Origin: Aureispira sp. CCB-QB1
GTDB taxonomy: Bacteria; Bacteroidota; Bacteroidia; Chitinophagales; Saprospiraceae
Length of the DNA stretch: 64,000 nucleotides
Direction of reading: 5' to 3'
Assembly: GCF_000724545.1 (NCBI RefSeq)
Contig: NZ_JHBV01000016.1
Coordinates: 62,001-126,000, forward strand
In this document: positions 1-64,000 of the stretch, one piece after another
Numbering within the stretch: the stretch's first letter is position 1
How the letters are laid out: each line of letters opens with the position of its first letter
Position numbers and translations under genes: made by a program
The notes under the pieces: generated by a model
Told to the model about the DNA's origin: nothing
The model's database searches: none
What the model saw: only the letters and a program-made list of their open reading frames with translations

Positions 1-731
1 TCTAATGCCGTTTGATAAACCTCTAATGCTTTCTTATTTTCTCCTGCAAATTTGTGTACTTCCCCCTTAATTTGATACGAGCGATTCACTCCCATTTCAA
101 AACCTTGCGCTTTAAATCTTGTAAGCGCACTATCAATAGAAGCAACCGCAGAATCTAGCATTCCCAAATCTCTATACAACAAGGTCAAATTCATATAGGC
201 ATGTCCTAACTTTTTGGTTGCGTTCAACTCTTTCTTAATAGCAATGGATTTTAACAATAATTTGGTTCCTTTTTGCACCTCTCCCATTTGCCCATAAAGT
301 GTTCCTATAACCATATAAATATCCGATGCTTCCTCTTGCATACCAGCAGCCTCATAACTCTTCAAGGCTTTTTGTCCGTATTCCATGCCTTCTTTGACAT
401 ACCCCCAACTAGTATAAGCAATCGAAGTATAGTGCAACAACAAAGGCTCATACTTAGCTCGAATTTCAGAATTTAGCCCTTCTATGGTTGTTTGTGCTTT
501 ATTATAATATCCAACTGTCGAATCTAGATTTTTGTACAAATAATAATCCCCCAATCCTATCAAAGATTCTACCTTGACAGTATCTATCGTTGTCAACGCA
601 TAAGACCGCTGCAACGAGTCCAAAATATTATCGGTCTGTGCTGTGGCAATATTCGTCCATAAACAAACCCCAAAAAGAAGGCAATAATAGAGTTGTTTTA
701 AACACCCCATTCCTTTGAATTTAGATACCAT
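1..731 (-). CDS. Secreted TPR-repeat protein (N-terminal part, cut by window edge)
   Basis: The minus strand reads openly from an ATG at 731 to the left edge, giving about 243 residues. It begins with a signal peptide (hydrophobic core YYCLLFGVCLWT, then ATAQ). Helical repeats with TPR character follow, for example the segments around GLGDYYLYKNLDSTVGYY, MVIGTLYGQMGEVQKG and LGHAYMNLTLLYRDLGMLDS. In Bacteroidota such N-terminal TPR arrays often precede a transmembrane helix and a histidine kinase or LuxR-type output domain. That part lies outside the window, so the output is unknown. The gene starts just downstream of the ATP synthase terminator and is probably transcribed separately. No clear -7 element was seen in the short gap. 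The TPR call is secure; the full function is not. Confidence 0.75.
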   Translation of the reverse strand, partial: MVSKFKGMGCLKQLYYCLLFGVCLWTNIATAQTDNILDSLQRSYALTTIDTVKVESLIGLGDYYLYKNLDSTVGYYNKAQTTIEGLNSEIRAKYEPLLLHYTSIAYTSWGYVKEGMEYGQKALKSYEAAGMQEEASDIYMVIGTLYGQMGEVQKGTKLLLKSIAIKKELNATKKLGHAYMNLTLLYRDLGMLDSAVASIDSALTRFKAQGFEMGVNRSYQIKGEVHKFAGENKKALEVYQTAL

Positions 732-782
732 ATAGAACAATGTATTTTTAAAATATTATAATGCGCCCAATATACAAAAAAA

Positions 783-807
783 GGGCTTGCAGTTTCTCTG
801 CAAGCCC
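783..807 (-). terminator. Intrinsic terminator of the ATP synthase operon
   Basis: A perfect 10-bp stem (GGGCTTGCAG at 783-792 with CTGCAAGCCC at 798-807) has a 5-nt loop. On the minus strand it is followed by seven T (A tract 776-782). It lies 30 nt past the atpG stop codon and upstream of the TPR gene. It also has four T on the plus strand but nothing obvious to terminate there. Confidence 0.9.
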
Positions 808-836
808 TTTTAATAAGGATTAAACTCCTATTAATC

Positions 837-1733
837 TTAAGCATCTTCCAATGCCGCAACACCACCAACGATTTCGGAAATTTCAGCAGTAATTGCTTCT
901 TGACGAGCTTTATTATAGTTAATTTTCAGTTCTTTTAACAAGTCTTCAGCATTCTCGGTTGCATTTTCCATTGCTGTCATACGAGCGCCTTGCTCCGAAG
1001 CATTAGAATCAAGAATAGTTTTGTGCAACTGCGTTTTAAGAATAGTAGGCACCAAGTAGTCCAATAAATCTTCCTTGTTAGGTTCAAAGATGAAATCTGC
1101 GTTTTCATCCGTACCATCTTCTGTTACTTCTAATTTAGCAACAGGTAAGAAAGGCTCTACAGTAAAGTTTTGAATAGCAGCATTTTTGAATTGTGCATAA
1201 ACAATATCGATAGCATCGTATTGCTCTGTCTCAAATTTAGACATCAATTCACTCGCTACTCTAGAAGAATCTTCAAAACCAAATGTTTTGGTTACCAAGC
1301 CCATGTGCTCTGTATTCAAAATAGCATTAGGAACACGGCTTTTTAAGTAGTCATATCCTTTTTTACCAATAAAAAGGTATGTCAAATTTCCAGCATTGTA
1401 TTCCAATTCGTACTTGGTTTCAGATAGCTCTATTGCCAACTTAGAAACATTGGTATTAAAACCTCCACACAATCCTCTATTAGAAGTTATGACGACAACC
1501 AAAGCATTTTTAACTGGACGCTCAACACCAAAAGAAGTACTTGCATCACCTTCCAAATTGGAAAGAATATTGGATAACATAGCACTTAACTTGTTGGAAT
1601 AAGGACGCATTTCAACAATAGCCTGTTGTGCACGACGCAGCTTAGCAGCAGCTACCATTTTCATAGCTTTTGTTATCTGCTGAGTAGATATAACAGACGA
1701 GATACGTTCTCTTACTTCTTTTAAGTTTGCCAT
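837..1733 (-). CDS. atpG: ATP synthase F1 subunit gamma
   Basis: The 298-residue product is the central rotor shaft of F1, coupling rotation of the c-ring to catalysis in the alpha3beta3 head. The N-terminal helix has the conserved family pattern (LKEVRERISSV, ITKAMKMVAAAKLRRAQ at about residues 20-36). The C-terminal helix ends with the conserved EISEIVGGVAALE. The GLCGGFN segment near residue 90 is also typical. Length is normal. It is the last gene of the atpB-E-F-H-A-G operon, 92 nt after atpA, and is followed by a strong terminator. atpD and atpC are not adjacent, which is common in Bacteroidota, where they form a separate operon. Confidence 0.97.
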   Translation of the reverse strand: MANLKEVRERISSVISTQQITKAMKMVAAAKLRRAQQAIVEMRPYSNKLSAMLSNILSNLEGDASTSFGVERPVKNALVVVITSNRGLCGGFNTNVSKLAIELSETKYELEYNAGNLTYLFIGKKGYDYLKSRVPNAILNTEHMGLVTKTFGFEDSSRVASELMSKFETEQYDAIDIVYAQFKNAAIQNFTVEPFLPVAKLEVTEDGTDENADFIFEPNKEDLLDYLVPTILKTQLHKTILDSNASEQGARMTAMENATENAEDLLKELKINYNKARQEAITAEISEIVGGVAALEDA

Positions 1734-1825
1734 TTTTAATTCTTTATTTTATATCATAGTAGTTAGCAAAAGTTGGATAAAATAAGAACTATTCCATCCA
1801 ACTTTAAAAACTATTATTATTACGC

Positions 1826-3406
1826 TTAAAATTTAGCTGTTAACTCTTTAGCCAAAGCTTCTACTTTTGCTAAATCAGCTTTATCGTATTTACCAGAACG
1901 GAAGTTCGCCAATACATCACTATGACGCTCTTTCATCTTAGCCAAGAAGAACGCTTCAAATTCCATGACACGCTCTACTGGTACATTTTGAACCAAACCT
2001 TTTGTTCCCAAGTAAATGATAGCTACTTGCTCCTCTACAGCTACAGGAGAATATTGAGCTTGTTTCAAGATTTCTACGTTTCTTACCCCTTTGTCTAGTA
2101 CTGCCTTGGTAGCAGCATCCAAGTCAGAACCAAATTTAGAGAACGCCTCTAACTCACGGTATTGAGCTTGGTCCAATTTCAAGGTACCAGATACCTTTTT
2201 CATTGGCTTGATTTGAGCACTACCTCCTACACGTGATACAGAAATACCTACGTTAATTGCAGGACGAATACCAGAGTTAAACAAGTTAGACTCCAAGAAA
2301 ATTTGACCATCTGTAATCGAAATTACGTTGGTTGGGATATAAGCAGAAACGTCTCCCGCTTGAGTTTCGATGATAGGCAATGCTGTCAATGATCCACCAC
2401 CTTTGATCAAACCAGCTTCTTTCAAAGAAGGAGGAACGTCGTTCATGTCGTTTGCAATATCATCGTTGTTGATAACTTTTGCAGCACGCTCTAACAAACG
2501 AGAGTGTAAGTAGAATACATCACCAGGGTAAGCCTCACGTCCTGGAGGACGACGCAACAACAAAGATACCTCACGGTAAGCAACCGCTTGCTTAGACAAA
2601 TCATCATAAATGATCAAAGCAGGACGTCCAGTGTCACGGAAATATTCTCCAATCGCAGCTCCCGCAAATGGAGAGTAGAATTGAAGTGGAGCAGGGTCAG
2701 AAGCAGCAGAAACAACAATTGTTGTATACGCCAAAGCACCTTTCATCTCCAATGTTTGAGCAATCTGTGCTACTGTAGAAGCTTTTTGTCCAATCGCTAC
2801 ATAAATACAGTATACAGGCTCTCCTTTATCATAAAATTCTTTTTGATTCAAAATTGTATCAATGGCAATCGCTGTTTTACCAGTTTGACGGTCACCAATG
2901 ATCAACTCACGTTGTCCTCTACCAATTGGAATCATAGAGTCGATCGCTTTGATACCAGTTTGTAGAGGCTCGTTTACCGGTTGACGGTAAATTACACCTG
3001 GAGCTTTACGCTCTAAAGGCATTGAGTATGTTTTTCCTTGGATAGCACCTTTACCATCAACAGGAATACCCAAAGTATTTACAACACGACCAAGAATACC
3101 TTCTCCAACTTGGATAGAAGCTACTTCTCCAGTACGCTTAACTTTATCACCTTCTTTAATTTTTTCAGCAGCACCCATCAATACCAAACCAACGTTGTCT
3201 TCTTCTAAGTTAAGTGCGATAGCTTGAATTCCATTTTCGAACTCTACTAGCTCACCTGACATTACATTAGTTAAACCATAAACGCGCGCAATACCATCAC
3301 CTACTTCTAGTACGGTACCTTGTTCTTCTAATTTAGACTGAGTATCAAATCCGCTAATTTGTTCTTTTAAGATTGCAGATATCTCGTCTGGTTTTACGTT
3401 AGCCAT
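1826..3406 (-). CDS. atpA: ATP synthase F1 subunit alpha
   Basis: The 526-residue product is the non-catalytic nucleotide-binding subunit of F1. The P-loop GDRQTGKT lies at residues 171-178. The segment [20 protein letters not shown] and the later [13 protein letters not shown], which carries the arginine reaching into the catalytic site of beta, are both present. The N-terminal beta-barrel ([15 protein letters not shown]) and the C-terminal helical domain are complete and length is normal. The start codon is 2 nt after the atpH stop, suggesting translational coupling. Confidence 0.98.
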
Positions 3407-3408
3407 TT

Positions 3409-3966
3409 TTATATATTTTTGGTATACAGATTTTCACTAAATTGCTTCTTCATTTGGTCCAATTGGTGCAACAAACTTGCGTTGTAAATTTGACCATCAA
3501 ATTCCAAGATAAAACCACCAATAATAGAAGGTTTAATCTCTTTTATAAGTTCTACTTCTTGTTCTAACAAACCTTTCTTTTTGAACGTATCGAGTAGATC
3601 TTTGGTTGTTTCTTCACTCAATTCAACAGCAGTAGTCAAACGAACCGCAGAAACGTGCTTTTCTTTGTTGTACATAAGGTGAAAAGCACGGCAAAAATCG
3701 CCCATGTATGGCTCACGCTTATGTTCTATCATTACATGGAAAGTTTGCAACAAACGCTTATCGCTATTAGCAAATACAGCATCCATTACATCCTTCTTCT
3801 TGTCGATAGGAATAATAGGACTTTTCAAGAAATCTCCAAACTCTTCATTTTGGGCCACCTCCCAAGCATTCATAACATCAGTATGAACTTGGTCTAGGTT
3901 TCCTTCTTTCTTTGCTAAATCGAAGATAGATTTGGCATATCTTGATACAATTCTTAAAATTGACAT
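3409..3966 (-). CDS. atpH: ATP synthase F1 subunit delta (OSCP)
   Basis: The 185-residue peripheral stalk subunit joins the top of F1 to the b subunits. The N-terminal helical domain starts with the typical [18 protein letters not shown]. The C-terminal end has the conserved [22 protein letters not shown], equivalent to the GG.. D..iD.S..  motif of the family. It sits between atpF (66 nt upstream) and atpA (2 nt downstream). Confidence 0.95.
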
Positions 3967-4032
3967 ATTTAGAATTTATAAATGGCAAACTAAGAACACT
4001 AAGCTCTTAGTTTTAAATTCTTAATTAAAATA

Positions 4033-4545
4033 TTAAGCTAATTCTTTCTTTAGATCGGCAATCTGAGATTGTACAAATGCCTCATGGTTTCCTTCCAATT
4101 CTCTCTTCAACAATTTCTTAGCAATATCAATAGAAGATTGACCAATTTGGTTTTGGATGTTTGTCTCCAATTCTTTCATACGGTTTTTCTTGTCTTGCTC
4201 TGCAGCTTCCAAGATATTTTTCTCACGCTCTTTACCTCTAGCTTCCCCTTCAGCAATTTTTGTTTTCTTGATTGCTTCAGCTTCTCTAAGAATTTCCAAA
4301 CCTTTTTGCTCTGCTTCTTTCAACAAAGCTGCTTTTTTAGCTTCCATGCCTTCTAGGGCAGCGTCCGCTTCTTTGGCCTTGCTCAAAGATCCATCAATAA
4401 AGTTTTCACGATCTTCCAATGCTTGGGCAATGTCCTTGAAAAACTTGCTCAAAAACAACCAAACTAAGATAAAAATCAAAAGTGTCCAGAAAAGTAGTCC
4501 CACACTTGGATTCAACACTGGGAAACCTGATGATAGAAAAATCAT
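4033..4545 (-). CDS. atpF: ATP synthase F0 subunit b
   Basis: The 170-residue stator subunit has one N-terminal membrane helix (about residues 12-33, VGLLFWTLLIFILVWLFLSKF). A long charged, Ala/Glu/Lys-rich helix follows (about 35-150), which would form the coiled-coil stalk. Length and the operon position between atpE and atpH fit subunit b. It is separated from atpE by 125 nt containing a 9-bp hairpin (listed separately). Confidence 0.96.
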   Translation of the reverse strand: MIFLSSGFPVLNPSVGLLFWTLLIFILVWLFLSKFFKDIAQALEDRENFIDGSLSKAKEADAALEGMEAKKAALLKEAEQKGLEILREAEAIKKTKIAEGEARGKEREKNILEAAEQDKKNRMKELETNIQNQIGQSSIDIAKKLLKRELEGNHEAFVQSQIADLKKELA

Positions 4546-4620
4546 TTTATCGTATATTTTGTGTTATGGTATAATTGTATAATTAAAATCTTCTGTAATT
4601 TTTCAACATTAAAGAAACTT

Positions 4621-4643
4621 ACTGGTAGCCAATCGCTACCAGT
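4621..4643 (-). other. Intercistronic hairpin between atpE and atpF
   Basis: A perfect 9-bp inverted repeat, ACTGGTAGC (4621-4629) and GCTACCAGT (4635-4643), has a 5-nt loop. It lies 28 nt past the atpE stop codon in the operon and lacks a T tract on the minus strand. It therefore looks like an mRNA stabiliser or processing site rather than a terminator. It could help raise c-subunit mRNA relative to downstream genes, which the 8-15 c per complex stoichiometry would favour (inference). Confidence 0.6.
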
Positions 4644-4670
4644 TAAGTCCATTTTTTGTTCGTCTTTTGA

Positions 4671-4895
4671 CTAGCTGTAAGGTTGTAACAAAACAACCAA
4701 AAGAGCTACTACGATTGCGAAAAGAGCTGCACCCTCAACAAGAGCTGCTGCTACAATCATATTTGTACGAATGTCACCAGCTGCAGATGGTTGACGAGAG
4801 ATACCTTCCATTGCTTTTCCACCAATTTGTCCAATACCCATTCCTGCTCCAATTACTGCTAAGCCAGCACCGATAGCTGCGATTCCTGCACCCAT
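4671..4895 (-). CDS. atpE: ATP synthase F0 subunit c (proteolipid)
   Basis: The 74-residue hairpin of two membrane helices forms the rotor ring. Helix 1 is Gly/Ala rich (GAGIAAIGAGLAVIGAGMG), the polar loop carries SRQPSA, and helix 2 holds the ion-binding carboxylate Glu54 in ALVEGAALF. The residue after Glu54 is Gly rather than the Ser/Thr common in sodium-binding rings, so a proton ring is the simpler reading (inference). It follows atpB after 82 nt. Confidence 0.97.
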   Translation of the reverse strand: MGAGIAAIGAGLAVIGAGMGIGQIGGKAMEGISRQPSAAGDIRTNMIVAAALVEGAALFAIVVALLVVLLQPYS

Positions 4896-4977
4896 TACTT
4901 TACGGTTTAAAATGTTAAAAAAATAAAAATATTTATATCTATATAAAAATCCTAAATGATGGATTATTAAGTTCTAT

Positions 4978-6264
4978 CTAATGAGCGTGCTCGTGATGGT
5001 CGTGTGTCTCTACTGCACTTCCAAGATACAAGGCAGTCAACAAAGAGAATACAAATGCTTGTAAGAACGATACGAATAACTCTAGCAAGTTTAGTGCAAA
5101 CACAAAGGGTACGGCTAAGCCAACTCCTGCCGCTGCACCACCTAAGCCCATTGCTGTTTTAAAGAAGAAAATCAAACTTACTAAACTCAAAATAATAACG
5201 TGACCTGCTGTAATGTTTGCAAACAAACGAATAAATAAAGTAGCTGGTTTAATAAACAAACCTAATACTTCAATAATCGTCAACAGAGGTTTTACAAATG
5301 TTGGTACACCTGGCATCCAAATAATATGCATCCAGTAGTCTTTGGTTCCATTTAAGTTCACTACGATGAAAACAACTAAAGCTAACATCATTGTGACTCC
5401 AATATTTCCTGTAATGTTGGCTGAACCAGGGAAGATAGGAATTAATCCCAATAGGTTACAGAAAAGAATAAAGAAGAATACACACATTACAAATGGGAAG
5501 AAACGTTTCCAATCTTTTTCTCCAATAGCTGGTCTTACTACCTCATCGCGCATAAATATAATCAATGGCTCAAAGAAAGATTGTACTCCTTTTGGTGCTT
5601 GCTTTTCTCTAGCTGTGTAAGCTTTTGAGATTTTTGAGAATACTATTATTAATAGAATCAAAGCCAACAACATCCCAAATACATTTTTAGTAATTGAGAA
5701 ATCTTGCCAAGATGAGTTTGTATTTTGTAACGACATACACGCTTCTAATGCATACGTTTTTGAACCATACTGAATGGTTGCAGCATGAACATCATTATCA
5801 GCGTGATCCGCTGCTATAGCATGATCATCATGTGGTGTAATGCCATGCTCGTCTACTGTTTGATGTCCAGCATGACCGTGATCGTCATGTGCTTCATGAC
5901 CATGTCCATGACCAAAAGAAACTTCTACTGTTTTGTCTCTAGGAAAATCCTCTCCTACTACACGCATTAAAATTCCGTGATGCAAAACATAACCATTAAC
6001 GGCTTTGTGCCCGTGCTCAAAACTGCTTGACATAGTAAACATCAAACCATCATCAGACCAAGCAATACAAGGCAACGGAATGGACAAGTCTCCAGCGATA
6101 TGAAATTCATTCGCATCTCCCAAGTGATGCATCATCGCTTCAATTGGATCTTCTTCTTTCGTCTCCCCCTCATTAGTATCTGTTGCAAACACTGTTTGAT
6201 TACAACTTAACAACATGATTACTAGTAGAGAAAATGTAGTTTTTAACGTCTTTAACATGTTCAT
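4978..6264 (-). CDS. atpB: ATP synthase F0 subunit a with His-rich periplasmic extension
   Basis: The start is placed at 6264 rather than at an in-frame ATG at 6474. A TATCTTTG -7 element lies at 6304-6311, and the ATG at 6264 (or 6258) begins a proper signal peptide. This gives 428 residues, well above the roughly 240-270 of proteobacterial subunit a. The core is conserved, with the essential arginine in FIRLFANITAGH and five or so membrane helices from about residue 194 on. The N-terminal about 190 residues are exported. They include a segment (about 119-160) with 12 histidines in 42 residues plus many Asp/Glu, and the C-terminus also ends in a His-rich tail (HDHHEHAH). The signal peptide ends in MLLSC, which could be a lipobox (Cys21). 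An extended N-terminus is usual in Bacteroidota; the His-rich stretch may bind metal (inference). Confidence 0.95.
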   Translation of the reverse strand: MNMLKTLKTTFSLLVIMLLSCNQTVFATDTNEGETKEEDPIEAMMHHLGDANEFHIAGDLSIPLPCIAWSDDGLMFTMSSSFEHGHKAVNGYVLHHGILMRVVGEDFPRDKTVEVSFGHGHGHEAHDDHGHAGHQTVDEHGITPHDDHAIAADHADNDVHAATIQYGSKTYALEACMSLQNTNSSWQDFSITKNVFGMLLALILLIIVFSKISKAYTAREKQAPKGVQSFFEPLIIFMRDEVVRPAIGEKDWKRFFPFVMCVFFFILFCNLLGLIPIFPGSANITGNIGVTMMLALVVFIVVNLNGTKDYWMHIIWMPGVPTFVKPLLTIIEVLGLFIKPATLFIRLFANITAGHVIILSLVSLIFFFKTAMGLGGAAAGVGLAVPFVFALNLLELFVSFLQAFVFSLLTALYLGSAVETHDHHEHAH

Positions 6265-6303
6265 TTTTATAAGAAACAACAAACTATATTCTGTTTTCAA
6301 GTG

Positions 6304-6311
6304 CAAAGATA
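6304..6311 (-). promoter_or_regulatory. Promoter -7 element for the ATP synthase operon
   Basis: On the minus strand 6311-6304 reads TATCTTTG, an exact match to the Bacteroidota -7 consensus TAnnTTTG. No good -33 TTTG was found at 19-21 nt upstream. The predicted transcript start near 6297 leaves a leader of about 33 nt to the ATG at 6264, supporting the shorter atpB start. Confidence 0.6.
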
Positions 6312-6511
6312 TGCTTTTCTTTAGTAATAAAAAATATCTTTTGCTTTTTTCTTTTCTTGTTTCTAAAGCTTTTTTTGCTTTTTCATTTTTACAAATAGTA
6401 TAACCAACAAAAGTGTAGTTAAATCTTCCGAAAACACCCTTTAAACAAAACATTATTTCGAAAAACAGATGCAAATCAAGTTATTAACTTGCAAGCTATA
6501 AACTATAAAAC

Positions 6512-6544
6512 TTGTTTTTTTTAGGATTAAAATAGGTATATTTG
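6512..6544 (+). promoter_or_regulatory. Promoter for the cytochrome b5-like gene
   Basis: TATATTTG at 6537-6544 matches TAnnTTTG exactly. A TTG lies at 6512-6514, 22 nt upstream, slightly longer than the usual spacing. The leader to the ATG at 6715 would be about 165 nt, long for this gene. It diverges from the atp promoter. Confidence 0.5.
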
Positions 6545-6714
6545 CCTTTCTTTTTCATTTCTAGTTTCTAGACTGCTGTTGTTTTTATCAAAAACAGTAA
6601 AAAAATAGAAACGTTACCAATGCAAATCAGTATATTCATTTGGATAACCAATGAGTTGATAATTATAGAAAAAGAATCAATACTCAACCTTTTATATTAA
6701 CAGACAAATAATCT

Positions 6715-6942
6715 ATGACGGAATTTACTCGCTCTCAATTAGCTCTACACAATGGTCAAGATAAAGAGACTATTTATGTAGCATACGAAGGGTTTGTTTA
6801 TGATGTAACGAGTAGCCGACTTTGGCGCAATGGCAAACATTACGAACATTGGGCAGGACAAGACTTAACTCCTGAGTTGGCAGATGCACCACATTCTGAG
6901 AAAGTATTTGAAAAATTCACTACGATTGGCAAATTAGTTTAA
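6715..6942 (+). CDS. Small cytochrome b5-like heme/steroid-binding protein
   Basis: The 75-residue soluble protein matches the bacterial cytochrome b5-like heme/steroid-binding family. The signature elements are AYEGFVYDVTSSRLWRNGKH, AGQDLT and APHSEKVFEKF. The likely axial heme ligands are His42 (GKHYEHW) and His60 (APHSE). There is no signal peptide, so it should be cytoplasmic. It is transcribed alone, diverging from atpB and converging on the next gene, with an 11-bp hairpin between the two stop codons. Electron carrier or small-molecule binding are both possible; partners are not evident. Confidence 0.85.
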   Translation: MTEFTRSQLALHNGQDKETIYVAYEGFVYDVTSSRLWRNGKHYEHWAGQDLTPELADAPHSEKVFEKFTTIGKLV

Positions 6943-6989
6943 GACAATCTCAATCTTTCATTTTTGAAATTCAATGCCAATAAAAACAA

Positions 6990-7022
6990 CAAATTGCCTA
7001 CTGATAATCAATAGGCAATTTG
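6990..7022. terminator. Terminator hairpin between convergent genes
   Basis: A perfect 11-bp stem (CAAATTGCCTA at 6990-7000 with TAGGCAATTTG at 7012-7022) has an 11-nt loop. It is followed by TAATTTTAG on plus and TTGTTTTTATTGG on minus. It sits between the cytochrome b5-like stop (6942) and the stop of the next gene (7049) and can serve both strands. Confidence 0.7.
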
Positions 7023-7048
7023 TAATTTTAGTTCGTTCCCTTATTAGC

Positions 7049-8533
7049 TTAATTAGCAATACTAGCCATTGCATCATCAAAGTCTATTTTAGACATTGAC
7101 TTTAAATGCAAAGGAGGTATTTCTATGTCTTTCGTTGCGGTTAATTCATAACTAGCAAACAACAACTCTTTGCCCGTGTCTAAAAACGCTACTAAAATTA
7201 CTTCTTCATTTTTAGGAACATCACTAAATTTCATTTTTTGTTGCTTAAGAATGGGATTATCAAGCTCCATATTCCCCCTCAAAAACACAGCTTGATTTTT
7301 TAACATCAAAGCGACTGTAGGTTTGTAAGACATCCACTCACCATCTATATTACGTCCTTGATGGGGAACACTTTCTATTTGCACCATTATATCAACAGGT
7401 TTGGGAGCAAAAGGATCTCGTATGGGGTAATCCGCATTAAGCCATATACCATCAACAATATCAGGGTTCAGATAGGGCAACTCTAAATCAAAATATTCTT
7501 CTTCGTGAGAATGTACTACTTTTTCTCTAGAATAATTAGGGTAATTATTACTAATTGCATGCTTAGCTTTTACATGCACTTTCAACTTGCTAGTAATACT
7601 ATCAATAATGGATGTTTTTTTCAGTTGAATATAAGAACTTGGATTAAATGCTACACTTTCTTCAGTATTTCCTCTTGAATTAGAAACAGTTGGATTAGCG
7701 ATGGGAGTAGGTCGTTCTTCTAGGCGCCAATCGACAGCACCATTCGGCATCCGCTTACCAAAATAAAGATTCATCCCTTCTTTATTTTTTGCTGTCTGAG
7801 CAGGCATTTTAATTTTAGCACTTTTTCCTCTTTTCAATTCCAAAGGTTTTTCATTAGCCGTAATCTTTAGGTTCAACATTCCACCAGTTTCCAACACTTG
7901 ATCCCCTTCCATAGTGTGCAGCTCTGCCCGCAAGATATCTTCCGTTTTATAAAATTCTTTCAACTCTACCCGAATAGGTTCTTGAACAGCTTGCCCATCT
8001 TCATACATTAAATCATGTCGATTAATTAGGACTTCTGTTCCTTCTTTTCCTTTTATATCAATATTAGAATGAGATGGAATCACAAATACTTCTGCTTTCT
8101 TAGACTTTCCGGTACAATATACTTTACCTTTTAATGGTTCTATTGTTTGTTCTACTGTCGTTAAAGCTTCTGAAGTAGGCTCAACAAGAATTTGGATGTG
8201 TACTTGATTATTATCATCTACTTGGGTTACTAGTTTAACTTTTTCGGCTTTAATTTTTTGTTTGTTAAAAAATAGAGCAAAAGGCTCTAAGCGACTTTCG
8301 CCAATAGTACGATTAGCAGCATGTGCCGTTAGTTCTATCTGAACAATTGCACCTTCTTTAGTAACGTTTTCAAGTAAGGTTTGCAACATTTCCTCTGTGG
8401 TTGCTGTTAAAACTCCATCAGAATCAACGTCCTCATAGTCAATCATTAAATTAGCTTCGGTATAATTTTGAGCAATTGTTGTTGTGGCGAAACAAACAAG
8501 CAATATACCCATCAAAAAGATACGGTTTATCAT
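7049..8533 (-). CDS. Secreted protein of unknown function
   Basis: The 494 residues start with a clear signal peptide (FLMGILLVCFATTTIAQ). No known family was recognised. The mature part looks beta-rich and hydrophilic. It has a proline/asparagine-rich middle (about residues 280-310) and few cysteines. No T9SS C-terminal domain is seen: the end (IDFDDAMASIAN) lacks the type A or B pattern, so periplasm or outer membrane is likely. A stretch near residues 140-260 (FVIPSHSNIDIKGKEGTEV and following) resembles bacterial proteins with repeated beta-sandwich segments, but this is only an impression. It is monocistronic and faces the cytochrome b5-like gene tail to tail. Confidence 0.7.
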   Translation of the reverse strand: MINRIFLMGILLVCFATTTIAQNYTEANLMIDYEDVDSDGVLTATTEEMLQTLLENVTKEGAIVQIELTAHAANRTIGESRLEPFALFFNKQKIKAEKVKLVTQVDDNNQVHIQILVEPTSEALTTVEQTIEPLKGKVYCTGKSKKAEVFVIPSHSNIDIKGKEGTEVLINRHDLMYEDGQAVQEPIRVELKEFYKTEDILRAELHTMEGDQVLETGGMLNLKITANEKPLELKRGKSAKIKMPAQTAKNKEGMNLYFGKRMPNGAVDWRLEERPTPIANPTVSNSRGNTEESVAFNPSSYIQLKKTSIIDSITSKLKVHVKAKHAISNNYPNYSREKVVHSHEEEYFDLELPYLNPDIVDGIWLNADYPIRDPFAPKPVDIMVQIESVPHQGRNIDGEWMSYKPTVALMLKNQAVFLRGNMELDNPILKQQKMKFSDVPKNEEVILVAFLDTGKELLFASYELTATKDIEIPPLHLKSMSKIDFDDAMASIAN

Positions 8534-8692
8534 TATAATATAGTTTAAAAAAGATTAAGTACTATTGTTATAATCCTTAGAGTATCTTTTGGTTACCATT
8601 TTTAATTTCTTTTTAAAAGAAAAATCATTCCTTTTTGTCGAAAATTATCAAAAACATGACAAAGAAAAAACAGAGCAACACTTGCTTTTTTA

Positions 8693-8700
8693 TACCTTTG
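8693..8700 (+). promoter_or_regulatory. Promoter -7 element deciding the start of the next gene
   Basis: TACCTTTG matches the TAnnTTTG consensus exactly. It lies inside the longest open frame (which begins at 8589), so translation must begin downstream. The first ATG after it is at 8730 and opens a proper signal peptide. No convincing -33 element was seen. Confidence 0.6.
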
Positions 8701-8729
8701 TGCTCCCCTTTGATTTTAATTGTATTGAG

Positions 8730-10949
8730 ATGTTAAGAGCTTACTTTCTTTTTTTTGGGATATTATTGCCCTCTTTTTTAATTGCTCAAAGCTATGATAT
8801 TTGTGGCGATGGTATTGACAACGACAATGATGGGCTAATCGACGAAGCCTGCCAACCATTTGTCTGTGACGGTAGCCTTTACCAATCTGCCAAAAATGGC
8901 AACGATTTTATGTTATATAAAGTTAATACCAATCCCGTCCAGTTTATCCCAATTACTAACTTGACTCAAAATGGTGTTACAGGAGCCTTTAATTCCTTGG
9001 CTTACAATCCTGTTGATAATTTAATGTATGGCATGGAAACAAACAATGCTCGATTGTATCGAATTGATGCAGCAGGTACAGTTGAATTTATGGGAAATGT
9101 TGTCGGGCTAAATACATTCAAAAATGCAGGGACGTTTGATGCTTTAGGAAATTATTATGTTTTTGGTGATAATACGCTTAGAAAAGTTAATATCAACAAC
9201 CTTACTTCTTCTACAATTGGAGGACCAGGCACTTATGGCTCAGCGGATTTAGTCTACAACCCTATTGACGAACAGTTATACGGTTGGAGTGGCAATCCTA
9301 AGTTGCTGTTTAAAATGAATCCCAACACAGGTGCCCAAACAAAAATTCCTGGAAATGCTCCTGTGGCTATCAATCGATGGGGATGGACAGGCGCTTTATA
9401 TTTCAACCCACAAGGTGATATTTTAGGTTATCAAGGGAATGAGATGTTTAAAATAAATCCTAGTACAGGAATTGGACAGCTTGTAGGAACAGGTGCTAGC
9501 AAATCTAGTAACGATGGCTGTTCTTGCTCTTTTGGCGTTGAAATGACCAAATCAGTTACAGGAAATTTTCAAGCAGGAGATACAATTACTTATACTTTTG
9601 ATTTTTTTAATCAATCCTTTTATGATATTCATACCCCTTTGATTTTTGACGATATATTAAGCAATGGTTTTGTTTGGAGTTCCACTCCTTATAATATCAA
9701 CAACTTAAGTCTATCAGGGCAGACTGCTATCAATGGCACCCATACAGCGCATTTCACAATAGATACTCTACCCAAAGGTCGTTCTTCTTTTAGTATAGAT
9801 GCCGTTATACCTTGTGATTATGCTTCAAACACTTATACCAATCAAGCTGTTTTAAGTAATTTACCTGCTCCCCTCAAAGACAGCATTCTTTCAGATAATC
9901 CCAATACATTAGCTATTAATGATCCAACTACTTTTACCTTAAATACGCCTGCATTAAATTTAAGCACTCGTGCTACTAATATTATCTGTGAGCAACAAAC
10001 AGGAAGCATTGAGCTAACTGCAACAGGCGGTGCCCAACCACTAAGTTATCAGTGGAGTAATGGACAAACAGGAACTGTTATCAATAACTTAGGAGAAGGG
10101 CAGTATACCGTTACCATTACAGGAGCTACAGGTTGCCAAGCAACTACCGCTGCCCATATCATCACCGAGCAAGTGGAGTTGTCTACAGTTATTACAACGC
10201 AGAATGTACAGTGCAAAGATGGACAAAATGGGATGGTAAAAGTCGATAGTAGTGTTGGTGGTTATGCCCCCTATGCTTATGCCTTAAATAACGAAGATTT
10301 TGAATCTAGTTTACAATTTTCTAATCTAAAAAGTGGTACTTACACCCTACATACCAAAGATGCTTTTGGTTGTAGAGATGCCCTTCAATTTACACTAACA
10401 GAGCCTTTATTTAAACTAGAAATTCAAGCTCCTAATGATGCAAACATTCAGATTGGAGATATCATACTAGGAGATGTCACCCAAAATACGTTGACACCTG
10501 TACAGTATCAATGGAGTCCTAGTATCGGTTTGAGTTGCTCTACTTGCCAAACTCCGAACATACAAGTGCCTCAAACAACTACGTATACCATCAAAGGAAC
10601 CGACATACAAGGCTGTACAGATTCTACATCATTTACGGTACAAGTGGATGAAACTATTCGAGTTTTTGTGCCCAATGCTTTTAGCCCTGATGGAGATGGT
10701 ACCAATGAAATTTTAATGGTCTATAGTCCTGGAGACGTACAAAAGGTCATGTCGTTTCGTATTTTTAGTCGTTGGGGAGAACTCGTCTTTGAACAGCAAA
10801 ATTTTCCTCCTAACTTTGAAGGATATGGTTGGGATGGTCGCTTTAGAGGAAAACCGATGAATACAGGAGTTTTTGTTTACATGGTAGAGGTCTTGTTAAT
10901 AGATGGTCGCACAGAAACTTTGAAAGGCGATGTGACTTTATTCCGTTAA
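8730..10949 (+). CDS. T9SS type B surface protein with MopE-like and SprB-like repeats
   Basis: From the ATG at 8730 the product is 739 residues with signal peptide (AYFLFFGILLPSFLIAQ). Next comes CGDGIDNDNDGLIDEAC, the short Asp/Asn motif of MopE-type putative metal-binding segments. A beta-propeller-like region (about 30-270) contains repeats such as YNPVDNLMYGM and YNPIDEQLYGW. A DUF11-like domain (about 275-400) follows, then two SprB-type repeats (GSIELTATGGAQPLSYQWSN; GYAPYAYALNNEDF). The C-terminal about 95 residues (VFVPNAFSPDGDGTNE to DVTLFR) are the gliding motility-associated C-terminal domain, the T9SS type B sorting signal. The protein should be exported by T9SS and held at the surface or released. 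It is likely an adhesin or matrix protein; the exact role is unknown. Confidence 0.88.
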   Translation: MLRAYFLFFGILLPSFLIAQSYDICGDGIDNDNDGLIDEACQPFVCDGSLYQSAKNGNDFMLYKVNTNPVQFIPITNLTQNGVTGAFNSLAYNPVDNLMYGMETNNARLYRIDAAGTVEFMGNVVGLNTFKNAGTFDALGNYYVFGDNTLRKVNINNLTSSTIGGPGTYGSADLVYNPIDEQLYGWSGNPKLLFKMNPNTGAQTKIPGNAPVAINRWGWTGALYFNPQGDILGYQGNEMFKINPSTGIGQLVGTGASKSSNDGCSCSFGVEMTKSVTGNFQAGDTITYTFDFFNQSFYDIHTPLIFDDILSNGFVWSSTPYNINNLSLSGQTAINGTHTAHFTIDTLPKGRSSFSIDAVIPCDYASNTYTNQAVLSNLPAPLKDSILSDNPNTLAINDPTTFTLNTPALNLSTRATNIICEQQTGSIELTATGGAQPLSYQWSNGQTGTVINNLGEGQYTVTITGATGCQATTAAHIITEQVELSTVITTQNVQCKDGQNGMVKVDSSVGGYAPYAYALNNEDFESSLQFSNLKSGTYTLHTKDAFGCRDALQFTLTEPLFKLEIQAPNDANIQIGDIILGDVTQNTLTPVQYQWSPSIGLSCSTCQTPNIQVPQTTTYTIKGTDIQGCTDSTSFTVQVDETIRVFVPNAFSPDGDGTNEILMVYSPGDVQKVMSFRIFSRWGELVFEQQNFPPNFEGYGWDGRFRGKPMNTGVFVYMVEVLLIDGRTETLKGDVTLFR

Positions 10950-10982
10950 ACCGCTTCAACAGTTTACGCTTGTCGCTAAAGT

Positions 10983-11033
10983 GCACAGTCCGCTAAAACA
11001 ACCTTTAAAACATTGTTTCCCAACGAACTGTGC
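10983..11033 (+). terminator. Probable terminator after the T9SS type B gene
   Basis: GCACAGT (10983-10989) pairs with ACTGTGC (11027-11033), with a possible inner AAACAA/TTGTTT stem. TTTATTATTTATAA follows. It begins 33 nt past the stop codon. The loop is long, so the call is tentative. Confidence 0.4.
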
Positions 11034-11052
11034 TTTATTATTTATAACTAAT

Positions 11053-11081
11053 AATAGTAGCAGCACAGCTAACTATTTTAA
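11053..11081 (+). repeat. Short dispersed intergenic repeat, copy near 11.06 kb
   Basis: The core AGTAGCAGCACAGCTAACTA is nearly identical, in reverse complement, to the block at 23231-23260 and resembles the block at 34085-34102. It lies between two convergent genes. AATAGT and AACTATT ends make it weakly palindromic. Confidence 0.55.
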
Positions 11082-11093
11082 TAATAAATTCGC

Positions 11094-12164
11094 TCATTTT
11101 TTTGACAACACCTTGTGCTGGTGTTTGATAGATTCCTGATGCAAAGCTTCTAAGTATTTTTTTAAGAAACGTTCGCTTAACCCCAAATGTTTGCCTGTTT
11201 TAACCCTAGAATCCAATAGACTCCCCCAACGCTGTTGTTGCAAAATAGAGAGGTTATTCTTTTGCTTGAACAATCCAATCTCCTTGGACACTTCCATTCT
11301 AGAAACCAAAAGTTCTAACAAGGCATCGTCAATTTTGTTAATGTTCTCTCTAAGCAGGTCTAATGTCCGTTGTTCGTTAGGGTTAGAAAGTTCTTTTAAA
11401 GGAACTTTCAACTCAGAAAGGATATGATCCAACTGTTCCGGTGTTACTTGTTGCTGGGCATCACTCCAAGCGGCATCTGGTTGTTGATGCGTCTCAATCA
11501 TCAATCCGTCAAAATTCAACTCGTATGCATATTGAGCAATAGAGGCAATAAGATCCCTATTTCCTCCGATGTGGCTAGGATCGCAAAAGAGTTCAATTTG
11601 TGGCAATTCTTTTTTTAATGCAATCGGTATTTCCCACAATGGCTTGTTTCTATAAATTGATTTTTGATGACTAGAAAATCCTCGATGCACAGCCGCAATT
11701 TGTTGCAATCCACTTTTGTAAAAACGCTCGATGGCTCCCATCCACAGTCCCAAATCAGGGCTTGGTGGGTTCTTAACCAAAACAGGAATATCTACCCCTT
11801 TTAATGCACTTGCAATTTCTTGAACCGAGAAGGGATTCGTCGTTGTTCTAGAACCAACCCATAATATATCAACCTCATACTTCAAGGCTAATTCTACGTG
11901 CTTAGCTGTAGCCACCTCAATTGTCGTTGGTAAATGAGTGGCTTGCTTCACCTCCTGCAACCATTGTAGCCCAATCTCTCCTACGCCTTCAAAATGCCCA
12001 GGGCGAGTTCTCGGCTTCCAAATTCCCGCTCGTAAAATATCTACCGTTCCTAAAGCCGCTAGCTGCATACAAGTTTGATATAATTGCTCTTTGGTTTCTG
12101 CACTACAGGGACCAGCAATAATTGTTGGACTATTTTTCTTCTTGATAATGGGTAGTAATTTCAT
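11094..12164 (-). CDS. Bifunctional DAHP synthase / chorismate mutase (type II)
   Basis: The 356 residues hold two domains. Residues 1-255 are a class I beta-type 3-deoxy-D-arabino-heptulosonate 7-phosphate synthase, condensing PEP and erythrose 4-phosphate, the first step of the shikimate pathway. Signatures are IIAGPCSAE (residues 15-23), GIWKPRTRPGHFEG (48-61) and CDPSHIGG. The C-terminal about 90 residues are an AroQ-type chorismate mutase helix bundle (LDLLRENINKIDDALLELL, then SRMEVSKEIGLFKQ). This fusion is common in Bacteroidota. It follows pheA in the same direction after 103 nt, so first and last enzymes of Phe synthesis share the attenuated leader upstream of pheA. The symbol is left empty because naming of the fusion varies (aroF/aroG/aroQ). 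Confidence 0.94.
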   Translation of the reverse strand: MKLLPIIKKKNSPTIIAGPCSAETKEQLYQTCMQLAALGTVDILRAGIWKPRTRPGHFEGVGEIGLQWLQEVKQATHLPTTIEVATAKHVELALKYEVDILWVGSRTTTNPFSVQEIASALKGVDIPVLVKNPPSPDLGLWMGAIERFYKSGLQQIAAVHRGFSSHQKSIYRNKPLWEIPIALKKELPQIELFCDPSHIGGNRDLIASIAQYAYELNFDGLMIETHQQPDAAWSDAQQQVTPEQLDHILSELKVPLKELSNPNEQRTLDLLRENINKIDDALLELLVSRMEVSKEIGLFKQKNNLSILQQQRWGSLLDSRVKTGKHLGLSERFLKKYLEALHQESIKHQHKVLSKK

Positions 12165-12179
12165 ATGTTTTATAATGTT

Positions 12180-12228
12180 ACTCTACAACTTTTATGATTG
12201 CTTCAACTCCATAAAAGTTTCCTAGAGT
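12180..12228 (-). other. Intercistronic inverted repeat between pheA and the DAHP synthase gene
   Basis: ACTCTACAACTTTTATG (12180-12196) and CATAAAAGTTTCCTAGAGT (12210-12228) form an imperfect hairpin. It has a 10-bp inner arm (CATAAAAGTT), a 6-bp outer arm and a 13-nt loop. No T tract follows. It could be an RNase processing or mRNA-stabilising structure in the pheA operon. Confidence 0.45.
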
Positions 12229-12267
12229 ATTGTTGTTAAATTTTAAGCACGTCAGAAGACTTATTTT

Positions 12268-13116
12268 TTATTTGATTTCAGACCAGAGCGGCGTTGTTGC
12301 TTTTTGATACGTTCCCAATACAGAATAGTCTAGCGTTACTTTTTCTAATTGCATCAACGATTTTTGAAAACAACTAAAATTGTTAAATTCTAAATCTGCT
12401 ATAAATTCATATGTATTGGAAATCGTTCCCAAAGGAAAAGAATGCAACTTGCTAAGGTTTATTTTTAATGCTTGAAGTTGTAACAATACGCTTGACAAAC
12501 GCTCTGCTTTCTGATCTAATCGAAAAATAATCGTCGCTTTATTGTGTTCTTTTTGTTCTCCTTGTTTGGATTTGGAAAGGATAAAAAACCGAGTATAGTT
12601 GTTCTTATTATTTTGAATATTAGAAGCTAAAATTTCTAAGCCGTAATAACTACTAGCCAATGAACTAGCTATCGCTGCCACGCCTTTTAGGTGCTGTTGT
12701 GAAATTTCTTTGGCAGCAGAAGCTGTATCCGAACAGGCTAACAATCGAGTAGCAGGATGGATTCTAGCTAAGTAATTACTACATTGCTTAATTGCCATGG
12801 GGTGCGTTCTAATTTCCCATATATCATAAATAGATGTTTTGGGAAGTGCAACTAAATGGTGTTGAATATTTAACAGCAACTCTCCCCGTATACAAATGTC
12901 TAAATCTTGAAGAGAATTATAATGATTGGTAACCGATCCTGCTATGGTATTTTCTATCGCCAAAATACCTCCTTCGCAATTAGGGTTCTGTTTGACTTCT
13001 TGCAGTACCTCTTTCGGTGTTTTACAAGGAATAATTTTGATGGATTCTTGGTAATAATGTTTTGCTGCAATTTCGTGAAAGCTTGCTGCTGTTCCTAGGA
13101 TAGCTATTGTCTTCAT
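12268..13116 (-). CDS. pheA: Prephenate dehydratase
   Basis: The 282-residue monofunctional enzyme converts prephenate to phenylpyruvate. Catalytic-domain signatures are ILAIENTIAGSV (residues 51-62, the ENS/T motif) and NYTRFF (173-178), with the catalytic Thr175 in TRF. A C-terminal ACT domain (about 193-275) would bind Phe. Its second motif, normally ESRP, reads LHSFP here, and the first (GAL) region reads AERLSSVL, so the usual allosteric residues are not conserved. It heads an operon with the DAHP synthase/chorismate mutase gene. It is preceded by a 350-nt leader with two Phe-rich leader peptides and two terminators, so transcription attenuation is strongly suggested. Confidence 0.95.
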   Translation of the reverse strand: MKTIAILGTAASFHEIAAKHYYQESIKIIPCKTPKEVLQEVKQNPNCEGGILAIENTIAGSVTNHYNSLQDLDICIRGELLLNIQHHLVALPKTSIYDIWEIRTHPMAIKQCSNYLARIHPATRLLACSDTASAAKEISQQHLKGVAAIASSLASSYYGLEILASNIQNNKNNYTRFFILSKSKQGEQKEHNKATIIFRLDQKAERLSSVLLQLQALKINLSKLHSFPLGTISNTYEFIADLEFNNFSCFQKSLMQLEKVTLDYSVLGTYQKATTPLWSEIK

Positions 13117-13143
13117 AAAAGGTGAAATTTAGATAAAAAAAAA

Positions 13144-13167
13144 TCCCAACTTGATGAGAAGTTGAGA
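13144..13167 (-). terminator. Attenuator terminator 2 (proximal to pheA)
   Basis: On the minus strand TCTCAACTT (13167-13159), a 6-nt loop and AAGTTGGGA (13152-13144) form a 9-bp stem with one G-T pair. Nine T follow (plus-strand A 13135-13143). It ends 18 nt before the pheA ATG, so when it forms, pheA is not transcribed. Confidence 0.85.
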
Positions 13168-13199
13168 CTTGTAATATGATGATTCTTAATTCCGATATT

Positions 13200-13295
13200 T
13201 TATATATGAATACTACAAGTCCGCCCTTTTCTAAAAAAGAAAAAGTAATACAGATTAAATAGATTTGACAGACGGTATAGTAAGGTGCTTTTCAT
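13200..13295 (-). CDS. Phe/Tyr-rich leader peptide 2 of the pheA attenuator
   Basis: A 31-codon frame runs from ATG at 13295-13293 to TAA at 13202-13200. Codons 16-21 are TAT TAC TTT TTC TTT TTT, giving YYFFFF. Another Tyr is at codon 7 and a Phe at codon 13. Such a run in a short frame directly between two terminators upstream of pheA is what a ribosome-sensing attenuator needs. Shortage of charged tRNA-Phe (or tRNA-Tyr) would stall the ribosome there. It is too short for ordinary gene finders. Confidence 0.82.
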   Translation of the reverse strand: MKSTLLYRLSNLFNLYYFFFFRKGRTCSIHI

Positions 13296-13314
13296 TATTG
13301 GTAAAAATAAAAAA

Positions 13315-13338
13315 GCGTCTCTCATTGATGAGAGACGC
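13315..13338 (-). terminator. Attenuator terminator 1 (distal)
   Basis: GCGTCTCTCAT (13315-13325) and ATGAGAGACGC (13328-13338) form a perfect 11-bp stem with a tight loop. It is flanked by A 13309-13314 (T tract on minus) and T 13339-13343. It is the strongest hairpin of the leader, lying 39 nt past leader peptide 1 and 20 nt before the ATG of leader peptide 2. Confidence 0.88.
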
Positions 13339-13376
13339 TTTTTAGATGAATTTATGGTATACTTTATTGCTCTCTC

Positions 13377-13436
13377 TTAGTTTGATAAACTAAAAAAGAA
13401 AAAATAAGTAGTTGTATGTAGATTGTTTAATATCAT
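13377..13436 (-). CDS. Phe-rich leader peptide 1 of the pheA attenuator
   Basis: A 19-codon frame runs from ATG at 13436-13434 to TAA at 13379-13377. Codons 11-15 are TAT TTT TTC TTT TTT, giving YFFFF four codons before the end. The 14-nt stretch TTTTTCTTTTTTAG is shared with leader peptide 2, hinting that one unit was copied from the other. The ATG lies about 37 nt after the predicted transcript start. Confidence 0.82.
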   Translation of the reverse strand: MILNNLHTTTYFFFFSLSN

Positions 13437-13479
13437 TGTTGTTGATTTATTAGAGTAATAACTACTCCTTATCTTAAAA

Positions 13480-13510
13480 CAAAGAGAAACGTTTTTTTTT
13501 GAAAATGCAA
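13480..13510 (-). promoter_or_regulatory. Promoter of the pheA attenuator leader
   Basis: On the minus strand TTG (13510-13508) is followed after 20 nt by TCTCTTTG (13487-13480). That is the Bacteroidota -33/-7 layout with one mismatch to TAnnTTTG. Transcription would start near 13473, upstream of leader peptide 1, as the attenuation model needs. Confidence 0.5.
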
Positions 13511-13548
13511 GTTTTGAGCAGATTATTTTAACATAGAGCAGCATTAAG

Positions 13549-13556
13549 TACATTTG
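13549..13556 (+). promoter_or_regulatory. Possible -7 element for the helicase genes
   Basis: TACATTTG fits TAnnTTTG and lies in a small inverted repeat (GTACA TT TGTAC, 13548-13559). No -33 element is seen, and the leader to 13747 would be about 185 nt without an evident structure. Confidence 0.35.
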
Positions 13557-13746
13557 TACAGTAAATTGCTAAAGTCATTTGGGTAAAAAGCAAAAACATA
13601 GGAAGTATTGCAATTCTCTTCTATCCGCTAATAATTATAACCAAAGGGAACCAATTCTGCCTAAAGTTTTTTATTTTTATAGAGCTTCCCATAAGGAACT
13701 CATCGTATGTTAGCAACCAACTAGGATTACCAAAACCACTGAATTA

Positions 13747-16700
13747 ATGCAAAACTTGGATATTCGTTTTCTTAATAACCTAAAAGACAAACTTAGTACA
13801 GACAATCTGCAATCCATTTACCTCAATGCTCTTCCCAAACGTTATCTTACACGCCTTGACTTGGCAGACCTTGATGTTTTGCAACAAGGAAAAGCAAAAA
13901 GTTTTTTGGACTTCTTGTTTACCCAATCAAGGTTTGATTTCCCCATTACTTTTCCGATAGATGGAAACATCAACAATCAGCAAGAAAAAATTATCCGTAG
14001 ATTGAGTTCTATTGCAATTGAAAATAACGACCACTACGCCGATCACGGAAATAAGACATTTGGTTTTGGATATCCAATTATTCTCATCAAAGACCCTAAT
14101 GATGCCAATAGGATTATCAAAGCCCCCTTAATTATTTGGTCGCTTGATATTGAACGTGATTTTAACCGCAAAAATCAATGGCTGATTCGAAAAAAAGAGC
14201 ATTTTTCTGTGGCGACCAATACCGTACTAGCAACGTTTCTACGCAATCACACGAATATCGTTTTGCAACCTATGTACGATCAGATGTTAGAAGATTCTAT
14301 TTTGGACAAAGATGAGTTGGCAGAGATGGCACAGTTGCATATGCAACAACTTAATCCCAATATATCCAACCGTACCAAACTCCTTTTTAGAAAGGTGCTT
14401 GATGGTGATGTTGCTCGTATAAAAACAGAACAAGAAATTGCAACACTCCCACTAGATACCCCTGCCATCTTATGGTCTGGTGTTTTTGGTCTATTCCGTT
14501 CTCAAAAAGATGCAATTATCAAAGATTTAGATTTCTTTGCACAACACATCAATCAGTTGCAACCTCTTGTCGAACAAAATCCCAATCCCAAAGATCCCAA
14601 CCGTTCTTCTTTTATGAAACACAGTTTCACCATGTTGGAAACGGATCCTAGCCAGCAACATCTATTACACCAATTGTCAAAAGGGCAGAACTTAGTCATC
14701 CAAGGTCCCCCTGGTACGGGAAAAAGCCAAACCTTGACAGGCATTATTGCCAACACCATTTCTAATGCTGGAACTTGCCTAATTGTTTCAGAGAAAAAAA
14801 ATGCGTTGGATATCATTTATAATACCTTAAAAAAAATGGGCTTGGAAGAACTGTGTGTTATAGTGGAAGATGTCTATAGAGATCGCCCAGCATTAGTACA
14901 TTCTGTTCGAGAACGGGCAGGCTTGCAGCAGCAACCCTATCGAGTATCGCCTAGTTTTATTCGACTTTTACAAAGTTGTGCTGCTCACGTAGAGCGTTTG
15001 CAAGCATTTCACAAAAAGCTACACCAACCACTTTCGGGGGACGAAACTTGGACCGACTTAGTTGGGCGTTATTTGGATAGTAATCGCCAACATGATAAAG
15101 GGTTGCTTGTCGGCTTGTTAAAAACCAGTGATTTTAAATTTACGCCCACCGAATTTGAAGATATTTTAAGCATTCTTTCTGAAGGAGAAGGCTTATTCAA
15201 ACAGTTAGGCACCCTCAATCATCCACTCAATGCCTTAAACGACCGTTTTTTCCGTCAAGCTAATTCTATACAAGTAGAGGCCGATACAAAAAAAGCATTA
15301 GACAATGTTTGTTTTGTCGTCCAATCTGCTCAACGAGATGCATTTTCGTACTTGTTTGAATATGAGCAATTGTTAGAAAAACACTTTTCTAAAGTATACC
15401 TGTCTAAAATGAAATTGGCAGATCGAATTGTTGATATTATTGAAGCAGGTTTTGCTCAATCTAAGTACTACTTTAACAAGAATGGTGGTTTCTATCGCAA
15501 ATTGATGAAAAATGTCAGCGATAAGTACAAAAAATTGGAAGCAGAGAAAGTCGACGTTTTGGAATCGTTCTTACGATTACAAAAAACCCATGCTCAGTAT
15601 GCTTATTTTAAACATCAGTTTATGGACGTGAGCGATCACAACAAACTGGAGTTCCAAAAGTTGCTAGAGCATGTTATTGATTATAAAGCAAAAGTTTACG
15701 ACTGGTTCGAAGGACGAGCACCTTTCATTCAACGATTGGTCAAGGAGTTAGGACCAGGGAAAATTTACAAATATGTTTCTTTTGACAAGCGAGTCACTGA
15801 AATCACCAAAAATCTGAACACTTTTGAAAAGAATTTTGCTACTAGCAATGTTTTCAAAGTTCAGTTCAAATTTGTTACCAACAACATCCGAAAACGCCTT
15901 ACTCAGATTGAGGCTTTAGACAACAATCTTCAAAAACTAAAAGAAGAGTTTGATAATTTTACCGCATATCATGCCCTTAAGTTTTTCTGGCTTAAGCTTA
16001 GCCCACATCAACAAACCGCCTTGCATGGCTTATCGCAAGCCAATCCCAAGGACTGGACAGGGGCTTTTACCTCTTGGTATTTGTCGAATTTCTTAGCTCA
16101 TCACAACGACAAGTTTATTCCTGATGAGAATAGTTATGCAGCGAATAGAAATGGTTATTTGAAAGATTTAAATACACTACAAAATACGCTGGTTAGCCAT
16201 ACGCTAAAATATTGGCGTGGCAAACAAACGCAAGCTGTTCAAGAATTTCACAGAAAGAAGGCACCGCTTACGCTCAACAATTTATACAATACAGGCGGAC
16301 ACAATCACAGCGCTCGTACCCCTTTGAGAAAAATCATAGAAACCGCTCCAGAGGTATTCAAAAGTTTTTTTCCTGTTTTAATGGTCAGCCCTGCTGTTTG
16401 TTCCCAAATTTTGCCCTTACATCCAGGTATGTTTGATGTCGTTCTTTTTGACGAGGCTAGTCAGCTCAATTTGGAAGAAAGTTTTGCTGCATTGGTTCGA
16501 GGGAAATACAAAATTATATCAGGAGATAGCCATCAAATGCCACCGCCCAATAGTTTTCACAACTCTCCTATCACAAGCAATCAGCAAGATTTTGTCATGG
16601 ACGATGAATATTGGAATTCTTCTCAAAATATGGTTGATAAGAATATTGATTACTTAACCAACGCTCCTTCCTTATTGGAGTATGGTTTATCAACAGGAAC

Positions 16701-17766
16701 TTACCAAGAGTGTTTTTTAGAAGTACATTATCGTTCCAAACATCCTTATTTGATTGATTTTTCAAATGCTGCCTTTTATGGTAAGCGGTTGACGTCTTTG
16801 CCTTTGGAAGAAGAAGCCTATATTCCGATTGAGTTCAAAGAGATTAATGGTATTTATAACAATTATTGCAATCTATCTGAAGCCAAAGCAATTGTCAATT
16901 ACTTATTAGAATTAATTACAGATGCCACTCCTTGTCCTTCTGTCGGAATTGCTACCTTCAATCTACATCAACGCAACTTAATTTTGGAAGAGATCCATCA
17001 ATTGGCACATCAACAACCAGAAGCCAGAACGAAGTTTCAGTTTTTATTTGAAAATGGTCTGTTTGTAAAAAGTTTGGAAAATATACAAGGAGACGAACGA
17101 GATATTTTGATTCTTTCAACTACGTTTGGCTTGCGAGAAGATGGTTCTATGCCACAACAGTGGGGATATATCAATGAATATGAAGGGCATAAATTACTTA
17201 ATGTAGCGGTTACTAGAGCCAAACAAAAGGTTTGTATTTTTAATTCTATCCCAACTCTATACTACCAAACTTACCCCCAAGAAATTCAAAAAAATGGCAA
17301 TACGGGCAAAAGTATCTTATACGCTTATTTAGCCTACGCTAATGCGGTTCAACAACAAGACGAAGCAACTCGATTAGCGATTTTAGATTTAGTTTATAAA
17401 CATTGCCCTAAAAAACCAGTAGATGATTTTCTCTATGATGGTAAAATCAATTTGTTTGAACAACAAGTACTTCAGTTTTTAGAATTAGAATTTCCAAATT
17501 TAAAAATTGAAGCCAATTACCAACATGCTGGTTTTTCTTTGCCAATTGCTATCCTAGATGATCAAAACCAAGTTCGGCTTGCCTTTTATTATGATATTTA
17601 TCACCATAAATTATCAGAAGAAGCCTATGCTTGGGATTTGTTTCACGAGCAGTATTTGCATAAAATGGGGATTACTTGTTATAGAATTTGGTCTAAAGAA
17701 TGGTGGAACAATACCCACCAAGCTCAACAAAAACTCATCATTCAAATTCGTGATACAATGGGGTAA
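13747..17766 (+). CDS. SF1 helicase with DUF4011-like N-terminus and nuclease-like C-terminus (paralog 1)
   Basis: The 1339-residue product has helicase motifs in order: Walker A GPPGTGKS (residues 320-327), Walker B VLFDEAS (D902 E903), GDSHQMPP (motif III), VHYRSKHP (motif IV), NIQGDERDILILSTTFG (motif V) and LLNVAVTRAKQ (motif VI). This is the AAA_11/AAA_12 (UPF1/Dna2-like) layout. About 570 residues between Walker A and B form a helical, coiled-coil-rich insertion. Residues 1-300 resemble DUF4011 (GNKTFGFGYPIILI, APLIIWSLDI). The last about 100 residues resemble the Vsr/DUF559-type nuclease fold at the end of such proteins (CYRIWSKEWW), although the acidic centre reads FYYD rather than ECD. 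DUF4011-helicase-Vsr proteins have been listed as candidate antiphage systems (recalled, not checked). A close, longer paralog follows 96 nt downstream. Confidence 0.85.
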   Translation: MQNLDIRFLNNLKDKLSTDNLQSIYLNALPKRYLTRLDLADLDVLQQGKAKSFLDFLFTQSRFDFPITFPIDGNINNQQEKIIRRLSSIAIENNDHYADHGNKTFGFGYPIILIKDPNDANRIIKAPLIIWSLDIERDFNRKNQWLIRKKEHFSVATNTVLATFLRNHTNIVLQPMYDQMLEDSILDKDELAEMAQLHMQQLNPNISNRTKLLFRKVLDGDVARIKTEQEIATLPLDTPAILWSGVFGLFRSQKDAIIKDLDFFAQHINQLQPLVEQNPNPKDPNRSSFMKHSFTMLETDPSQQHLLHQLSKGQNLVIQGPPGTGKSQTLTGIIANTISNAGTCLIVSEKKNALDIIYNTLKKMGLEELCVIVEDVYRDRPALVHSVRERAGLQQQPYRVSPSFIRLLQSCAAHVERLQAFHKKLHQPLSGDETWTDLVGRYLDSNRQHDKGLLVGLLKTSDFKFTPTEFEDILSILSEGEGLFKQLGTLNHPLNALNDRFFRQANSIQVEADTKKALDNVCFVVQSAQRDAFSYLFEYEQLLEKHFSKVYLSKMKLADRIVDIIEAGFAQSKYYFNKNGGFYRKLMKNVSDKYKKLEAEKVDVLESFLRLQKTHAQYAYFKHQFMDVSDHNKLEFQKLLEHVIDYKAKVYDWFEGRAPFIQRLVKELGPGKIYKYVSFDKRVTEITKNLNTFEKNFATSNVFKVQFKFVTNNIRKRLTQIEALDNNLQKLKEEFDNFTAYHALKFFWLKLSPHQQTALHGLSQANPKDWTGAFTSWYLSNFLAHHNDKFIPDENSYAANRNGYLKDLNTLQNTLVSHTLKYWRGKQTQAVQEFHRKKAPLTLNNLYNTGGHNHSARTPLRKIIETAPEVFKSFFPVLMVSPAVCSQILPLHPGMFDVVLFDEASQLNLEESFAALVRGKYKIISGDSHQMPPPNSFHNSPITSNQQDFVMDDEYWNSSQNMVDKNIDYLTNAPSLLEYGLSTGTYQECFLEVHYRSKHPYLIDFSNAAFYGKRLTSLPLEEEAYIPIEFKEINGIYNNYCNLSEAKAIVNYLLELITDATPCPSVGIATFNLHQRNLILEEIHQLAHQQPEARTKFQFLFENGLFVKSLENIQGDERDILILSTTFGLREDGSMPQQWGYINEYEGHKLLNVAVTRAKQKVCIFNSIPTLYYQTYPQEIQKNGNTGKSILYAYLAYANAVQQQDEATRLAILDLVYKHCPKKPVDDFLYDGKINLFEQQVLQFLELEFPNLKIEANYQHAGFSLPIAILDDQNQVRLAFYYDIYHHKLSEEAYAWDLFHEQYLHKMGITCYRIWSKEWWNNTHQAQQKLIIQIRDTMG

Positions 17767-17862
17767 TTAATAATTTACTATCAGCTACAAGCTTTGTATC
17801 TGTGTAGAATTTCTAGGAATTGACTTCACTTCGTCACTCTTAGTATTACAAAAAGCTATACT

Positions 17863-20800
17863 ATGTTTAATCTTCGTTTTCTAAATAACTTAAAACAAAA
17901 ACTAACAACAGGAAATAGAGGCTCTATTTACCTCAATGCCTTGCCAGAACGTTATTTGAGTCGTTTAGATTTGGAAGACTTTAATACCTTGCGACCTCAT
18001 GCTGCCAAGGATTTTTTAGATACATTATGGAGTAAAAGGGCTTTCCGATTTCCGCTTAGTACCAACACAACAACTGACGACTCTGAAAAAGCAGCTTTAA
18101 ATACTATTTTTCGGCGACTATCTGTATTAACTATAGAAAATAACGATCATTTTACAGAGCAAGGAGTCAAGACCTTTGGTTTTGGTTTCCCGATTTTATT
18201 GTATCGTGATCAAAAAGACCCTAACCGCATCATCAAAGCTCCTTTGTTTGTTTGGTATTTGGATATTGAGCGCAATTTTAAACGTGCTAACGAGTGGCTC
18301 ATTACACGACAAGAAGAGTTTCCGATTATCCATAACCTAGTCTTAGCAGCTTTTTTGCATCAAAATGCTGCTGTGCAACTAACTCCTGTTGATGAGCAGC
18401 TACTGGATGATGCTATTCTGGATCAAGAAGAAATCATTCAATTGGTCTATACTCAATTATCTCAACTATATCCTAATCATACCCAAAACTTAAAGCAAGA
18501 TTTTAGAGCCGCATTAAAGGCACCTATTCAAGCCTTACCCTCCCGACAACAAATAGAACAATTGCCGTTAACACAAGCTAAAGTACTATGGTCTGGTGTT
18601 TTTGGTTTATTCAAATCTCAAAAAGAAAGTATTATCAATGATTTGGAATATTTCATGAACAACATCCAATCTTTACAACAAAAGATAGCGCAACAAGCTC
18701 AAGGACAGCAATTGATGGAACACTGCTTAACAGCCGTAGACATGGATCCTAGCCAACAGCACTTGCTATATTTGTTAGAAAAAGGGAATAATCTAGTGAT
18801 TCAGGGACCTCCTGGCACAGGCAAAAGTCAAACCTTAACGGGAATTATTTCCAACCTTTTGGCAAATAAAGGGACTTGTTTGGTGGTCTGTGAGAAAAAA
18901 ACAGCACTGGAAGTTGTTCAACAAAACTTAATCAAACTAGGTCTGGGCGAACTAACGGTCATTGTAGAAGATATTTATAGAGATCGGCAAGATGTTGTCA
19001 ATTCGGTAAGAGAACGAGCCCAACAAAAACACAGCAATTATACAACCTACCCTTCCTATGTCAAGCTACTTCAAAATTGCTTGAAAGAGATTCATCGGCT
19101 ACAAAACTTTCATCACAGTCAGCTTCAACCCCTGCTAGAAGAACACACTTGGGCAGATTTGGTCAATCAATTTTTGGATGCCAATGAAAAAGCAAACAAA
19201 AAAGCTTTGGAAGCTCATTTATCTCTAGAAAGCTTCTCATTTGAGGCCAATGAATTAGAGCATATCTTAGATAGTTTTGAACAAGCACAAGTGCTCTTGA
19301 AACCGCTCCAAACACTAGAACAGCCGCTGAATGCGATTCATTTTAAGCACTTTGAAGCCACTAGCGCAGCCTCTGCTAAATTAGCGATTCAAAGAACCTT
19401 GACGACTGCCTTGCGAGCAATTCAACAAGCGAAAGCAACAATTTCTAACACACAAAAACAGTACAAAGAGCAATTAGAAGAACATTATTACCATATTTAT
19501 CAGCAAAAAATAGAAAAAGCTAGTTCCATTTATCAACACATCCTATTTTTGTTGCGCCAAAATGTTGAGCAGCAGCTTCGCCTTGTTCAAAATGCCCAAG
19601 ATTTAATCCAAGAGGGAATTTCAACATACAATAAAACTTTAGAAGCACACTTTGAAGACTTGTATGCTCAAAAAATCAAAGGTATCGACCAAACAGCCAC
19701 CTTAATAAAAGGAGAAATATATAGCGCTGTTGATGAAGCTCTAACAACCATTAAAGAAGCCAAGGAAGATATTATGGCAGCGCTTTATGAGTACGAACGT
19801 TTGTTGGAGCAGCATTTTGAAGCTGTTTATATGCAAAAAATGGATTGGATTGATGAAATGGTTGGTACGATTGAAAATGGGTTGGCAGCTAGTCCTTTTT
19901 ATTTTAACAAAAATAAAGGCTTCTTTCGGGCTATTTTGCACGGCGTTGGTGCAAAATACAAGCAATTAGAGAAAGACAAAACAGCTGTTTTAAGTCGGTT
20001 TAGTGCCTTGCAAAAATTACATCAAAAACACCAGTATTTTAATTTTAAATTTTTATCAACCAAAGATAAAAAGACCTTCACTTTTCAAGCTTTACTAGAA
20101 CAGTTAGAGTCTTATCGAGAGGCGGTCGATCATTGGCATTTGCAACAAAATAGTATCATACAAAAAGAAGTTAGAGAACTCAATTCTAGATATAGCCTAA
20201 AAGCGGTCCCCTACAAGGAACAAGCTCAAAGTATCAACCAACATCTTAGTAATTTTAGATCAAAAATACTGCGCAACAAATTGATTCCTTTGGAATTTAA
20301 GTATAGAAGTCTGCGCTTGAGGGATCGCTTTGATCAATTGGAAGAAATCGAAAGTGATGTTCAGAAAATAAAAATAGGTATTGATGAGTTTGTTGCTAAG
20401 AATGAAACGAACTGGGCAGCTAATAGTTATGAATACAGCGCAGAAGAAACGCCTCAAGACATTACGTTTAGAACGGCTTTTGAAGCTCTGAGCCAAATTC
20501 ATGCACAACACAACTACTTTGAACATGATTTCATCCGCTTGGGTCGCCCTAGCCAATTAATGGATTATTATACTATTTTAGAACACCTGACAGCTTATCG
20601 AACCAAAGTAGAAACTTGGTATCCTACCCGTCTGCCTATTATTAAAAATTATCAAACTAATTTTAGGTTAAAACACCTTTATGCGCCCTTAGAATTTGAA
20701 GCAACAGTTGAAACTTGGGTACAACAATTGGCAGAGTATGCCCAAAAATACAATCAAGAACAACTTTTAAAATTGCCGTTTCAAAAAGAAAGTACCTTGT

Positions 20801-23148
20801 TTGTTGAGCAATTGGAAGAATGGAAAATGTTAGAAACACAATTAGAAGCGTGGCAAACAAATTTCGAATACGTTAAAACCTCCATGGATCAAGAATGGTC
20901 TCTGACGCTAGATGACAACTTCTCTACATCCAATACAACCTACACTCTAGAAAGCTTAGATCATCAATACCAGCAATTGATGCAATTGCATCAACAATAC
21001 AATTATTTTGATGTTAACTTTCCTAGTTCCCAACCTCTAAAAAGTTTGTTGCAACAAGAAGTACTCAAAACTATTCAGCAATACAGAATTTGGACCCAAC
21101 AGTGGTATCTAAATCGAACACCTATACTTAACAACCATATACAAGAGCTCAGTATTGATACCGTTCTGAATTATATTCCTTTAGCTTCGACTATAGCAAC
21201 TATTGCGGAGGACTTGCACCAATTTGAGGTCAATTTTAATGCCTTCCAACACCTTGAAACAACATTTAGTTTTAAGAACAATATTTTGAGTCAACAAAAA
21301 ACTCAATTGGAAGTATTGGAACAACAAGTAATCACCTTGCAAGGGGCTTTTAATAATTTTGAAGCTTATTATCCTTTTAGGCTGTATTGGCAGCAACTTT
21401 CAACGGCACAACAAGCCGCCTATCAAGCTCTTGCTCTTGTACAACCACACGACTGGGAAGCTTCTTTTACGAGTTGGTACTTATATGCGTTTTTGTTAAA
21501 ACACCAAAACTCTATTCCTGATCAACAACACTATACCCAACATAAAAACCACCTCTTAAATTACTTGGAAGAACTAAAAAAACTATTGGTTGCCCATAGT
21601 TTGCGTTACTGGCGAGCACAACAAAGCCAAGCAGTTGCAAGGTTTCACCAAGAGAAGGCGCCTATCAAACTCCACAGCTTGTATAACAAACGAGGGCATA
21701 CTGGTGGCAAGAGAACGCCTCTTAGAAAAATAATAGCTACTGATGCTCAACTATTCACTCGTTTTTTTCCTGTTCTATTGGTTAGTCCAAGTGTTTGTTC
21801 TTCTATTTTGCCTCTAGAACCGAATTTATTTGACGTAGTTATATTTGACGAGGCTAGTCAATTGCGTTTAGAGGACACCTTTTGTGCATTGATTAGAGGA
21901 CGCTATAAGGTTATCTCAGGAGATAGTCAACAAATGCCTCCTTCTGATTATTTTTTATCCAACACTACGTTGATTAACGACGATTGGGAAGAAGAAGTAT
22001 CGACTCCTATTTTGGTCAAAGAAAGCATTGATTTTCTAAGTCACACGGAATCACTGTTAGAGTATGCCTTGGCAGAAGGAAACTACAAAGAGTCATTCTT
22101 GGAGGTACATTACCGCTCTAAACATCCTTACTTGATCGATTTTTCGAATGCTGCTTTTTATAGTAATCGCTTGGCTCCTATGCCAAACCAAGAGCTCTAT
22201 AAGCCAATTGATTTTTTTGCTGTTAACGGTACTTACCTCAACTATACCAATCCGACAGAGGCGGAACAAATTATTGACTATATCATTCAAATAGCGCAAC
22301 CTCATCGTGGTAGTTCTTGTCCTTCTGTTGGCATTGCAACATTTAATATGCATCAACGCAACCTTATTTTAGAACGCATTCAACAACGAGGCGTGCAAAA
22401 TGACAAAGAGCGCACCCAACTTCAAAAATTATTCACGAATGGTTTATTTGTTAAAAATTTGGAAAACATACAAGGAGACGAACGGGATATTTTAGTTATT
22501 TCTACCACTTTTGGGCTTCGAGAAGATGGTTCTTTTATACAAAATTATGGTCCTATCAATCGTCAAAAAGGTTATCGCTTGCTGAATGTTATTATTACTA
22601 GAGCCAAGCAAAAACTGGCTATTTTCACGTCAATTCCTTCCAATTATTACGAACAATACCGCTCCGCTATTCAAGAAAAAGGGAATGTCGGGAAAGCCGT
22701 TTTTTACGCTTACTTAGCTTATGCCAAAGCCGTGCATGAAGAAGATCATCCTTCTAGGAAGGCAATTTTACAGCTTTTGCAAGAACATTCTCCAAGCGCT
22801 CTATTTGATGACTCTCTCTATTGGTCTAATGATAATGCTTTTAAGGAACGAGTCGCAAATTTCTTAAAACAGCATTTTCCTAATAGGGTCTTGGTGAATT
22901 ATCAATACGCAGGATTTACGATTCCCTTGTTGGTTAAAGATGCAACAGGAAAACCAACATGGGCTTTTGATTTTGACACCTTTCATCAAACCGCGTCCCA
23001 AGAGGCATATTGTTGGGATTTGTTTCGGGAACATCATTTAACCGAATTTGGTTTTATTTATCATCGTATATGGTCCAAAGATTGGTGGGACGATATTCAA
23101 ACGGCAAAGGAACAATTGCTAGAGTGGATAAAATCTCCCAAAGCATAA
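17863..23148 (+). CDS. SF1 helicase with expanded coiled-coil stalk (paralog 2)
   Basis: The 1761-residue paralog of the preceding gene has the same motifs: GPPGTGKS (315-322), VIFDEAS (D1329 E1330), GDSQQMPP, VHYRSKHP, NIQGDERDILVISTTFG and LLNVIITRAKQ. It also has the same C-terminal nuclease-like domain (AFDFDTFHQ, IYHRIWSKDWW). The stretch VHYRSKHPYLIDFSNAAFY is identical in both. It is longer because the stalk contains extra copies of two modules. A roughly 55-residue unit (LE.HF..LY.QK) appears near 537, 592 and 647. A roughly 160-residue unit (L..IH.QHNYF ... YR..V..WY....PI) appears near 716, 876 and 1039. Paralog 1 has one of each. The genes are probably co-transcribed. DNA translocation, repair or defence are all possible; no partner defence gene is seen. 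Confidence 0.85.
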   Translation: MFNLRFLNNLKQKLTTGNRGSIYLNALPERYLSRLDLEDFNTLRPHAAKDFLDTLWSKRAFRFPLSTNTTTDDSEKAALNTIFRRLSVLTIENNDHFTEQGVKTFGFGFPILLYRDQKDPNRIIKAPLFVWYLDIERNFKRANEWLITRQEEFPIIHNLVLAAFLHQNAAVQLTPVDEQLLDDAILDQEEIIQLVYTQLSQLYPNHTQNLKQDFRAALKAPIQALPSRQQIEQLPLTQAKVLWSGVFGLFKSQKESIINDLEYFMNNIQSLQQKIAQQAQGQQLMEHCLTAVDMDPSQQHLLYLLEKGNNLVIQGPPGTGKSQTLTGIISNLLANKGTCLVVCEKKTALEVVQQNLIKLGLGELTVIVEDIYRDRQDVVNSVRERAQQKHSNYTTYPSYVKLLQNCLKEIHRLQNFHHSQLQPLLEEHTWADLVNQFLDANEKANKKALEAHLSLESFSFEANELEHILDSFEQAQVLLKPLQTLEQPLNAIHFKHFEATSAASAKLAIQRTLTTALRAIQQAKATISNTQKQYKEQLEEHYYHIYQQKIEKASSIYQHILFLLRQNVEQQLRLVQNAQDLIQEGISTYNKTLEAHFEDLYAQKIKGIDQTATLIKGEIYSAVDEALTTIKEAKEDIMAALYEYERLLEQHFEAVYMQKMDWIDEMVGTIENGLAASPFYFNKNKGFFRAILHGVGAKYKQLEKDKTAVLSRFSALQKLHQKHQYFNFKFLSTKDKKTFTFQALLEQLESYREAVDHWHLQQNSIIQKEVRELNSRYSLKAVPYKEQAQSINQHLSNFRSKILRNKLIPLEFKYRSLRLRDRFDQLEEIESDVQKIKIGIDEFVAKNETNWAANSYEYSAEETPQDITFRTAFEALSQIHAQHNYFEHDFIRLGRPSQLMDYYTILEHLTAYRTKVETWYPTRLPIIKNYQTNFRLKHLYAPLEFEATVETWVQQLAEYAQKYNQEQLLKLPFQKESTLFVEQLEEWKMLETQLEAWQTNFEYVKTSMDQEWSLTLDDNFSTSNTTYTLESLDHQYQQLMQLHQQYNYFDVNFPSSQPLKSLLQQEVLKTIQQYRIWTQQWYLNRTPILNNHIQELSIDTVLNYIPLASTIATIAEDLHQFEVNFNAFQHLETTFSFKNNILSQQKTQLEVLEQQVITLQGAFNNFEAYYPFRLYWQQLSTAQQAAYQALALVQPHDWEASFTSWYLYAFLLKHQNSIPDQQHYTQHKNHLLNYLEELKKLLVAHSLRYWRAQQSQAVARFHQEKAPIKLHSLYNKRGHTGGKRTPLRKIIATDAQLFTRFFPVLLVSPSVCSSILPLEPNLFDVVIFDEASQLRLEDTFCALIRGRYKVISGDSQQMPPSDYFLSNTTLINDDWEEEVSTPILVKESIDFLSHTESLLEYALAEGNYKESFLEVHYRSKHPYLIDFSNAAFYSNRLAPMPNQELYKPIDFFAVNGTYLNYTNPTEAEQIIDYIIQIAQPHRGSSCPSVGIATFNMHQRNLILERIQQRGVQNDKERTQLQKLFTNGLFVKNLENIQGDERDILVISTTFGLREDGSFIQNYGPINRQKGYRLLNVIITRAKQKLAIFTSIPSNYYEQYRSAIQEKGNVGKAVFYAYLAYAKAVHEEDHPSRKAILQLLQEHSPSALFDDSLYWSNDNAFKERVANFLKQHFPNRVLVNYQYAGFTIPLLVKDATGKPTWAFDFDTFHQTASQEAYCWDLFREHHLTEFGFIYHRIWSKDWWDDIQTAKEQLLEWIKSPKA
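19471..19960 (+). repeat. Three tandem ~55-residue coiled-coil repeats in helicase paralog 2
   Basis: Protein-level repeats: LEEHYYHIYQQKIEKA, LEAHFEDLYAQKIKGID and LEQHFEAVYMQKMDWID, spaced about 54-55 residues. The third aligns with the single LEKHFSKVYLSKMKLAD of paralog 1. DNA identity between units is low, so the duplication is old. Confidence 0.7.
20008..21444 (+). repeat. Three tandem ~160-residue stalk modules in helicase paralog 2
   Basis: Each module starts with a His/Gln/Tyr/Phe box (LHQKHQYFNFKF, IHAQHNYFEHDF, LHQQYNYFDVNF) and has a second box about 29 residues later (SYREAVDHW, AYRTKVETWY, QYRIWTQQWY) followed by a PI(I/L) element. Spacing is about 160 and 163 residues. Paralog 1 has one module (THAQYAYFKHQF, DYKAKVYDWF). 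Confidence 0.7.
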
Positions 23149-23230
23149 ATTTCTTTCATTAATCAGTTTAGAATGTCAAAACACATAGACTTATCGCTTA
23201 AAAGAGGCATATTTTTTGGAATTATTTTAA

Positions 23231-23260
23231 ACAATAGTTAGCTGCGCTGCTACTATTTAA
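23231..23260 (-). repeat. Short dispersed intergenic repeat, copy after the helicases
   Basis: The block containing TAGTTAGCTGCGCTGCTACT is the reverse complement of the copy at 11053-11081 with one or two changes. AATAGT and ACTATT arms make it palindromic, and it may fold as a hairpin after helicase paralog 2. Confidence 0.55.
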
Positions 23261-23334
23261 ACTCATAAAAGTAATTTTTTAGACCTAAAATAATTGAGTA
23301 TCCTCTCACATCACATATATTAATACAACTAGAT

Positions 23335-24084
23335 ATGAAATCATTATTCCTCTTTTTATTTTTAGTTCCAGTCATGCTATTGGCTCAAGGAGAAATTGAG
23401 CATTATAATAATGGCGTAAAAGCCCATAATTCGGGTGACTATCTCAAAGCTATCGAATGTTATGAAAAGTGTCTTGCCATCAATCCTAAAAACAAAGAGG
23501 CACATACGAACATTGGCACTGCGTATTACAACGCTTCCCTCACGGCATTCAACCAAGGAGCGCACGACCAATCTATTGAATATTGTACCAAAGCATTGAA
23601 GTATCAACCAGATAATCCAGAGATATATTACATGATTGGTACCAATCAAAAACGACAAAAAAAATACACAGAAGCAATTGCTAGTTATACCAATGCGCTA
23701 CAATTAAACGGTACGTCTGCAAAATTATACGCCGCTCGTGCTTGGGTATACAATGATTTGCACAATCACAAAGCTCGATTGGCAGATATGAAAAAAGCAG
23801 TTGAACACGAACCTGACAATGCCGAATATCAGTTTCATTGTGGTAAATTCAAACAAGATGTTAGTCCTGAAGAATTTAAAACAGCAGAACAAAACTATAC
23901 TAAGGCGATTGAACTAAATCCTGAATATACCGAAGCTTATACCGAACGAGCAGCATTCTATATGACGTTTCAAGAATTTAAAAAAGCCCTAGATGACTTG
24001 AAAAGGGCAAAAGATTTAGGCGCAGATGTTACGCACTTGGTAGAAGCGGCTCAGTTTGAGTTAGAAATGCAAGAGCAAGATTAA
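23335..24084 (+). CDS. Secreted TPR-repeat protein
   Basis: The 249 residues have a signal peptide (SLFLFLFLVPVMLLAQG) and about five or six tetratricopeptide repeats covering the rest. Examples are YNNGVKAHNSGDYLKAIECY, AHTNIGTAYYNASLTAFNQG, YYMIGTNQKRQKKYTEAIAS and AYTERAAFYMTFQEFKKALD. TPRs mediate protein-protein contacts, here in the periplasm or envelope. No catalytic domain is present. It is probably a single-gene unit, 187 nt after the helicases and ended by a bidirectional terminator. The partner is unknown. Confidence 0.85.
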   Translation: MKSLFLFLFLVPVMLLAQGEIEHYNNGVKAHNSGDYLKAIECYEKCLAINPKNKEAHTNIGTAYYNASLTAFNQGAHDQSIEYCTKALKYQPDNPEIYYMIGTNQKRQKKYTEAIASYTNALQLNGTSAKLYAARAWVYNDLHNHKARLADMKKAVEHEPDNAEYQFHCGKFKQDVSPEEFKTAEQNYTKAIELNPEYTEAYTERAAFYMTFQEFKKALDDLKRAKDLGADVTHLVEAAQFELEMQEQD

Positions 24085-24154
24085 AATTTATTTTGCTTGA
24101 TTTTCTTCATAGAGCATTTTTATTATGATAATGATAATGTTATCAACAAAAAAA

Positions 24155-24174
24155 GCTGTGCCTAGTGGCACAGC
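24155..24174. terminator. Bidirectional intrinsic terminator
   Basis: GCTGTGCC (24155-24162), loop TAGT and GGCACAGC (24167-24174) are flanked by seven A (24148-24154) and seven T (24175-24181). It therefore works on both strands, for the TPR gene (+) and ppiD (-). Confidence 0.92.
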
Positions 24175-24203
24175 TTTTTTTGTTCTAGTGAAGTGAAGCA
24201 ATT

Positions 24204-26378
24204 TTAGTTGATACGCTCATCAACTATCTCTGCATTTTCTTTGATATTTTCATATACTCCAGAAGAAACCGCTTGAGAAATACGTCTTGTTACTTTTTCA
24301 CGAGCAGTTTTTACATTTGCAATTGGAGGTGCCTCATTTCTGCTAGTTACTTGTACAATGTATACTCCTGTTTTACCACCAACAGCACCAGACATTTGAC
24401 CAACCTCTGTATTAGCAGCCAAACCAGCTACTTTAGGTTCTGTTCCATCTGTCCCTACGTTGGCACTTCCGTACTGAACATTGGTTGCACTTTGTTTGAT
24501 TACGCCATATGCTCCAGCGATAGCATCCAAAGAAGTTAGAGTACCCAATTTATTTTTAACAACCTCTGTTTTCTTCTTATTACGCAAGATCGTTTCAACA
24601 TCCGCACGAACTTGAGGATCCTCAATCGTAGCCAAACCTGCATCGACTTTAGAAGACAATCCCATAACAACAAATTTTTCTGTATATCCCAATTCGTCAT
24701 TATCTACCGCATAAGCACTTCCAGTAACCTCTCCTGCTTTTGTTTCAGGAAGATGTGCCCAAGTAATAATACTAGCAGCAGTAGAATTTTTGCCCAAACC
24801 AGAAATTTCATACGCACCTTTTTCCAAACCAGTTGCAGGAGATAAAGTCAAACCTTTTTCTTTAGCTGCCTTTTTCATTTCTTCCAAGGTTCTATTGTTA
24901 GCAATGAACTCAACTGCTTCACGTTTTTTGGTCTCTGTAGTTTTGCTTGTAGGAATAATTGCCTCTTCTAATACAGCAATACGAATTCCAACTCTATCGG
25001 TCTCATATTTAGTATCTGTAATTTGAATTAAGTGTACTCCAAATTGAGTATAAAGTATTTCTAAGCTATCTTTTTCACCAGTATAGAACATATACTCTTT
25101 GAATTGAGGAACAAAGCTAACATCTTTTCCTTGCCATCCCAAATCACCACCTTTAGAGCTAGAACCATCTTGGCTAAATTGCATTGCCAAAGAATCAAAT
25201 GAAGCCGTAGGATCAGTTTCTAAGACATTTTTGATAGAATCCAATAAGATTCTAGCATTTTGTCCCGCAGTAGGATCTTCTGCACGAATCAAAATGTGGC
25301 GTGCTCTTACCGAGTCAGGCAAGTTTTTCTCTTTCACCTTCTTCAACACTTTGTATTTTTGACCTTCAACATAAGGACCAAATACCGTTCCTTCATCAGC
25401 TCCAAAAATGGAATCAATCATAGATGCAGGTGCAGGCATTTCTGTTCTAGTATAGAAGTTTGGTGCAAAGTCTCTAGTGTATTGCAAAACAACACTTGAA
25501 TCCTCTTTGGTTGTTTTCGCATCTCTCAATTCTTGAGCACGCTCTTCCATTGAAGTATAGTAGTACATAGAATCTTCGCTTGTTGGCTTCACATCAAATA
25601 CAACATACTCGATATTAGCGGTCGCTTTACGCTTGTACTGTCTAGCATGATTAGAAATGTACTCTTTCATTTCTTGCTCAGATACTTCTACCTTGTCTTT
25701 GATACTAGTGTAAGGGATACGCACATAATCAAAGTTATATCCTGTTTCTTGAAGTTTGTTCTCCATTTCTACCATCCAAGAAGGTGTGTAAATACCTTTT
25801 TCTAAAGCAACAAAGTATTTGTCTTGTAATGCTCTAGTTTTAACGCTTTTCTCCAAAGCCAACCATTCTTTTTGTTGCTCCAACAACTGTTGTTGTTGTT
25901 GCTTGTTACCACCTGCTTGTTGCATCAATGCACCTGTATTTTTATACAGTTCAATCATTTGCTTTATTTGAGGTCTATTGATTTGTCTAGTCTTAGGGTC
26001 TGCTAGACGGCTTTGAACAACAGGACTTAACAATCTAGGATCTTCACTAAGGAACAAATCTCCCATTTCAGTAGGAGTAACCAACATTCCTGCCTCGTTT
26101 GTTTTTTGAGTCAATAACTTTTCTCCAACAATACGCTCCCATACTTGGGCTTGAATTTCTTCTTGAAGATATCCAGCTCCTTTGTAATCAGAAGCATACT
26201 CCTGTACCAAGTCGTTAGAAACTTTCTCTCCATTGACGTAACCAACTGTTGCTGAGCGACCAGAAGCAGTATTTGCGCCAGGACTAATGTCCATAAATAG
26301 AAATGAAGCGACACCAACAAAAACTAATGCCATCATCACCCAACCAAATCGGTTTCTAATTGTCCCTAATAAAGCCAT
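24204..26378 (-). CDS. ppiD: Periplasmic folding chaperone PpiD-like (parvulin PPIase)
   Basis: The 724 residues have a short cytoplasmic N-terminus and one membrane anchor (about 12-31, GWVMMALVFVGVASFLFMDI), as in PpiD. A SurA-N-like helical region follows (about 45-260), with a Gln-rich loop (GGNKQQQQQLLEQQ). A parvulin rotamase domain lies near 357-455 (VRARHILIRAED, GGDLGWQGK, FGVHLIQI). The C-terminal half has a second PpiD-type helical/chaperone region. The role is assistance of outer membrane and secreted protein folding in the periplasm, which suits a genome exporting many large T9SS proteins. It is monocistronic with a possible promoter at 26509-26516. Confidence 0.93.
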   Translation of the reverse strand: MALLGTIRNRFGWVMMALVFVGVASFLFMDISPGANTASGRSATVGYVNGEKVSNDLVQEYASDYKGAGYLQEEIQAQVWERIVGEKLLTQKTNEAGMLVTPTEMGDLFLSEDPRLLSPVVQSRLADPKTRQINRPQIKQMIELYKNTGALMQQAGGNKQQQQQLLEQQKEWLALEKSVKTRALQDKYFVALEKGIYTPSWMVEMENKLQETGYNFDYVRIPYTSIKDKVEVSEQEMKEYISNHARQYKRKATANIEYVVFDVKPTSEDSMYYYTSMEERAQELRDAKTTKEDSSVVLQYTRDFAPNFYTRTEMPAPASMIDSIFGADEGTVFGPYVEGQKYKVLKKVKEKNLPDSVRARHILIRAEDPTAGQNARILLDSIKNVLETDPTASFDSLAMQFSQDGSSSKGGDLGWQGKDVSFVPQFKEYMFYTGEKDSLEILYTQFGVHLIQITDTKYETDRVGIRIAVLEEAIIPTSKTTETKKREAVEFIANNRTLEEMKKAAKEKGLTLSPATGLEKGAYEISGLGKNSTAASIITWAHLPETKAGEVTGSAYAVDNDELGYTEKFVVMGLSSKVDAGLATIEDPQVRADVETILRNKKKTEVVKNKLGTLTSLDAIAGAYGVIKQSATNVQYGSANVGTDGTEPKVAGLAANTEVGQMSGAVGGKTGVYIVQVTSRNEAPPIANVKTAREKVTRRISQAVSSGVYENIKENAEIVDERIN

Positions 26379-26508
26379 CTTTTATCTGTATTTTAACCTT
26401 GTTTGATGCGCCAGAACTGTTCTGAGCGCCTTTTACGATTCTTTTTAAATATTGGTTTGATTTATTCCTTTTTGTATTAAGTACTCTTTTCCAAAAAGGA
26501 AAACGGCA

Positions 26509-26516
26509 CAAAAATA
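26509..26516 (-). promoter_or_regulatory. Possible promoter -7 element for ppiD
   Basis: The minus strand reads TATTTTTG, fitting TAnnTTTG, in an A/T-rich region. The leader to the ATG at 26378 would be about 125 nt. No -33 element at the expected spacing was found. Confidence 0.4.
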
Positions 26517-26719
26517 CATTTTTTTATGAAAAAAAGCTGAATCTGTCCAATTCATTACGCTTTTTTTTTCTTTTTGTGTAAGGAGTTCATATTTCTCTCT
26601 GTTAATTTAATCCATTAAACCCCTATTTTTACCTTCAAACAATCCACAATCTCTTGTCCTAAAATAGCTATGCTTCGTTTCTTAGCAGGTTTATTTCAGG
26701 AGCATACCTCAACAAAAAC

Positions 26720-26746
26720 GCTGAGTATTAACAACTAATACTCAGC
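26720..26746 (-). terminator. Terminator after the 1760-aa T9SS gene
   Basis: GCTGAGTATTA (26720-26730), loop ACAAC and TAATACTCAGC (26736-26746) form a perfect 11-bp stem. GTTTTTG follows on the minus strand. It lies 41 nt past the stop codon. Confidence 0.8.
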
Positions 26747-26786
26747 ATTCTAAACCAAAGTAAATTCTATTTCCTACAAATTACTT

Positions 26787-29700
26787 TTACGATTTTGAAA
26801 TCGTTAGTTTAATGTTTTTGTGTATAAACGGACTACTTACTTTTACAACATAACTACCACTTGGCAAGTGACTTAAATCCATTTTTATTCTAGAATCATT
26901 ATCAACCGAGCGATGGTGTACTTTTTGTCCAATGCTATTAAACACCTCTATATCCATTTTTTCTGAACCAACTTTGCCTGTAATGTCAATCCAAACTTTG
27001 CCTTGTGACGGATTCGGATAAATAACAACAACTTGCTCTTTAGGCTCTACCACTAATGCCTTAATAGAACTATAACTTATTGTTCCATCAATATCTATAG
27101 TTTTAATACGGAAATAGTGGACTCCACTGACCAAGTTAGGTTCGGTATGTGTGTACTCTTTTGTATTATTGCCATTGACAGTAGCAATTTTTTCATAAAC
27201 CAAACCATTGCTCTTGTTTGACAAAGCTCTTTCTACTTCAAATCGTACATTTTTATTCTGATCCTCTGTTTTCCAAGTCAATAAAGCATCTTGCTCTTCT
27301 ATTAATTCTGCCTCAAAAATCATAAATTCTACAGGTAATAATAAGGCAGAATAGTTGGTAGCAGATTCCGCACAAATACACTGTGTATTACTAGGACGGA
27401 TAATCGCTGCTAATCCTGTTCTATTGCTACAAGGATAAGAGCTGTTAACAACAAAATTAGTTGTTTCTTGAATCGTCTGTCCATTAGCGATAGGAGTTGA
27501 TATCGTGGCATTTCCGATAGAGGCTCCAATAGGATTGCCTGCTCCATCAATACAATAATAACTAACTGCTGTCCCCGCTGGAGCATCTAACCCATTATTG
27601 GTAATCTCTTGAGAAACAGTATAAGTTTGAGTCGAGCCTGTACTAAAAGAACGACCAGTCAAATTACTAATCGCCAAATCTGGTTTTTCGACAATAGCCA
27701 ACTCATCCGCTTCTCCTGTAATAATTTTAACAGGACCACAAGGGGTGCCTAGACAATTTATATTCCCAGCAACAACGTAACTATTGACTTCTAACTCTTC
27801 ATTGTTAGAACAGAACCCAGTAGATCCCTCTATTCCAAATGTGTAATCCAATGTAGTACCTGATGTGATTCCCGATGGATATGGAAAAACTAGCCTTGGT
27901 CTTCCATTAGTGGTATCCAAAGAAATTCCACTAGGACAAGCACTACTACTACAACTATAAGAGCCAGGAACGTATGTGGTTCCTAATGGCAAAAAGACCT
28001 CTGTTGTATCATTAGAAGTAGTCGTATCTCCAATAATTGTTGTTTGAATTCGAATTGTTGTCATTGCAGAACAATCTTGTACTCGAATAGGGCTTGGAGA
28101 CACGGTAGTTCCTGTATATGCGTTATATGGTGCCACAGCTCCATTGATTTCGATCTGATTGGTTTTTACCCTCACTGCATTCCCCACGGCAGGATTTCCA
28201 CAAGGTTGGCTTCCTCGTACAGAAAAAGACATCGAAGAATTGGGTGAAAAATCACATGTAAATTGTACGTCTAAATAAACAGTAATAAAACGTTCGTTAT
28301 TAATGGCGGCATTGGCCGTTCCTTTGATACTATTGTTGTTAGCTGCTATCCTCGTATGATTCGAAAGGTTGACATTGGCTAAATTAGCCGCTATTGTTGG
28401 TGTTAACACTTCTATATTTCCAGAACCTCTAGGATATTCTACCCCTATTCTCGAAAAAGATACCCCTGTGACTCCTCTTATATCAAGCATTGGATTTCTT
28501 AAGTCTGCTAATTGAGCACTGCTTATTTCAATGATATAGGTAGTATCGGTACAAAGATCTTGTGGTGTCACTGGCTGAGTAAGAATATTAACTTGAACTT
28601 CTGAGGCACGAGGCTCTAAAAATAGATCAATTGATCTATAACAAGCGCTAGTAATCGACTCATAATCCGAAGGATAAGCTTGACAATCCCATCCATGATT
28701 CACTGCCAATACCTGATTCGAACAATTTGTATATGTTGCATAGATTCGATATTCTTGGCACGTATTTCGGTTTAAACCGCCCAACTCTACGATAATCGAG
28801 TCGTTGGATTCTGTATAAGCAATTGCGACCTCTGCCCCAGTTGTAATATTATAAATTGCCTCTACCTTAATATCGGCATGAGCAGGGATCGTTAGCCAAT
28901 TGTAATCTACATCAGCATTACTTGTTGTATTACACAACTCAATATCCCAAGAAACGGTATCTTGTGTACCATTTACGGTTGGGGTCAATGCCTGAAAAGA
29001 CCAAGTAGGTGGAATAAACCGAAGCGTTGCTGTTCTATAATTCTCTCTATTTCGATGTACAGTAGGGTCTGGATGGTAAGCAAACTCCTTGTAATAATTC
29101 CAAGCCTGCATAGTTTGCAGCGTTGGTGTCTCACAGTTCCCCATAATATTGGCTCTAAATGGAGGATAGTACGTTCCTCTTTTATCTCGATCACTATAAC
29201 CAGTGGTAGGTCTATACATTGTCACAGTATCACCACTAATTCGATTGGGTAATATTGTAAATCCAGGGGCATTGGACCATGAAAATTGCGTCCCAGTATA
29301 TCTATAATTTGGAATTACAAATTTAACAGAGTCCCAATGAGAAGGCGGTCTATACTCGTTAGGATGATCATCTCCTGTAAATGCGCTGTGTGTAAAGTAA
29401 ATCAATGGTGTTACTTCGTTACAATGGCTAAACGTATATGTTCCATTGGCGCCCCAACCAAAGCTCACCTTCTCGTACTGCCCAATATCTCCCAAACTAT
29501 CACAAGCCATTGCCGTACCATTACTCAATAGCGTCGAAAACTTAGCCCTAAATGGGGTAATAGAATGTGGTACCTGTGTTCCAAAATTTTCACCAACTAC
29601 AAATCGAGCCTTTACTAAAACCGTATCTGTTGTATAGATACTAGAACCAACATCTCCTCCAAATAAATAAGTCGCACCAATAGAATCTTTGTATTTGGAC

Positions 29701-32069
29701 AGATCCATGGTGTATTCATAATTTTGTCCTCCTACACTTGTCAGATTTGCGGGCATTCCATCCAGTACAAAGCTTTGAAACCCTGTTCCAGATGATACAT
29801 CATTAATCAAAATCTCTCCTCCTACAAACGTAAGAAAATCAGTTCCTCCACTACTTGGTGTTAGGCTTAAATTTAAAAGCAGACTACCTACAGCTGTATC
29901 TTTAATAATAGCATTGGCTTGCACCAACATGGTATCGTACGGGTTATAAAATTTTGTTTTATGTATTGCAGGATCTAAAGTAACGAATGCAGTTTTAGTA
30001 TTGTCGGTATAACCTGGCGTAGTTCGACTGGCATCAAAGGAATAAATGAGCGGTCCGTTACAATTGCTAGGACAATGGGTTAGCATATTGGATAAAGTAC
30101 CACAATGTACTTCTCTATAAAAACAGGTATCTCCTGGTGTTCCACAAAAGTAATGAGTCGTATAAGGAATATTTAAGACAGCAGGATCGGTATAACTCAA
30201 ACAATCAAAATTGAGTGAAAAATGCAGTGTGTCGTATACATATCGATCCAATGTATACGTCACTACGTTTCCAGCTTTTGTAATCGTAGGATTGTATGGC
30301 AACAATTCACTATCTAGGTTGGCAATTGTGCTAAGCGCATTGGACGTATCCACTCCATTTGGTAGCGTTAAACTAATTGACCACTTTACTTGAGAGCCTG
30401 TAAACATAGACTCTCCTCTACACTGATACCCATTGTTATAAAAATGAGGCATAATACCAACAACAAAATCTTGCCCATCAAACACGTCTGATGGTGTTGC
30501 TATAAAAGTACTATTGAGGTAGTTTCGAATAATATTGCGGTATCCCAAGTCTCTGCGAACAGGTGTTCTATCTTGCTGACATTGATCTTTAAAAGAAACA
30601 TCAAAATATTTATGCTCCCAACTTACATAATTATAATAATTGCTAGTTCCACAATTATCTCTAATCGACAACCAATAGTCGAACGATATTTCAAAAGAAG
30701 CTCCAGGAGCCAAATCATCATAAAATCCATCATTGTCTAAATCTTCCAAGCCCCCAGGTCCATCAGGATCAAAGGTCAATCGATCTTGAATCAAAAAAGA
30801 CGCCGTTCCAAAACCAGCATCATTGGCACTATTGTTATAATACGACAAAGCAGAATCGCTAACCGTATTGGTTCCTATCCTAAAGTTGCCCCAGTACCTA
30901 GTATCATTCCTATTCGTTCCCCATAACGTATTTACTGCTGATGTTGCCAAAGGACCGTTATTAGCACCTAAACCAAAAACAATAGCCACATCAAATGCAA
31001 TCGAACCACCTGCTGGATTGGTAGGGCTTGCAGTATTGGTGATTCGAATGGTATGTTCTATCGTATCACACAACTCAGGTGCCGTAGCACCACCAACTTC
31101 TACTAAAGAGAGTGCTGGAGCTCCACCGATAAATGTTATTGGTCCCACTTGTGGCGTCGCTGTCTGACAGTATTCTAGATTGGTACACCCCCATCTAGCA
31201 TGGTGCTTAATTACCACTTCTTCGCAAGCTGTTGTTGAGAATGTTTCGGAAAAAAGAATATCTTCACCGTTTTCAAAGCAATTGTTTCCATTTCCTACTG
31301 CGCCGTTAAACGGTGCATTGTTAAGATTAATTGCATAGAATAGTGTATCAGCAGTACTAGTTCCATTAGCTACAGTAGCTATAGGTGTCAATGGATTCGC
31401 TCCAAAACTAAGTTGATAATTGCTAACATCTCTACCAACAACTACAAAATGCTGAAATCTTTGAATGCAACTATTTCCTCCTTGACGAACAGTTACGTTT
31501 CTAGTTTCTGAGGTATTTAAGGTTGTATTGACATTTTGGATTGCTAAGATACTCAAAGAGGCAAAATCAATGTTATAAACACCATACGTAGTGTCGCTGT
31601 CTGCCCCTGTTTCTACGACATTATTGTCTTCGTAAGAAATTGCTATGCTGTCTTTAAAGGCTCTTCCTGCTAATGCATGAGCTACTGAAGGACAAGATGC
31701 AATTCGAGATACCGTAAATGTTACTTGGTCTCCCACTCCCCATAAGTTGGCAGGGCTTGCACCATTGTTAATTGCAAAAACTGGATTTCGCAAATCACTA
31801 ATATTAACTTCTGAAATGGTGTATGCTCCTGCTCCTATATTAACAGAACCTGCTACATAAGAAATGCCAAAAGGCATTGCTAATTGAATCTGAAAATTAT
31901 TTAAAGTCGATGTTTTTGCTGTAATCGTGTATGTTCCATTAGAAGCACCTTGACAAACTTCTACATCATTACAAGACTGATCAACACGGTAGCCGGAGGT
32001 ATTTAACTGTCCGTAACTGTTCATTACTCTGAGCAGTAATAGGACAAGAACTAAGGTTGTAAATTTCAT
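26787..32069 (-). CDS. Giant T9SS type A secreted surface protein
   Basis: The start is placed at 32069, where a normal signal peptide begins (FTTLVLVLLLLRVMNSYGQ); an in-frame ATG at 32105 adds only 12 non-signal residues. The product has 1760 residues. Most of it is beta-sandwich-like sequence with DUF11-type character (LANVNLSNHTRIAANNNSI; IEGSTGFCSNNEELEVNSYV) and scattered paired cysteines. Near the C-terminus a FnIII-like segment (LLTWKTEDQNKNVRFEVERA, SGVHYFRIKTIDIDG) precedes the T9SS type A sorting domain (VVVIYPNPSQGKVWIDITGK to the end). It should be an extracellular adhesin or structural protein; ligand unknown. It is transcribed alone with its own terminator. Confidence 0.88.
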   Translation of the reverse strand: MKFTTLVLVLLLLRVMNSYGQLNTSGYRVDQSCNDVEVCQGASNGTYTITAKTSTLNNFQIQLAMPFGISYVAGSVNIGAGAYTISEVNISDLRNPVFAINNGASPANLWGVGDQVTFTVSRIASCPSVAHALAGRAFKDSIAISYEDNNVVETGADSDTTYGVYNIDFASLSILAIQNVNTTLNTSETRNVTVRQGGNSCIQRFQHFVVVGRDVSNYQLSFGANPLTPIATVANGTSTADTLFYAINLNNAPFNGAVGNGNNCFENGEDILFSETFSTTACEEVVIKHHARWGCTNLEYCQTATPQVGPITFIGGAPALSLVEVGGATAPELCDTIEHTIRITNTASPTNPAGGSIAFDVAIVFGLGANNGPLATSAVNTLWGTNRNDTRYWGNFRIGTNTVSDSALSYYNNSANDAGFGTASFLIQDRLTFDPDGPGGLEDLDNDGFYDDLAPGASFEISFDYWLSIRDNCGTSNYYNYVSWEHKYFDVSFKDQCQQDRTPVRRDLGYRNIIRNYLNSTFIATPSDVFDGQDFVVGIMPHFYNNGYQCRGESMFTGSQVKWSISLTLPNGVDTSNALSTIANLDSELLPYNPTITKAGNVVTYTLDRYVYDTLHFSLNFDCLSYTDPAVLNIPYTTHYFCGTPGDTCFYREVHCGTLSNMLTHCPSNCNGPLIYSFDASRTTPGYTDNTKTAFVTLDPAIHKTKFYNPYDTMLVQANAIIKDTAVGSLLLNLSLTPSSGGTDFLTFVGGEILINDVSSGTGFQSFVLDGMPANLTSVGGQNYEYTMDLSKYKDSIGATYLFGGDVGSSIYTTDTVLVKARFVVGENFGTQVPHSITPFRAKFSTLLSNGTAMACDSLGDIGQYEKVSFGWGANGTYTFSHCNEVTPLIYFTHSAFTGDDHPNEYRPPSHWDSVKFVIPNYRYTGTQFSWSNAPGFTILPNRISGDTVTMYRPTTGYSDRDKRGTYYPPFRANIMGNCETPTLQTMQAWNYYKEFAYHPDPTVHRNRENYRTATLRFIPPTWSFQALTPTVNGTQDTVSWDIELCNTTSNADVDYNWLTIPAHADIKVEAIYNITTGAEVAIAYTESNDSIIVELGGLNRNTCQEYRIYATYTNCSNQVLAVNHGWDCQAYPSDYESITSACYRSIDLFLEPRASEVQVNILTQPVTPQDLCTDTTYIIEISSAQLADLRNPMLDIRGVTGVSFSRIGVEYPRGSGNIEVLTPTIAANLANVNLSNHTRIAANNNSIKGTANAAINNERFITVYLDVQFTCDFSPNSSMSFSVRGSQPCGNPAVGNAVRVKTNQIEINGAVAPYNAYTGTTVSPSPIRVQDCSAMTTIRIQTTIIGDTTTSNDTTEVFLPLGTTYVPGSYSCSSSACPSGISLDTTNGRPRLVFPYPSGITSGTTLDYTFGIEGSTGFCSNNEELEVNSYVVAGNINCLGTPCGPVKIITGEADELAIVEKPDLAISNLTGRSFSTGSTQTYTVSQEITNNGLDAPAGTAVSYYCIDGAGNPIGASIGNATISTPIANGQTIQETTNFVVNSSYPCSNRTGLAAIIRPSNTQCICAESATNYSALLLPVEFMIFEAELIEEQDALLTWKTEDQNKNVRFEVERALSNKSNGLVYEKIATVNGNNTKEYTHTEPNLVSGVHYFRIKTIDIDGTISYSSIKALVVEPKEQVVVIYPNPSQGKVWIDITGKVGSEKMDIEVFNSIGQKVHHRSVDNDSRIKMDLSHLPSGSYVVKVSSPFIHKNIKLTISKS

Positions 32070-32643
32070 ATTATATTTAGTATTTAAAATGGGGTAAATA
32101 TTCATCTCTAAATATCAATTAGAACAATGCTTTTTCTATTGATTATAGAGATATTTGTCTTAGAATCATTAACTTTTAGTATCTATCTTATTCATTTGTT
32201 ATCAGCTGCTTATTTATATTAATTTTAACACATCCACCTAGTAAAGCATTAAATTTTAACACAATTCACACAACCAACAAAATCATAAACATCTAACTAT
32301 CAGCAAAATACAGGGCTAAGATTTATATTTTTTCATTCTTTGGTAACAAAAAAACATACAAAACTAACATTCTTTCTCTTAGTAAAAAACAAAAAATGAT
32401 AGAATAATTGTTAAATTTCTGTACACCACAAAAACACCCCACAAATGTGGTTTGAAAAACTACTAAATTGATGAAACCTTCGATGATATCTAATGTCTAG
32501 AGATATTTAACCTAGACTTGGCTAATCATTAATTTTATATTCCATTATAGGAAGTTTTTTTTACCTTCTTACTCCTAAAAGTTAGCCCCTTGTTCTAATG
32601 CAATTAAATTGATTATATGATTTAACTCTAGTCAATAAAAAAA
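32070..32643. other. Long A/T-rich intergenic region upstream of the giant T9SS gene
   Basis: About 570 nt contain no gene. A minus-strand TAGTTTTG at 32366-32359 fits the -7 consensus, but the leader would then be about 290 nt and no -33 element is clear. Nothing else could be supported. Confidence 0.5.
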
Positions 32644-32676
32644 GTATCCCTGCAACACAACTGGTCACAGGGATAC
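32644..32676 (-). terminator. Terminator of the efflux operon
   Basis: GTATCCCTG (32644-32652) and CAGGGATAC (32668-32676) form a perfect 9-bp stem with a 15-nt loop. Seven T follow on the minus strand (A 32637-32643). It begins 26 nt after the membrane-fusion gene stop. Confidence 0.85.
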
Positions 32677-32701
32677 TTTTTAGCAGATAACGTAGCTATT
32701 C

Positions 32702-34045
32702 CTATTGGCTACTTTTTTTATACAACTCTTTTTCTTCTACTACTTCTATTTTGGTACCGTCCTCTAAAGTCTTAGAAATCGCATCGTAGGGAGCTTTTAC
32801 CAAAACTTCGCCTTCCTTTAAACCAGATTTAATTTCTATAAAGTTGTCGTTTTGAATACCAGTAGTTACTTGACGCATGGTAACCGAATCTCCCGTTTGA
32901 ACAAAGACGTACTCTTTAATTTTCTCTTCCTCTTTTGGGGTTGAATTAGGAAGTACAGTTTCTTCCTCTTCTTCTCTAGCTGTTACAGCAGCAACAGGAA
33001 CCGATAGAATATTAGTTGCTGTGTTTGTTTTTATTTCTGCTGATGCCGACAAACCTGCTCTAAATGGCGAGCGATCTGATTGTGTATCCAAATCCTTATA
33101 AGAATCTTCTAACATCAAAATACGCACCTCAAAATTAGTTACCTGATCAGATGTTAGTTGAGCTGTAGAAGTCAATGCATTTAACCCCGTAGCAGTATTG
33201 GCTATTTGTGTGACCACCCCCAAAAATTTGCGATCAGGATAAGCATCCAATTCAACATCAGCACTATCACCAATTGCTGTATTTAGGATGTCCCGTTCAT
33301 TGACATCTACACGTACTTCTACTGTTTTTAAGTTTGCAATTTTAAGAATAGGAGTTCCTGCCATTTGAGCAGTTCCAACTACTTGCTCCCCTTGCTTTTT
33401 GTACAATGTAGATACGACACCATTGATTGGCGCATAAATTCTAGTTTGTGACAAATTTTTCTTTTGCTCTTTTACCGTAGCTTCTGCGCTTTTAACGGAG
33501 AATTCCGCAGCCAAAATATTTTGCACGGCTGCTTCTATATTCGCTTTTGAGGTATTGAATGTTGCTTCTGCGGCTTCAAATTCTGCTTTAGAAATAACCC
33601 CTTCTTGGTACAACTGTTTATTGCGTTCATAAATAATCCGAGTATTCTCAAATTGCGCTTCTAACTGTTTCTTTTGAGCTTTTGCTGCTTCCAATTGAGC
33701 TTTAGAACCATCAGTAGCAGCCTCAGCTCGTTCGACAATAGAAACCAGTGCTTCTGGGTCTACTTTTGCCAGCAATTGCCCTTTTTTCACCAAATCCCCT
33801 TCTTCTACATATAATTCAATGATTGTTCCAGAGACATTGGATGTTATTTCTAACTCTGTAGCAGGAAAAAGCTTACCGCTAGAATAAACAGTTTCTACAA
33901 TTGTCCGCTTTTGAGCGGCTTCGACAGCTACTTTTTCTACTTCATCTTTTGAATTTTTCATTCTATAATAAGTAGCAGCTGCAACTATAACAATTAGTAT
34001 TAATAAAATATACCAGCCTTTCTTGCTCTTTCTTTTTGTTGTCAT
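32702..34045 (-). CDS. Membrane-fusion (periplasmic adaptor) protein of an efflux pump
   Basis: The 447 residues start at 34045 (an in-frame ATG at 34069 adds eight residues). One N-terminal membrane anchor (GWYILLILIVIVAAATYY) leads to the barrel-sandwich/lipoyl halves (SSGKLFPATELEITSNVSGT, EEGDLVKKGQLLAKVDPE). A long alpha-helical hairpin follows (about 105-195, rich in Ala/Glu/Lys), then the second lipoyl half (TRIYAPINGVVSTLYKKQGE) and beta-barrel. This is the HlyD/MacA/RND adaptor architecture, bridging an inner membrane pump to a TolC channel. The tolC-like gene lies upstream in the same direction after 337 nt. A pump gene is not adjacent; MacB-type ABC or RND remain open. Confidence 0.92.
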   Translation of the reverse strand: MTTKRKSKKGWYILLILIVIVAAATYYRMKNSKDEVEKVAVEAAQKRTIVETVYSSGKLFPATELEITSNVSGTIIELYVEEGDLVKKGQLLAKVDPEALVSIVERAEAATDGSKAQLEAAKAQKKQLEAQFENTRIIYERNKQLYQEGVISKAEFEAAEATFNTSKANIEAAVQNILAAEFSVKSAEATVKEQKKNLSQTRIYAPINGVVSTLYKKQGEQVVGTAQMAGTPILKIANLKTVEVRVDVNERDILNTAIGDSADVELDAYPDRKFLGVVTQIANTATGLNALTSTAQLTSDQVTNFEVRILMLEDSYKDLDTQSDRSPFRAGLSASAEIKTNTATNILSVPVAAVTAREEEEETVLPNSTPKEEEKIKEYVFVQTGDSVTMRQVTTGIQNDNFIEIKSGLKEGEVLVKAPYDAISKTLEDGTKIEVVEEKELYKKSSQ

Positions 34046-34064
34046 TGCTTTATAAACTTGCGAC

Positions 34065-34102
34065 CTCACGAAGTACCACGTAGTAGCAACACAGCCAACT
34101 AA
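34065..34102 (+). repeat. Dispersed intergenic repeat (CTCACGAAGTACCACG family)
   Basis: CTCACGAAGTACCACG followed by TAGTAGCAACACAGCCAACTAA. The first part recurs on the minus strand at 48726-48751, and CTCACGAAGT recurs at 34349-34358 (+) and 39766-39775 (-). The second part recurs at 11053-11081 and 23231-23260. All lie in gene gaps. Confidence 0.55.
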
Positions 34103-34213
34103 GCAATTTTACAAAGCAAGCTAATGCGGTTTTCCCACGAAGTAATAATAAAAGGTGTCCCTTATAATAACTCACCTTAGAATTGGCAAACTATTATTTT
34201 AAATGTGGTTTAT

Positions 34214-34279
34214 TTAATTTAGTAGTTCGTTGATTTTTTACTTTTTCACCAAAAAAGATAAAAAATCACATTTATATTA
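34214..34279 (+). repeat. Dispersed A/T-rich intergenic repeat (TTTAGTAGTTCGTT family), copy 1
   Basis: TTTAGTAGTTCGTT is followed within 10 nt by ACTTTTT, then ACCAAAAA, GATAAAAAAT and ATTTATATTA. The same series occurs in reverse complement at 50565-50620. Both lie in gene gaps. A block ATTAGTTTGATAA close to it occurs in the same orientation at both loci, so the element is mosaic. Confidence 0.5.
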
Positions 34280-34382
34280 GTTTGATAATCAAAATTATAA
34301 CACAAAACGCAACAAATACACAACTTGTTGATTATCAACTGCGCAGCACTCACGAAGTAAACTAATAAAGTTTTTCAACGAA

Positions 34383-35729
34383 CTATTGTTTAATTGTAAT
34401 TGCTCGACCTCTATAGTAATCTAAAATCTTCAACTTAAAGAGGTAATCATATTTGGCTTGCAGCACACTAGATTCAGAAGCAATCAATGTATTTTGAACA
34501 CTTGTCAACTCAAAAGAGTTCACAACTCCCAACTCATATCGTTTGCGCGTATTTTCTACTGACAAACGAGTAGCTGTAACACTCTTTCTTGATACAGCCA
34601 AACGTTTTTTTGCTGCCCTAACATCTGTTAGTGCACGTTCTATATTAGATTTTAGAGTTGCTTCTAATTGTGTGGTTGCCAATTCTGCAATTTTAATTCC
34701 TAATTCTGCTCTTTGAATGCCGATTCTAGTTCTTAGTCCTTGAAAAATAGGTATAGAGATATTGATTCCTGCATTCGCTGAGGCCGTTATTCCCAATTGA
34801 ACAAAATAAGGTATACTCTCTTTTGTTACTGGATTTTTGTATGCTGTAGAGTAATTGCTGCCAAAACCTGCATAGTAAGATACGGTTGGCCACAAAGCGC
34901 CTTTGGCAATACTCACATTAAGCAGAGCACTTTTTTCTCTCAATTTAGAAGCCAAAATATTAGGTTGACTGTTAATGGCATCTTCGTAAACCTCTTCCAA
35001 GGTAGCTTCTTCCAAGGTTTCATCCACATCCAAATCACCAACTATTTCTATCGCAATATTTTTTGCAACATCTACATTCATCAATACTTTCAAATTGACA
35101 TACGCCAAATCTATATTATTCTGGGCAATAACAATATTTTCTTCGTCTCTTGCCATCTGTGCCTCCAAATCATATTTGCTATTTTCGGCCAAAACACCAC
35201 CTTCTATTAATTTGATGGTTTGCTCATATTGGGCTTTGGTTACTTTGGCTTGCTCTTCAAAAACACCTTTGCTTTCTTCCGCTAGCAGAATTGCCAAATA
35301 AGATTGAGCAACCGATAAGGCCACATCATTTTTGGCTTGTTCTACATCTTTTCCTGCGGCTTCCAAGTCTACCTTACTTTGTTTGATGGTATTTCTAATT
35401 TGAAGTCCTTGGAAAATTACTCCATTTATATTAAGGGATAAGCCCGAGTTGAAGTTGGGTATTGTAATCAACTCATTATTGGTCGGGTTGACCGTATTTC
35501 CTATATTAACACCGTTTCGATATCCTGCACTAATATTGGGAGCTTGTGCCCAAACTGCTTGTTTTTTTGTCAATTGTGCTTGACTTTGATTTAAAGTTGC
35601 TTGTTGAACTTGCAAACTATTTTGAATGGCATAGTTGATACATTTTTCCAATGACCATTTGTCATTGTCTTGAGCATTTACCTGAACCGTTGCCAATAAA
35701 AAAAATAGAAAAAGAATTTGCCTACGCAT
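34383..35729 (-). CDS. TolC-family outer membrane efflux channel
   Basis: The start is placed at 35729, where the signal peptide begins (RRQILFLFFLLATVQVNAQ); an ATG at 35756 adds nine residues. The product is 448 residues, a normal length. It contains the two outer membrane factor repeats. WSLEKCINYAIQNSLQVQQA opens the first, with long amphipathic helices and YLAILLAEES; the second contains ATLKSNIERALTDVRAAKKR and RYELGVVNSFELTSVQN. The trimer would form an outer membrane beta-barrel with a periplasmic helical tunnel. It is the first gene of a unit with the adaptor protein downstream. A perfect palindrome (35813-35827) lies in its promoter region. Confidence 0.92.
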   Translation of the reverse strand: MRRQILFLFFLLATVQVNAQDNDKWSLEKCINYAIQNSLQVQQATLNQSQAQLTKKQAVWAQAPNISAGYRNGVNIGNTVNPTNNELITIPNFNSGLSLNINGVIFQGLQIRNTIKQSKVDLEAAGKDVEQAKNDVALSVAQSYLAILLAEESKGVFEEQAKVTKAQYEQTIKLIEGGVLAENSKYDLEAQMARDEENIVIAQNNIDLAYVNLKVLMNVDVAKNIAIEIVGDLDVDETLEEATLEEVYEDAINSQPNILASKLREKSALLNVSIAKGALWPTVSYYAGFGSNYSTAYKNPVTKESIPYFVQLGITASANAGINISIPIFQGLRTRIGIQRAELGIKIAELATTQLEATLKSNIERALTDVRAAKKRLAVSRKSVTATRLSVENTRKRYELGVVNSFELTSVQNTLIASESSVLQAKYDYLFKLKILDYYRGRAITIKQ

Positions 35730-35812
35730 AAATGATATAAAATTGATTGAAAGCAATGCACCTAATTATAGTTCATAATTTTGTTCCATTACTAAGATTA
35801 TAATATGTATAT

Positions 35813-35827
35813 TCTGTCCTTGACAGA
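35813..35827. promoter_or_regulatory. Palindrome upstream of the efflux operon (possible operator)
   Basis: TCTGTC (35813-35818), spacer CTT and GACAGA (35822-35827) form a perfect inverted repeat, 84-98 nt upstream of the tolC-like ATG. Size and position fit an operator for a dimeric repressor. No regulator gene lies beside it, so this is a guess from sequence symmetry. Confidence 0.4.
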
Positions 35828-36082
35828 CTATCAAATAACTTTCCAAAGTAGCTCTATGATACGTTAAAACCAAAGGGCATCCGTGGTTTTATATTATTAT
35901 TTCTTCATGCGTTCTTTTTCTCTTTGCCAACCTTACTTCAATTTTTTTGCATGACGCGAATCAATAAATTAAAACAACTTACATGAATCTAAAATATTTA
36001 GTTCAAAAATACCGTATATTTAACGTTCTAATAGGTAATTACCAAGAACAGGTAAAAGCCATTTTGACGATGATTTGTTTTG

Positions 36083-36245
36083 TTAAGTAGGTGGTCAGAA
36101 AAAATAATAGCAAAAAATGGGATTATTTTTTTGCTAATCCAAGAAGAAAAAGGAAAGCTTAGCGAGCTAAGACAAGTTTTTCTGATAAAGAGTAGCGCAA
36201 AAAGAAGGCTGTTTTACTTGTTATTTTTTTTGAACGATTACTTAA
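36083..36245 (+). repeat. MITE-like element, copy A
   Basis: The 163-bp element is bounded by TTAAGTA (36083-36089) and TACTTAA (36239-36245). The ends form an imperfect terminal inverted repeat of about 25 bp: TTAAGTA, five variable bases, TCA, then AAAAAATAA. Inside are hairpins TAGCAAAAAAT/ATTTTTTTGCTA and CTTAGCGAGCTAAG. A second copy, about 85-90% identical by eye and in the same orientation, is at 51626-51786. No protein is encoded: the overlapping 63-codon frame is broken in copy B. Non-autonomous mobile element or structured RNA are the two readings. Confidence 0.75.
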
Positions 36246-36305
36246 AATTATTTAGAAACATACAACGATAAATAGACTCATTTTTTAAGAAAGAACCAAG
36301 ATACA

Positions 36306-36752
36306 ATGTTTTCTGTTTTCTCGCACGAATATTATATGAAAGAAGCGTTAAAAGAAGCCGAAAAGGCCGCAAGTCTCGACGAAATTCCTGTTGGGGCTGT
36401 TGTCGTTTGTAATCAACAGATTATTGCTCGTGCACACAATTGGACAGAACACTTAACAGATGTGACAGCACATGCAGAGATATTAGCAATTTCTGCTGCT
36501 AGTAAATACCTAGGCAATAAGTACCTCCAGCAATGTCGCTTGTATGTAACCTTAGAACCTTGTGTCATGTGTACAGGTGCTTTGGCATGGACTCAATTAG
36601 GCGAGCTTATCATTGGTGCCAGCGATAGCAAAAGGGGCTATCGAAGACTAGCTCCCCAAGCATTGCATCCAAAAACAAAAGTATCTACTGGTATCTTAGC
36701 AGAAGAATGCGCTACTATTATAACCAACTTTTTTCGAAAAAAGCGATCGTAA
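36306..36752 (+). CDS. tadA: tRNA-specific adenosine deaminase
   Basis: The 148-residue zinc enzyme should convert adenosine 34 of tRNA-Arg(ACG) to inosine. The metal site is the HAE motif (VTAHAEILAI, about residues 57-59) and PCVMC (about 88-92) of the cytidine/nucleoside deaminase fold. The N-terminal HEYYMKEALKEAEKA is typical of TadA, and the length fits. MITE-like copy A ends 60 nt upstream of the start. It converges on the LysM glucosaminidase gene with a hairpin between. Confidence 0.92.
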   Translation: MFSVFSHEYYMKEALKEAEKAASLDEIPVGAVVVCNQQIIARAHNWTEHLTDVTAHAEILAISAASKYLGNKYLQQCRLYVTLEPCVMCTGALAWTQLGELIIGASDSKRGYRRLAPQALHPKTKVSTGILAEECATIITNFFRKKRS

Positions 36753-36762
36753 GTAATAAAAA

Positions 36763-36793
36763 ATGCTGAACATTCTAGTCAAATATTCAGCAT
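36763..36793. terminator. Terminator between convergent tadA and glucosaminidase genes
   Basis: ATGCTGAA (36763-36770) pairs with TTCAGCAT (36786-36793), with further partial pairing inward. CTTTAATTTC follows on plus; TTTTTATTAC follows on minus. It suits both genes. Confidence 0.65.
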
Positions 36794-36826
36794 CTTTAAT
36801 TTCTATGTATTGTATGGCAAACGAGA

Positions 36827-37894
36827 CTATCGCTTTTGTTTTTTAAGAAAAATCTGCACACCGGGTCTAGGAGCTTGATGGCGGTATACTTTATTATATT
36901 TTAATAACTTTCGAAGTTTTATACCGTATAACTGAGCTATATCATACATACTTTGTCCTTTGTTTACAATATGTATATTACTAGATTTTTTGGTATCTGA
37001 ATGTTGATAATAATTGCGTTTTTTATCTAAGAATATATATTGTCCAACCTTTAGTTCTCTGCCTTTTAATTCATTGTAACAATACAGTTTTTTAGCATTT
37101 TTTCGATAACGATCCGCAATGCTTTGCAAATCATCACCAGGTTGAACATAAACGGCATCAATATCATTTACACGGAATTGATACAATGTCAACACCATAT
37201 CGACGCTATCTAGTACGGAGCTGAATGGGTCTGGAATACGTGTGGTCGTTGTGGTCGTATCTTCTGCATTCAAATCAACTTCTGGTCCTGTTTTGGGGAA
37301 AATATTCGCCAATTCATCCTCCGTCAGTGCTAGCACCTCTACCGTCAAATAATCTAGTTTGTACAACTCCAATCGCTCTATGATAGCAATCAAGTTTTTA
37401 GAATATGTTTTTGAGGTAGCATAGCCTGATTTTTGCAAACCTTTTGCCCATCCTTTATAATCGTGTTTTTCTAATTCAAACAAAACACCATATCGAAAAG
37501 CTTTCTTGGGGTTTAACAAAAACTCGCTGTGTGCAATATAAGACTCTTCGGCACTTTCGTAAACTCGAAAACAAGATTTCACAACTTCGTCATCCCACAC
37601 ATAATGTGTGGCACCTTGCCAAACTTCGCCCCCACATTTGATTCCAAAATGATTGTTGGCCACATTGGCTAGTTCACTCTCTCCAACACCCGACTCTAAG
37701 ATACCTTGTGCCATTTTAATACTGGCAGGAATTCCAGTTCGGTCCATTTCTGCTACTGCAATATGTTTGTATTTTTCAACATAAAAACGTGCTTTGACAT
37801 CATCTATAAAAAAATCTTCTGAGCACGGTTTTGCTAATAATTGAGTTATTTGTAGGCAAAAAATTCCTATCCAAATCAATAAAATACGCTGCAT
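36827..37894 (-). CDS. Secreted N-acetylglucosaminidase with LysM domains
   Basis: The 355 residues have a signal peptide (LLIWIGIFCLQITQLLAK). A glucosaminidase domain of GH73 type follows (about 35-185), with the catalytic Glu in AQGILESGVGESELA and typical NNHFGIKC and YESAEESYIAHSEFL. Two LysM-like peptidoglycan-binding segments lie at about 248-290 (YVQPGDDLQSIADRYRKN) and 310-352 (HIVNKGQSMYDIAQLYGIK). It would cleave glycan strands in peptidoglycan remodelling or cell separation. It lies 42 nt downstream of the MFS gene in the same direction and may be the last gene of that unit. Confidence 0.92.
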   Translation of the reverse strand: MQRILLIWIGIFCLQITQLLAKPCSEDFFIDDVKARFYVEKYKHIAVAEMDRTGIPASIKMAQGILESGVGESELANVANNHFGIKCGGEVWQGATHYVWDDEVVKSCFRVYESAEESYIAHSEFLLNPKKAFRYGVLFELEKHDYKGWAKGLQKSGYATSKTYSKNLIAIIERLELYKLDYLTVEVLALTEDELANIFPKTGPEVDLNAEDTTTTTTRIPDPFSSVLDSVDMVLTLYQFRVNDIDAVYVQPGDDLQSIADRYRKNAKKLYCYNELKGRELKVGQYIFLDKKRNYYQHSDTKKSSNIHIVNKGQSMYDIAQLYGIKLRKLLKYNKVYRHQAPRPGVQIFLKKQKR

Positions 37895-37936
37895 GTTCTT
37901 ATCTTTTTAGAGGTTAAATACGCTATATCCTAAGGT

Positions 37937-39118
37937 CTATTCCTGCAAAACTAAAGAATAAAATCCAATTGCGACAATCGTTGCTAAACCAATTATCACG
38001 CCTATTAATAAAAATGTCTCTAAAATCGTATAAATATCTGCCACCCACCCTAGAATAGGAGCTGATATAGCATACAGTACTCGAACGCTAAATCCTCGAA
38101 TAGACAACACGGTTGCTCGCATATCAGGAGGAGCATGTTGATTGATTAAATTTAAAAAAGTAGGCGTAGCCAAACCTCTCAAAGCATACATAACAAACAT
38201 AGCCAACAATCCCAACCATAAAAAAGCACCTCCATATCCTCCCAACACACTATATCCAATCGCAAAGCCAAATAGAATGACAAATATTAATTGTTTGGAA
38301 GATAGCAACTTACTACCATGATGTGCATTTAAAGCAAACAAAGCAACCGTCATATTCAAGGCAGCCCACAAGTAACCAATGTTATTTTCTTCTATTTTTT
38401 TATAATCAAAATAAGGTTGTGCAAACCAAGCTAATAACAAGGAGGCTAAGCCAAAAATAGAGGCTAAAAAAATAAAAAATCGCAATTGTTTATTTTTCAG
38501 AAAAGTATAGTGCAAAATATAGCGCATTTGTTCCCAATTACCTCGATCATGCTCTTTGTGTATCGGAGGTTCTACCAAAGAAAAAGCGGTTATTACTCCT
38601 AAAAAACTAATCCCTACCTGAACATACATCGGATAACGTAATCCATACGTATATGCCAGCCAACCTCCAATAATAGCGGCTACTGCTTCTGAAAATGTTC
38701 CAATAGCGTACGTTCGTCCCTCCCATTTGAGATAATCTCCTTTTCGATTCAAAACATGCAAAGAGTCATATAACAAGGCAGAATCTGTTCCTGATATAAA
38801 ACTAGCTCCTAAGCCTCCAATAATTGCCCCCAAACCTAAACTCCAAAAATCGTACGACAAGCTATATGCAGTAAATTGAGCCGTCATAAATAATGTTCCT
38901 AATATAATAGAATTCTTGCGTCCTAGTCGATCTGAAAAGTACCCTGAAGGAATTTCAAAAAAGGCAACAGAGATCGAATAAATGGCATTGACAAGCATTA
39001 CATCTCGCAAACTCAAACCATTGGACTGTAAGAATAATACCACGATTGGCATATAAACCATAAACCACTTGGACATTTTAATTACATACAATTTCCATAT
39101 ATTCCCTGCAATATTCAT
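37937..39118 (-). CDS. MFS transporter
   Basis: The 393 residues contain about 12 hydrophobic segments. The MFS loop 2-3 signature reads GYFSDRLGRKNSI (about 59-71), and the mid-length cytoplasmic loop (about 190-205) separates the two six-helix halves. The substrate cannot be told from sequence. It follows the hexapeptide acetyltransferase by 2 nt, which links it to the nucleotide-sugar genes, so a role in export or uptake of a related compound is conceivable but unproven. Confidence 0.85.
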   Translation of the reverse strand: MNIAGNIWKLYVIKMSKWFMVYMPIVVLFLQSNGLSLRDVMLVNAIYSISVAFFEIPSGYFSDRLGRKNSIILGTLFMTAQFTAYSLSYDFWSLGLGAIIGGLGASFISGTDSALLYDSLHVLNRKGDYLKWEGRTYAIGTFSEAVAAIIGGWLAYTYGLRYPMYVQVGISFLGVITAFSLVEPPIHKEHDRGNWEQMRYILHYTFLKNKQLRFFIFLASIFGLASLLLAWFAQPYFDYKKIEENNIGYLWAALNMTVALFALNAHHGSKLLSSKQLIFVILFGFAIGYSVLGGYGGAFLWLGLLAMFVMYALRGLATPTFLNLINQHAPPDMRATVLSIRGFSVRVLYAISAPILGWVADIYTILETFLLIGVIIGLATIVAIGFYSLVLQE

Positions 39119-39120
39119 CT

Positions 39121-39693
39121 TTATTGAATTCTTGTCACCAAATCATCTTTTAATGCATATATCTGATCGCTTTCTGGACAAATGGCTTGCCCCTTCTCAT
39201 TAAAATTCAAACGATGTCCATATTCACTCACCCATCCAATTTGTTTCGAAGGATTCCCCACCACCAAAGCATAAGGGAGGACGTCCTTTGTGACTACAGT
39301 TCCCGCACCTATCAAAGCATAAGCCCCGATTGTATTGCCACAGACAATGGTCGCATTAGCTCCAATAGAGGCTCCTTTTTGTACAACAGTAGGGCTATAT
39401 TGACCTCTGCGCACTACAGCCGATCTAGGATTGATAACATTAGTAAAAACCATAGATGGTCCTAAAAATACATCATCTTCGCAAGTCACGCCAGTATAAA
39501 TAGAGACATTATTTTGAACTTTTACATTGTTGCCCAACTGAACTTTGGGAGATACAACTACATTTTGCCCAATATTACAAGATTCTCCAATAACGCTATT
39601 GGGCATGATATGGCTAAAGTGCCAAATTTTAGTTCCAGCACCAATGATACATCCTTCATCTATAACCGCAGTTTCGTGTGCATAATAACTCAT
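39121..39693 (-). CDS. Hexapeptide-repeat acetyltransferase (WbpD/WlbB-like)
   Basis: The 190 residues form a left-handed beta-helix of hexapeptide repeats (VIDEGCIIGAGTKIWHFSHI, GESCNIGQNVVVSPKVQLGN, IGANATIVCGNTIGAYALIG). The family includes the N-acetyltransferase acetylating the 3-amino group of UDP-2-acetamido-3-amino-2,3-dideoxy-glucuronate. FTNVINPRSAVVRRGQYSPT and VVGNPSKQIGWVSEYG are typical of that subgroup. It sits directly downstream of the Gfo/Idh oxidoreductase that would act two steps earlier, which supports the assignment. The aminotransferase between them (WbpE-type) is not seen in the window. Confidence 0.85.
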   Translation of the reverse strand: MSYYAHETAVIDEGCIIGAGTKIWHFSHIMPNSVIGESCNIGQNVVVSPKVQLGNNVKVQNNVSIYTGVTCEDDVFLGPSMVFTNVINPRSAVVRRGQYSPTVVQKGASIGANATIVCGNTIGAYALIGAGTVVTKDVLPYALVVGNPSKQIGWVSEYGHRLNFNEKGQAICPESDQIYALKDDLVTRIQ

Positions 39694-39765
39694 CTGTCTT
39701 ATTTTTTAGTTATCCACTATTCAGTTTTTTTTGCCATCAAACGCAGTACAAAAAGAAATACAGTT

Positions 39766-39785
39766 CACTTCGTGAGTGCTTTGTT
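39766..39785 (-). repeat. Fragment of the CTCACGAAGT dispersed repeat
   Basis: ACTTCGTGAG within the 109-nt gap between two nucleotide-sugar genes. With GCACTCACGAAGT on the minus strand it matches GCACTCACGAAGT at 34346-34358. Only a short block is shared. Confidence 0.35.
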
Positions 39786-39802
39786 TTTAGCTAGCTGAAC
39801 GG

Positions 39803-40846
39803 TTACTTATTATTGCTTTTAAGCTTGTAAATATTTTCAATAATCTCTACAACTTTCAATCCTTCTAAAGCATTCGTTGTAATTGGTTTCTTTTCTTTGA
39901 TGACATCAATCACATTCTGGATCACATAACCGTGATTAGCCGCAGAACCTTTGTAAGCCCCATAATCATTGGCAGGATTAGATGCTGCTAAAGTGGGCAT
40001 GGTATAATCTTTAATATGGCAGTACTCGACCTCATTCATATACTGCCCTCCAATTTTTAAAGAACCTTCACTCCCTATGATTGTTAGGCTGCTCTCTAAA
40101 TTTTTGTCATATATCGCTGTAGAATAGTTAATACAGCCCATCCCACCTTTTACAAAGTCAAACTGAACCACTCCAGAGTCTTCAAACTCAGTAGAGTGCT
40201 GATGGGAAAAGTTATGAAACATAGCCTGTATATTTTTGATATCGCCAAATAGCCAATACAGAATATCTACAAAATGCGAAAATTGCGTAAACAAGGGTCC
40301 TCCATCCGATTCTAACCGACCTTTCCAAGTATGTTGCTGACCATTTTTATAATAATAACGATCATCTCTATTCCAGTAACAATTTATTTGTACCATAAAA
40401 ATTTGCCCCAATCTCTGCTGATCAATCATCTCTTTGACCCAAATAGACGGAGGCGAATAACGATTTTGCATAACACAAAAAACATGGCGATTGACTTGCA
40501 GCGATTTAAAAATCACAGCTTCACAAGCTTCCTTGCTGAGTCCCATTGGTTTTTCGCAAACAACATGCTTGTGAGCTCCCAAAGCCAGAATTGCTTGCTC
40601 TGCATGCACTCCATTTGGCGTACAAATACAAACTACATCAATCTCTAAATCAGCAGCCAACAAAGCCTCTATGGAATTATAAAAGGGAACATCAAAGTCT
40701 TCTATGTTTAAGAATTTTGGATGTTCTATATCACAAAGTGCGACTAAGTTTGCCTCTTGATTTTTTTCAATCATAGCTGCATGCCGTTTGCCAATATGTC
40801 CAGCACCAACAATTGCAAATTGTACTTTTTTTGTTTGAACTTCCAT
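39803..40846 (-). CDS. Gfo/Idh/MocA-family oxidoreductase (WbpB/WlbA-like)
   Basis: The 347 residues have an N-terminal Rossmann fold (FAIVGAGHIGKRHAAMIEK, residues 10-28) and the family EKP motif with catalytic Lys (VVCEKPMGLSKEACEAV). The C-terminal part is the substrate-binding alpha/beta domain. WbpB/WlbA enzymes oxidise UDP-GlcNAc-uronate at C3 using NAD. The neighbouring WbpD-like acetyltransferase and a WbpA-like dehydrogenase at 47174 support this substrate, but other sugars are possible. A TAGTTTTG -7 element lies about 23 nt upstream of the ATG, so it probably starts the unit with the acetyltransferase and MFS genes. Confidence 0.87.
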   Translation of the reverse strand: MEVQTKKVQFAIVGAGHIGKRHAAMIEKNQEANLVALCDIEHPKFLNIEDFDVPFYNSIEALLAADLEIDVVCICTPNGVHAEQAILALGAHKHVVCEKPMGLSKEACEAVIFKSLQVNRHVFCVMQNRYSPPSIWVKEMIDQQRLGQIFMVQINCYWNRDDRYYYKNGQQHTWKGRLESDGGPLFTQFSHFVDILYWLFGDIKNIQAMFHNFSHQHSTEFEDSGVVQFDFVKGGMGCINYSTAIYDKNLESSLTIIGSEGSLKIGGQYMNEVEYCHIKDYTMPTLAASNPANDYGAYKGSAANHGYVIQNVIDVIKEKKPITTNALEGLKVVEIIENIYKLKSNNK

Positions 40847-40868
40847 GTACCAATCAATTATTTCTCAA

Positions 40869-40876
40869 CAAAACTA
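40869..40876 (-). promoter_or_regulatory. Promoter -7 element for the nucleotide-sugar/MFS unit
   Basis: The minus strand reads TAGTTTTG (TAnnTTTG), 23 nt upstream of the ATG at 40846, giving a leader of about 15 nt. No -33 match was found. Confidence 0.45.
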
Positions 40877-41136
40877 TTTAAAAATCAATTATTCATAACC
40901 TACTAAAAACACAGATTAAGAAACTACCAAGTAGAGGTGTGCCTGAAGTTGCCAAGTATAAGACTATAATCTATGTCCTAACGTTGTAATTCGATTCCTT
41001 ATCTACTAATTTTTTAGTAAAAACAGAGAAAGCGATACCATTTCTTAATATCATACCAGCTCACGAGGCTATCAATATCCTTTTAGCAGCCTACAGGGTA
41101 CTAAATTTAGCAAATCAATTGGGCTTAAAGATAGAA
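40877..41136. other. Intergenic gap, nothing recognised
   Basis: Between the promoter at 40869-40876 and the terminator at 41137-41170 no gene or structure could be supported. A short frame at 41072-41299 (-) overlaps the terminator and the next gene and is rejected. Confidence 0.5.
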
Positions 41137-41170
41137 AAAGCTGTGATGTAAACGGAGACACCACAGCTTT
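41137..41170 (-). terminator. Terminator after the 1858-aa T9SS gene
   Basis: AAAGCTGTGATGT (41137-41149) pairs with ACACCACAGCTTT (41158-41170) over 13 positions with one mismatch. On the minus strand TTTTTC follows. It starts 26 nt past the stop codon. Confidence 0.8.
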
Positions 41171-41196
41171 AATTCTTTTATTTTCTAGACGAAGAC

Positions 41197-44100
41197 TTAT
41201 TCCCGAAGAATAAGCACACGATGTGTTTGACTCTGTTTTGGATTTAACAACCGTAAGAAATAAACTCCTGTAGGCAAGTCTTCCACTTGAATTTTCCAAT
41301 TTGTCTGAGTAGATAATGGCAATTCTTGTGTATGGACTATTCGACCATTCAAATCGTAAAGTTGCACTTCTGTTTTTTCCTGAAGAGGCTCAGATAACTG
41401 CAATAAAAATGTTCCAGAGTTTGGATTCGGTATAATGTCCAAATCAATTCCATTGAGCGAGGAAGCTATTGTATTAATGGCAACAGTACAAACACTATCT
41501 GGGACATCAACTGGAACTCTCAAAGTATCGGTATCAGAGCCACAAGCATCGGTCACTGTCAAGCGAATAATATAACAACCTGAATCTGTATATGTATGAA
41601 ATGGATTTGGAATTTGATAGGTTGTTCCATCTCCCATTTCCCAGAAATAGTCTACTGCTTGATTGGTTCCTGTTGACATATTATTCATCAATACGGTGCG
41701 ACCACTCTTAGTAACAGAAAAGGCTGCTTTAGGTGCTGTATCTATTGTCACCGATACAAAATCTGTCCCTGCACAGCCCAGTGGATGAGTTACTGTAACA
41801 GCATAAATTCCTGCGGTATTGACAATGATTGTCTGTGATATTTCCCCCGTATTCCATAAATACGTCATTCCTTGCCCACCATATCCTGCATCTAATGTAT
41901 CTGTATAACAAGCAGATACAAAGTTACCTAAATTAGGTGCTGGAGGGCTTATGATCTGCGATATATAGGCTGTATCTACCAACATACATCCTTCACCTGT
42001 AGTTACAGTCACAGCATATATTCCAGTACTTGGAATTGTAATAACATCCGTCGTATCTCCTGTATTCCAAGAGAAAGAAGCATTGTTCAGACTGTAGTTG
42101 GTACTTAACTGAAAATCACAGGCTGCATTTCCTAAAGGCAATCCTACGGGCATGGGTTGTGTGATTATTACAGTATCTATTACGGTACACAGCGCCCCAT
42201 CTGTTATCGTCAACGTATAAGTTCCAGCATTGTTAAATGTAGTAACACCTGAGGTTGAACCATTACTCCAATTATAAGAAACTATATTCGGATGGCTGGC
42301 ATCTATGGTCACAGAATCACAAGTGTAAATTGAATCAGGTATATCTACTGGCATACTAACATTAACCGTAAATGTATCTCCAACAGAATGGCAATCAGGA
42401 TAAGCATAACTAAAGTGCCAATCAAAGAAATAACTATAGTCGCTGAAAATTGTTCCCATCAACGTAGCAATATTAGCACTAGAAGAAGGGGCTGTGATTG
42501 GGCTGCGATCAACGAGGAATAAGCTATTGATACTAGAAAAACTTAGTTGGTAATTCTCCCCTGGTGGAATTAAAAAATTCAAAGGAATAAATACTTTTTC
42601 TTTAGCTTTTGTAACAGTATAACTAACCGTATTAATTGTATTTCCAGAGGAGTCCATTAGGACAACATTAGCAACAGCTGGCGCTGTTTCTACATAAATC
42701 GCAACAGAATCTAGAACTGCATATTCATGAACATCAAAGCGATTGGCAATAATAAAATTCAAATACGCACTTGACTCGTTAGGGTTATCATAGGCTTGTT
42801 TTCCTATTCGAGTAGTTGCCTTTGGAGCTACATCTATCCAAAAATCGGTTGTATCTCCTACATAAACATTATAAGGTGCTGTTAGGTAAGAAACAGTGTT
42901 CAAATCACTAGAGTCATACCAAACTACAATACCATCTGAAGTAGGTACTGAAAGTGCTATATCTTGTGGTGCACATATATCTAAATCACTAACTACTGAC
43001 GCATTCGGAGTTGATAAAAACTGTACGTAAATATCTTTTACCGACGAACAGACACCATCATTGGTTACCGTTACCCGATAATATCCTGAAGAATTAACGG
43101 CTAACGTATCACTAGAACTTCCTCCACTCCAAGCATAAGTATAGGCTGGGTTATTGTTCTGTATAGGATCTAAAGTAATACTTCCCAATGTACATGTTGC
43201 CGTATCTGCTGTCAGTGTAATGGAAGGAGATGGAGGAACAGTTATATTAATCGGTAAACGATTCGTTGCACAAGATGGCGTCGAAATTTTCCAATTAAAG
43301 AAATATACATATTGAGAAGCCAAGGGAACAGAACCAGTGAAGGTAATTTCCGAAGCGTTTGCATTGAGTTGCGCTAAATTGGTGTAAGGAGAAAGGAATA
43401 AAATCCTTCCTGCCGATTTGTTGCTTAATTCTATAGAATAACTTCCATTTTCTAGCAAGGTATCTATTTGAACCACATTCTCTCCTGCATTCGTCAAGCT
43501 GAGTTGTTGAGTATAATATGGGAATCCTGTTTTGTAAATTGTCAATGTTGCTGTAGTTACCGTATCAACATAAATAGCAACAGAATTCAATAATATAGGG
43601 GAATTAACTGTAAAGGTCATTCCTCTCGTAGGATAAGCACTTAACTGGGGTGTTCCCCATACATTAAGGTTCGAATTAGGGTTGTATTGTTCTCCTAAAG
43701 GTTCTGATTTTGGAATAAATCCAATCCCTTCTACCCATAAAGTAGTCGTGTCTTGCAGATTAACAACTACAGAATCGCCCAAAGCAAATGGAGTAGCACT
43801 TGTTTCTGAGCTGTACCAAGCATAATAGGCTGCATTACCAGTAGCATAGAAGGTCATATTCCCTTGACAAACAGTGGTGTCATTCGGAGGAATAATCAAA
43901 CTCGGTGGCTCGACAATAAATACATTCATACTATCTTCGTCAGTACATATGCCAATTGAGCCTTCTAAAGTAATTGTAGTGGTGCTATCCAAAATAATCG
44001 AGGAGGTTGTTTCTCCTGTACTCCATTGATACGATTGTAATCCTAAAGAACTTGCATCTAAAACTAACGTATCACCACAAATAATACTATCTGTTGGAAA

Positions 44101-46773
44101 ATCAATATTCGGTGTTGGCAATACTTCTACAACACTTGGTATACGATCTGTTGGACAACTAAGTCCTTGAACATTCCAGTTGTAAAAATATTGATAGACA
44201 GAAGAGAATGGAATACCTGATTTTATAGTTAAAAAATCTCCATTAAGAGGAAAGCCTGTGTATGGAAATTCTGATAAAATAGGAATCGTGTTATAATCTG
44301 TTAACATCAATTTGTAATCGACTCCTACTGGAATTGTAAAACCAAGTGAAATTATATTCTTGCCTAAATTGGTCAATACAATAGGTTGAGTATAAAGAAC
44401 TACATTATTGGCATCCCACAACTCAATAGTTCCAATAAAGGAAGTTTGATTAATGTACATTGTCACCTCCTTTAACAATATATCTTCTTGAACATCAAAT
44501 AATAATCCTCTTGCTTCTATAGGATAAAAATAATCCGTTCTTGCAGCAACAAAGGTATCCACTAAACCTTGCGTATATGTTTTGCTAGAAAAATTTTGTC
44601 CTGTGCACCATATTGTATCTGAGACTTGAGCATCATACATAAATAAACTTCCATTTCCTAAGTAATTTCCTCCTATAGGTTCTGTATACCATTTTATGAC
44701 ATCTGCCCCTGTTGCTAATCTAGGAATTTCTCCAGCACAAGTTGACGTATCAGAAGAGATAAGGTTAACAATTGGTTCTGGTGCAAGAAATACATTAATA
44801 GAGTCAAAATCAAAACAAGTTCCAATCGAAGCTGTTACTTTATATTGCCCTTCCTGTGTTATGACAATAGTGCTAGTGGTAACACCTGTATTTCCCCAGT
44901 TATAAGAAGCTCCATTGTTAAATACATCTAAGATTAAAGTATCATTACATACAATGGTGTCTAATGGTATATTTACTACGGGAGTTGGTAATTCGTTTAT
45001 TAATACAGAATCTAAACCTGAAGTACAATCTCCCAATCTTGATATCTGCCAAGCATAAAAATACGCATAGACGTTCACAAATGGTGTCCCTGATAATAAC
45101 TCTATAAATGGATAATTCTGCAAACTCCAGTTCACAGGATTGTTAAACTGAAAATCTCCATTTTGAATATCTACCATCAACAAACTATAATTTGTTCCTG
45201 TTGGAATTATAAAGTCTAAAGTCACCTCATAAAAACCTACTTGCCCTGAAGGTGGAATATACCGTCTGGCTAACGTATCTCCTACAGAACTTATTAACAA
45301 TATTGTTCCACTTGTTGTACTTGAATTGGTATTTAGATATACGCTATTTAGCACAATTGGCTCTAATACATTAAATAACAAACCTCTATCTACATTCACA
45401 AAGCCTGTTGCTGTTGTTGTTGTTGGCAAACCTATCCTAGTAGAATATGGCGTATAATGACTTGCCTCATACCACACCATACTAGTATCTTCTACATTGT
45501 ATAGTAATGTATCTCCTATGTGTATAATATCCCCTAAGCTATCCCTCCAATGAATAATACCTTCACTTGACTGAGCAATTAAATTATGTTCTCCTTTACA
45601 TACACTTGTATCTGATGGTTGTTTGGTAAATACTGGTCTATTCAGTACTACTAATTCCAAACTATCAGACACAGGACAATTCCCATTAGAACTTACTGTT
45701 ACCTTGTACAGTCCTGTCGTGTCCCCTATTATCGTAGAACTTATTGAGCCTGTATGCCATACATAATCAAAAGAACCACCTACATTTGTCGCATCTAATA
45801 CTATGCTACTCCCACATAGAATTGTATCTGCTCCCAAATCTACTAAAGGAGTTGGTAATTCGTTTATTAATACAGAATCTAAACCTGAAGTACAATCTCC
45901 CAATCTTGATATCTGCCAAGCATAAAAATACGCATAGACTCTATTAAATGGTACCCCAGCATTTAAATTCATAAAAGAATAATTAAAAGGATTCCAATTA
46001 TTAATACCTCCGTTGAACTGAGCTAAACCACCAGTTATATTACTCATTTGTAAAACATACCCTGTTCCTGGAACAATTAAAAAATTTAACGGCACTACTA
46101 CAAAACCAGATATTCCAGGCATAAAGTTTTTACTAGCTATTGTATCCCCTAAGGGAGATAATAAATGTATATTTCCTGAAAATAAAGCATTATCAACATT
46201 AATCGATACGCTATTTAAAAGAATAGTTTCAAATACATCAAACGAGATTCCCCTATCTACATCTACAAAACCTGTTGCACTAGTGCTTGTTGGAAATCCT
46301 ACTGTAACAGACTGTGGTTCATATTGTCTAGCTTGATAATAAAGCTTACTTGTATCTTGTACATCGTATAAAAGCGTGTCTCCATATCCTAAAACATTTC
46401 CCATACTATCCCGCCATTCTATCAAACCAGCAGAACTTGAAGCTTCTAAGCGATACAGCCCTCGACAAACTGAAGTATCATTAGGCTGCGTTATAAAATT
46501 AGGTGGTGCAACCAAAATCACCTCAATACTATCACGAGTAGTTCCCGACACATCTGTTACATCTACCCAATACGTTCCAGAGGCAGTAGCCGTTAAATTT
46601 TGTGTGGTTGCTCCTGTGTTCCACAAAAATGTAGCACCTGTATTTCCAGCATCTAACATCAAGCTATTGCCACAAACCGTTGTGTCTGGTCCTAAATTAA
46701 CAATGGGTTGTGCCTGAATTAGGCAAGAACAGAAAAGAAAAAATACTAAATAGAACCAAGTAGCCGTCTTCAT
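41197..46773 (-). CDS. Giant repetitive T9SS type A surface protein with PKD domain
   Basis: The 1858 residues have a signal peptide (TATWFYLVFFLFCSCLIQAQ). At least five modules of about 285-290 residues each combine an Ig/SprB-like unit (LGADTILCGSSIVLDATNVG, then SSNGNCPVSDSLELVVL) with a larger beta domain. The larger domain carries W.DS.G...G, a repeated FVDVDRGI.F/RGLLFNV box and YAYFYAWQISRLGDCTSGLD. Three or four shorter Ig-like repeats follow (YNWSNGSTSGVTTFNNAGTY, SFSWNTGDTTDVITIPSTGI), then a PKD domain (FSVTKSGRTVLMNNMSTG, DYFWEMGDGTTYQIPNPF). The C-terminal T9SS type A sorting signal is DLDIIPNPNSGTFLLQL to LILRE. Two adjacent modules share an exact 92-bp DNA repeat, so the repeat number is probably still changing. 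It is likely an extracellular adhesin; ligand unknown. Confidence 0.88.
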   Translation of the reverse strand: MKTATWFYLVFFLFCSCLIQAQPIVNLGPDTTVCGNSLMLDAGNTGATFLWNTGATTQNLTATASGTYWVDVTDVSGTTRDSIEVILVAPPNFITQPNDTSVCRGLYRLEASSSAGLIEWRDSMGNVLGYGDTLLYDVQDTSKLYYQARQYEPQSVTVGFPTSTSATGFVDVDRGISFDVFETILLNSVSINVDNALFSGNIHLLSPLGDTIASKNFMPGISGFVVVPLNFLIVPGTGYVLQMSNITGGLAQFNGGINNWNPFNYSFMNLNAGVPFNRVYAYFYAWQISRLGDCTSGLDSVLINELPTPLVDLGADTILCGSSIVLDATNVGGSFDYVWHTGSISSTIIGDTTGLYKVTVSSNGNCPVSDSLELVVLNRPVFTKQPSDTSVCKGEHNLIAQSSEGIIHWRDSLGDIIHIGDTLLYNVEDTSMVWYEASHYTPYSTRIGLPTTTTATGFVNVDRGLLFNVLEPIVLNSVYLNTNSSTTSGTILLISSVGDTLARRYIPPSGQVGFYEVTLDFIIPTGTNYSLLMVDIQNGDFQFNNPVNWSLQNYPFIELLSGTPFVNVYAYFYAWQISRLGDCTSGLDSVLINELPTPVVNIPLDTIVCNDTLILDVFNNGASYNWGNTGVTTSTIVITQEGQYKVTASIGTCFDFDSINVFLAPEPIVNLISSDTSTCAGEIPRLATGADVIKWYTEPIGGNYLGNGSLFMYDAQVSDTIWCTGQNFSSKTYTQGLVDTFVAARTDYFYPIEARGLLFDVQEDILLKEVTMYINQTSFIGTIELWDANNVVLYTQPIVLTNLGKNIISLGFTIPVGVDYKLMLTDYNTIPILSEFPYTGFPLNGDFLTIKSGIPFSSVYQYFYNWNVQGLSCPTDRIPSVVEVLPTPNIDFPTDSIICGDTLVLDASSLGLQSYQWSTGETTSSIILDSTTTITLEGSIGICTDEDSMNVFIVEPPSLIIPPNDTTVCQGNMTFYATGNAAYYAWYSSETSATPFALGDSVVVNLQDTTTLWVEGIGFIPKSEPLGEQYNPNSNLNVWGTPQLSAYPTRGMTFTVNSPILLNSVAIYVDTVTTATLTIYKTGFPYYTQQLSLTNAGENVVQIDTLLENGSYSIELSNKSAGRILFLSPYTNLAQLNANASEITFTGSVPLASQYVYFFNWKISTPSCATNRLPINITVPPSPSITLTADTATCTLGSITLDPIQNNNPAYTYAWSGGSSSDTLAVNSSGYYRVTVTNDGVCSSVKDIYVQFLSTPNASVVSDLDICAPQDIALSVPTSDGIVVWYDSSDLNTVSYLTAPYNVYVGDTTDFWIDVAPKATTRIGKQAYDNPNESSAYLNFIIANRFDVHEYAVLDSVAIYVETAPAVANVVLMDSSGNTINTVSYTVTKAKEKVFIPLNFLIPPGENYQLSFSSINSLFLVDRSPITAPSSSANIATLMGTIFSDYSYFFDWHFSYAYPDCHSVGDTFTVNVSMPVDIPDSIYTCDSVTIDASHPNIVSYNWSNGSTSGVTTFNNAGTYTLTITDGALCTVIDTVIITQPMPVGLPLGNAACDFQLSTNYSLNNASFSWNTGDTTDVITIPSTGIYAVTVTTGEGCMLVDTAYISQIISPPAPNLGNFVSACYTDTLDAGYGGQGMTYLWNTGEISQTIIVNTAGIYAVTVTHPLGCAGTDFVSVTIDTAPKAAFSVTKSGRTVLMNNMSTGTNQAVDYFWEMGDGTTYQIPNPFHTYTDSGCYIIRLTVTDACGSDTDTLRVPVDVPDSVCTVAINTIASSLNGIDLDIIPNPNSGTFLLQLSEPLQEKTEVQLYDLNGRIVHTQELPLSTQTNWKIQVEDLPTGVYFLRLLNPKQSQTHRVLILRE
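44981..45072 (-). repeat. Exact 92-bp direct repeat, copy 1
   Basis: Identical base for base to 45848-45939, 867 bp away (289 codons, in frame). It encodes the module end YAYFYAWQISRLGDCTSGLD and the following residues through ELPTP. Confidence 0.9.
45848..45939 (-). repeat. Exact 92-bp direct repeat, copy 2
   Basis: See 44981-45072. The sequence between copies is only partly similar, so the identity suggests recent recombination or gene conversion. Confidence 0.9.
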
Positions 46774-47044
46774 ATACTTTTGTTTAGTAGCTGAATTTGC
46801 TATAAAATCTATATCAGACGCCCTGTCCTATTTCCACAACAACATACTTGGGAGAGTGGTACTTTATTAATAGAATTTCTTTATAGCCTAAATCAACTAT
46901 TGTTCACTGATGGGAATTCCTTTTGTTAGTTAACAATATATTGTTTATAATTTGCTAGTTACGAAGACACACAAATGGTTTTGTCCCATGGTTCCTCATA
47001 TTGTTTTAGCAAATAGTTACTCTTTAGAAGAGCATACACAATTC
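46774..47044. other. Intergenic gap upstream of the giant T9SS gene
   Basis: No gene, no TAnnTTTG element and no repeat could be supported here. The promoter of the 1858-aa gene was not recognised. Confidence 0.5.
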
Positions 47045-47082
47045 AAGCTCTTTACCTAGTATATTTATTAGGTAAAGAGCTT
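47045..47082 (-). terminator. Long hairpin after the nucleotide-sugar dehydrogenase gene
   Basis: AAGCTCTTTACCTA (47045-47058), 10-nt loop and TAGGTAAAGAGCTT (47069-47082) form a perfect 14-bp stem. It starts 92 nt past the stop codon. No T tract is present on either strand, so it may end mRNA decay rather than transcription. Confidence 0.55.
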
Positions 47083-47173
47083 AAATCATTCATTCATTGA
47101 TATAGTAAAGATACTCTATATTAAACAGATTTGCAAAAAGAAAGTTGGTTCTATTGTCCTCTTTTGGTGAGTT

Positions 47174-48466
<1,293 letters not shown>

Positions 48467-48591
48467 CTTTGATTATTTTCTCTTGATCTAAAAAACTTTT
48501 TTAATAACATTTGGGAGGTTAAAAAGATTTTGATTTTTATCCTATTAAATTCACCTAAGTAAGAAAATCCAAATCTAACTAAAATTAGCAA

Positions 48592-48620
48592 CAAAAGTAA
48601 GATTTTATTTTGCAAGACAA
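48592..48620 (-). promoter_or_regulatory. Promoter of the nucleotide-sugar dehydrogenase gene
   Basis: On the minus strand TTG (48620-48618) is followed after 18 nt by TACTTTTG (48599-48592), a full match to the -7 consensus. The leader to the ATG at 48466 would be about 120 nt. Confidence 0.6.
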
Positions 48621-48725
48621 GAATTTATAAAAATATTCCTAGTAGAACTTTATTATCTATGAAAAAACTTTCAACTTCGCAAAAACAACCTTGTCTATTT
48701 TTATTAATACTCCGTTGATTCGTTC

Positions 48726-48751
48726 GCTGCTACTGCGTGGTACTTCATGAG
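48726..48751 (-). repeat. Dispersed intergenic repeat (CTCACGAAGTACCACG family), copy 2
   Basis: The minus strand reads CTCATGAAGTACCACG and continues with CAGTAGCAGC, matching 34065-34090 with three changes. It lies in the gap between divergent genes. Confidence 0.5.
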
Positions 48752-48906
48752 TCTTTGTTAATGGTTCCGCTCTGTGGTATTGTATGAGTGCTTCAAAGTT
48801 GATTATCAGCTTTTCGCCTTTACAACCAAGATATGTTTCACTAATAATCAAACCAATACGACTTTTCGACGGAATTATATTTTTATCACAACTTATATCA
48901 TTTGCC

Positions 48907-49845
48907 ATGAAGATTGCTATTATTGGTGCGACATCCTTCTTAGGAAAAACACTTATCTCTGAACTAAAAGAAGGTCAACACGACTTGCATTTGTTTAGTA
49001 GAATCAATTCTTTTGATTGGATGCCAAGTCTTTCTTGGACTTGTTACAATTATCCTTCTATCGCTTTAGACTATCCCCTATTAATGGAATTTGATATAAT
49101 TTATTATTGTGCAGGAGCAGGAATACAACCCAAACACCAAGACAATAACCAACAAATTTATGAACTCAATGCCTTTGAACCCATTCGACTAGCAACGGCA
49201 TTAAAAGATAACAACTACAAAGGTAAGTTGATTACGTTTGGCTCCTATTTTGAGATTGGCAATCACTCCGAAGATCGTTCTTATACAGAAAAAGAACTGG
49301 TCACCCATACCAACCCCCTACCCAATGCTTATTGTACTGCCAAAAATCTATTAACTCGTTTTGTAGACACCGAGTTGCGAACACCGCACAATTTGCCATT
49401 TGTTTTTCAACACTTTGTACTAACCAACATTTATGGAGCAACAGAAAATGACAATCGATTGATTCCTTACATCATTCAAAGTAGCCTAAAAAAAGAACCT
49501 CTTAGCTTTACTGCAGGAACACAACAACGCCAATATACGCACATAAGAGATGTTACTTATTTTTTAAACGAGCATATTAATAATAATCAATCAGGTATTT
49601 TTAATCTTACAACGAATACCGTTATTAGTGTCCGAGAAATGATTGAAAAAGTCCTTCAAGTAATCGAAGAAGAGTTGGAGATCGTACCGCAAGCAAATTT
49701 TGGCACGGTAGATAAAAGAGATATCAGTATGAAATACTTAGCTTTAAATACTTCTCATCTACAAAATTGTTTTAATTTTGACCCTCAAATTAGTCTAGAA
49801 CAAGGTATTAGAGAATATATTATATTATATACTCGAACAGCATAA
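48907..49845 (+). CDS. NAD-dependent epimerase/dehydratase (extended SDR)
   Basis: The start is placed at 48907, where the Rossmann fold begins (KIAIIGATSFLGKTLISELK). The open frame extends to 48784, but that part reads as unrelated sequence and overlaps a dispersed repeat. The 312 residues have Gly motif GATSFLG (7-13) and YCTAK (the catalytic Tyr-x-x-x-Lys), with RQYTHIRDVTYFL later, as in nucleotide-sugar epimerases/reductases. It starts a plus-strand run with the RmlC-like gene 74 nt downstream. Together they may epimerise and reduce a 4-keto sugar nucleotide; the substrate is not clear. Confidence 0.85.
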   Translation: MKIAIIGATSFLGKTLISELKEGQHDLHLFSRINSFDWMPSLSWTCYNYPSIALDYPLLMEFDIIYYCAGAGIQPKHQDNNQQIYELNAFEPIRLATALKDNNYKGKLITFGSYFEIGNHSEDRSYTEKELVTHTNPLPNAYCTAKNLLTRFVDTELRTPHNLPFVFQHFVLTNIYGATENDNRLIPYIIQSSLKKEPLSFTAGTQQRQYTHIRDVTYFLNEHINNNQSGIFNLTTNTVISVREMIEKVLQVIEEELEIVPQANFGTVDKRDISMKYLALNTSHLQNCFNFDPQISLEQGIREYIILYTRTA

Positions 49846-49919
49846 ATTCATTTTAGCCTCGGCAGAAATTATCTAGTCTACTTACAAACAACTAGTGGAC
49901 AGATAAACGATATAAAATT

Positions 49920-50447
49920 ATGGAGCAAATCAATACTTTACTAAAAGATGTACAGATTATCAAAAGCCCTGCTTTTTTTGATGAAAGAGGTGGTTTTATC
50001 AAGCTTTTTAATCAACAAGCTCCTATTTTAGAGCAGTATGAGATAAAGCAAGTTAACTTTGTGCAAAATAAACAAAAAGGTATTATTAGAGGATTGCATT
50101 ATCAAACGGGAACATTTGCGGAATCAAAATTTTTTCGAGTCTTGACTGGGAGAATACAATTGGCTTTTGTTGATTTGAGACAAGCTCCTTTTAACCATCA
50201 AAAGGCGAGTACATTTATCTTAGACAGTCCTGATATAGGAGTTTTGGTTCCTAGAGGCTTTGCCACAGGTTATCTTACGTTAGAAGAAAACACAGATGTC
50301 CTATACTATTCTGACAATGTCTACGAGCCTTCTGCTGAACAAGGGCTTCGTTGGAACGATCCTCTTTTTAAAATACAGTGGCTAACCTTTCAACCCAATT
50401 TATCACAAAAAGACAAAGCTTGGGCTAACTTTGCTACTACTATTTAA
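49920..50447 (+). CDS. RmlC-like sugar-nucleotide 3,5-epimerase family protein
   Basis: The 175-residue cupin is of the dTDP-4-dehydrorhamnose 3,5-epimerase family: FFDERGGFIKLF, RGLHYQTG (His60, the catalytic base), ESKFFRVLTGRI (Lys70), then RWNDP (Asp147). The usual GFAHGF box reads GFATGY, so the second conserved His is Thr116. rmlA, rmlB and rmlD are not in the window, so rhamnose synthesis cannot be claimed. A single (3- or 5-) epimerase on another 4-keto sugar is possible, working with the SDR protein just upstream. Confidence 0.85.
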   Translation: MEQINTLLKDVQIIKSPAFFDERGGFIKLFNQQAPILEQYEIKQVNFVQNKQKGIIRGLHYQTGTFAESKFFRVLTGRIQLAFVDLRQAPFNHQKASTFILDSPDIGVLVPRGFATGYLTLEENTDVLYYSDNVYEPSAEQGLRWNDPLFKIQWLTFQPNLSQKDKAWANFATTI

Positions 50448-50564
50448 TAATACTTCGTGGCTTTTTTCGTTTTTTACAAAAAACAAAAAGCAGCTTTACA
50501 TTAGTTTGATAACCGATAAATTGCACACTTGTTACACTTTGCGCTAATGCCTTAATTACTAAAA

Positions 50565-50620
50565 TAATATAAATATTATTTTTTATCTTTTTGGTAAAAA
50601 GTAACGAACTACTAATTTAG
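50565..50620 (-). repeat. Dispersed A/T-rich intergenic repeat (TTTAGTAGTTCGTT family), copy 2
   Basis: Reverse complement of the series described at 34214-34279: TAGTAGTTCGTT, ACTTTTTACC, AAAAAGATAAAAAAT, ATTTATATTA. It lies in the 243-nt gap between the RmlC-like and glycosyltransferase genes. Confidence 0.5.
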
Positions 50621-50690
50621 ACAACAAGCTTTTATTTTTACCATACTCTGCTAATTTTTTAAACTCTAAACGGCTTATTAATATTCGACT

Positions 50691-51629
50691 ATGCTAATTG
50701 ATATTCTTATTCCGACTTATAATCGTTCGGAAGATTTGATTTATAACTTGACACTTATTCAAGAAGAACTGATCCAGCATCAATTGTTGGATAAAGTCAA
50801 AGTTATCATCTCAGATAATTGTTCTCCTGATAATACTCAAGCAGCAACCAAAGAATTTTTGACTCAAAAAAATGCTAACTTTGTAGTAGATTATTATCGT
50901 ACCGAAGAAAATATTGGATTAGAAAAAAATGCCGTTCATGTTCTGAGCAAAGCCAGTAGTGATTTTGTGATGTTCTTGGGAGACGACGATTATTTAGACA
51001 AAGGCTACCTTAATTATTGCGTTGAGAAAATTAATCGTGTTGAGAACCTAGGATGTATCATTACTGGAATTGTACAAATTGACAATAACCTCAAGGTAAT
51101 TGGTCACCCTAGACCTACTGATTTTGAAGAAGTTGTTGGAGATGCAGGCTATGAGTCAATGCTCAAATATTCACATTTGGGACATCAACTATCTGGCTTA
51201 TTACTCAAACGCAACAATTTATTAGAAGAGTATTTAGCCACCAAAGAGAACCGAAATATCTATTTGTTTATTTATTTTGTGACCAATCGGATTGAAAAAT
51301 ATACGGTTATTTATGTTCCTAAATTTAAAACTCAAGTTAAAATTTTAAATGCAAAAGATTGGGATTATAACCAACTAGGGCTTTTGGACGAAGTATTCAA
51401 ATCATATTATCCTTTTATAACCACTCAAGGAGAAGAGAAAGTGAAAAATCTTTTGATTCATTTTTGTCGATTGCACTCCTATCGTTTTGGTATAAAAAAA
51501 GGACAACCAAATCGCTTGTATCAACAATATAAAAAGCTATTGAGTATTGTGCCTCCATTAAAGAATTTTGCCCAAGAGTTAAGAACCTTACTTTTGAAAG
51601 AATATATCCTTTTGTTTATTAGAAAATAA
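50691..51629 (+). CDS. Glycosyltransferase family 2
   Basis: The 312 residues have a GT-A fold: IDILIPTYNRSEDLIYNL (residues 3-20), DNCSPDNT (43-50), and the metal-binding FLGDDDYL (DDD, about 97-99). The C-terminal half is poorly conserved, as usual for substrate specificity. It should add a sugar to a lipid-linked or surface glycan; donor and acceptor are unknown. Its TAA stop codon coincides with the left end of MITE-like copy B. Confidence 0.9.
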   Translation: MLIDILIPTYNRSEDLIYNLTLIQEELIQHQLLDKVKVIISDNCSPDNTQAATKEFLTQKNANFVVDYYRTEENIGLEKNAVHVLSKASSDFVMFLGDDDYLDKGYLNYCVEKINRVENLGCIITGIVQIDNNLKVIGHPRPTDFEEVVGDAGYESMLKYSHLGHQLSGLLLKRNNLLEEYLATKENRNIYLFIYFVTNRIEKYTVIYVPKFKTQVKILNAKDWDYNQLGLLDEVFKSYYPFITTQGEEKVKNLLIHFCRLHSYRFGIKKGQPNRLYQQYKKLLSIVPPLKNFAQELRTLLLKEYILLFIRK

Positions 51630-51786
51630 GTAAGAGGTCAGAAAAAATAAGAACAAAAAATGGGATTATTTTTTGCTAATCAAAGAAGAAAAAGAAAGGC
51701 TTAGCGAGCTAAAACAAGTTTTTCTGATGAAGCGTAGCGCAAAAATAAGGCTCTTTTACTTGTTATTTTTTTGAACGATTACTTAA
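51626..51786 (+). repeat. MITE-like element, copy B
   Basis: The 161-bp element runs from ATAAGTA (51626-51632) to TACTTAA (51780-51786), in the same orientation as copy A (36083-36245), with the same internal hairpins (CTTAGCGAGCTAA core). The left end overlaps the stop codon of the glycosyltransferase gene; the right end is 64 nt before wecB. Confidence 0.75.
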
Positions 51787-51850
51787 CAACCATATCTTAG
51801 AACAAACTTTAGTCTATATTAAATATTGACGATTAAAAATAGAACACTTT

Positions 51851-52936
51851 ATGAAAATTACATTAGTAGCGGGAGCTCGACCTAACTTTATGAAAATAGC
51901 TCCTATTATTCATGCTATCAAAAAGTCCAATGCAGCGCATAATTCAGGTATTGAATATCGCTTGATTCATACAGGACAACACTATGATCAAAAGTTAAGT
52001 CAATATTTCTTTGATGACCTCAACATCCCTCATCCTGACGCCAATTTAGAAGTAGGTTCTGGCAGCCATGCGGTACAAACGGCCAAAATTATGATTGCTT
52101 TTGAACAAGAATTATTGGCCAATCCTTGTGATTATTTGTTGGTTGTTGGTGATGTTAACTCTACCTTAGCATGTACGTTGGTTGCTAAGAAAATGGGAAT
52201 TACAGTTATCCATGTAGAAGCGGGGTTGCGGTCTTATGACTTGAGCATGCCTGAAGAAATTAATCGTATGGCAACAGATGCCATTGCAGATATTTTCTTT
52301 ACGACAACACCTGAAGCAGGTTATAAACTAACTAAAATGGGTTGCGATACAGATCGCATTTATTTTGTAGGCAATGTTATGATCGACTCTCTTATTAACA
52401 ACCTTCAACGATTGCAACAACCTTCGGTTTGGAAGGATTTGAATTTAAAAGGAGGAGATTATTATTTAATGACCTTGCACCGTCCTTCTAATGTAGACGA
52501 AGAAAAGAACTTACAGCAACTCATTGCGCTGCTAGGAGAACAAGCTGCTGACAAACCTATTCTTTTTCCAGCACATCCTCGTACACAAAAACAATTGCAA
52601 GCAATTGGACTCCCTGACAATGTGCACATGGTAGAACCAATGCGATATTTAGAGTTTATTTACATGGTCAAAAATGCATTTGCTGTATTGACTGATTCTG
52701 GAGGGATTCAAGAAGAAACCACCTATTTAGGTGTTCCTTGCTTTACATTGCGAGAAAATACAGAGCGACCAGAAACCATTACAGTAGGCACCAACGAATT
52801 GATTGGAACCAATCCTGATCATATTATTAAAGCCTTCAAAATACTAAAATCAGGCAATTGGAAAAAAGGAAAAATTCCTTTGTTGTGGGATGGTCATGCC
52901 TCCAATAGAATTGTGGAAGAACTGCTAGGAATGTAA
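51851..52936 (+). CDS. wecB: UDP-N-acetylglucosamine 2-epimerase (non-hydrolysing)
   Basis: The 361-residue GT-B fold enzyme interconverts UDP-GlcNAc and UDP-ManNAc (or the 2,3-diacetamido uronate forms in WbpI-type enzymes). Signatures: TLVAGARPNFMKIAPI (4-19), LIHTGQHYD, VVGDVNSTLA (Asp), VIHVEAGLRS (Glu), YLMTLHRPSNVDEEKN (His) and LTDSGGIQEE. Length and all these residues are normal. Given the WbpA-, WbpB- and WbpD-like genes nearby, the substrate could be UDP-GlcNAc(3NAc)A rather than UDP-GlcNAc (inference). Confidence 0.93.
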   Translation: MKITLVAGARPNFMKIAPIIHAIKKSNAAHNSGIEYRLIHTGQHYDQKLSQYFFDDLNIPHPDANLEVGSGSHAVQTAKIMIAFEQELLANPCDYLLVVGDVNSTLACTLVAKKMGITVIHVEAGLRSYDLSMPEEINRMATDAIADIFFTTTPEAGYKLTKMGCDTDRIYFVGNVMIDSLINNLQRLQQPSVWKDLNLKGGDYYLMTLHRPSNVDEEKNLQQLIALLGEQAADKPILFPAHPRTQKQLQAIGLPDNVHMVEPMRYLEFIYMVKNAFAVLTDSGGIQEETTYLGVPCFTLRENTERPETITVGTNELIGTNPDHIIKAFKILKSGNWKKGKIPLLWDGHASNRIVEELLGM

Positions 52937-52988
52937 CCCAATAAACACTCGTTCCACTAAGTAACGATAAAATTGAGAATTATAACCA

Positions 52989-54119
52989 ATGAAATTAGAG
53001 AACCAAGTTATATTAGTAACCTCCAATGAGCCTTGGGGAGACCTTTGGTATTCTAAGCAAAATTATGCTTACGAATTGTCCAAAAACAATACGGTTTATT
53101 TTATAAATCCTCCTACCAAGTGGCGTCCTGGAAATTTATTTTCAAATCCAATTACAGAAGGGAGTTACAATGAGAATTTGCATTATATTAATTATGAGAA
53201 TTTCTTGCCCTTACGCAGCAATTTTTTAAATAAATTAAACAACAAGTGGGTCTCTAAACATTTGAAAAAATATTTTGAGAAAAAAGGCATCACAGATACT
53301 ATTCTATGGGCTTTTGACCCTCTCAGATTGTTTAATCACAAAGAGTTGGGTTGCAAGTTTGGTATTTATCACTGTGTTGATTTTTATTATTTTCAGTATT
53401 TGGGAGAGTACGAATTGTGCCAAAACTCTGATTTGCTTTTTGCGACTTCTCAGCGTTTTTTAGACGATTATGGCGACTACGATGCTCCTAAATATGTTGT
53501 TCCTCATGGTATTTCCACCGAAGAATTTGAGACCAAGCAAGAAGAACTAGACAATCTAGATATTGATATTCAAGACTATGCATTGTATGTTGGTGTCATC
53601 GACCATCGGATGGATTTCTCTTTATTGGAACGTGCCATTCAAAAATTTCCTGACGTGCCTTTTTTATTTGTAGGTCCTTTGCGGTTGTACCATCGCCCTA
53701 TCAAAGAAAAAGATCTAGCAGCAGCCAAGCGCATCTTTGAGGAAAAAAAATATGCTAATTTGCATGCTATTGGCTCTAGACACTTTAAGACACTCAAAAA
53801 TTATATCAAAAAGGCTAAATTCTGTATCTCGTTTATGGATATGGAGTACCATGCCAATACCGTTCATCATCACAAAACATTGGTCTATCTAACACAAGGA
53901 AAACCAGTTTTTGGTCCCATTTTTAGCGAGTACAAAGACTTGGGGAATATTATGTATATGGACAATGATCCCGATGGGCAGTTAAATTTGATTGCTAATT
54001 TCTTAGAGAATGGTGAGGCTCCTGAATTAGAACAACTTAGGATTGAGCATGCTCGGCAATATACCTTTGAAAATGTTTTGGCTAAGGCGAGCAAGTTGGT
54101 GGAGCAACATAGTTCGTAA
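52989..54119 (+). CDS. Glycosyltransferase family 1/4-like
   Basis: The 376 residues have a GT-B layout. The N-terminal half opens with QVILVTSNEPWGDLWYSKQN and contains FGIYHCVDFYYFQ and LLFATSQRFLDDY. The C-terminal half has VGVIDHRMDFSLLERAIQKF, FLFVGPL and NTVHHHKTLVYLTQGKPVFG (sugar-nucleotide site region). This is the type with W-R-P and C-V-D elements often found in surface polysaccharide clusters. Donor sugar unknown. It lies 52 nt after wecB. Confidence 0.85.
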   Translation: MKLENQVILVTSNEPWGDLWYSKQNYAYELSKNNTVYFINPPTKWRPGNLFSNPITEGSYNENLHYINYENFLPLRSNFLNKLNNKWVSKHLKKYFEKKGITDTILWAFDPLRLFNHKELGCKFGIYHCVDFYYFQYLGEYELCQNSDLLFATSQRFLDDYGDYDAPKYVVPHGISTEEFETKQEELDNLDIDIQDYALYVGVIDHRMDFSLLERAIQKFPDVPFLFVGPLRLYHRPIKEKDLAAAKRIFEEKKYANLHAIGSRHFKTLKNYIKKAKFCISFMDMEYHANTVHHHKTLVYLTQGKPVFGPIFSEYKDLGNIMYMDNDPDGQLNLIANFLENGEAPELEQLRIEHARQYTFENVLAKASKLVEQHSS

Positions 54120-54165
54120 GTTTACGTATAATGCTATGTCCCCACATCATACCAAATACATCATC

Positions 54166-55047
54166 ATGCAAAAAAAAATCTTTTACACACTTTTATGTTG
54201 TATAATTAGTAACTTGTGTGCCGCCCAAAACTATACCTCTTTTGATTTTAACAATGGTCTGTGGGAAGAAGAATATTATCACATGCAACATCAACGTTCT
54301 AGGTATAATTACTATATAGATGGGGACACGGTCATCAATAACCTTACTTATCAAAAATTATACAGGATTGGAGAACTTACCTATTCTTACGGAACAACGT
54401 ATGCTTCATGGCATAGTTTTTCTACCAATATGGGCTTTATCCGAGAAGATAATAACAAAAAAGTGTACCACTTACAGGGTAATATAGAAGAACGTTTATA
54501 TGATTTTGACATAGCATTAGGGGATACCGTTTCAATTCCTACAATTGCATACTCGTATGATAGTGCTATTGTGGTTGCTGTAGATAGTGTTTTTATTTGC
54601 TCTACCATGCGTCAGCGTTATAAATTAGATCCTATTGGAACACAGTTAATGCATGATCTCTATTGGACAGAAGGCATTGGCAGTTCTCATGGTCTTATTC
54701 CTAGGTATAGCTGGTTTGAGAGTGGGGTGATACATGTTTGTTACTCAGATAGCACTTGTGCTACTCCTTGCTCAAACTTTCTGTCTACTATGAAAGTAAA
54801 AAGTCAACACTCAAAACTAGCTACGGTATATCCCAACCCAAGTTCTGAAAAGAGCATTATTCAGCTTAACAACGAAGCTACTACGACTAAAATTCAAGTG
54901 ATCAACAATATTGGGCAAGTCATCTTAAATAAAAGGACTAATAACCAAGAAGAACAACTTGATTTGAGTAGTTGGCCGATAGGTCTTTATGTTATTAAAT
55001 TAGAATACGACCAATATATAGAAACACATTTTTTAATCAAAGAATAA
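54166..55047 (+). CDS. Small secreted T9SS type A protein inside the glycan cluster
   Basis: The start is placed at 54166 (signal peptide KKIFYTLLCCIISNLCAAQ); upstream in-frame ATGs at 54043 and 54136 lie before it, the first inside the preceding gene. The product has 293 residues. The body has DGDTVINNLTYQKLYRI and HDLYWTEGIGSSHGLIPRYS, a pattern seen in many uncharacterised Bacteroidota secreted proteins. The C-terminal about 70 residues are a T9SS type A sorting domain (VYPNPSSEKSIIQLNNEATT to the end). T9SS type A cargo is often attached to a surface lipopolysaccharide, so its position among glycan genes is suggestive but may be chance. Confidence 0.82.
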   Translation: MQKKIFYTLLCCIISNLCAAQNYTSFDFNNGLWEEEYYHMQHQRSRYNYYIDGDTVINNLTYQKLYRIGELTYSYGTTYASWHSFSTNMGFIREDNNKKVYHLQGNIEERLYDFDIALGDTVSIPTIAYSYDSAIVVAVDSVFICSTMRQRYKLDPIGTQLMHDLYWTEGIGSSHGLIPRYSWFESGVIHVCYSDSTCATPCSNFLSTMKVKSQHSKLATVYPNPSSEKSIIQLNNEATTTKIQVINNIGQVILNKRTNNQEEQLDLSSWPIGLYVIKLEYDQYIETHFLIKE

Positions 55048-55080
55048 ATAGTTTTTGCCAAACAGCGCATTATACCTTTC

Positions 55081-55956
55081 ATGAAAGACATTTTAGTTTC
55101 TGTAATCATACCAGCCTACAAAGCAGGGCAATACATCGAAGAGACCATCCAAGGGGTTTTAAATCAAACCCATGATAATTTTGAATTAATTATTGTAGAC
55201 GATGGTTCGCCTGACAATCAAGCAGAAGTTATTGCACCTATTGTTGCCTCAGACAATCGCATTCAGTATATCAAGCAAAAAAATGGCGGTGTTTCTTCTG
55301 CTAGAAATCATGGTTTTAGGCTGTCTAAAGGCAATTTTTTAGCTTTTCTAGATGCAGATGATATTTGGCTGCCGAATAATCTAGAGGTAAAATTGGCTAA
55401 ATTTGCCACCGACAAAGCATTTGGTTTGGTTCATTCAGATATGGCGATTATGGATGGCAATTCACAATTAACTGGGGAGACCAAAAGCGGGAAAGAAGGA
55501 TATATTTTGGATGATTTATTGTCGTGGAATGGTACTTGTGTTCCTACTCCAAGTAGTATTTTAGTGCGACGAGAAGTCGTAGAAAAAGTTGGTGGCTTCG
55601 ACCTAGAATTATCCAATGCTGCCGACCAAGAATTTTTCTTTCGAGTTGCCAAAGATTATAAAATAGGTCGAGTACCTGAGGTCACTTGGTGGTATCGAGT
55701 ACATGACAACAATATGCATAGCAACATTCCTGTTATGGAAAAAGATGCCTTACTCGCCTATCAAAGAGCCGAAGAAAACAAATTATTTAAATCAAAAGCA
55801 TTTCGAAATCAGTGTTTTGCCAACATGTATTTAATTATGGGGGCTTCTTGGTGGGGAGATGGCCACAATAAGTCCAAAGGAATGCAATATTTATTAAAAG
55901 CCATTACTACCCATCCACCGGCTGTTGGAAAAGTATTTAAAAAGCTGTTTTCTTAA
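55081..55956 (+). CDS. Glycosyltransferase family 2
   Basis: The 291 residues have a GT-A fold: SVIIPAYKAGQYIEETIQGV (residues 6-25), IIVDDGSPDNQ (37-47), GGVSSARNHGF, AFLDADDIWLPNN (DAD metal site, about 89-97) and VWWYRVHDNNMH-type end. These are family GT2 signatures for polysaccharide synthesis. It lies between the small T9SS gene and a GT4-like gene, all on the plus strand with short gaps. Confidence 0.93.
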   Translation: MKDILVSVIIPAYKAGQYIEETIQGVLNQTHDNFELIIVDDGSPDNQAEVIAPIVASDNRIQYIKQKNGGVSSARNHGFRLSKGNFLAFLDADDIWLPNNLEVKLAKFATDKAFGLVHSDMAIMDGNSQLTGETKSGKEGYILDDLLSWNGTCVPTPSSILVRREVVEKVGGFDLELSNAADQEFFFRVAKDYKIGRVPEVTWWYRVHDNNMHSNIPVMEKDALLAYQRAEENKLFKSKAFRNQCFANMYLIMGASWWGDGHNKSKGMQYLLKAITTHPPAVGKVFKKLFS

Positions 55957-56011
55957 ACAATCAATGAATCCTCACCTTAAAAGTTTTATTTTTTAACCTT
56001 CATTAGCATTC

Positions 56012-57262
56012 ATGGCTGTATCTAAGCAAAAACCGTCTATTCTTATTTGTGCATCGCATAGTTTCAAAGATCCATTGTTTAATGGGTTGATGTATCAATA
56101 CATCTTAGAACACCAAAAAGCATCTCAATATGCCTATCGGTATCATATTGTAACAGAAGAACAAGCTGCTTATGCCCTTTCCTCTGGAGAACAAGCAAAG
56201 CTTCAAGCTCAATTAAAAGAACAAGACTTGTTTTGGCACCCCATGCCCTATCGAGGAGGGAAATTTATTTTGTTTAAGAAACTATGGAACTTCATTGGTT
56301 TGTTTTTCAAAATATGGGGCATCAAGCGTAGAGAAAAAGCAAAAGTTATTATTGGTTTTTTAGCCATTGCGGGGGGCTATGCTTATATTATTTCTAGAGT
56401 ATTAAGACTTAAGTTGATGGTTTTTTGCTTTGAACCGCATAGCTTATACATGAAAGAATTTGGCATTTGGTCAGGGAGTTCTTTAAAATATAAAATCCTA
56501 AACAAAATCGAATACTTGCAAGCTACTCGTGCCGATTATGTAACAGGTCCTACGATTCATACCATCGAATTGCTAAAAAAATGGCAATCTAAGGCTAAGT
56601 TGTTTAGAGTTCCAATTAGTGTTGACACTCAAAAATTCACCTTTTCAACTCAAGATCGTCAACGTATTCGAGCACAATATAATATCCCTGAGGATCGTTA
56701 TGTAATGCTTTATTTAGGTAAGTTTAATGGGATTTATTATAATGAAAAAGAAGTTGCTGATTTTTGTAAACGACTCGTCCACTTTGACCCTAGCATTTTT
56801 ATTTTCACCATCTCGCCAACCCCTTCAGAAGCTGTTGAAAAGGCATATCTAGAAGCAGGTTTGGGCAAGCGTGACTTTTTAGTTTTAAATAAAATTCCTT
56901 ACGAGGAAATTGAAGGATATATTTCGGCTTGTGATATGGGAATTGTTGCTATTCCGCCTTTGGATTCTCAAAAGTATCGTACCCCCGTCAAAATTGGCAA
57001 TTACTTGGCTTGTGGGATTCCTTTTTTACTAAATAGAGGGATTGCGGACGATGATATCATGGCAGAAGAAGAAAATGTGGGAGTAGTTTTCGAAAGTTTG
57101 GATGCCAAAGATTTTGCCCCTCCTTTAGCGACCTTAAAAAGGTTTATGCAAGAAGACAAGTTGAGCCTTCAAAAACGCTGTAGAGCAGCTGCAATAAAGC
57201 ACCGAGGCATCCAAAACTCGGTAGAAGTACTTGATAAAATGATTCAAGAAGTGTATCCATAA
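56012..57262 (+). CDS. Glycosyltransferase family 4-like
   Basis: The 416 residues have a GT-B fold. The N-terminal half has LICASHSFKDPLFNGLMYQY and a hydrophobic membrane-associated stretch (about 108-140). The C-terminal half has MLYLGKFNGIYYNEKEVADF, IPYEEIEGYISACDMGIVAI and KIGNYLACGIPFLLNRGIAD, the E/G-rich donor site of family 4. It is probably cytoplasmic, peripheral on the inner membrane, building a glycan. Specific donor unknown. Confidence 0.85.
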   Translation: MAVSKQKPSILICASHSFKDPLFNGLMYQYILEHQKASQYAYRYHIVTEEQAAYALSSGEQAKLQAQLKEQDLFWHPMPYRGGKFILFKKLWNFIGLFFKIWGIKRREKAKVIIGFLAIAGGYAYIISRVLRLKLMVFCFEPHSLYMKEFGIWSGSSLKYKILNKIEYLQATRADYVTGPTIHTIELLKKWQSKAKLFRVPISVDTQKFTFSTQDRQRIRAQYNIPEDRYVMLYLGKFNGIYYNEKEVADFCKRLVHFDPSIFIFTISPTPSEAVEKAYLEAGLGKRDFLVLNKIPYEEIEGYISACDMGIVAIPPLDSQKYRTPVKIGNYLACGIPFLLNRGIADDDIMAEEENVGVVFESLDAKDFAPPLATLKRFMQEDKLSLQKRCRAAAIKHRGIQNSVEVLDKMIQEVYP

Positions 57263-57364
57263 TTATGAAAACGACCAAGTACTTGTAAAGTCATTCAAAA
57301 CTAGCTACTGTTTATACTTTTTGTAAGAATTAGTAGCCTATTCAGAGTATCAATAGTATAAAAT

Positions 57365-58291
57365 ATGGCAAATATATTTGTTACCGGTGGAACAGGCTTT
57401 ATGGGGTCTCATATTGTTGAATTATTAGTACAACAAGGACACCAGGTTACGGTATTAACATCTAGCTCCAGCATACACCCCAATATCCAACATTTACAAG
57501 CTCAAATAAAAATTGTTCGAGGTGATTTTGGCAATTATCAATTGGTTTTGGAACATCTAAAAAACATAGATATCATTGTCCATATTGCTTGGACAACGGT
57601 TCCCAAAACAGCTTCCGAAAATCCAATTTATGATGCTCAAACGAATATTATTGGAAGCATACACCTTTTAGAAGCTGCGGTAAAAGCCCAAGTCAAAAAA
57701 GTAATTTTTGTATCTACAGGCGGCGCACTCTACGGCGTCCCCCAATATACTCCTATTGACGAGGCACATCCCATTCGTCCAATTTCTGCTTATGGTATTT
57801 CAAAGATGGCTTTTGAACGTTATTTGCATTTCTTTTATCAAAATAAAGGTTTAGATTATAACATCTTTAGAATTGCCAACGCTTATGGCACCCGTCAAAA
57901 TTTAACTAAAAACCAAGGAGTAATAGGCATTTGGTTGCAAAAAATAAAAGAAAATCAGCCTATTGAAATTTGGGGCGATGGTTCCGTAGTCCGTGATTAT
58001 ATTTATGTGACAGATGTAGCTCAAATTATTGCCAAAGGAATTGCATATCAAGGCAAAGACAAAGTATTTAATGTAGGTTCTGGGCTAGGATATTCTTTAA
58101 ATGAAATTTTGGAAGTTTGCCAAAAAGTAAGCCAAAAAACACCAAGTGTTACTTATTTAGATGGTCGTAGTTTTGATGTTCCTGTTAATATTTTATCTAT
58201 TCAAAAAGCACAAGAACAACTTGACTGGCAACCTCAAATTTCGATTGAAAAAGGAATTGAAGCTACTTGGGACTGGTTAATTTCTATATAA
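57365..58291 (+). CDS. NAD-dependent sugar-nucleotide epimerase/dehydratase
   Basis: The 308-residue extended SDR has NIFVTGGTGFMGSHIVELLV (GGTGFMG at 8-14), STGGALYG, and the catalytic YGISK. The C-terminal part has WGDGSVVRDYIYVTDVAQII and VFNVGSGLGYSLNEILEV, typical of GalE/RmlB-like proteins. Length is slightly short of GalE. Probable reaction: C4 epimerisation or reduction of a UDP- or dTDP-sugar. It is the last glycan gene of the plus-strand run, with the membrane protein starting 1 nt later. Confidence 0.88.
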   Translation: MANIFVTGGTGFMGSHIVELLVQQGHQVTVLTSSSSIHPNIQHLQAQIKIVRGDFGNYQLVLEHLKNIDIIVHIAWTTVPKTASENPIYDAQTNIIGSIHLLEAAVKAQVKKVIFVSTGGALYGVPQYTPIDEAHPIRPISAYGISKMAFERYLHFFYQNKGLDYNIFRIANAYGTRQNLTKNQGVIGIWLQKIKENQPIEIWGDGSVVRDYIYVTDVAQIIAKGIAYQGKDKVFNVGSGLGYSLNEILEVCQKVSQKTPSVTYLDGRSFDVPVNILSIQKAQEQLDWQPQISIEKGIEATWDWLISI

Positions 58292-58292
58292 T

Positions 58293-58808
58293 ATGGAAGA
58301 ACATGAAATTTTAGATCTTAAATCCCCCCAAAAGCACCTGCCTAGTTGGCTCGTTCGTTGGCAGTGGCACTTTATACATGCTGGAATAATTATCGGTTTG
58401 CATTTTTTTGTTGCCTTTTGCTTGACCTCTATACTGCCTATCTTTCCTAGAGTTATTGCAGATATGATTAGCTTTCTTTTGTTAATCATCATTATTTTTG
58501 GCACTTGTGGTATTAGTATTTATATCTGTAAAAAAGGTTATCGTTGGTCTTGGTTAACAGCATTGATATTAGGTGCTTTTGTTTTTTTTTGTTGTTTTGT
58601 CTACACTATGAGTAATCTCGATTATTGGGTGGATATATTCACAAATAAGTTGCAAGATTGGACAACCTTTTCGGATAAAAAATTAAAAAACATATTAGAA
58701 ATTGTCGTTGTTGGAATTGTATACAGTTTCTGGGCAATTATTAGTTTTGAAATTTTAGTGCTTCTAGGACATGTTATATCTCAATTAACCCACAAAGAAG
58801 AAACATAG
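58293..58808 (+). CDS. Small membrane protein of unknown function
   Basis: The 171 residues have four predicted membrane segments (about 26-50, 55-78, 84-107, 131-160) and a short charged N-terminus. No family was recognised. It starts 1 nt after the epimerase stop, so it is translated with that operon. A frame on the other strand (58277-58504) is a shadow. Confidence 0.7.
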   Translation: MEEHEILDLKSPQKHLPSWLVRWQWHFIHAGIIIGLHFFVAFCLTSILPIFPRVIADMISFLLLIIIIFGTCGISIYICKKGYRWSWLTALILGAFVFFCCFVYTMSNLDYWVDIFTNKLQDWTTFSDKKLKNILEIVVVGIVYSFWAIISFEILVLLGHVISQLTHKEET

Positions 58809-58819
58809 AGTCTTATGCG

Positions 58820-59233
58820 CTATACTAGCCAAACCAATTGAGGTGCTCTATTCTCTCCTCCATAAACAATTGCATTCTGTTGATATTGCCTCCCTATCTC
58901 TTTCCCTGATTCCAACGATAAATTACAAACAAAATAACTTTTTTCAGCCTCCCAGCTTGAATTATCAGGTACACCATTCGCCTCAAAGAAGATACACTTT
59001 GTATCTATTAAAGTCTGCTTTAATTGTTCATTATTTGCTTGATTCATTTCCAAAGAGCACTCTTTAGAATAAGGATTATAGGCAGTGATAATTGCCCAAG
59101 TCTTTATACCTTCTCTTTCACAAAACGATAGGAAGAGCTCATTCTCTTTTTTTATCCTAAGTTGGTATATCTCTTCTTGGTTATAAACTTCGTAAGTAGT
59201 ACTTAAATATGCTTGTTCAAGAAATGTGTTCAT
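58820..59233 (-). CDS. DUF3293-like protein
   Basis: The 137 residues match the DUF3293 pattern: AIITAYNPYSKECSLEMNQA (about 47-66), ANGVPDNSSWEAEKSYFV and GRQYQQNAIVYG. The function of the family is not established. Its start overlaps the stop of the hydroxylase-like gene by 17 nt, so it is translated from the same mRNA as the third gene of a three-gene operon. Confidence 0.75.
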   Translation of the reverse strand: MNTFLEQAYLSTTYEVYNQEEIYQLRIKKENELFLSFCEREGIKTWAIITAYNPYSKECSLEMNQANNEQLKQTLIDTKCIFFEANGVPDNSSWEAEKSYFVCNLSLESGKEIGRQYQQNAIVYGGENRAPQLVWLV

Positions 59234-60095
59234 GATTATTAATATTTGTTAAGGTTAAACTTAGAAATGGATCCCAGTTGTCAATAATAACAGCTTGCAC
59301 TTGTCCGTCTTTTTCAAAGACATCGACACCACTCACTTCTTTAGGCAACAACATGATTTTTTGCGCTGCAAATGGTCTTTCAGCTGGCGGAACCCATCCA
59401 TAATTTCCTTTTGTATACAACTCGTTGTTTTTGTCCCTCAAATGCTTCCCAAAATTCACCCAACAATTTTGGCCTCTAGTTTCGGTTGTCATGGCAGCCC
59501 TTGCTAGTGGACTTAACATTCGAATATGAGTTACCCATGCTAAATCTTCTCCAATAGGACCAAAGCTATAACCATAGGTTGCATGACCAAAAATATCATG
59601 AACAATTCGAAAAACATCGTTGACTAAAAGTTCATATCCTTTAATGCAAATACCCGTATTCTGAAGCATTGGATTATTAAAATCCAACACACCTTTACCA
59701 AAGCCATTCGTTGTTTTGAAAAAATACATATGATAGTTATAAATGTCTTTTACCATTTCCAAACTATTCTCATAAGGTTCTCCTTGTCCATCATACGGCT
59801 CAAACTCAATATCCATTTCTCTAATAATAAAATAGAATTGTTGCAAGATTTCTTTTGCTAGTGCTTTATAAGCCACTTTAACAACTTTACTTTGAGGATT
59901 ATTGACACCGACTTCGTAGGCATCTGCTATTTTCATTCCTACAGAAAAAGTCATTCGTTCTCTATAGACAAAATTGTAATGCGGAATTTTATACGTATTC
60001 TTGTAATCTGTTTTTAACTTATTTAACAATGGGTAGGGATCATTTTTTAATGTTTTAATGTGGTAAGCCTTTACCAACTCTTTTAGCTTATTCAT
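59217..60095 (-). CDS. Aromatic amino acid hydroxylase-like iron protein
   Basis: The 292 residues have no clear annotated family by eye, but residues 160-210 carry VFRIVHDIFGHATYGYSFGP and AAMTTETRGQNCWVNFG. His166 and His171 in HDIFGH have the spacing of the iron ligands in phenylalanine hydroxylase (HELLGH), and Glu205, 34 residues later, would be the third ligand. This is the 2-His-1-carboxylate pattern of the biopterin-dependent aromatic amino acid hydroxylases (Glu 40 residues after the second His there). No regulatory domain is present. The SAH-hydrolase-like gene ends 2 nt upstream and the DUF3293 gene overlaps downstream. Substrate is unknown; the fold assignment is inference from motifs. 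Confidence 0.6.
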   Translation of the reverse strand: MNKLKELVKAYHIKTLKNDPYPLLNKLKTDYKNTYKIPHYNFVYRERMTFSVGMKIADAYEVGVNNPQSKVVKVAYKALAKEILQQFYFIIREMDIEFEPYDGQGEPYENSLEMVKDIYNYHMYFFKTTNGFGKGVLDFNNPMLQNTGICIKGYELLVNDVFRIVHDIFGHATYGYSFGPIGEDLAWVTHIRMLSPLARAAMTTETRGQNCWVNFGKHLRDKNNELYTKGNYGWVPPAERPFAAQKIMLLPKEVSGVDVFEKDGQVQAVIIDNWDPFLSLTLTNINNHEHIS

Positions 60096-60097
60096 TT

Positions 60098-61159
60098 TTA
60101 AATGTATTCTTTTTCATTAAAAATAGATTCCCATTCAGCCACAATTTCTTCTGCCAAAAAACTAGGAAATGGATGAACTCCATTGTCTAAACGAGCAAAT
60201 CTTAATAAATCTACTCCTAGATTATGTGCATAAAACACAGGGTCCAAATACCTCATCAAAGTTGGCTGATCGACAAAGAAGTTGATAGGGCGCTTTTCAC
60301 ACATAACACCTTTTTTTTCAAAACCATAACCAAACTCATCTTCACCACCCATGTTTGCCAAGTATTTAGCTTTGAATGCTTTAGGATTATACCTATCTGA
60401 TATGACGTTTTTAATCCCTGTTGCTGTGACAATAGCAAACATTTGTGAAGCTGATGCTTCTACATTTTTTTGATCGTCCGCAGACAATACCTTAAATCCA
60501 GCATGAAAAGCTTGCGCTATATGCTCCTGTTTTTGTTCTACAACCGTAATATCTTGAGTATAATTTTTCAAATGGTGGGCAATTCCTCTACCAACTTTTC
60601 CATAACCAAAAACCATCATCTTTCTCCCCTTAATGTTCTCTTGTGTCAGCTCCAAAAAGGCTCGAACAAAAGCCTCTCCAGTTCCTAAAACGCCTTCTAA
60701 GTGCTTGATTTTACTTTGGTCTACAGAAATGACAGGATAATCAATTTCAGCTGCTTTGTATTTATTCGTTCCTGTTCCTGTGATTTCTACCCCTCCAATA
60801 CTAGGGCTGGTTTTATCCAATAATTCGGCCGCACAATCCATTGTAATATCAAATGACTGATGTCTTATTTTTTCAATAGGCACCCAATCTCCTCCAGCTT
60901 GTACAAATTGATGGACAAGCTCTCTATCTACCTCCATAAAACTAGGAGAGGTTACAACAAGATCAGCCCCTCCCACATATAGCGTTTCAAGTTTTACAAT
61001 CGTCTCTCTGGTAAAAGGAATATTGTGTAAAATGCGCAGGTCTTTATAAGGCAAATTTTTGGCAACTCTTTTGAGCTGCTTTTGAAGGAAGGGATACTGT
61101 CCTTTGTCAAAATACCCTTTTTGCTCGTTGATAAATTGATGTATTGATTCCATTGTCAA
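60098..61159 (-). CDS. S-adenosylhomocysteine hydrolase-like NAD-binding protein
   Basis: The 353 residues are shorter than true adenosylhomocysteinase (about 430-470). The middle resembles that family: GGVEITGTGTNKYKAAEI (Glu125 aligning with the EETTTG segment), PVISVDQSKIKHLEGVLGTG (the region of the catalytic Lys/Asp) and the NAD-binding MMVFGYGKVGRGIAHHL (GYGKVGRG at 185-192). The segment that is NIGHFD in the true enzyme reads NMGGEDEFGYG here, so the catalytic His is missing. An NAD-dependent enzyme on a different substrate is more likely than SAH hydrolysis. It is the first gene of a tight three-gene operon. Confidence 0.7.
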   Translation of the reverse strand: MTMESIHQFINEQKGYFDKGQYPFLQKQLKRVAKNLPYKDLRILHNIPFTRETIVKLETLYVGGADLVVTSPSFMEVDRELVHQFVQAGGDWVPIEKIRHQSFDITMDCAAELLDKTSPSIGGVEITGTGTNKYKAAEIDYPVISVDQSKIKHLEGVLGTGEAFVRAFLELTQENIKGRKMMVFGYGKVGRGIAHHLKNYTQDITVVEQKQEHIAQAFHAGFKVLSADDQKNVEASASQMFAIVTATGIKNVISDRYNPKAFKAKYLANMGGEDEFGYGFEKKGVMCEKRPINFFVDQPTLMRYLDPVFYAHNLGVDLLRFARLDNGVHPFPSFLAEEIVAEWESIFNEKEYI

Positions 61160-61810
61160 TTATAATAATTCTAATAATATTTAATAATCTAACCAAGTCA
61201 CTCTTAGGCATAGTAGTTCCTGTCTTCTCAACAGTACGTTGTTGGAAAATAAGCTACTTTAACCTGTAATATTCAGTAGTTGTTATTGACAAAACCTCAT
61301 TGACATGCATTAAAACATTATAACATATTCTATACACATCACTGATCTTACGACATAGAATTATACCTTTGAAATTAGGCTATAAAGTCAATTATAAATT
61401 GAAATTTTCCTAAATTCAATAACATACTACTGAAAAATAATTACTATTTAATATTATAGATTAAGGCAAGTTGCTATAGATCGCTTACATTTTTAAATTG
61501 AAAAAAGTTTCTAATCCCAAAATGTATGCGCCAAAAGGCTTGAAACATAGCAGTAGGAAATATCTATAAATATTAGTTGGGGGGCTGATATTATTTCAAT
61601 GAAATAATATAATACAAGTGGTTTGGGATTTTTTGTGGCGAGCTTATAATATAAATTAATTGGCTGCCAACATATTTATCATTATTTAATTGTCCTTGTT
61701 TGCAATATATAACTAATTATCTCTTAGTGCAAACTATTTTATCAATATAAGTATTGACAAAATAGATATAAACATTACAAATAATTAAAACCCAACAATT
61801 AAGCAACAAA
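61160..61810. other. Long intergenic region between the SAHH-like gene and pyrG
   Basis: About 650 nt of A/T-rich sequence without a gene. A plus-strand TACCTTTG (61364-61371) fits the -7 consensus but no plus-strand gene follows. A palindrome ATATTATTTC/GAAATAATAT lies at 61588-61597/61601-61610. The minus-strand promoter of the SAHH-like operon was not recognised. Confidence 0.5.
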
Positions 61811-61845
61811 AAAACTGTCTATAAGATAATCCCATAGACAGTTTT
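61811..61845 (-). terminator. Terminator of pyrG
   Basis: AAAACTGTCTAT (61811-61822) and ATAGACAGTTTT (61834-61845) form a perfect 12-bp stem with an 11-nt loop. Seven T occur on the minus strand (A 61808-61814). It lies 30 nt past the pyrG stop. Confidence 0.88.
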
Positions 61846-61874
61846 CTAAAATAAGTAATTATAAGCTTTTGTAT

Positions 61875-63473
<1,599 letters not shown>

Positions 63474-63505
63474 TTAATTGCAAAGAATTAAGAAGTTTGA
63501 ATCAA

Positions 63506-63520
63506 TTGCGCGCAAAACTA
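63506..63520 (-). promoter_or_regulatory. pyrG promoter -7 element with overlapping palindrome
   Basis: The minus strand reads TAGTTTTG at 63520-63513, fitting TAnnTTTG, 43 nt upstream of the pyrG ATG. The palindrome TTGCGCGCAA (63506-63515) overlaps its downstream end, where a repressor or the start-site sequence could act (inference). No -33 element is clear. Confidence 0.45.
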
Positions 63521-63648
63521 CCCTTTTTTGAATGAAATTAAGCTATAAAAGGTCATAATTATTAACATTAATTCATAGTTTTCTCTCTATCTCAAAAAGA
63601 TACTTCTTATTTTCTGTTGATATCGCTTTTTATTTTTTCAATAAATAA

Positions 63649-63685
63649 AAAGTGAGTTGCCCACAAAATACGAACAACTCACTTT
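63649..63685 (-). terminator. Terminator after the right-edge gene
   Basis: AAAGTGAGTTG (63649-63659) and CAACTCACTTT (63675-63685) form a perfect 11-bp stem with a 15-nt loop. TTTTTATTTATTG follows on the minus strand. It lies 70 nt past the stop codon of the partial gene. Confidence 0.75.
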
Positions 63686-63755
63686 AACTAAACACCATCA
63701 ATAAGCTATCTATAAATACTCTAATTTCAAACAACTTAACAGATGTATCTTTGCA

Positions 63756-64000
63756 TTATTCTAATTTATCTTCTACCCAAATGTCAAACTTTTTTTGATC
63801 TTTTGTAGAAACACCACTTCCGCCTGATCGAACAAGTTTCCCTCCAATAGTTGCTTTATATTTTACTGTAATATGGTCTCCATCAAGCATTCCTTTAGCT
63901 CTAACAATTAGATCCGCACCAGAATCCAATTCAAATGTTGTATTCCAATCAGGGGTTAAAGTTTCTGTTTGAAGTTGCCCTGCTTTATCATAATAAGATA
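63756..64000 (-). CDS. C-terminal part of a small secreted or envelope protein (cut by window edge)
   Basis: The minus strand is open from the right edge to TAA at 63758-63756, giving 81 residues: YYDKAGQLQTETLTPDWNTT, then LDSGADLIVRAKGMLDGDHI and SGVSTKDQKKFDIWVEDKLE at the end. The alternating beta pattern with W-x-x-x-F, L-I-V-R-A-K and G-K-L-V resembles the MmpS-type small beta-sandwich domain, but the match is weak and the N-terminus is outside. It is not found as a complete frame in the window. Confidence 0.6.
   Translation of the reverse strand, partial: SYYDKAGQLQTETLTPDWNTTFELDSGADLIVRAKGMLDGDHITVKYKATIGGKLVRSGGSGVSTKDQKKFDIWVEDKLE

Follow-up and report, generated by a model that had tools for sequence, protein, structure and literature searches.

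Two leader-peptide attenuation units lie in series upstream of pheA on the minus strand (13436-13141) of the DNA analysed here, and very probably they act as two ribosome-mediated transcription attenuators on a single pheA transcript. The DNA, hereafter the window, is a stretch of 64,000 nucleotides from Aureispira sp. CCB-QB1 and sits in G000:C16 of a 7.4-Mb genome. Tandem Phe attenuators at this place had been proposed in a first-pass annotation made from the sequence, and the proposal has held up well in computational analysis: two units were detected at 35 of the 99 distinct pheA loci of the Saprospiraceae, their antiterminators co-vary, and the promoter motif is found 5' of unit 1 only. 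Since roughly one in three of the related pheA genes examined has a doubled leader, the arrangement seems to be a genuine feature of regulation and no product of chance.

Layout of the pheA leader region

Reading the minus strand from 13510 to 13116, we found a promoter-like sequence, unit 1, unit 2 and pheA in this order, with both Phe-rich peptides and both terminators present as the annotation had it. The putative promoter (13480-13510) is of the Bacteroidota type and consists of TTG (13510-13508), a 20-nt spacer and TCTCTTTG (13487-13480). The last element has one mismatch to TAnnTTTG, which we take to be the Bacteroidota -7 promoter element, and the exact motif is absent from the window promoter. 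Leader peptide 1 (13377-13436; MILNNLHTTTYFFFFSLSN, then a stop codon) has 19 amino acids including YFFFF, with the control codons TAT TTT TTC TTT TTT at 13406-13392. Unit 1 also contains the three competing pairings that had been claimed for it, namely a protector hairpin (1:2), an antiterminator (2:3) and a terminator (3:4). The protector (13370-13400) appears in the minimum-free-energy fold as 14 pairs between 13400-13387 and 13383-13370, and the last three Phe codons of the leader are within its 5' arm. The antiterminator (13330-13376) pairs GAGAGAGC (13376-13369) with GCGTCTCTC (13338-13330), and terminator 1 (13310-13343; -21.2 kcal/mol) is a 15-pair stem with a T-rich tail on its 3' side.

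Leader peptide 2 (13200-13295; MKSTLLYRLSNLFNLYYFFFFRKGRTCSIHI, then a stop codon) has 31 amino acids including YYFFFF, and according to the list of open reading frames its frame is also open from an ATG ten codons further 5'. The antiterminator of unit 2 (13165-13222) is a 12-pair helix with two G-U pairs between GGACTTGTAGTA (13222-13211) and TATTACAAGTCT (13176-13165), and it has AAGTCT in common with terminator 2 (13141-13170; 12 pairs, then a T tract; -11.3 kcal/mol). The two terminator hairpins had been described with stems of 11 and 9 bp. The hairpins themselves are there, but the lengths were too short, as we count 15 and 12 pairs when end pairs and G-U pairs are taken in. The first gene 3' of the leaders is pheA (12268-13116, minus strand), coding for prephenate dehydratase (PF00800, E 1.3e-53). 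It is followed on the same strand by a DAHP synthase-chorismate mutase fusion gene (11094-12164; PF00793 and PF01817), which is probably in one operon with pheA.

Tests against chance

The folding of the leader RNA, suggested along with the original claim, gave -75.9 kcal/mol for 354 nt against a shuffle mean of -46.7 (z -6.7), with none of 100 shuffles as good. Runs of T in AT-rich DNA can look like Phe codons and terminators, and the 400 nt upstream of the window pheA have a GC content of only 26.5%, while TTT makes up 252 of the 571 aromatic codons of the tandem leaders. We nevertheless give an origin by chance practically no probability. A unit detector, which calls short ORFs rich in aromatic codons with a terminator hairpin 3' of them, detected both units of the window. 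Among 3000 composition-keeping shuffles of the 400 nt 5' of the window pheA, none gave two units and only 2 gave one. In 2000 dinucleotide shuffles of the family upstream regions it found two units in none and one unit in 8, and on the reverse strand two units in 0 of 100 and one unit in 1 of 100. The tandem loci moreover cover upstream GC contents of 23-47%, being above 40% at 6 of 35, and 231 of the 571 aromatic codons code for Tyr. Chance from T-rich sequence was thus ruled out by the shuffles and the relatives, by the result on the reverse strand, and by the control with pheS described below.

Occurrence in Saprospiraceae and beyond

A PheA match was present in 104 of 150 family genomes, from which 103 loci were taken, leaving out a partial match in G039. 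Dropping three loci with less than 300 nt upstream (L054, L060 and L105) left 100, of which L001 and L002 belong to one species, that of the window. The 99 distinct loci divide into 35 with a tandem, 54 with a single unit and 10 without any, where the last class may include leaders missed by the detector. Counting both records of the window species, the numbers are 36, 54 and 10 (n=100), and they become 31, 58 and 11 (n=100) under a stricter Phe criterion. The second genome of the species provides no independent evidence, since its 600 nt 5' of pheA are identical.

Comparison of the leaders upstream of pheA relatives had been named as a check, with absence from close relatives counting against the idea. 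At the family level no such absence was seen, in a comparison whose closest PheA outside the window species is only about 40-43% identical. No PheA match was found in the one same-genus genome of the family sample, and when named genomes were searched with the window PheA, 9 loci at 29-44% identity came up. Among Bacteroidia, 107 of 395 genomes gave a PDT match. Of these genomes, 101 lie outside the family, and 87 loci were examined there, one of which was too short. The 86 usable loci comprise 3 tandem, 53 single and 30 without a unit. The three tandems (L300, L323 and L324) come from one genus of another Bacteroidia family, in which all three genomes with a match have them.

Seven genes 3' of pheA were looked at in relatives and comprise six aminotransferases and one ilvD (L030). 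At L030 and L049, both scored as zero-unit loci, short ORFs 5' of pheA mix Phe with Ile/Val (MKNNFFINFIIICFYKPL and MKNSFFVNFIFICIYEPS), and ilvD lies 3' of pheA on the same strand. Possibly, the leader at these two loci serves a merged operon by sensing branched-chain amino acids along with Phe.

Each unit has its own antiterminator

Each unit of the window has its own antiterminator pairing, which fits the other unit poorly. The duplex of unit 1 has -12.0 kcal/mol (shuffle p 0.026) and falls to -4.6 with the arm of terminator 2; that of unit 2 has -15.7 kcal/mol (shuffle p 0.002) and falls to -6.8 with the arm of terminator 1. Over the 124 units of the family, pairing of region 2 with the terminator arm of its own unit averages -13.3 kcal/mol vs -9.3 for re-paired loci, and none of 10,000 permutations was as good, a count that is not a strict probability, the loci being related sequences. 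In 33 of the 35 tandem loci, own pairing is better than pairing crossed between the two units. Taken singly, antiterminators reached p<0.05 in a shuffled-spacer test in only 75 of 124 units. In the test that gave the p values of the window duplexes, 3 of 6 units of the tandems from the other family reached p<0.05, and the two ilvD units of L237 (see below) gave p 0.99 and 0.44. This test leaves out the terminator loop, and by eye the ilvD units pair as GGGGAAG/CTTCCCC and CAGGAAGG/CCTTCCTG.

A probable single transcript over both units

Both units are likely to be on one transcript, because the -7 motif precedes leader 1 at most tandem loci and never leader 2. Specifically, 31 of the 35 tandem loci have TAnnTTTG within 90 nt 5' of leader 1, compared to 2.7 expected from shuffles; the window is one of the four loci without the exact motif there. 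Between terminator 1 and the ATG of leader 2, where a mean of 32 nt was searched, it occurs in 0 of 35 loci (1.3 expected). Were unit 2 to have a promoter of its own, the upstream unit would make a separate short transcript and the units would not be in series. The cross-locus search covered the TAnnTTTG type of promoter only, which leaves this arrangement some room, but it is very improbable given that the motif is missing from the gap, that it is found anywhere from terminator 1 to pheA in 3 of 35 loci vs 6.6 expected by shuffling, and that the gap from terminator 1 to ATG 2 spans only 10-51 nt (14 nt in the window). An own promoter for unit 2 is therefore not supported by the motif counts. 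A transcription start downstream of 13200, which had been listed as an observation against tandem attenuation, is likewise unlikely, judging by sequence motifs only.

Proposed mechanism and gate logic

Under serial attenuation on one transcript, RNA polymerase would initiate 5' of leader 1. With ample charged tRNA-Phe (and tRNA-Tyr), the ribosome would reach the leader 1 stop codon, leaving region 2 masked or in the 1:2 hairpin, so that terminator 1 would form and transcription would end. If instead the ribosome stalled in the Phe/Tyr block, the partner of region 2 would be the terminator 5' arm, and the polymerase would continue. Once past unit 1, it would face the same test again at unit 2. 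Read-through should then be approximately the product of the two gates, giving a low leak when Phe is ample and a steeper response. From the predicted parts we infer that the region is transcribed, that the leaders are translated, that transcription ends at the hairpins, and that something is gained from the doubling.

We modeled the decision by folding the RNA up to the 3' arm of the terminator with the ribosome footprint masked, taking as output the probability that the terminator 5' arm is paired with upstream RNA; neither the speed of transcription nor the release of the ribosome enters this model. Over the 124 units, the arm was paired upstream at 0.72 with a stalled ribosome vs 0.38 with the ribosome at the stop codon, and the difference shrank to 0.53 vs 0.48 when the spacer was shuffled. 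For the window, the values for free RNA, ribosome at stop and stalled ribosome were 0.02, 0.02 and 0.53 in unit 1 and 0.53, 0.03 and 0.54 in unit 2. The corresponding means of the tandem loci (untranslated, stop, stalled) were 0.46, 0.31 and 0.73 for unit 1 and 0.76, 0.42 and 0.74 for unit 2. The 'stop' value of window unit 2 depends on the footprint, as region 2 of this unit is situated 5' of the stop codon: it was 0.03-0.17 with footprints of 15/13 or 17/16 nt and 0.49-0.67 with 12/12.

The two gates are therefore predicted by the model to be unequal, in that an untranslated unit 1 would terminate and unit 2 would let the polymerase pass except when a ribosome comes close to its stop codon. 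The protector of unit 1 has 14 pairs over the Phe codons, with an untranslated antitermination value of 0.02, and the protector of unit 2 is weak in the model, with an untranslated value of 0.53 or 0.68. In the untranslated state, in which the footprint is not involved, unit 2 had the higher value at 31 of 35 tandem loci, whichever 5' flank was used; the exceptions to this closed-then-open order among the pheA tandems of the family are L024, L045, L051 and L084. The order is also predicted at separately placed tandems (0.02 then 0.53 in the window, 0.29 then 0.73 at L067, and 0.28 then 0.79 at ilvD of L237), is weakly shown at L300 and L323, and is opposite at hisG of L145 (0.48 then 0.35) and at L324 (0.79 then 0.67). 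Tentatively, and with more doubt than belief, the gates may be complementary, gate 1 being closed unless the ribosome stalls at Phe/Tyr and gate 2 open unless the leader is finished, so that starvation could be told from a failure of translation. If this were true, the polymerase would pass under a shortage of aminoacyl-tRNA and would be blocked when the leader is untranslated.

The original annotation had also raised the idea that one of the units could sense Tyr. In its strong form, one unit would respond mainly to Phe and the other mainly to Tyr, forming an AND gate on amino acids of the same pathway. Such a division of labor is unlikely to be the general rule. Both leaders of the window are dominated by Phe (4 Phe and 1 Tyr in leader 1, 5 Phe and 3 Tyr in leader 2). 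Across the 35 tandem loci the mean Tyr fraction is 0.39 in unit 1 vs 0.45 in unit 2 (Wilcoxon p 0.053); unit 2 has the larger fraction at 20 loci and the smaller at 13, and the shift is weak overall. The idea has partial support in that nearly all tandem leaders are mixtures of Phe and Tyr and in individual relatives: unit 2 is shifted to Tyr (4-5 Tyr, 1-2 Phe) at L015, L044, L106 and L111, for example FFYWAYYYYESS, and at these four loci a Phe gate perhaps precedes a Tyr gate. At L052 the order is reversed, with the Tyr shift in unit 1, which speaks against a fixed assignment.

Origin and persistence of the doubling

A PheA tree was built with 118 rows, made up of the 99 family loci and 19 of 32 others; 13 minus-strand loci are absent, and the tree says little outside the family. 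The distribution of the two-unit state on this tree takes 20 changes, and well-supported branches force no fewer than 9 of these. Most tandems are within one clade of 71 rows, and the window and L067 are placed elsewhere. The nearest neighbor of a first unit was the first unit of another locus in 35 of 35 cases. For second units (n=35), it was a second unit in 24 cases, the first unit of another locus in 8 and the own partner in 3. The two units of one locus are more alike than re-paired units (0 of 5000). Among single units, 41 of 54 resemble first units, in a test that also classes 10 of 35 second units as first. Together these patterns fit an old duplication with many losses and some separate origins. 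The distribution further indicates that the second unit is dispensable over evolution, since the detector finds a single unit at 54 of the 99 loci of the family and no unit at 10.

It follows to ask whether the doubling may be a neutral relic, that is, a duplicated attenuator with one working unit and the other kept by drift. The 20 or more changes of the two-unit state, with their 9 or more forced events, imply that units come and go, and the 54 single loci point the same way. We still regard drift as distinctly unlikely, because the grouping of units by position (35/35 first and 24/35 second) makes both copies seem long kept, and because own antiterminators fit better than crossed ones in 33 of 35 loci. 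The three tandem loci of a genus from another family, and the doubled units that one genome has at hisG and ilvD, also argue against it.

Leaders at other operons of the family

As controls, we examined the regions upstream of hisG, trpE, ilvD and pheS, taking the best 30 loci each from the 33, 49, 35 and 57 genomes with a match, respectively. Among the matches listed, a unit with a Trp run was found at 27 of 30 trpE loci (all single), a unit with a His run at 19 of 29 hisG loci (18 single, 1 tandem), and an Ile/Val/Leu unit at 12 of 30 ilvD loci (11 single, 1 tandem). With the aromatic criterion used for pheA, hisG, trpE and ilvD scored 1/29, 3/30 and 1/30 among the matches listed. Upstream of pheS no leader was found with the codon sets F/Y/W, H, W and L/I/V (0/30 among the matches listed). 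These counts show that leader codons match the product of the operon and that doubling is mainly a trait of pheA. They also indicate that codon-matched leader attenuation is widely used in Saprospiraceae, for Trp, His, Ile/Val/Leu and Phe.

In the window genome itself, trpE (L214) has a single Trp leader unit (MQKETNISNFGQKSSNALVAWWWTTSLRWRE, then a stop codon), and a His leader was looked for at its hisG and not found. Genome G016 has tandems at three operons, pheA (L051), hisG (L145) and ilvD (L237), with the His peptides MILIQLHQHHHSSIRLLRR and MTCNIHFHHHHAFVEHCKW at L145 and the Ile/Val peptides MNTNIIISVIIINVIRN and MVTINIISIIIIIAVIVIIGP at L237.

Relation to known systems

In textbook attenuation there is one leader and one decision, and enterobacterial pheA is controlled by a single attenuator with the Phe leader peptide pheL. 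The leader region studied here resembles pheL in having a short Phe-rich leader ORF, an antiterminator and a predicted intrinsic terminator before pheA, and in unit 1 also a clear protector; it differs in having two units in series and in belonging to a different phylum. Three hallmarks of this class were found here: runs of codons for the amino acid of the operon (YFFFF and YYFFFF before pheA), predicted terminator-like hairpins between each leader ORF and what follows (two in total before the gene), and an antiterminator that co-varies with and excludes the terminator (0/10,000 permutations, 124 units). None of the 4227 Rfam models, searched for leader families, matched anywhere in the window at the gathering threshold. 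Vitreschak et al. in 2004 reportedly predicted attenuators by comparative genomics, some of them in Bacteroidetes, and this limits any claim to novelty. Leader-peptide attenuation as such is known. As far as our searches reach, a conserved tandem of units for the same signal in Bacteroidota is new within the literature searched, and the unequal logic of the two gates predicted by folding is possibly new as well.

In the open-licence PMC literature, searches on double or tandem attenuators with leaders, as well as on leaders in Bacteroidota or Saprospiraceae, brought up nothing closer than the following. In the mgtCBR leader of Salmonella, as described in the excerpted text of PMC3641672, two short ORFs each have an attenuator of their own, and the two act independently and additively; the arrangement of two short ORFs in one leader with one attenuator each is shared with the window. 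By the same excerpts, the mgtCBR signals are ATP and proline and the stem-loops are unlike intrinsic terminators, whereas here there are aromatic control codons and clear predicted intrinsic terminators in both units, with recurrence across a bacterial family. The combination of two different signals without an intrinsic terminator was not found in the window, both codon blocks being aromatic and both predicted terminators of the intrinsic type. The tandem riboswitches of B. clausii metE, as told in the same text (PMC3641672), similarly place two terminator-controlling elements in series, but there the RNA binds metabolites directly and here sensing would go through translation. Within Bacteroidota, a structured 5' element before pheA and strong clues of leader-peptide attenuation at amino-acid operons were reported for Flavobacterium psychrophilum (PMC9723704); this Flavobacteriaceae element is comparable to ours as a 5' element before pheA, and the excerpts of that paper describe no doubling. 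In Bacteroides thetaiotaomicron, sORFs in long 5' UTRs, several of them in one UTR, are reminiscent of attenuation leader peptides (PMC7366714). Unlike the window leaders, they precede a hypothetical protein, and no amino-acid code or terminators are described for them in the excerpted text. Overall, the Bacteroidota papers found gave, in the parts available, only hints of leader-peptide attenuation.

The pheA leaders with none, one and two gates that occur naturally in one family offer a test of what a second serial gate buys, a question that otherwise needs built circuits. Possible gains include a lower leak, a steeper response, an effect on noise and the sensing of a second amino acid.

Divergent from pheA, two large and similar ORFs (1339 and 1761 amino acids) lie adjacent to each other at 13747-23148 on the plus strand. 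Both have the nucleotide-binding motif GPPGTGKSQT and are presumably helicase-like.
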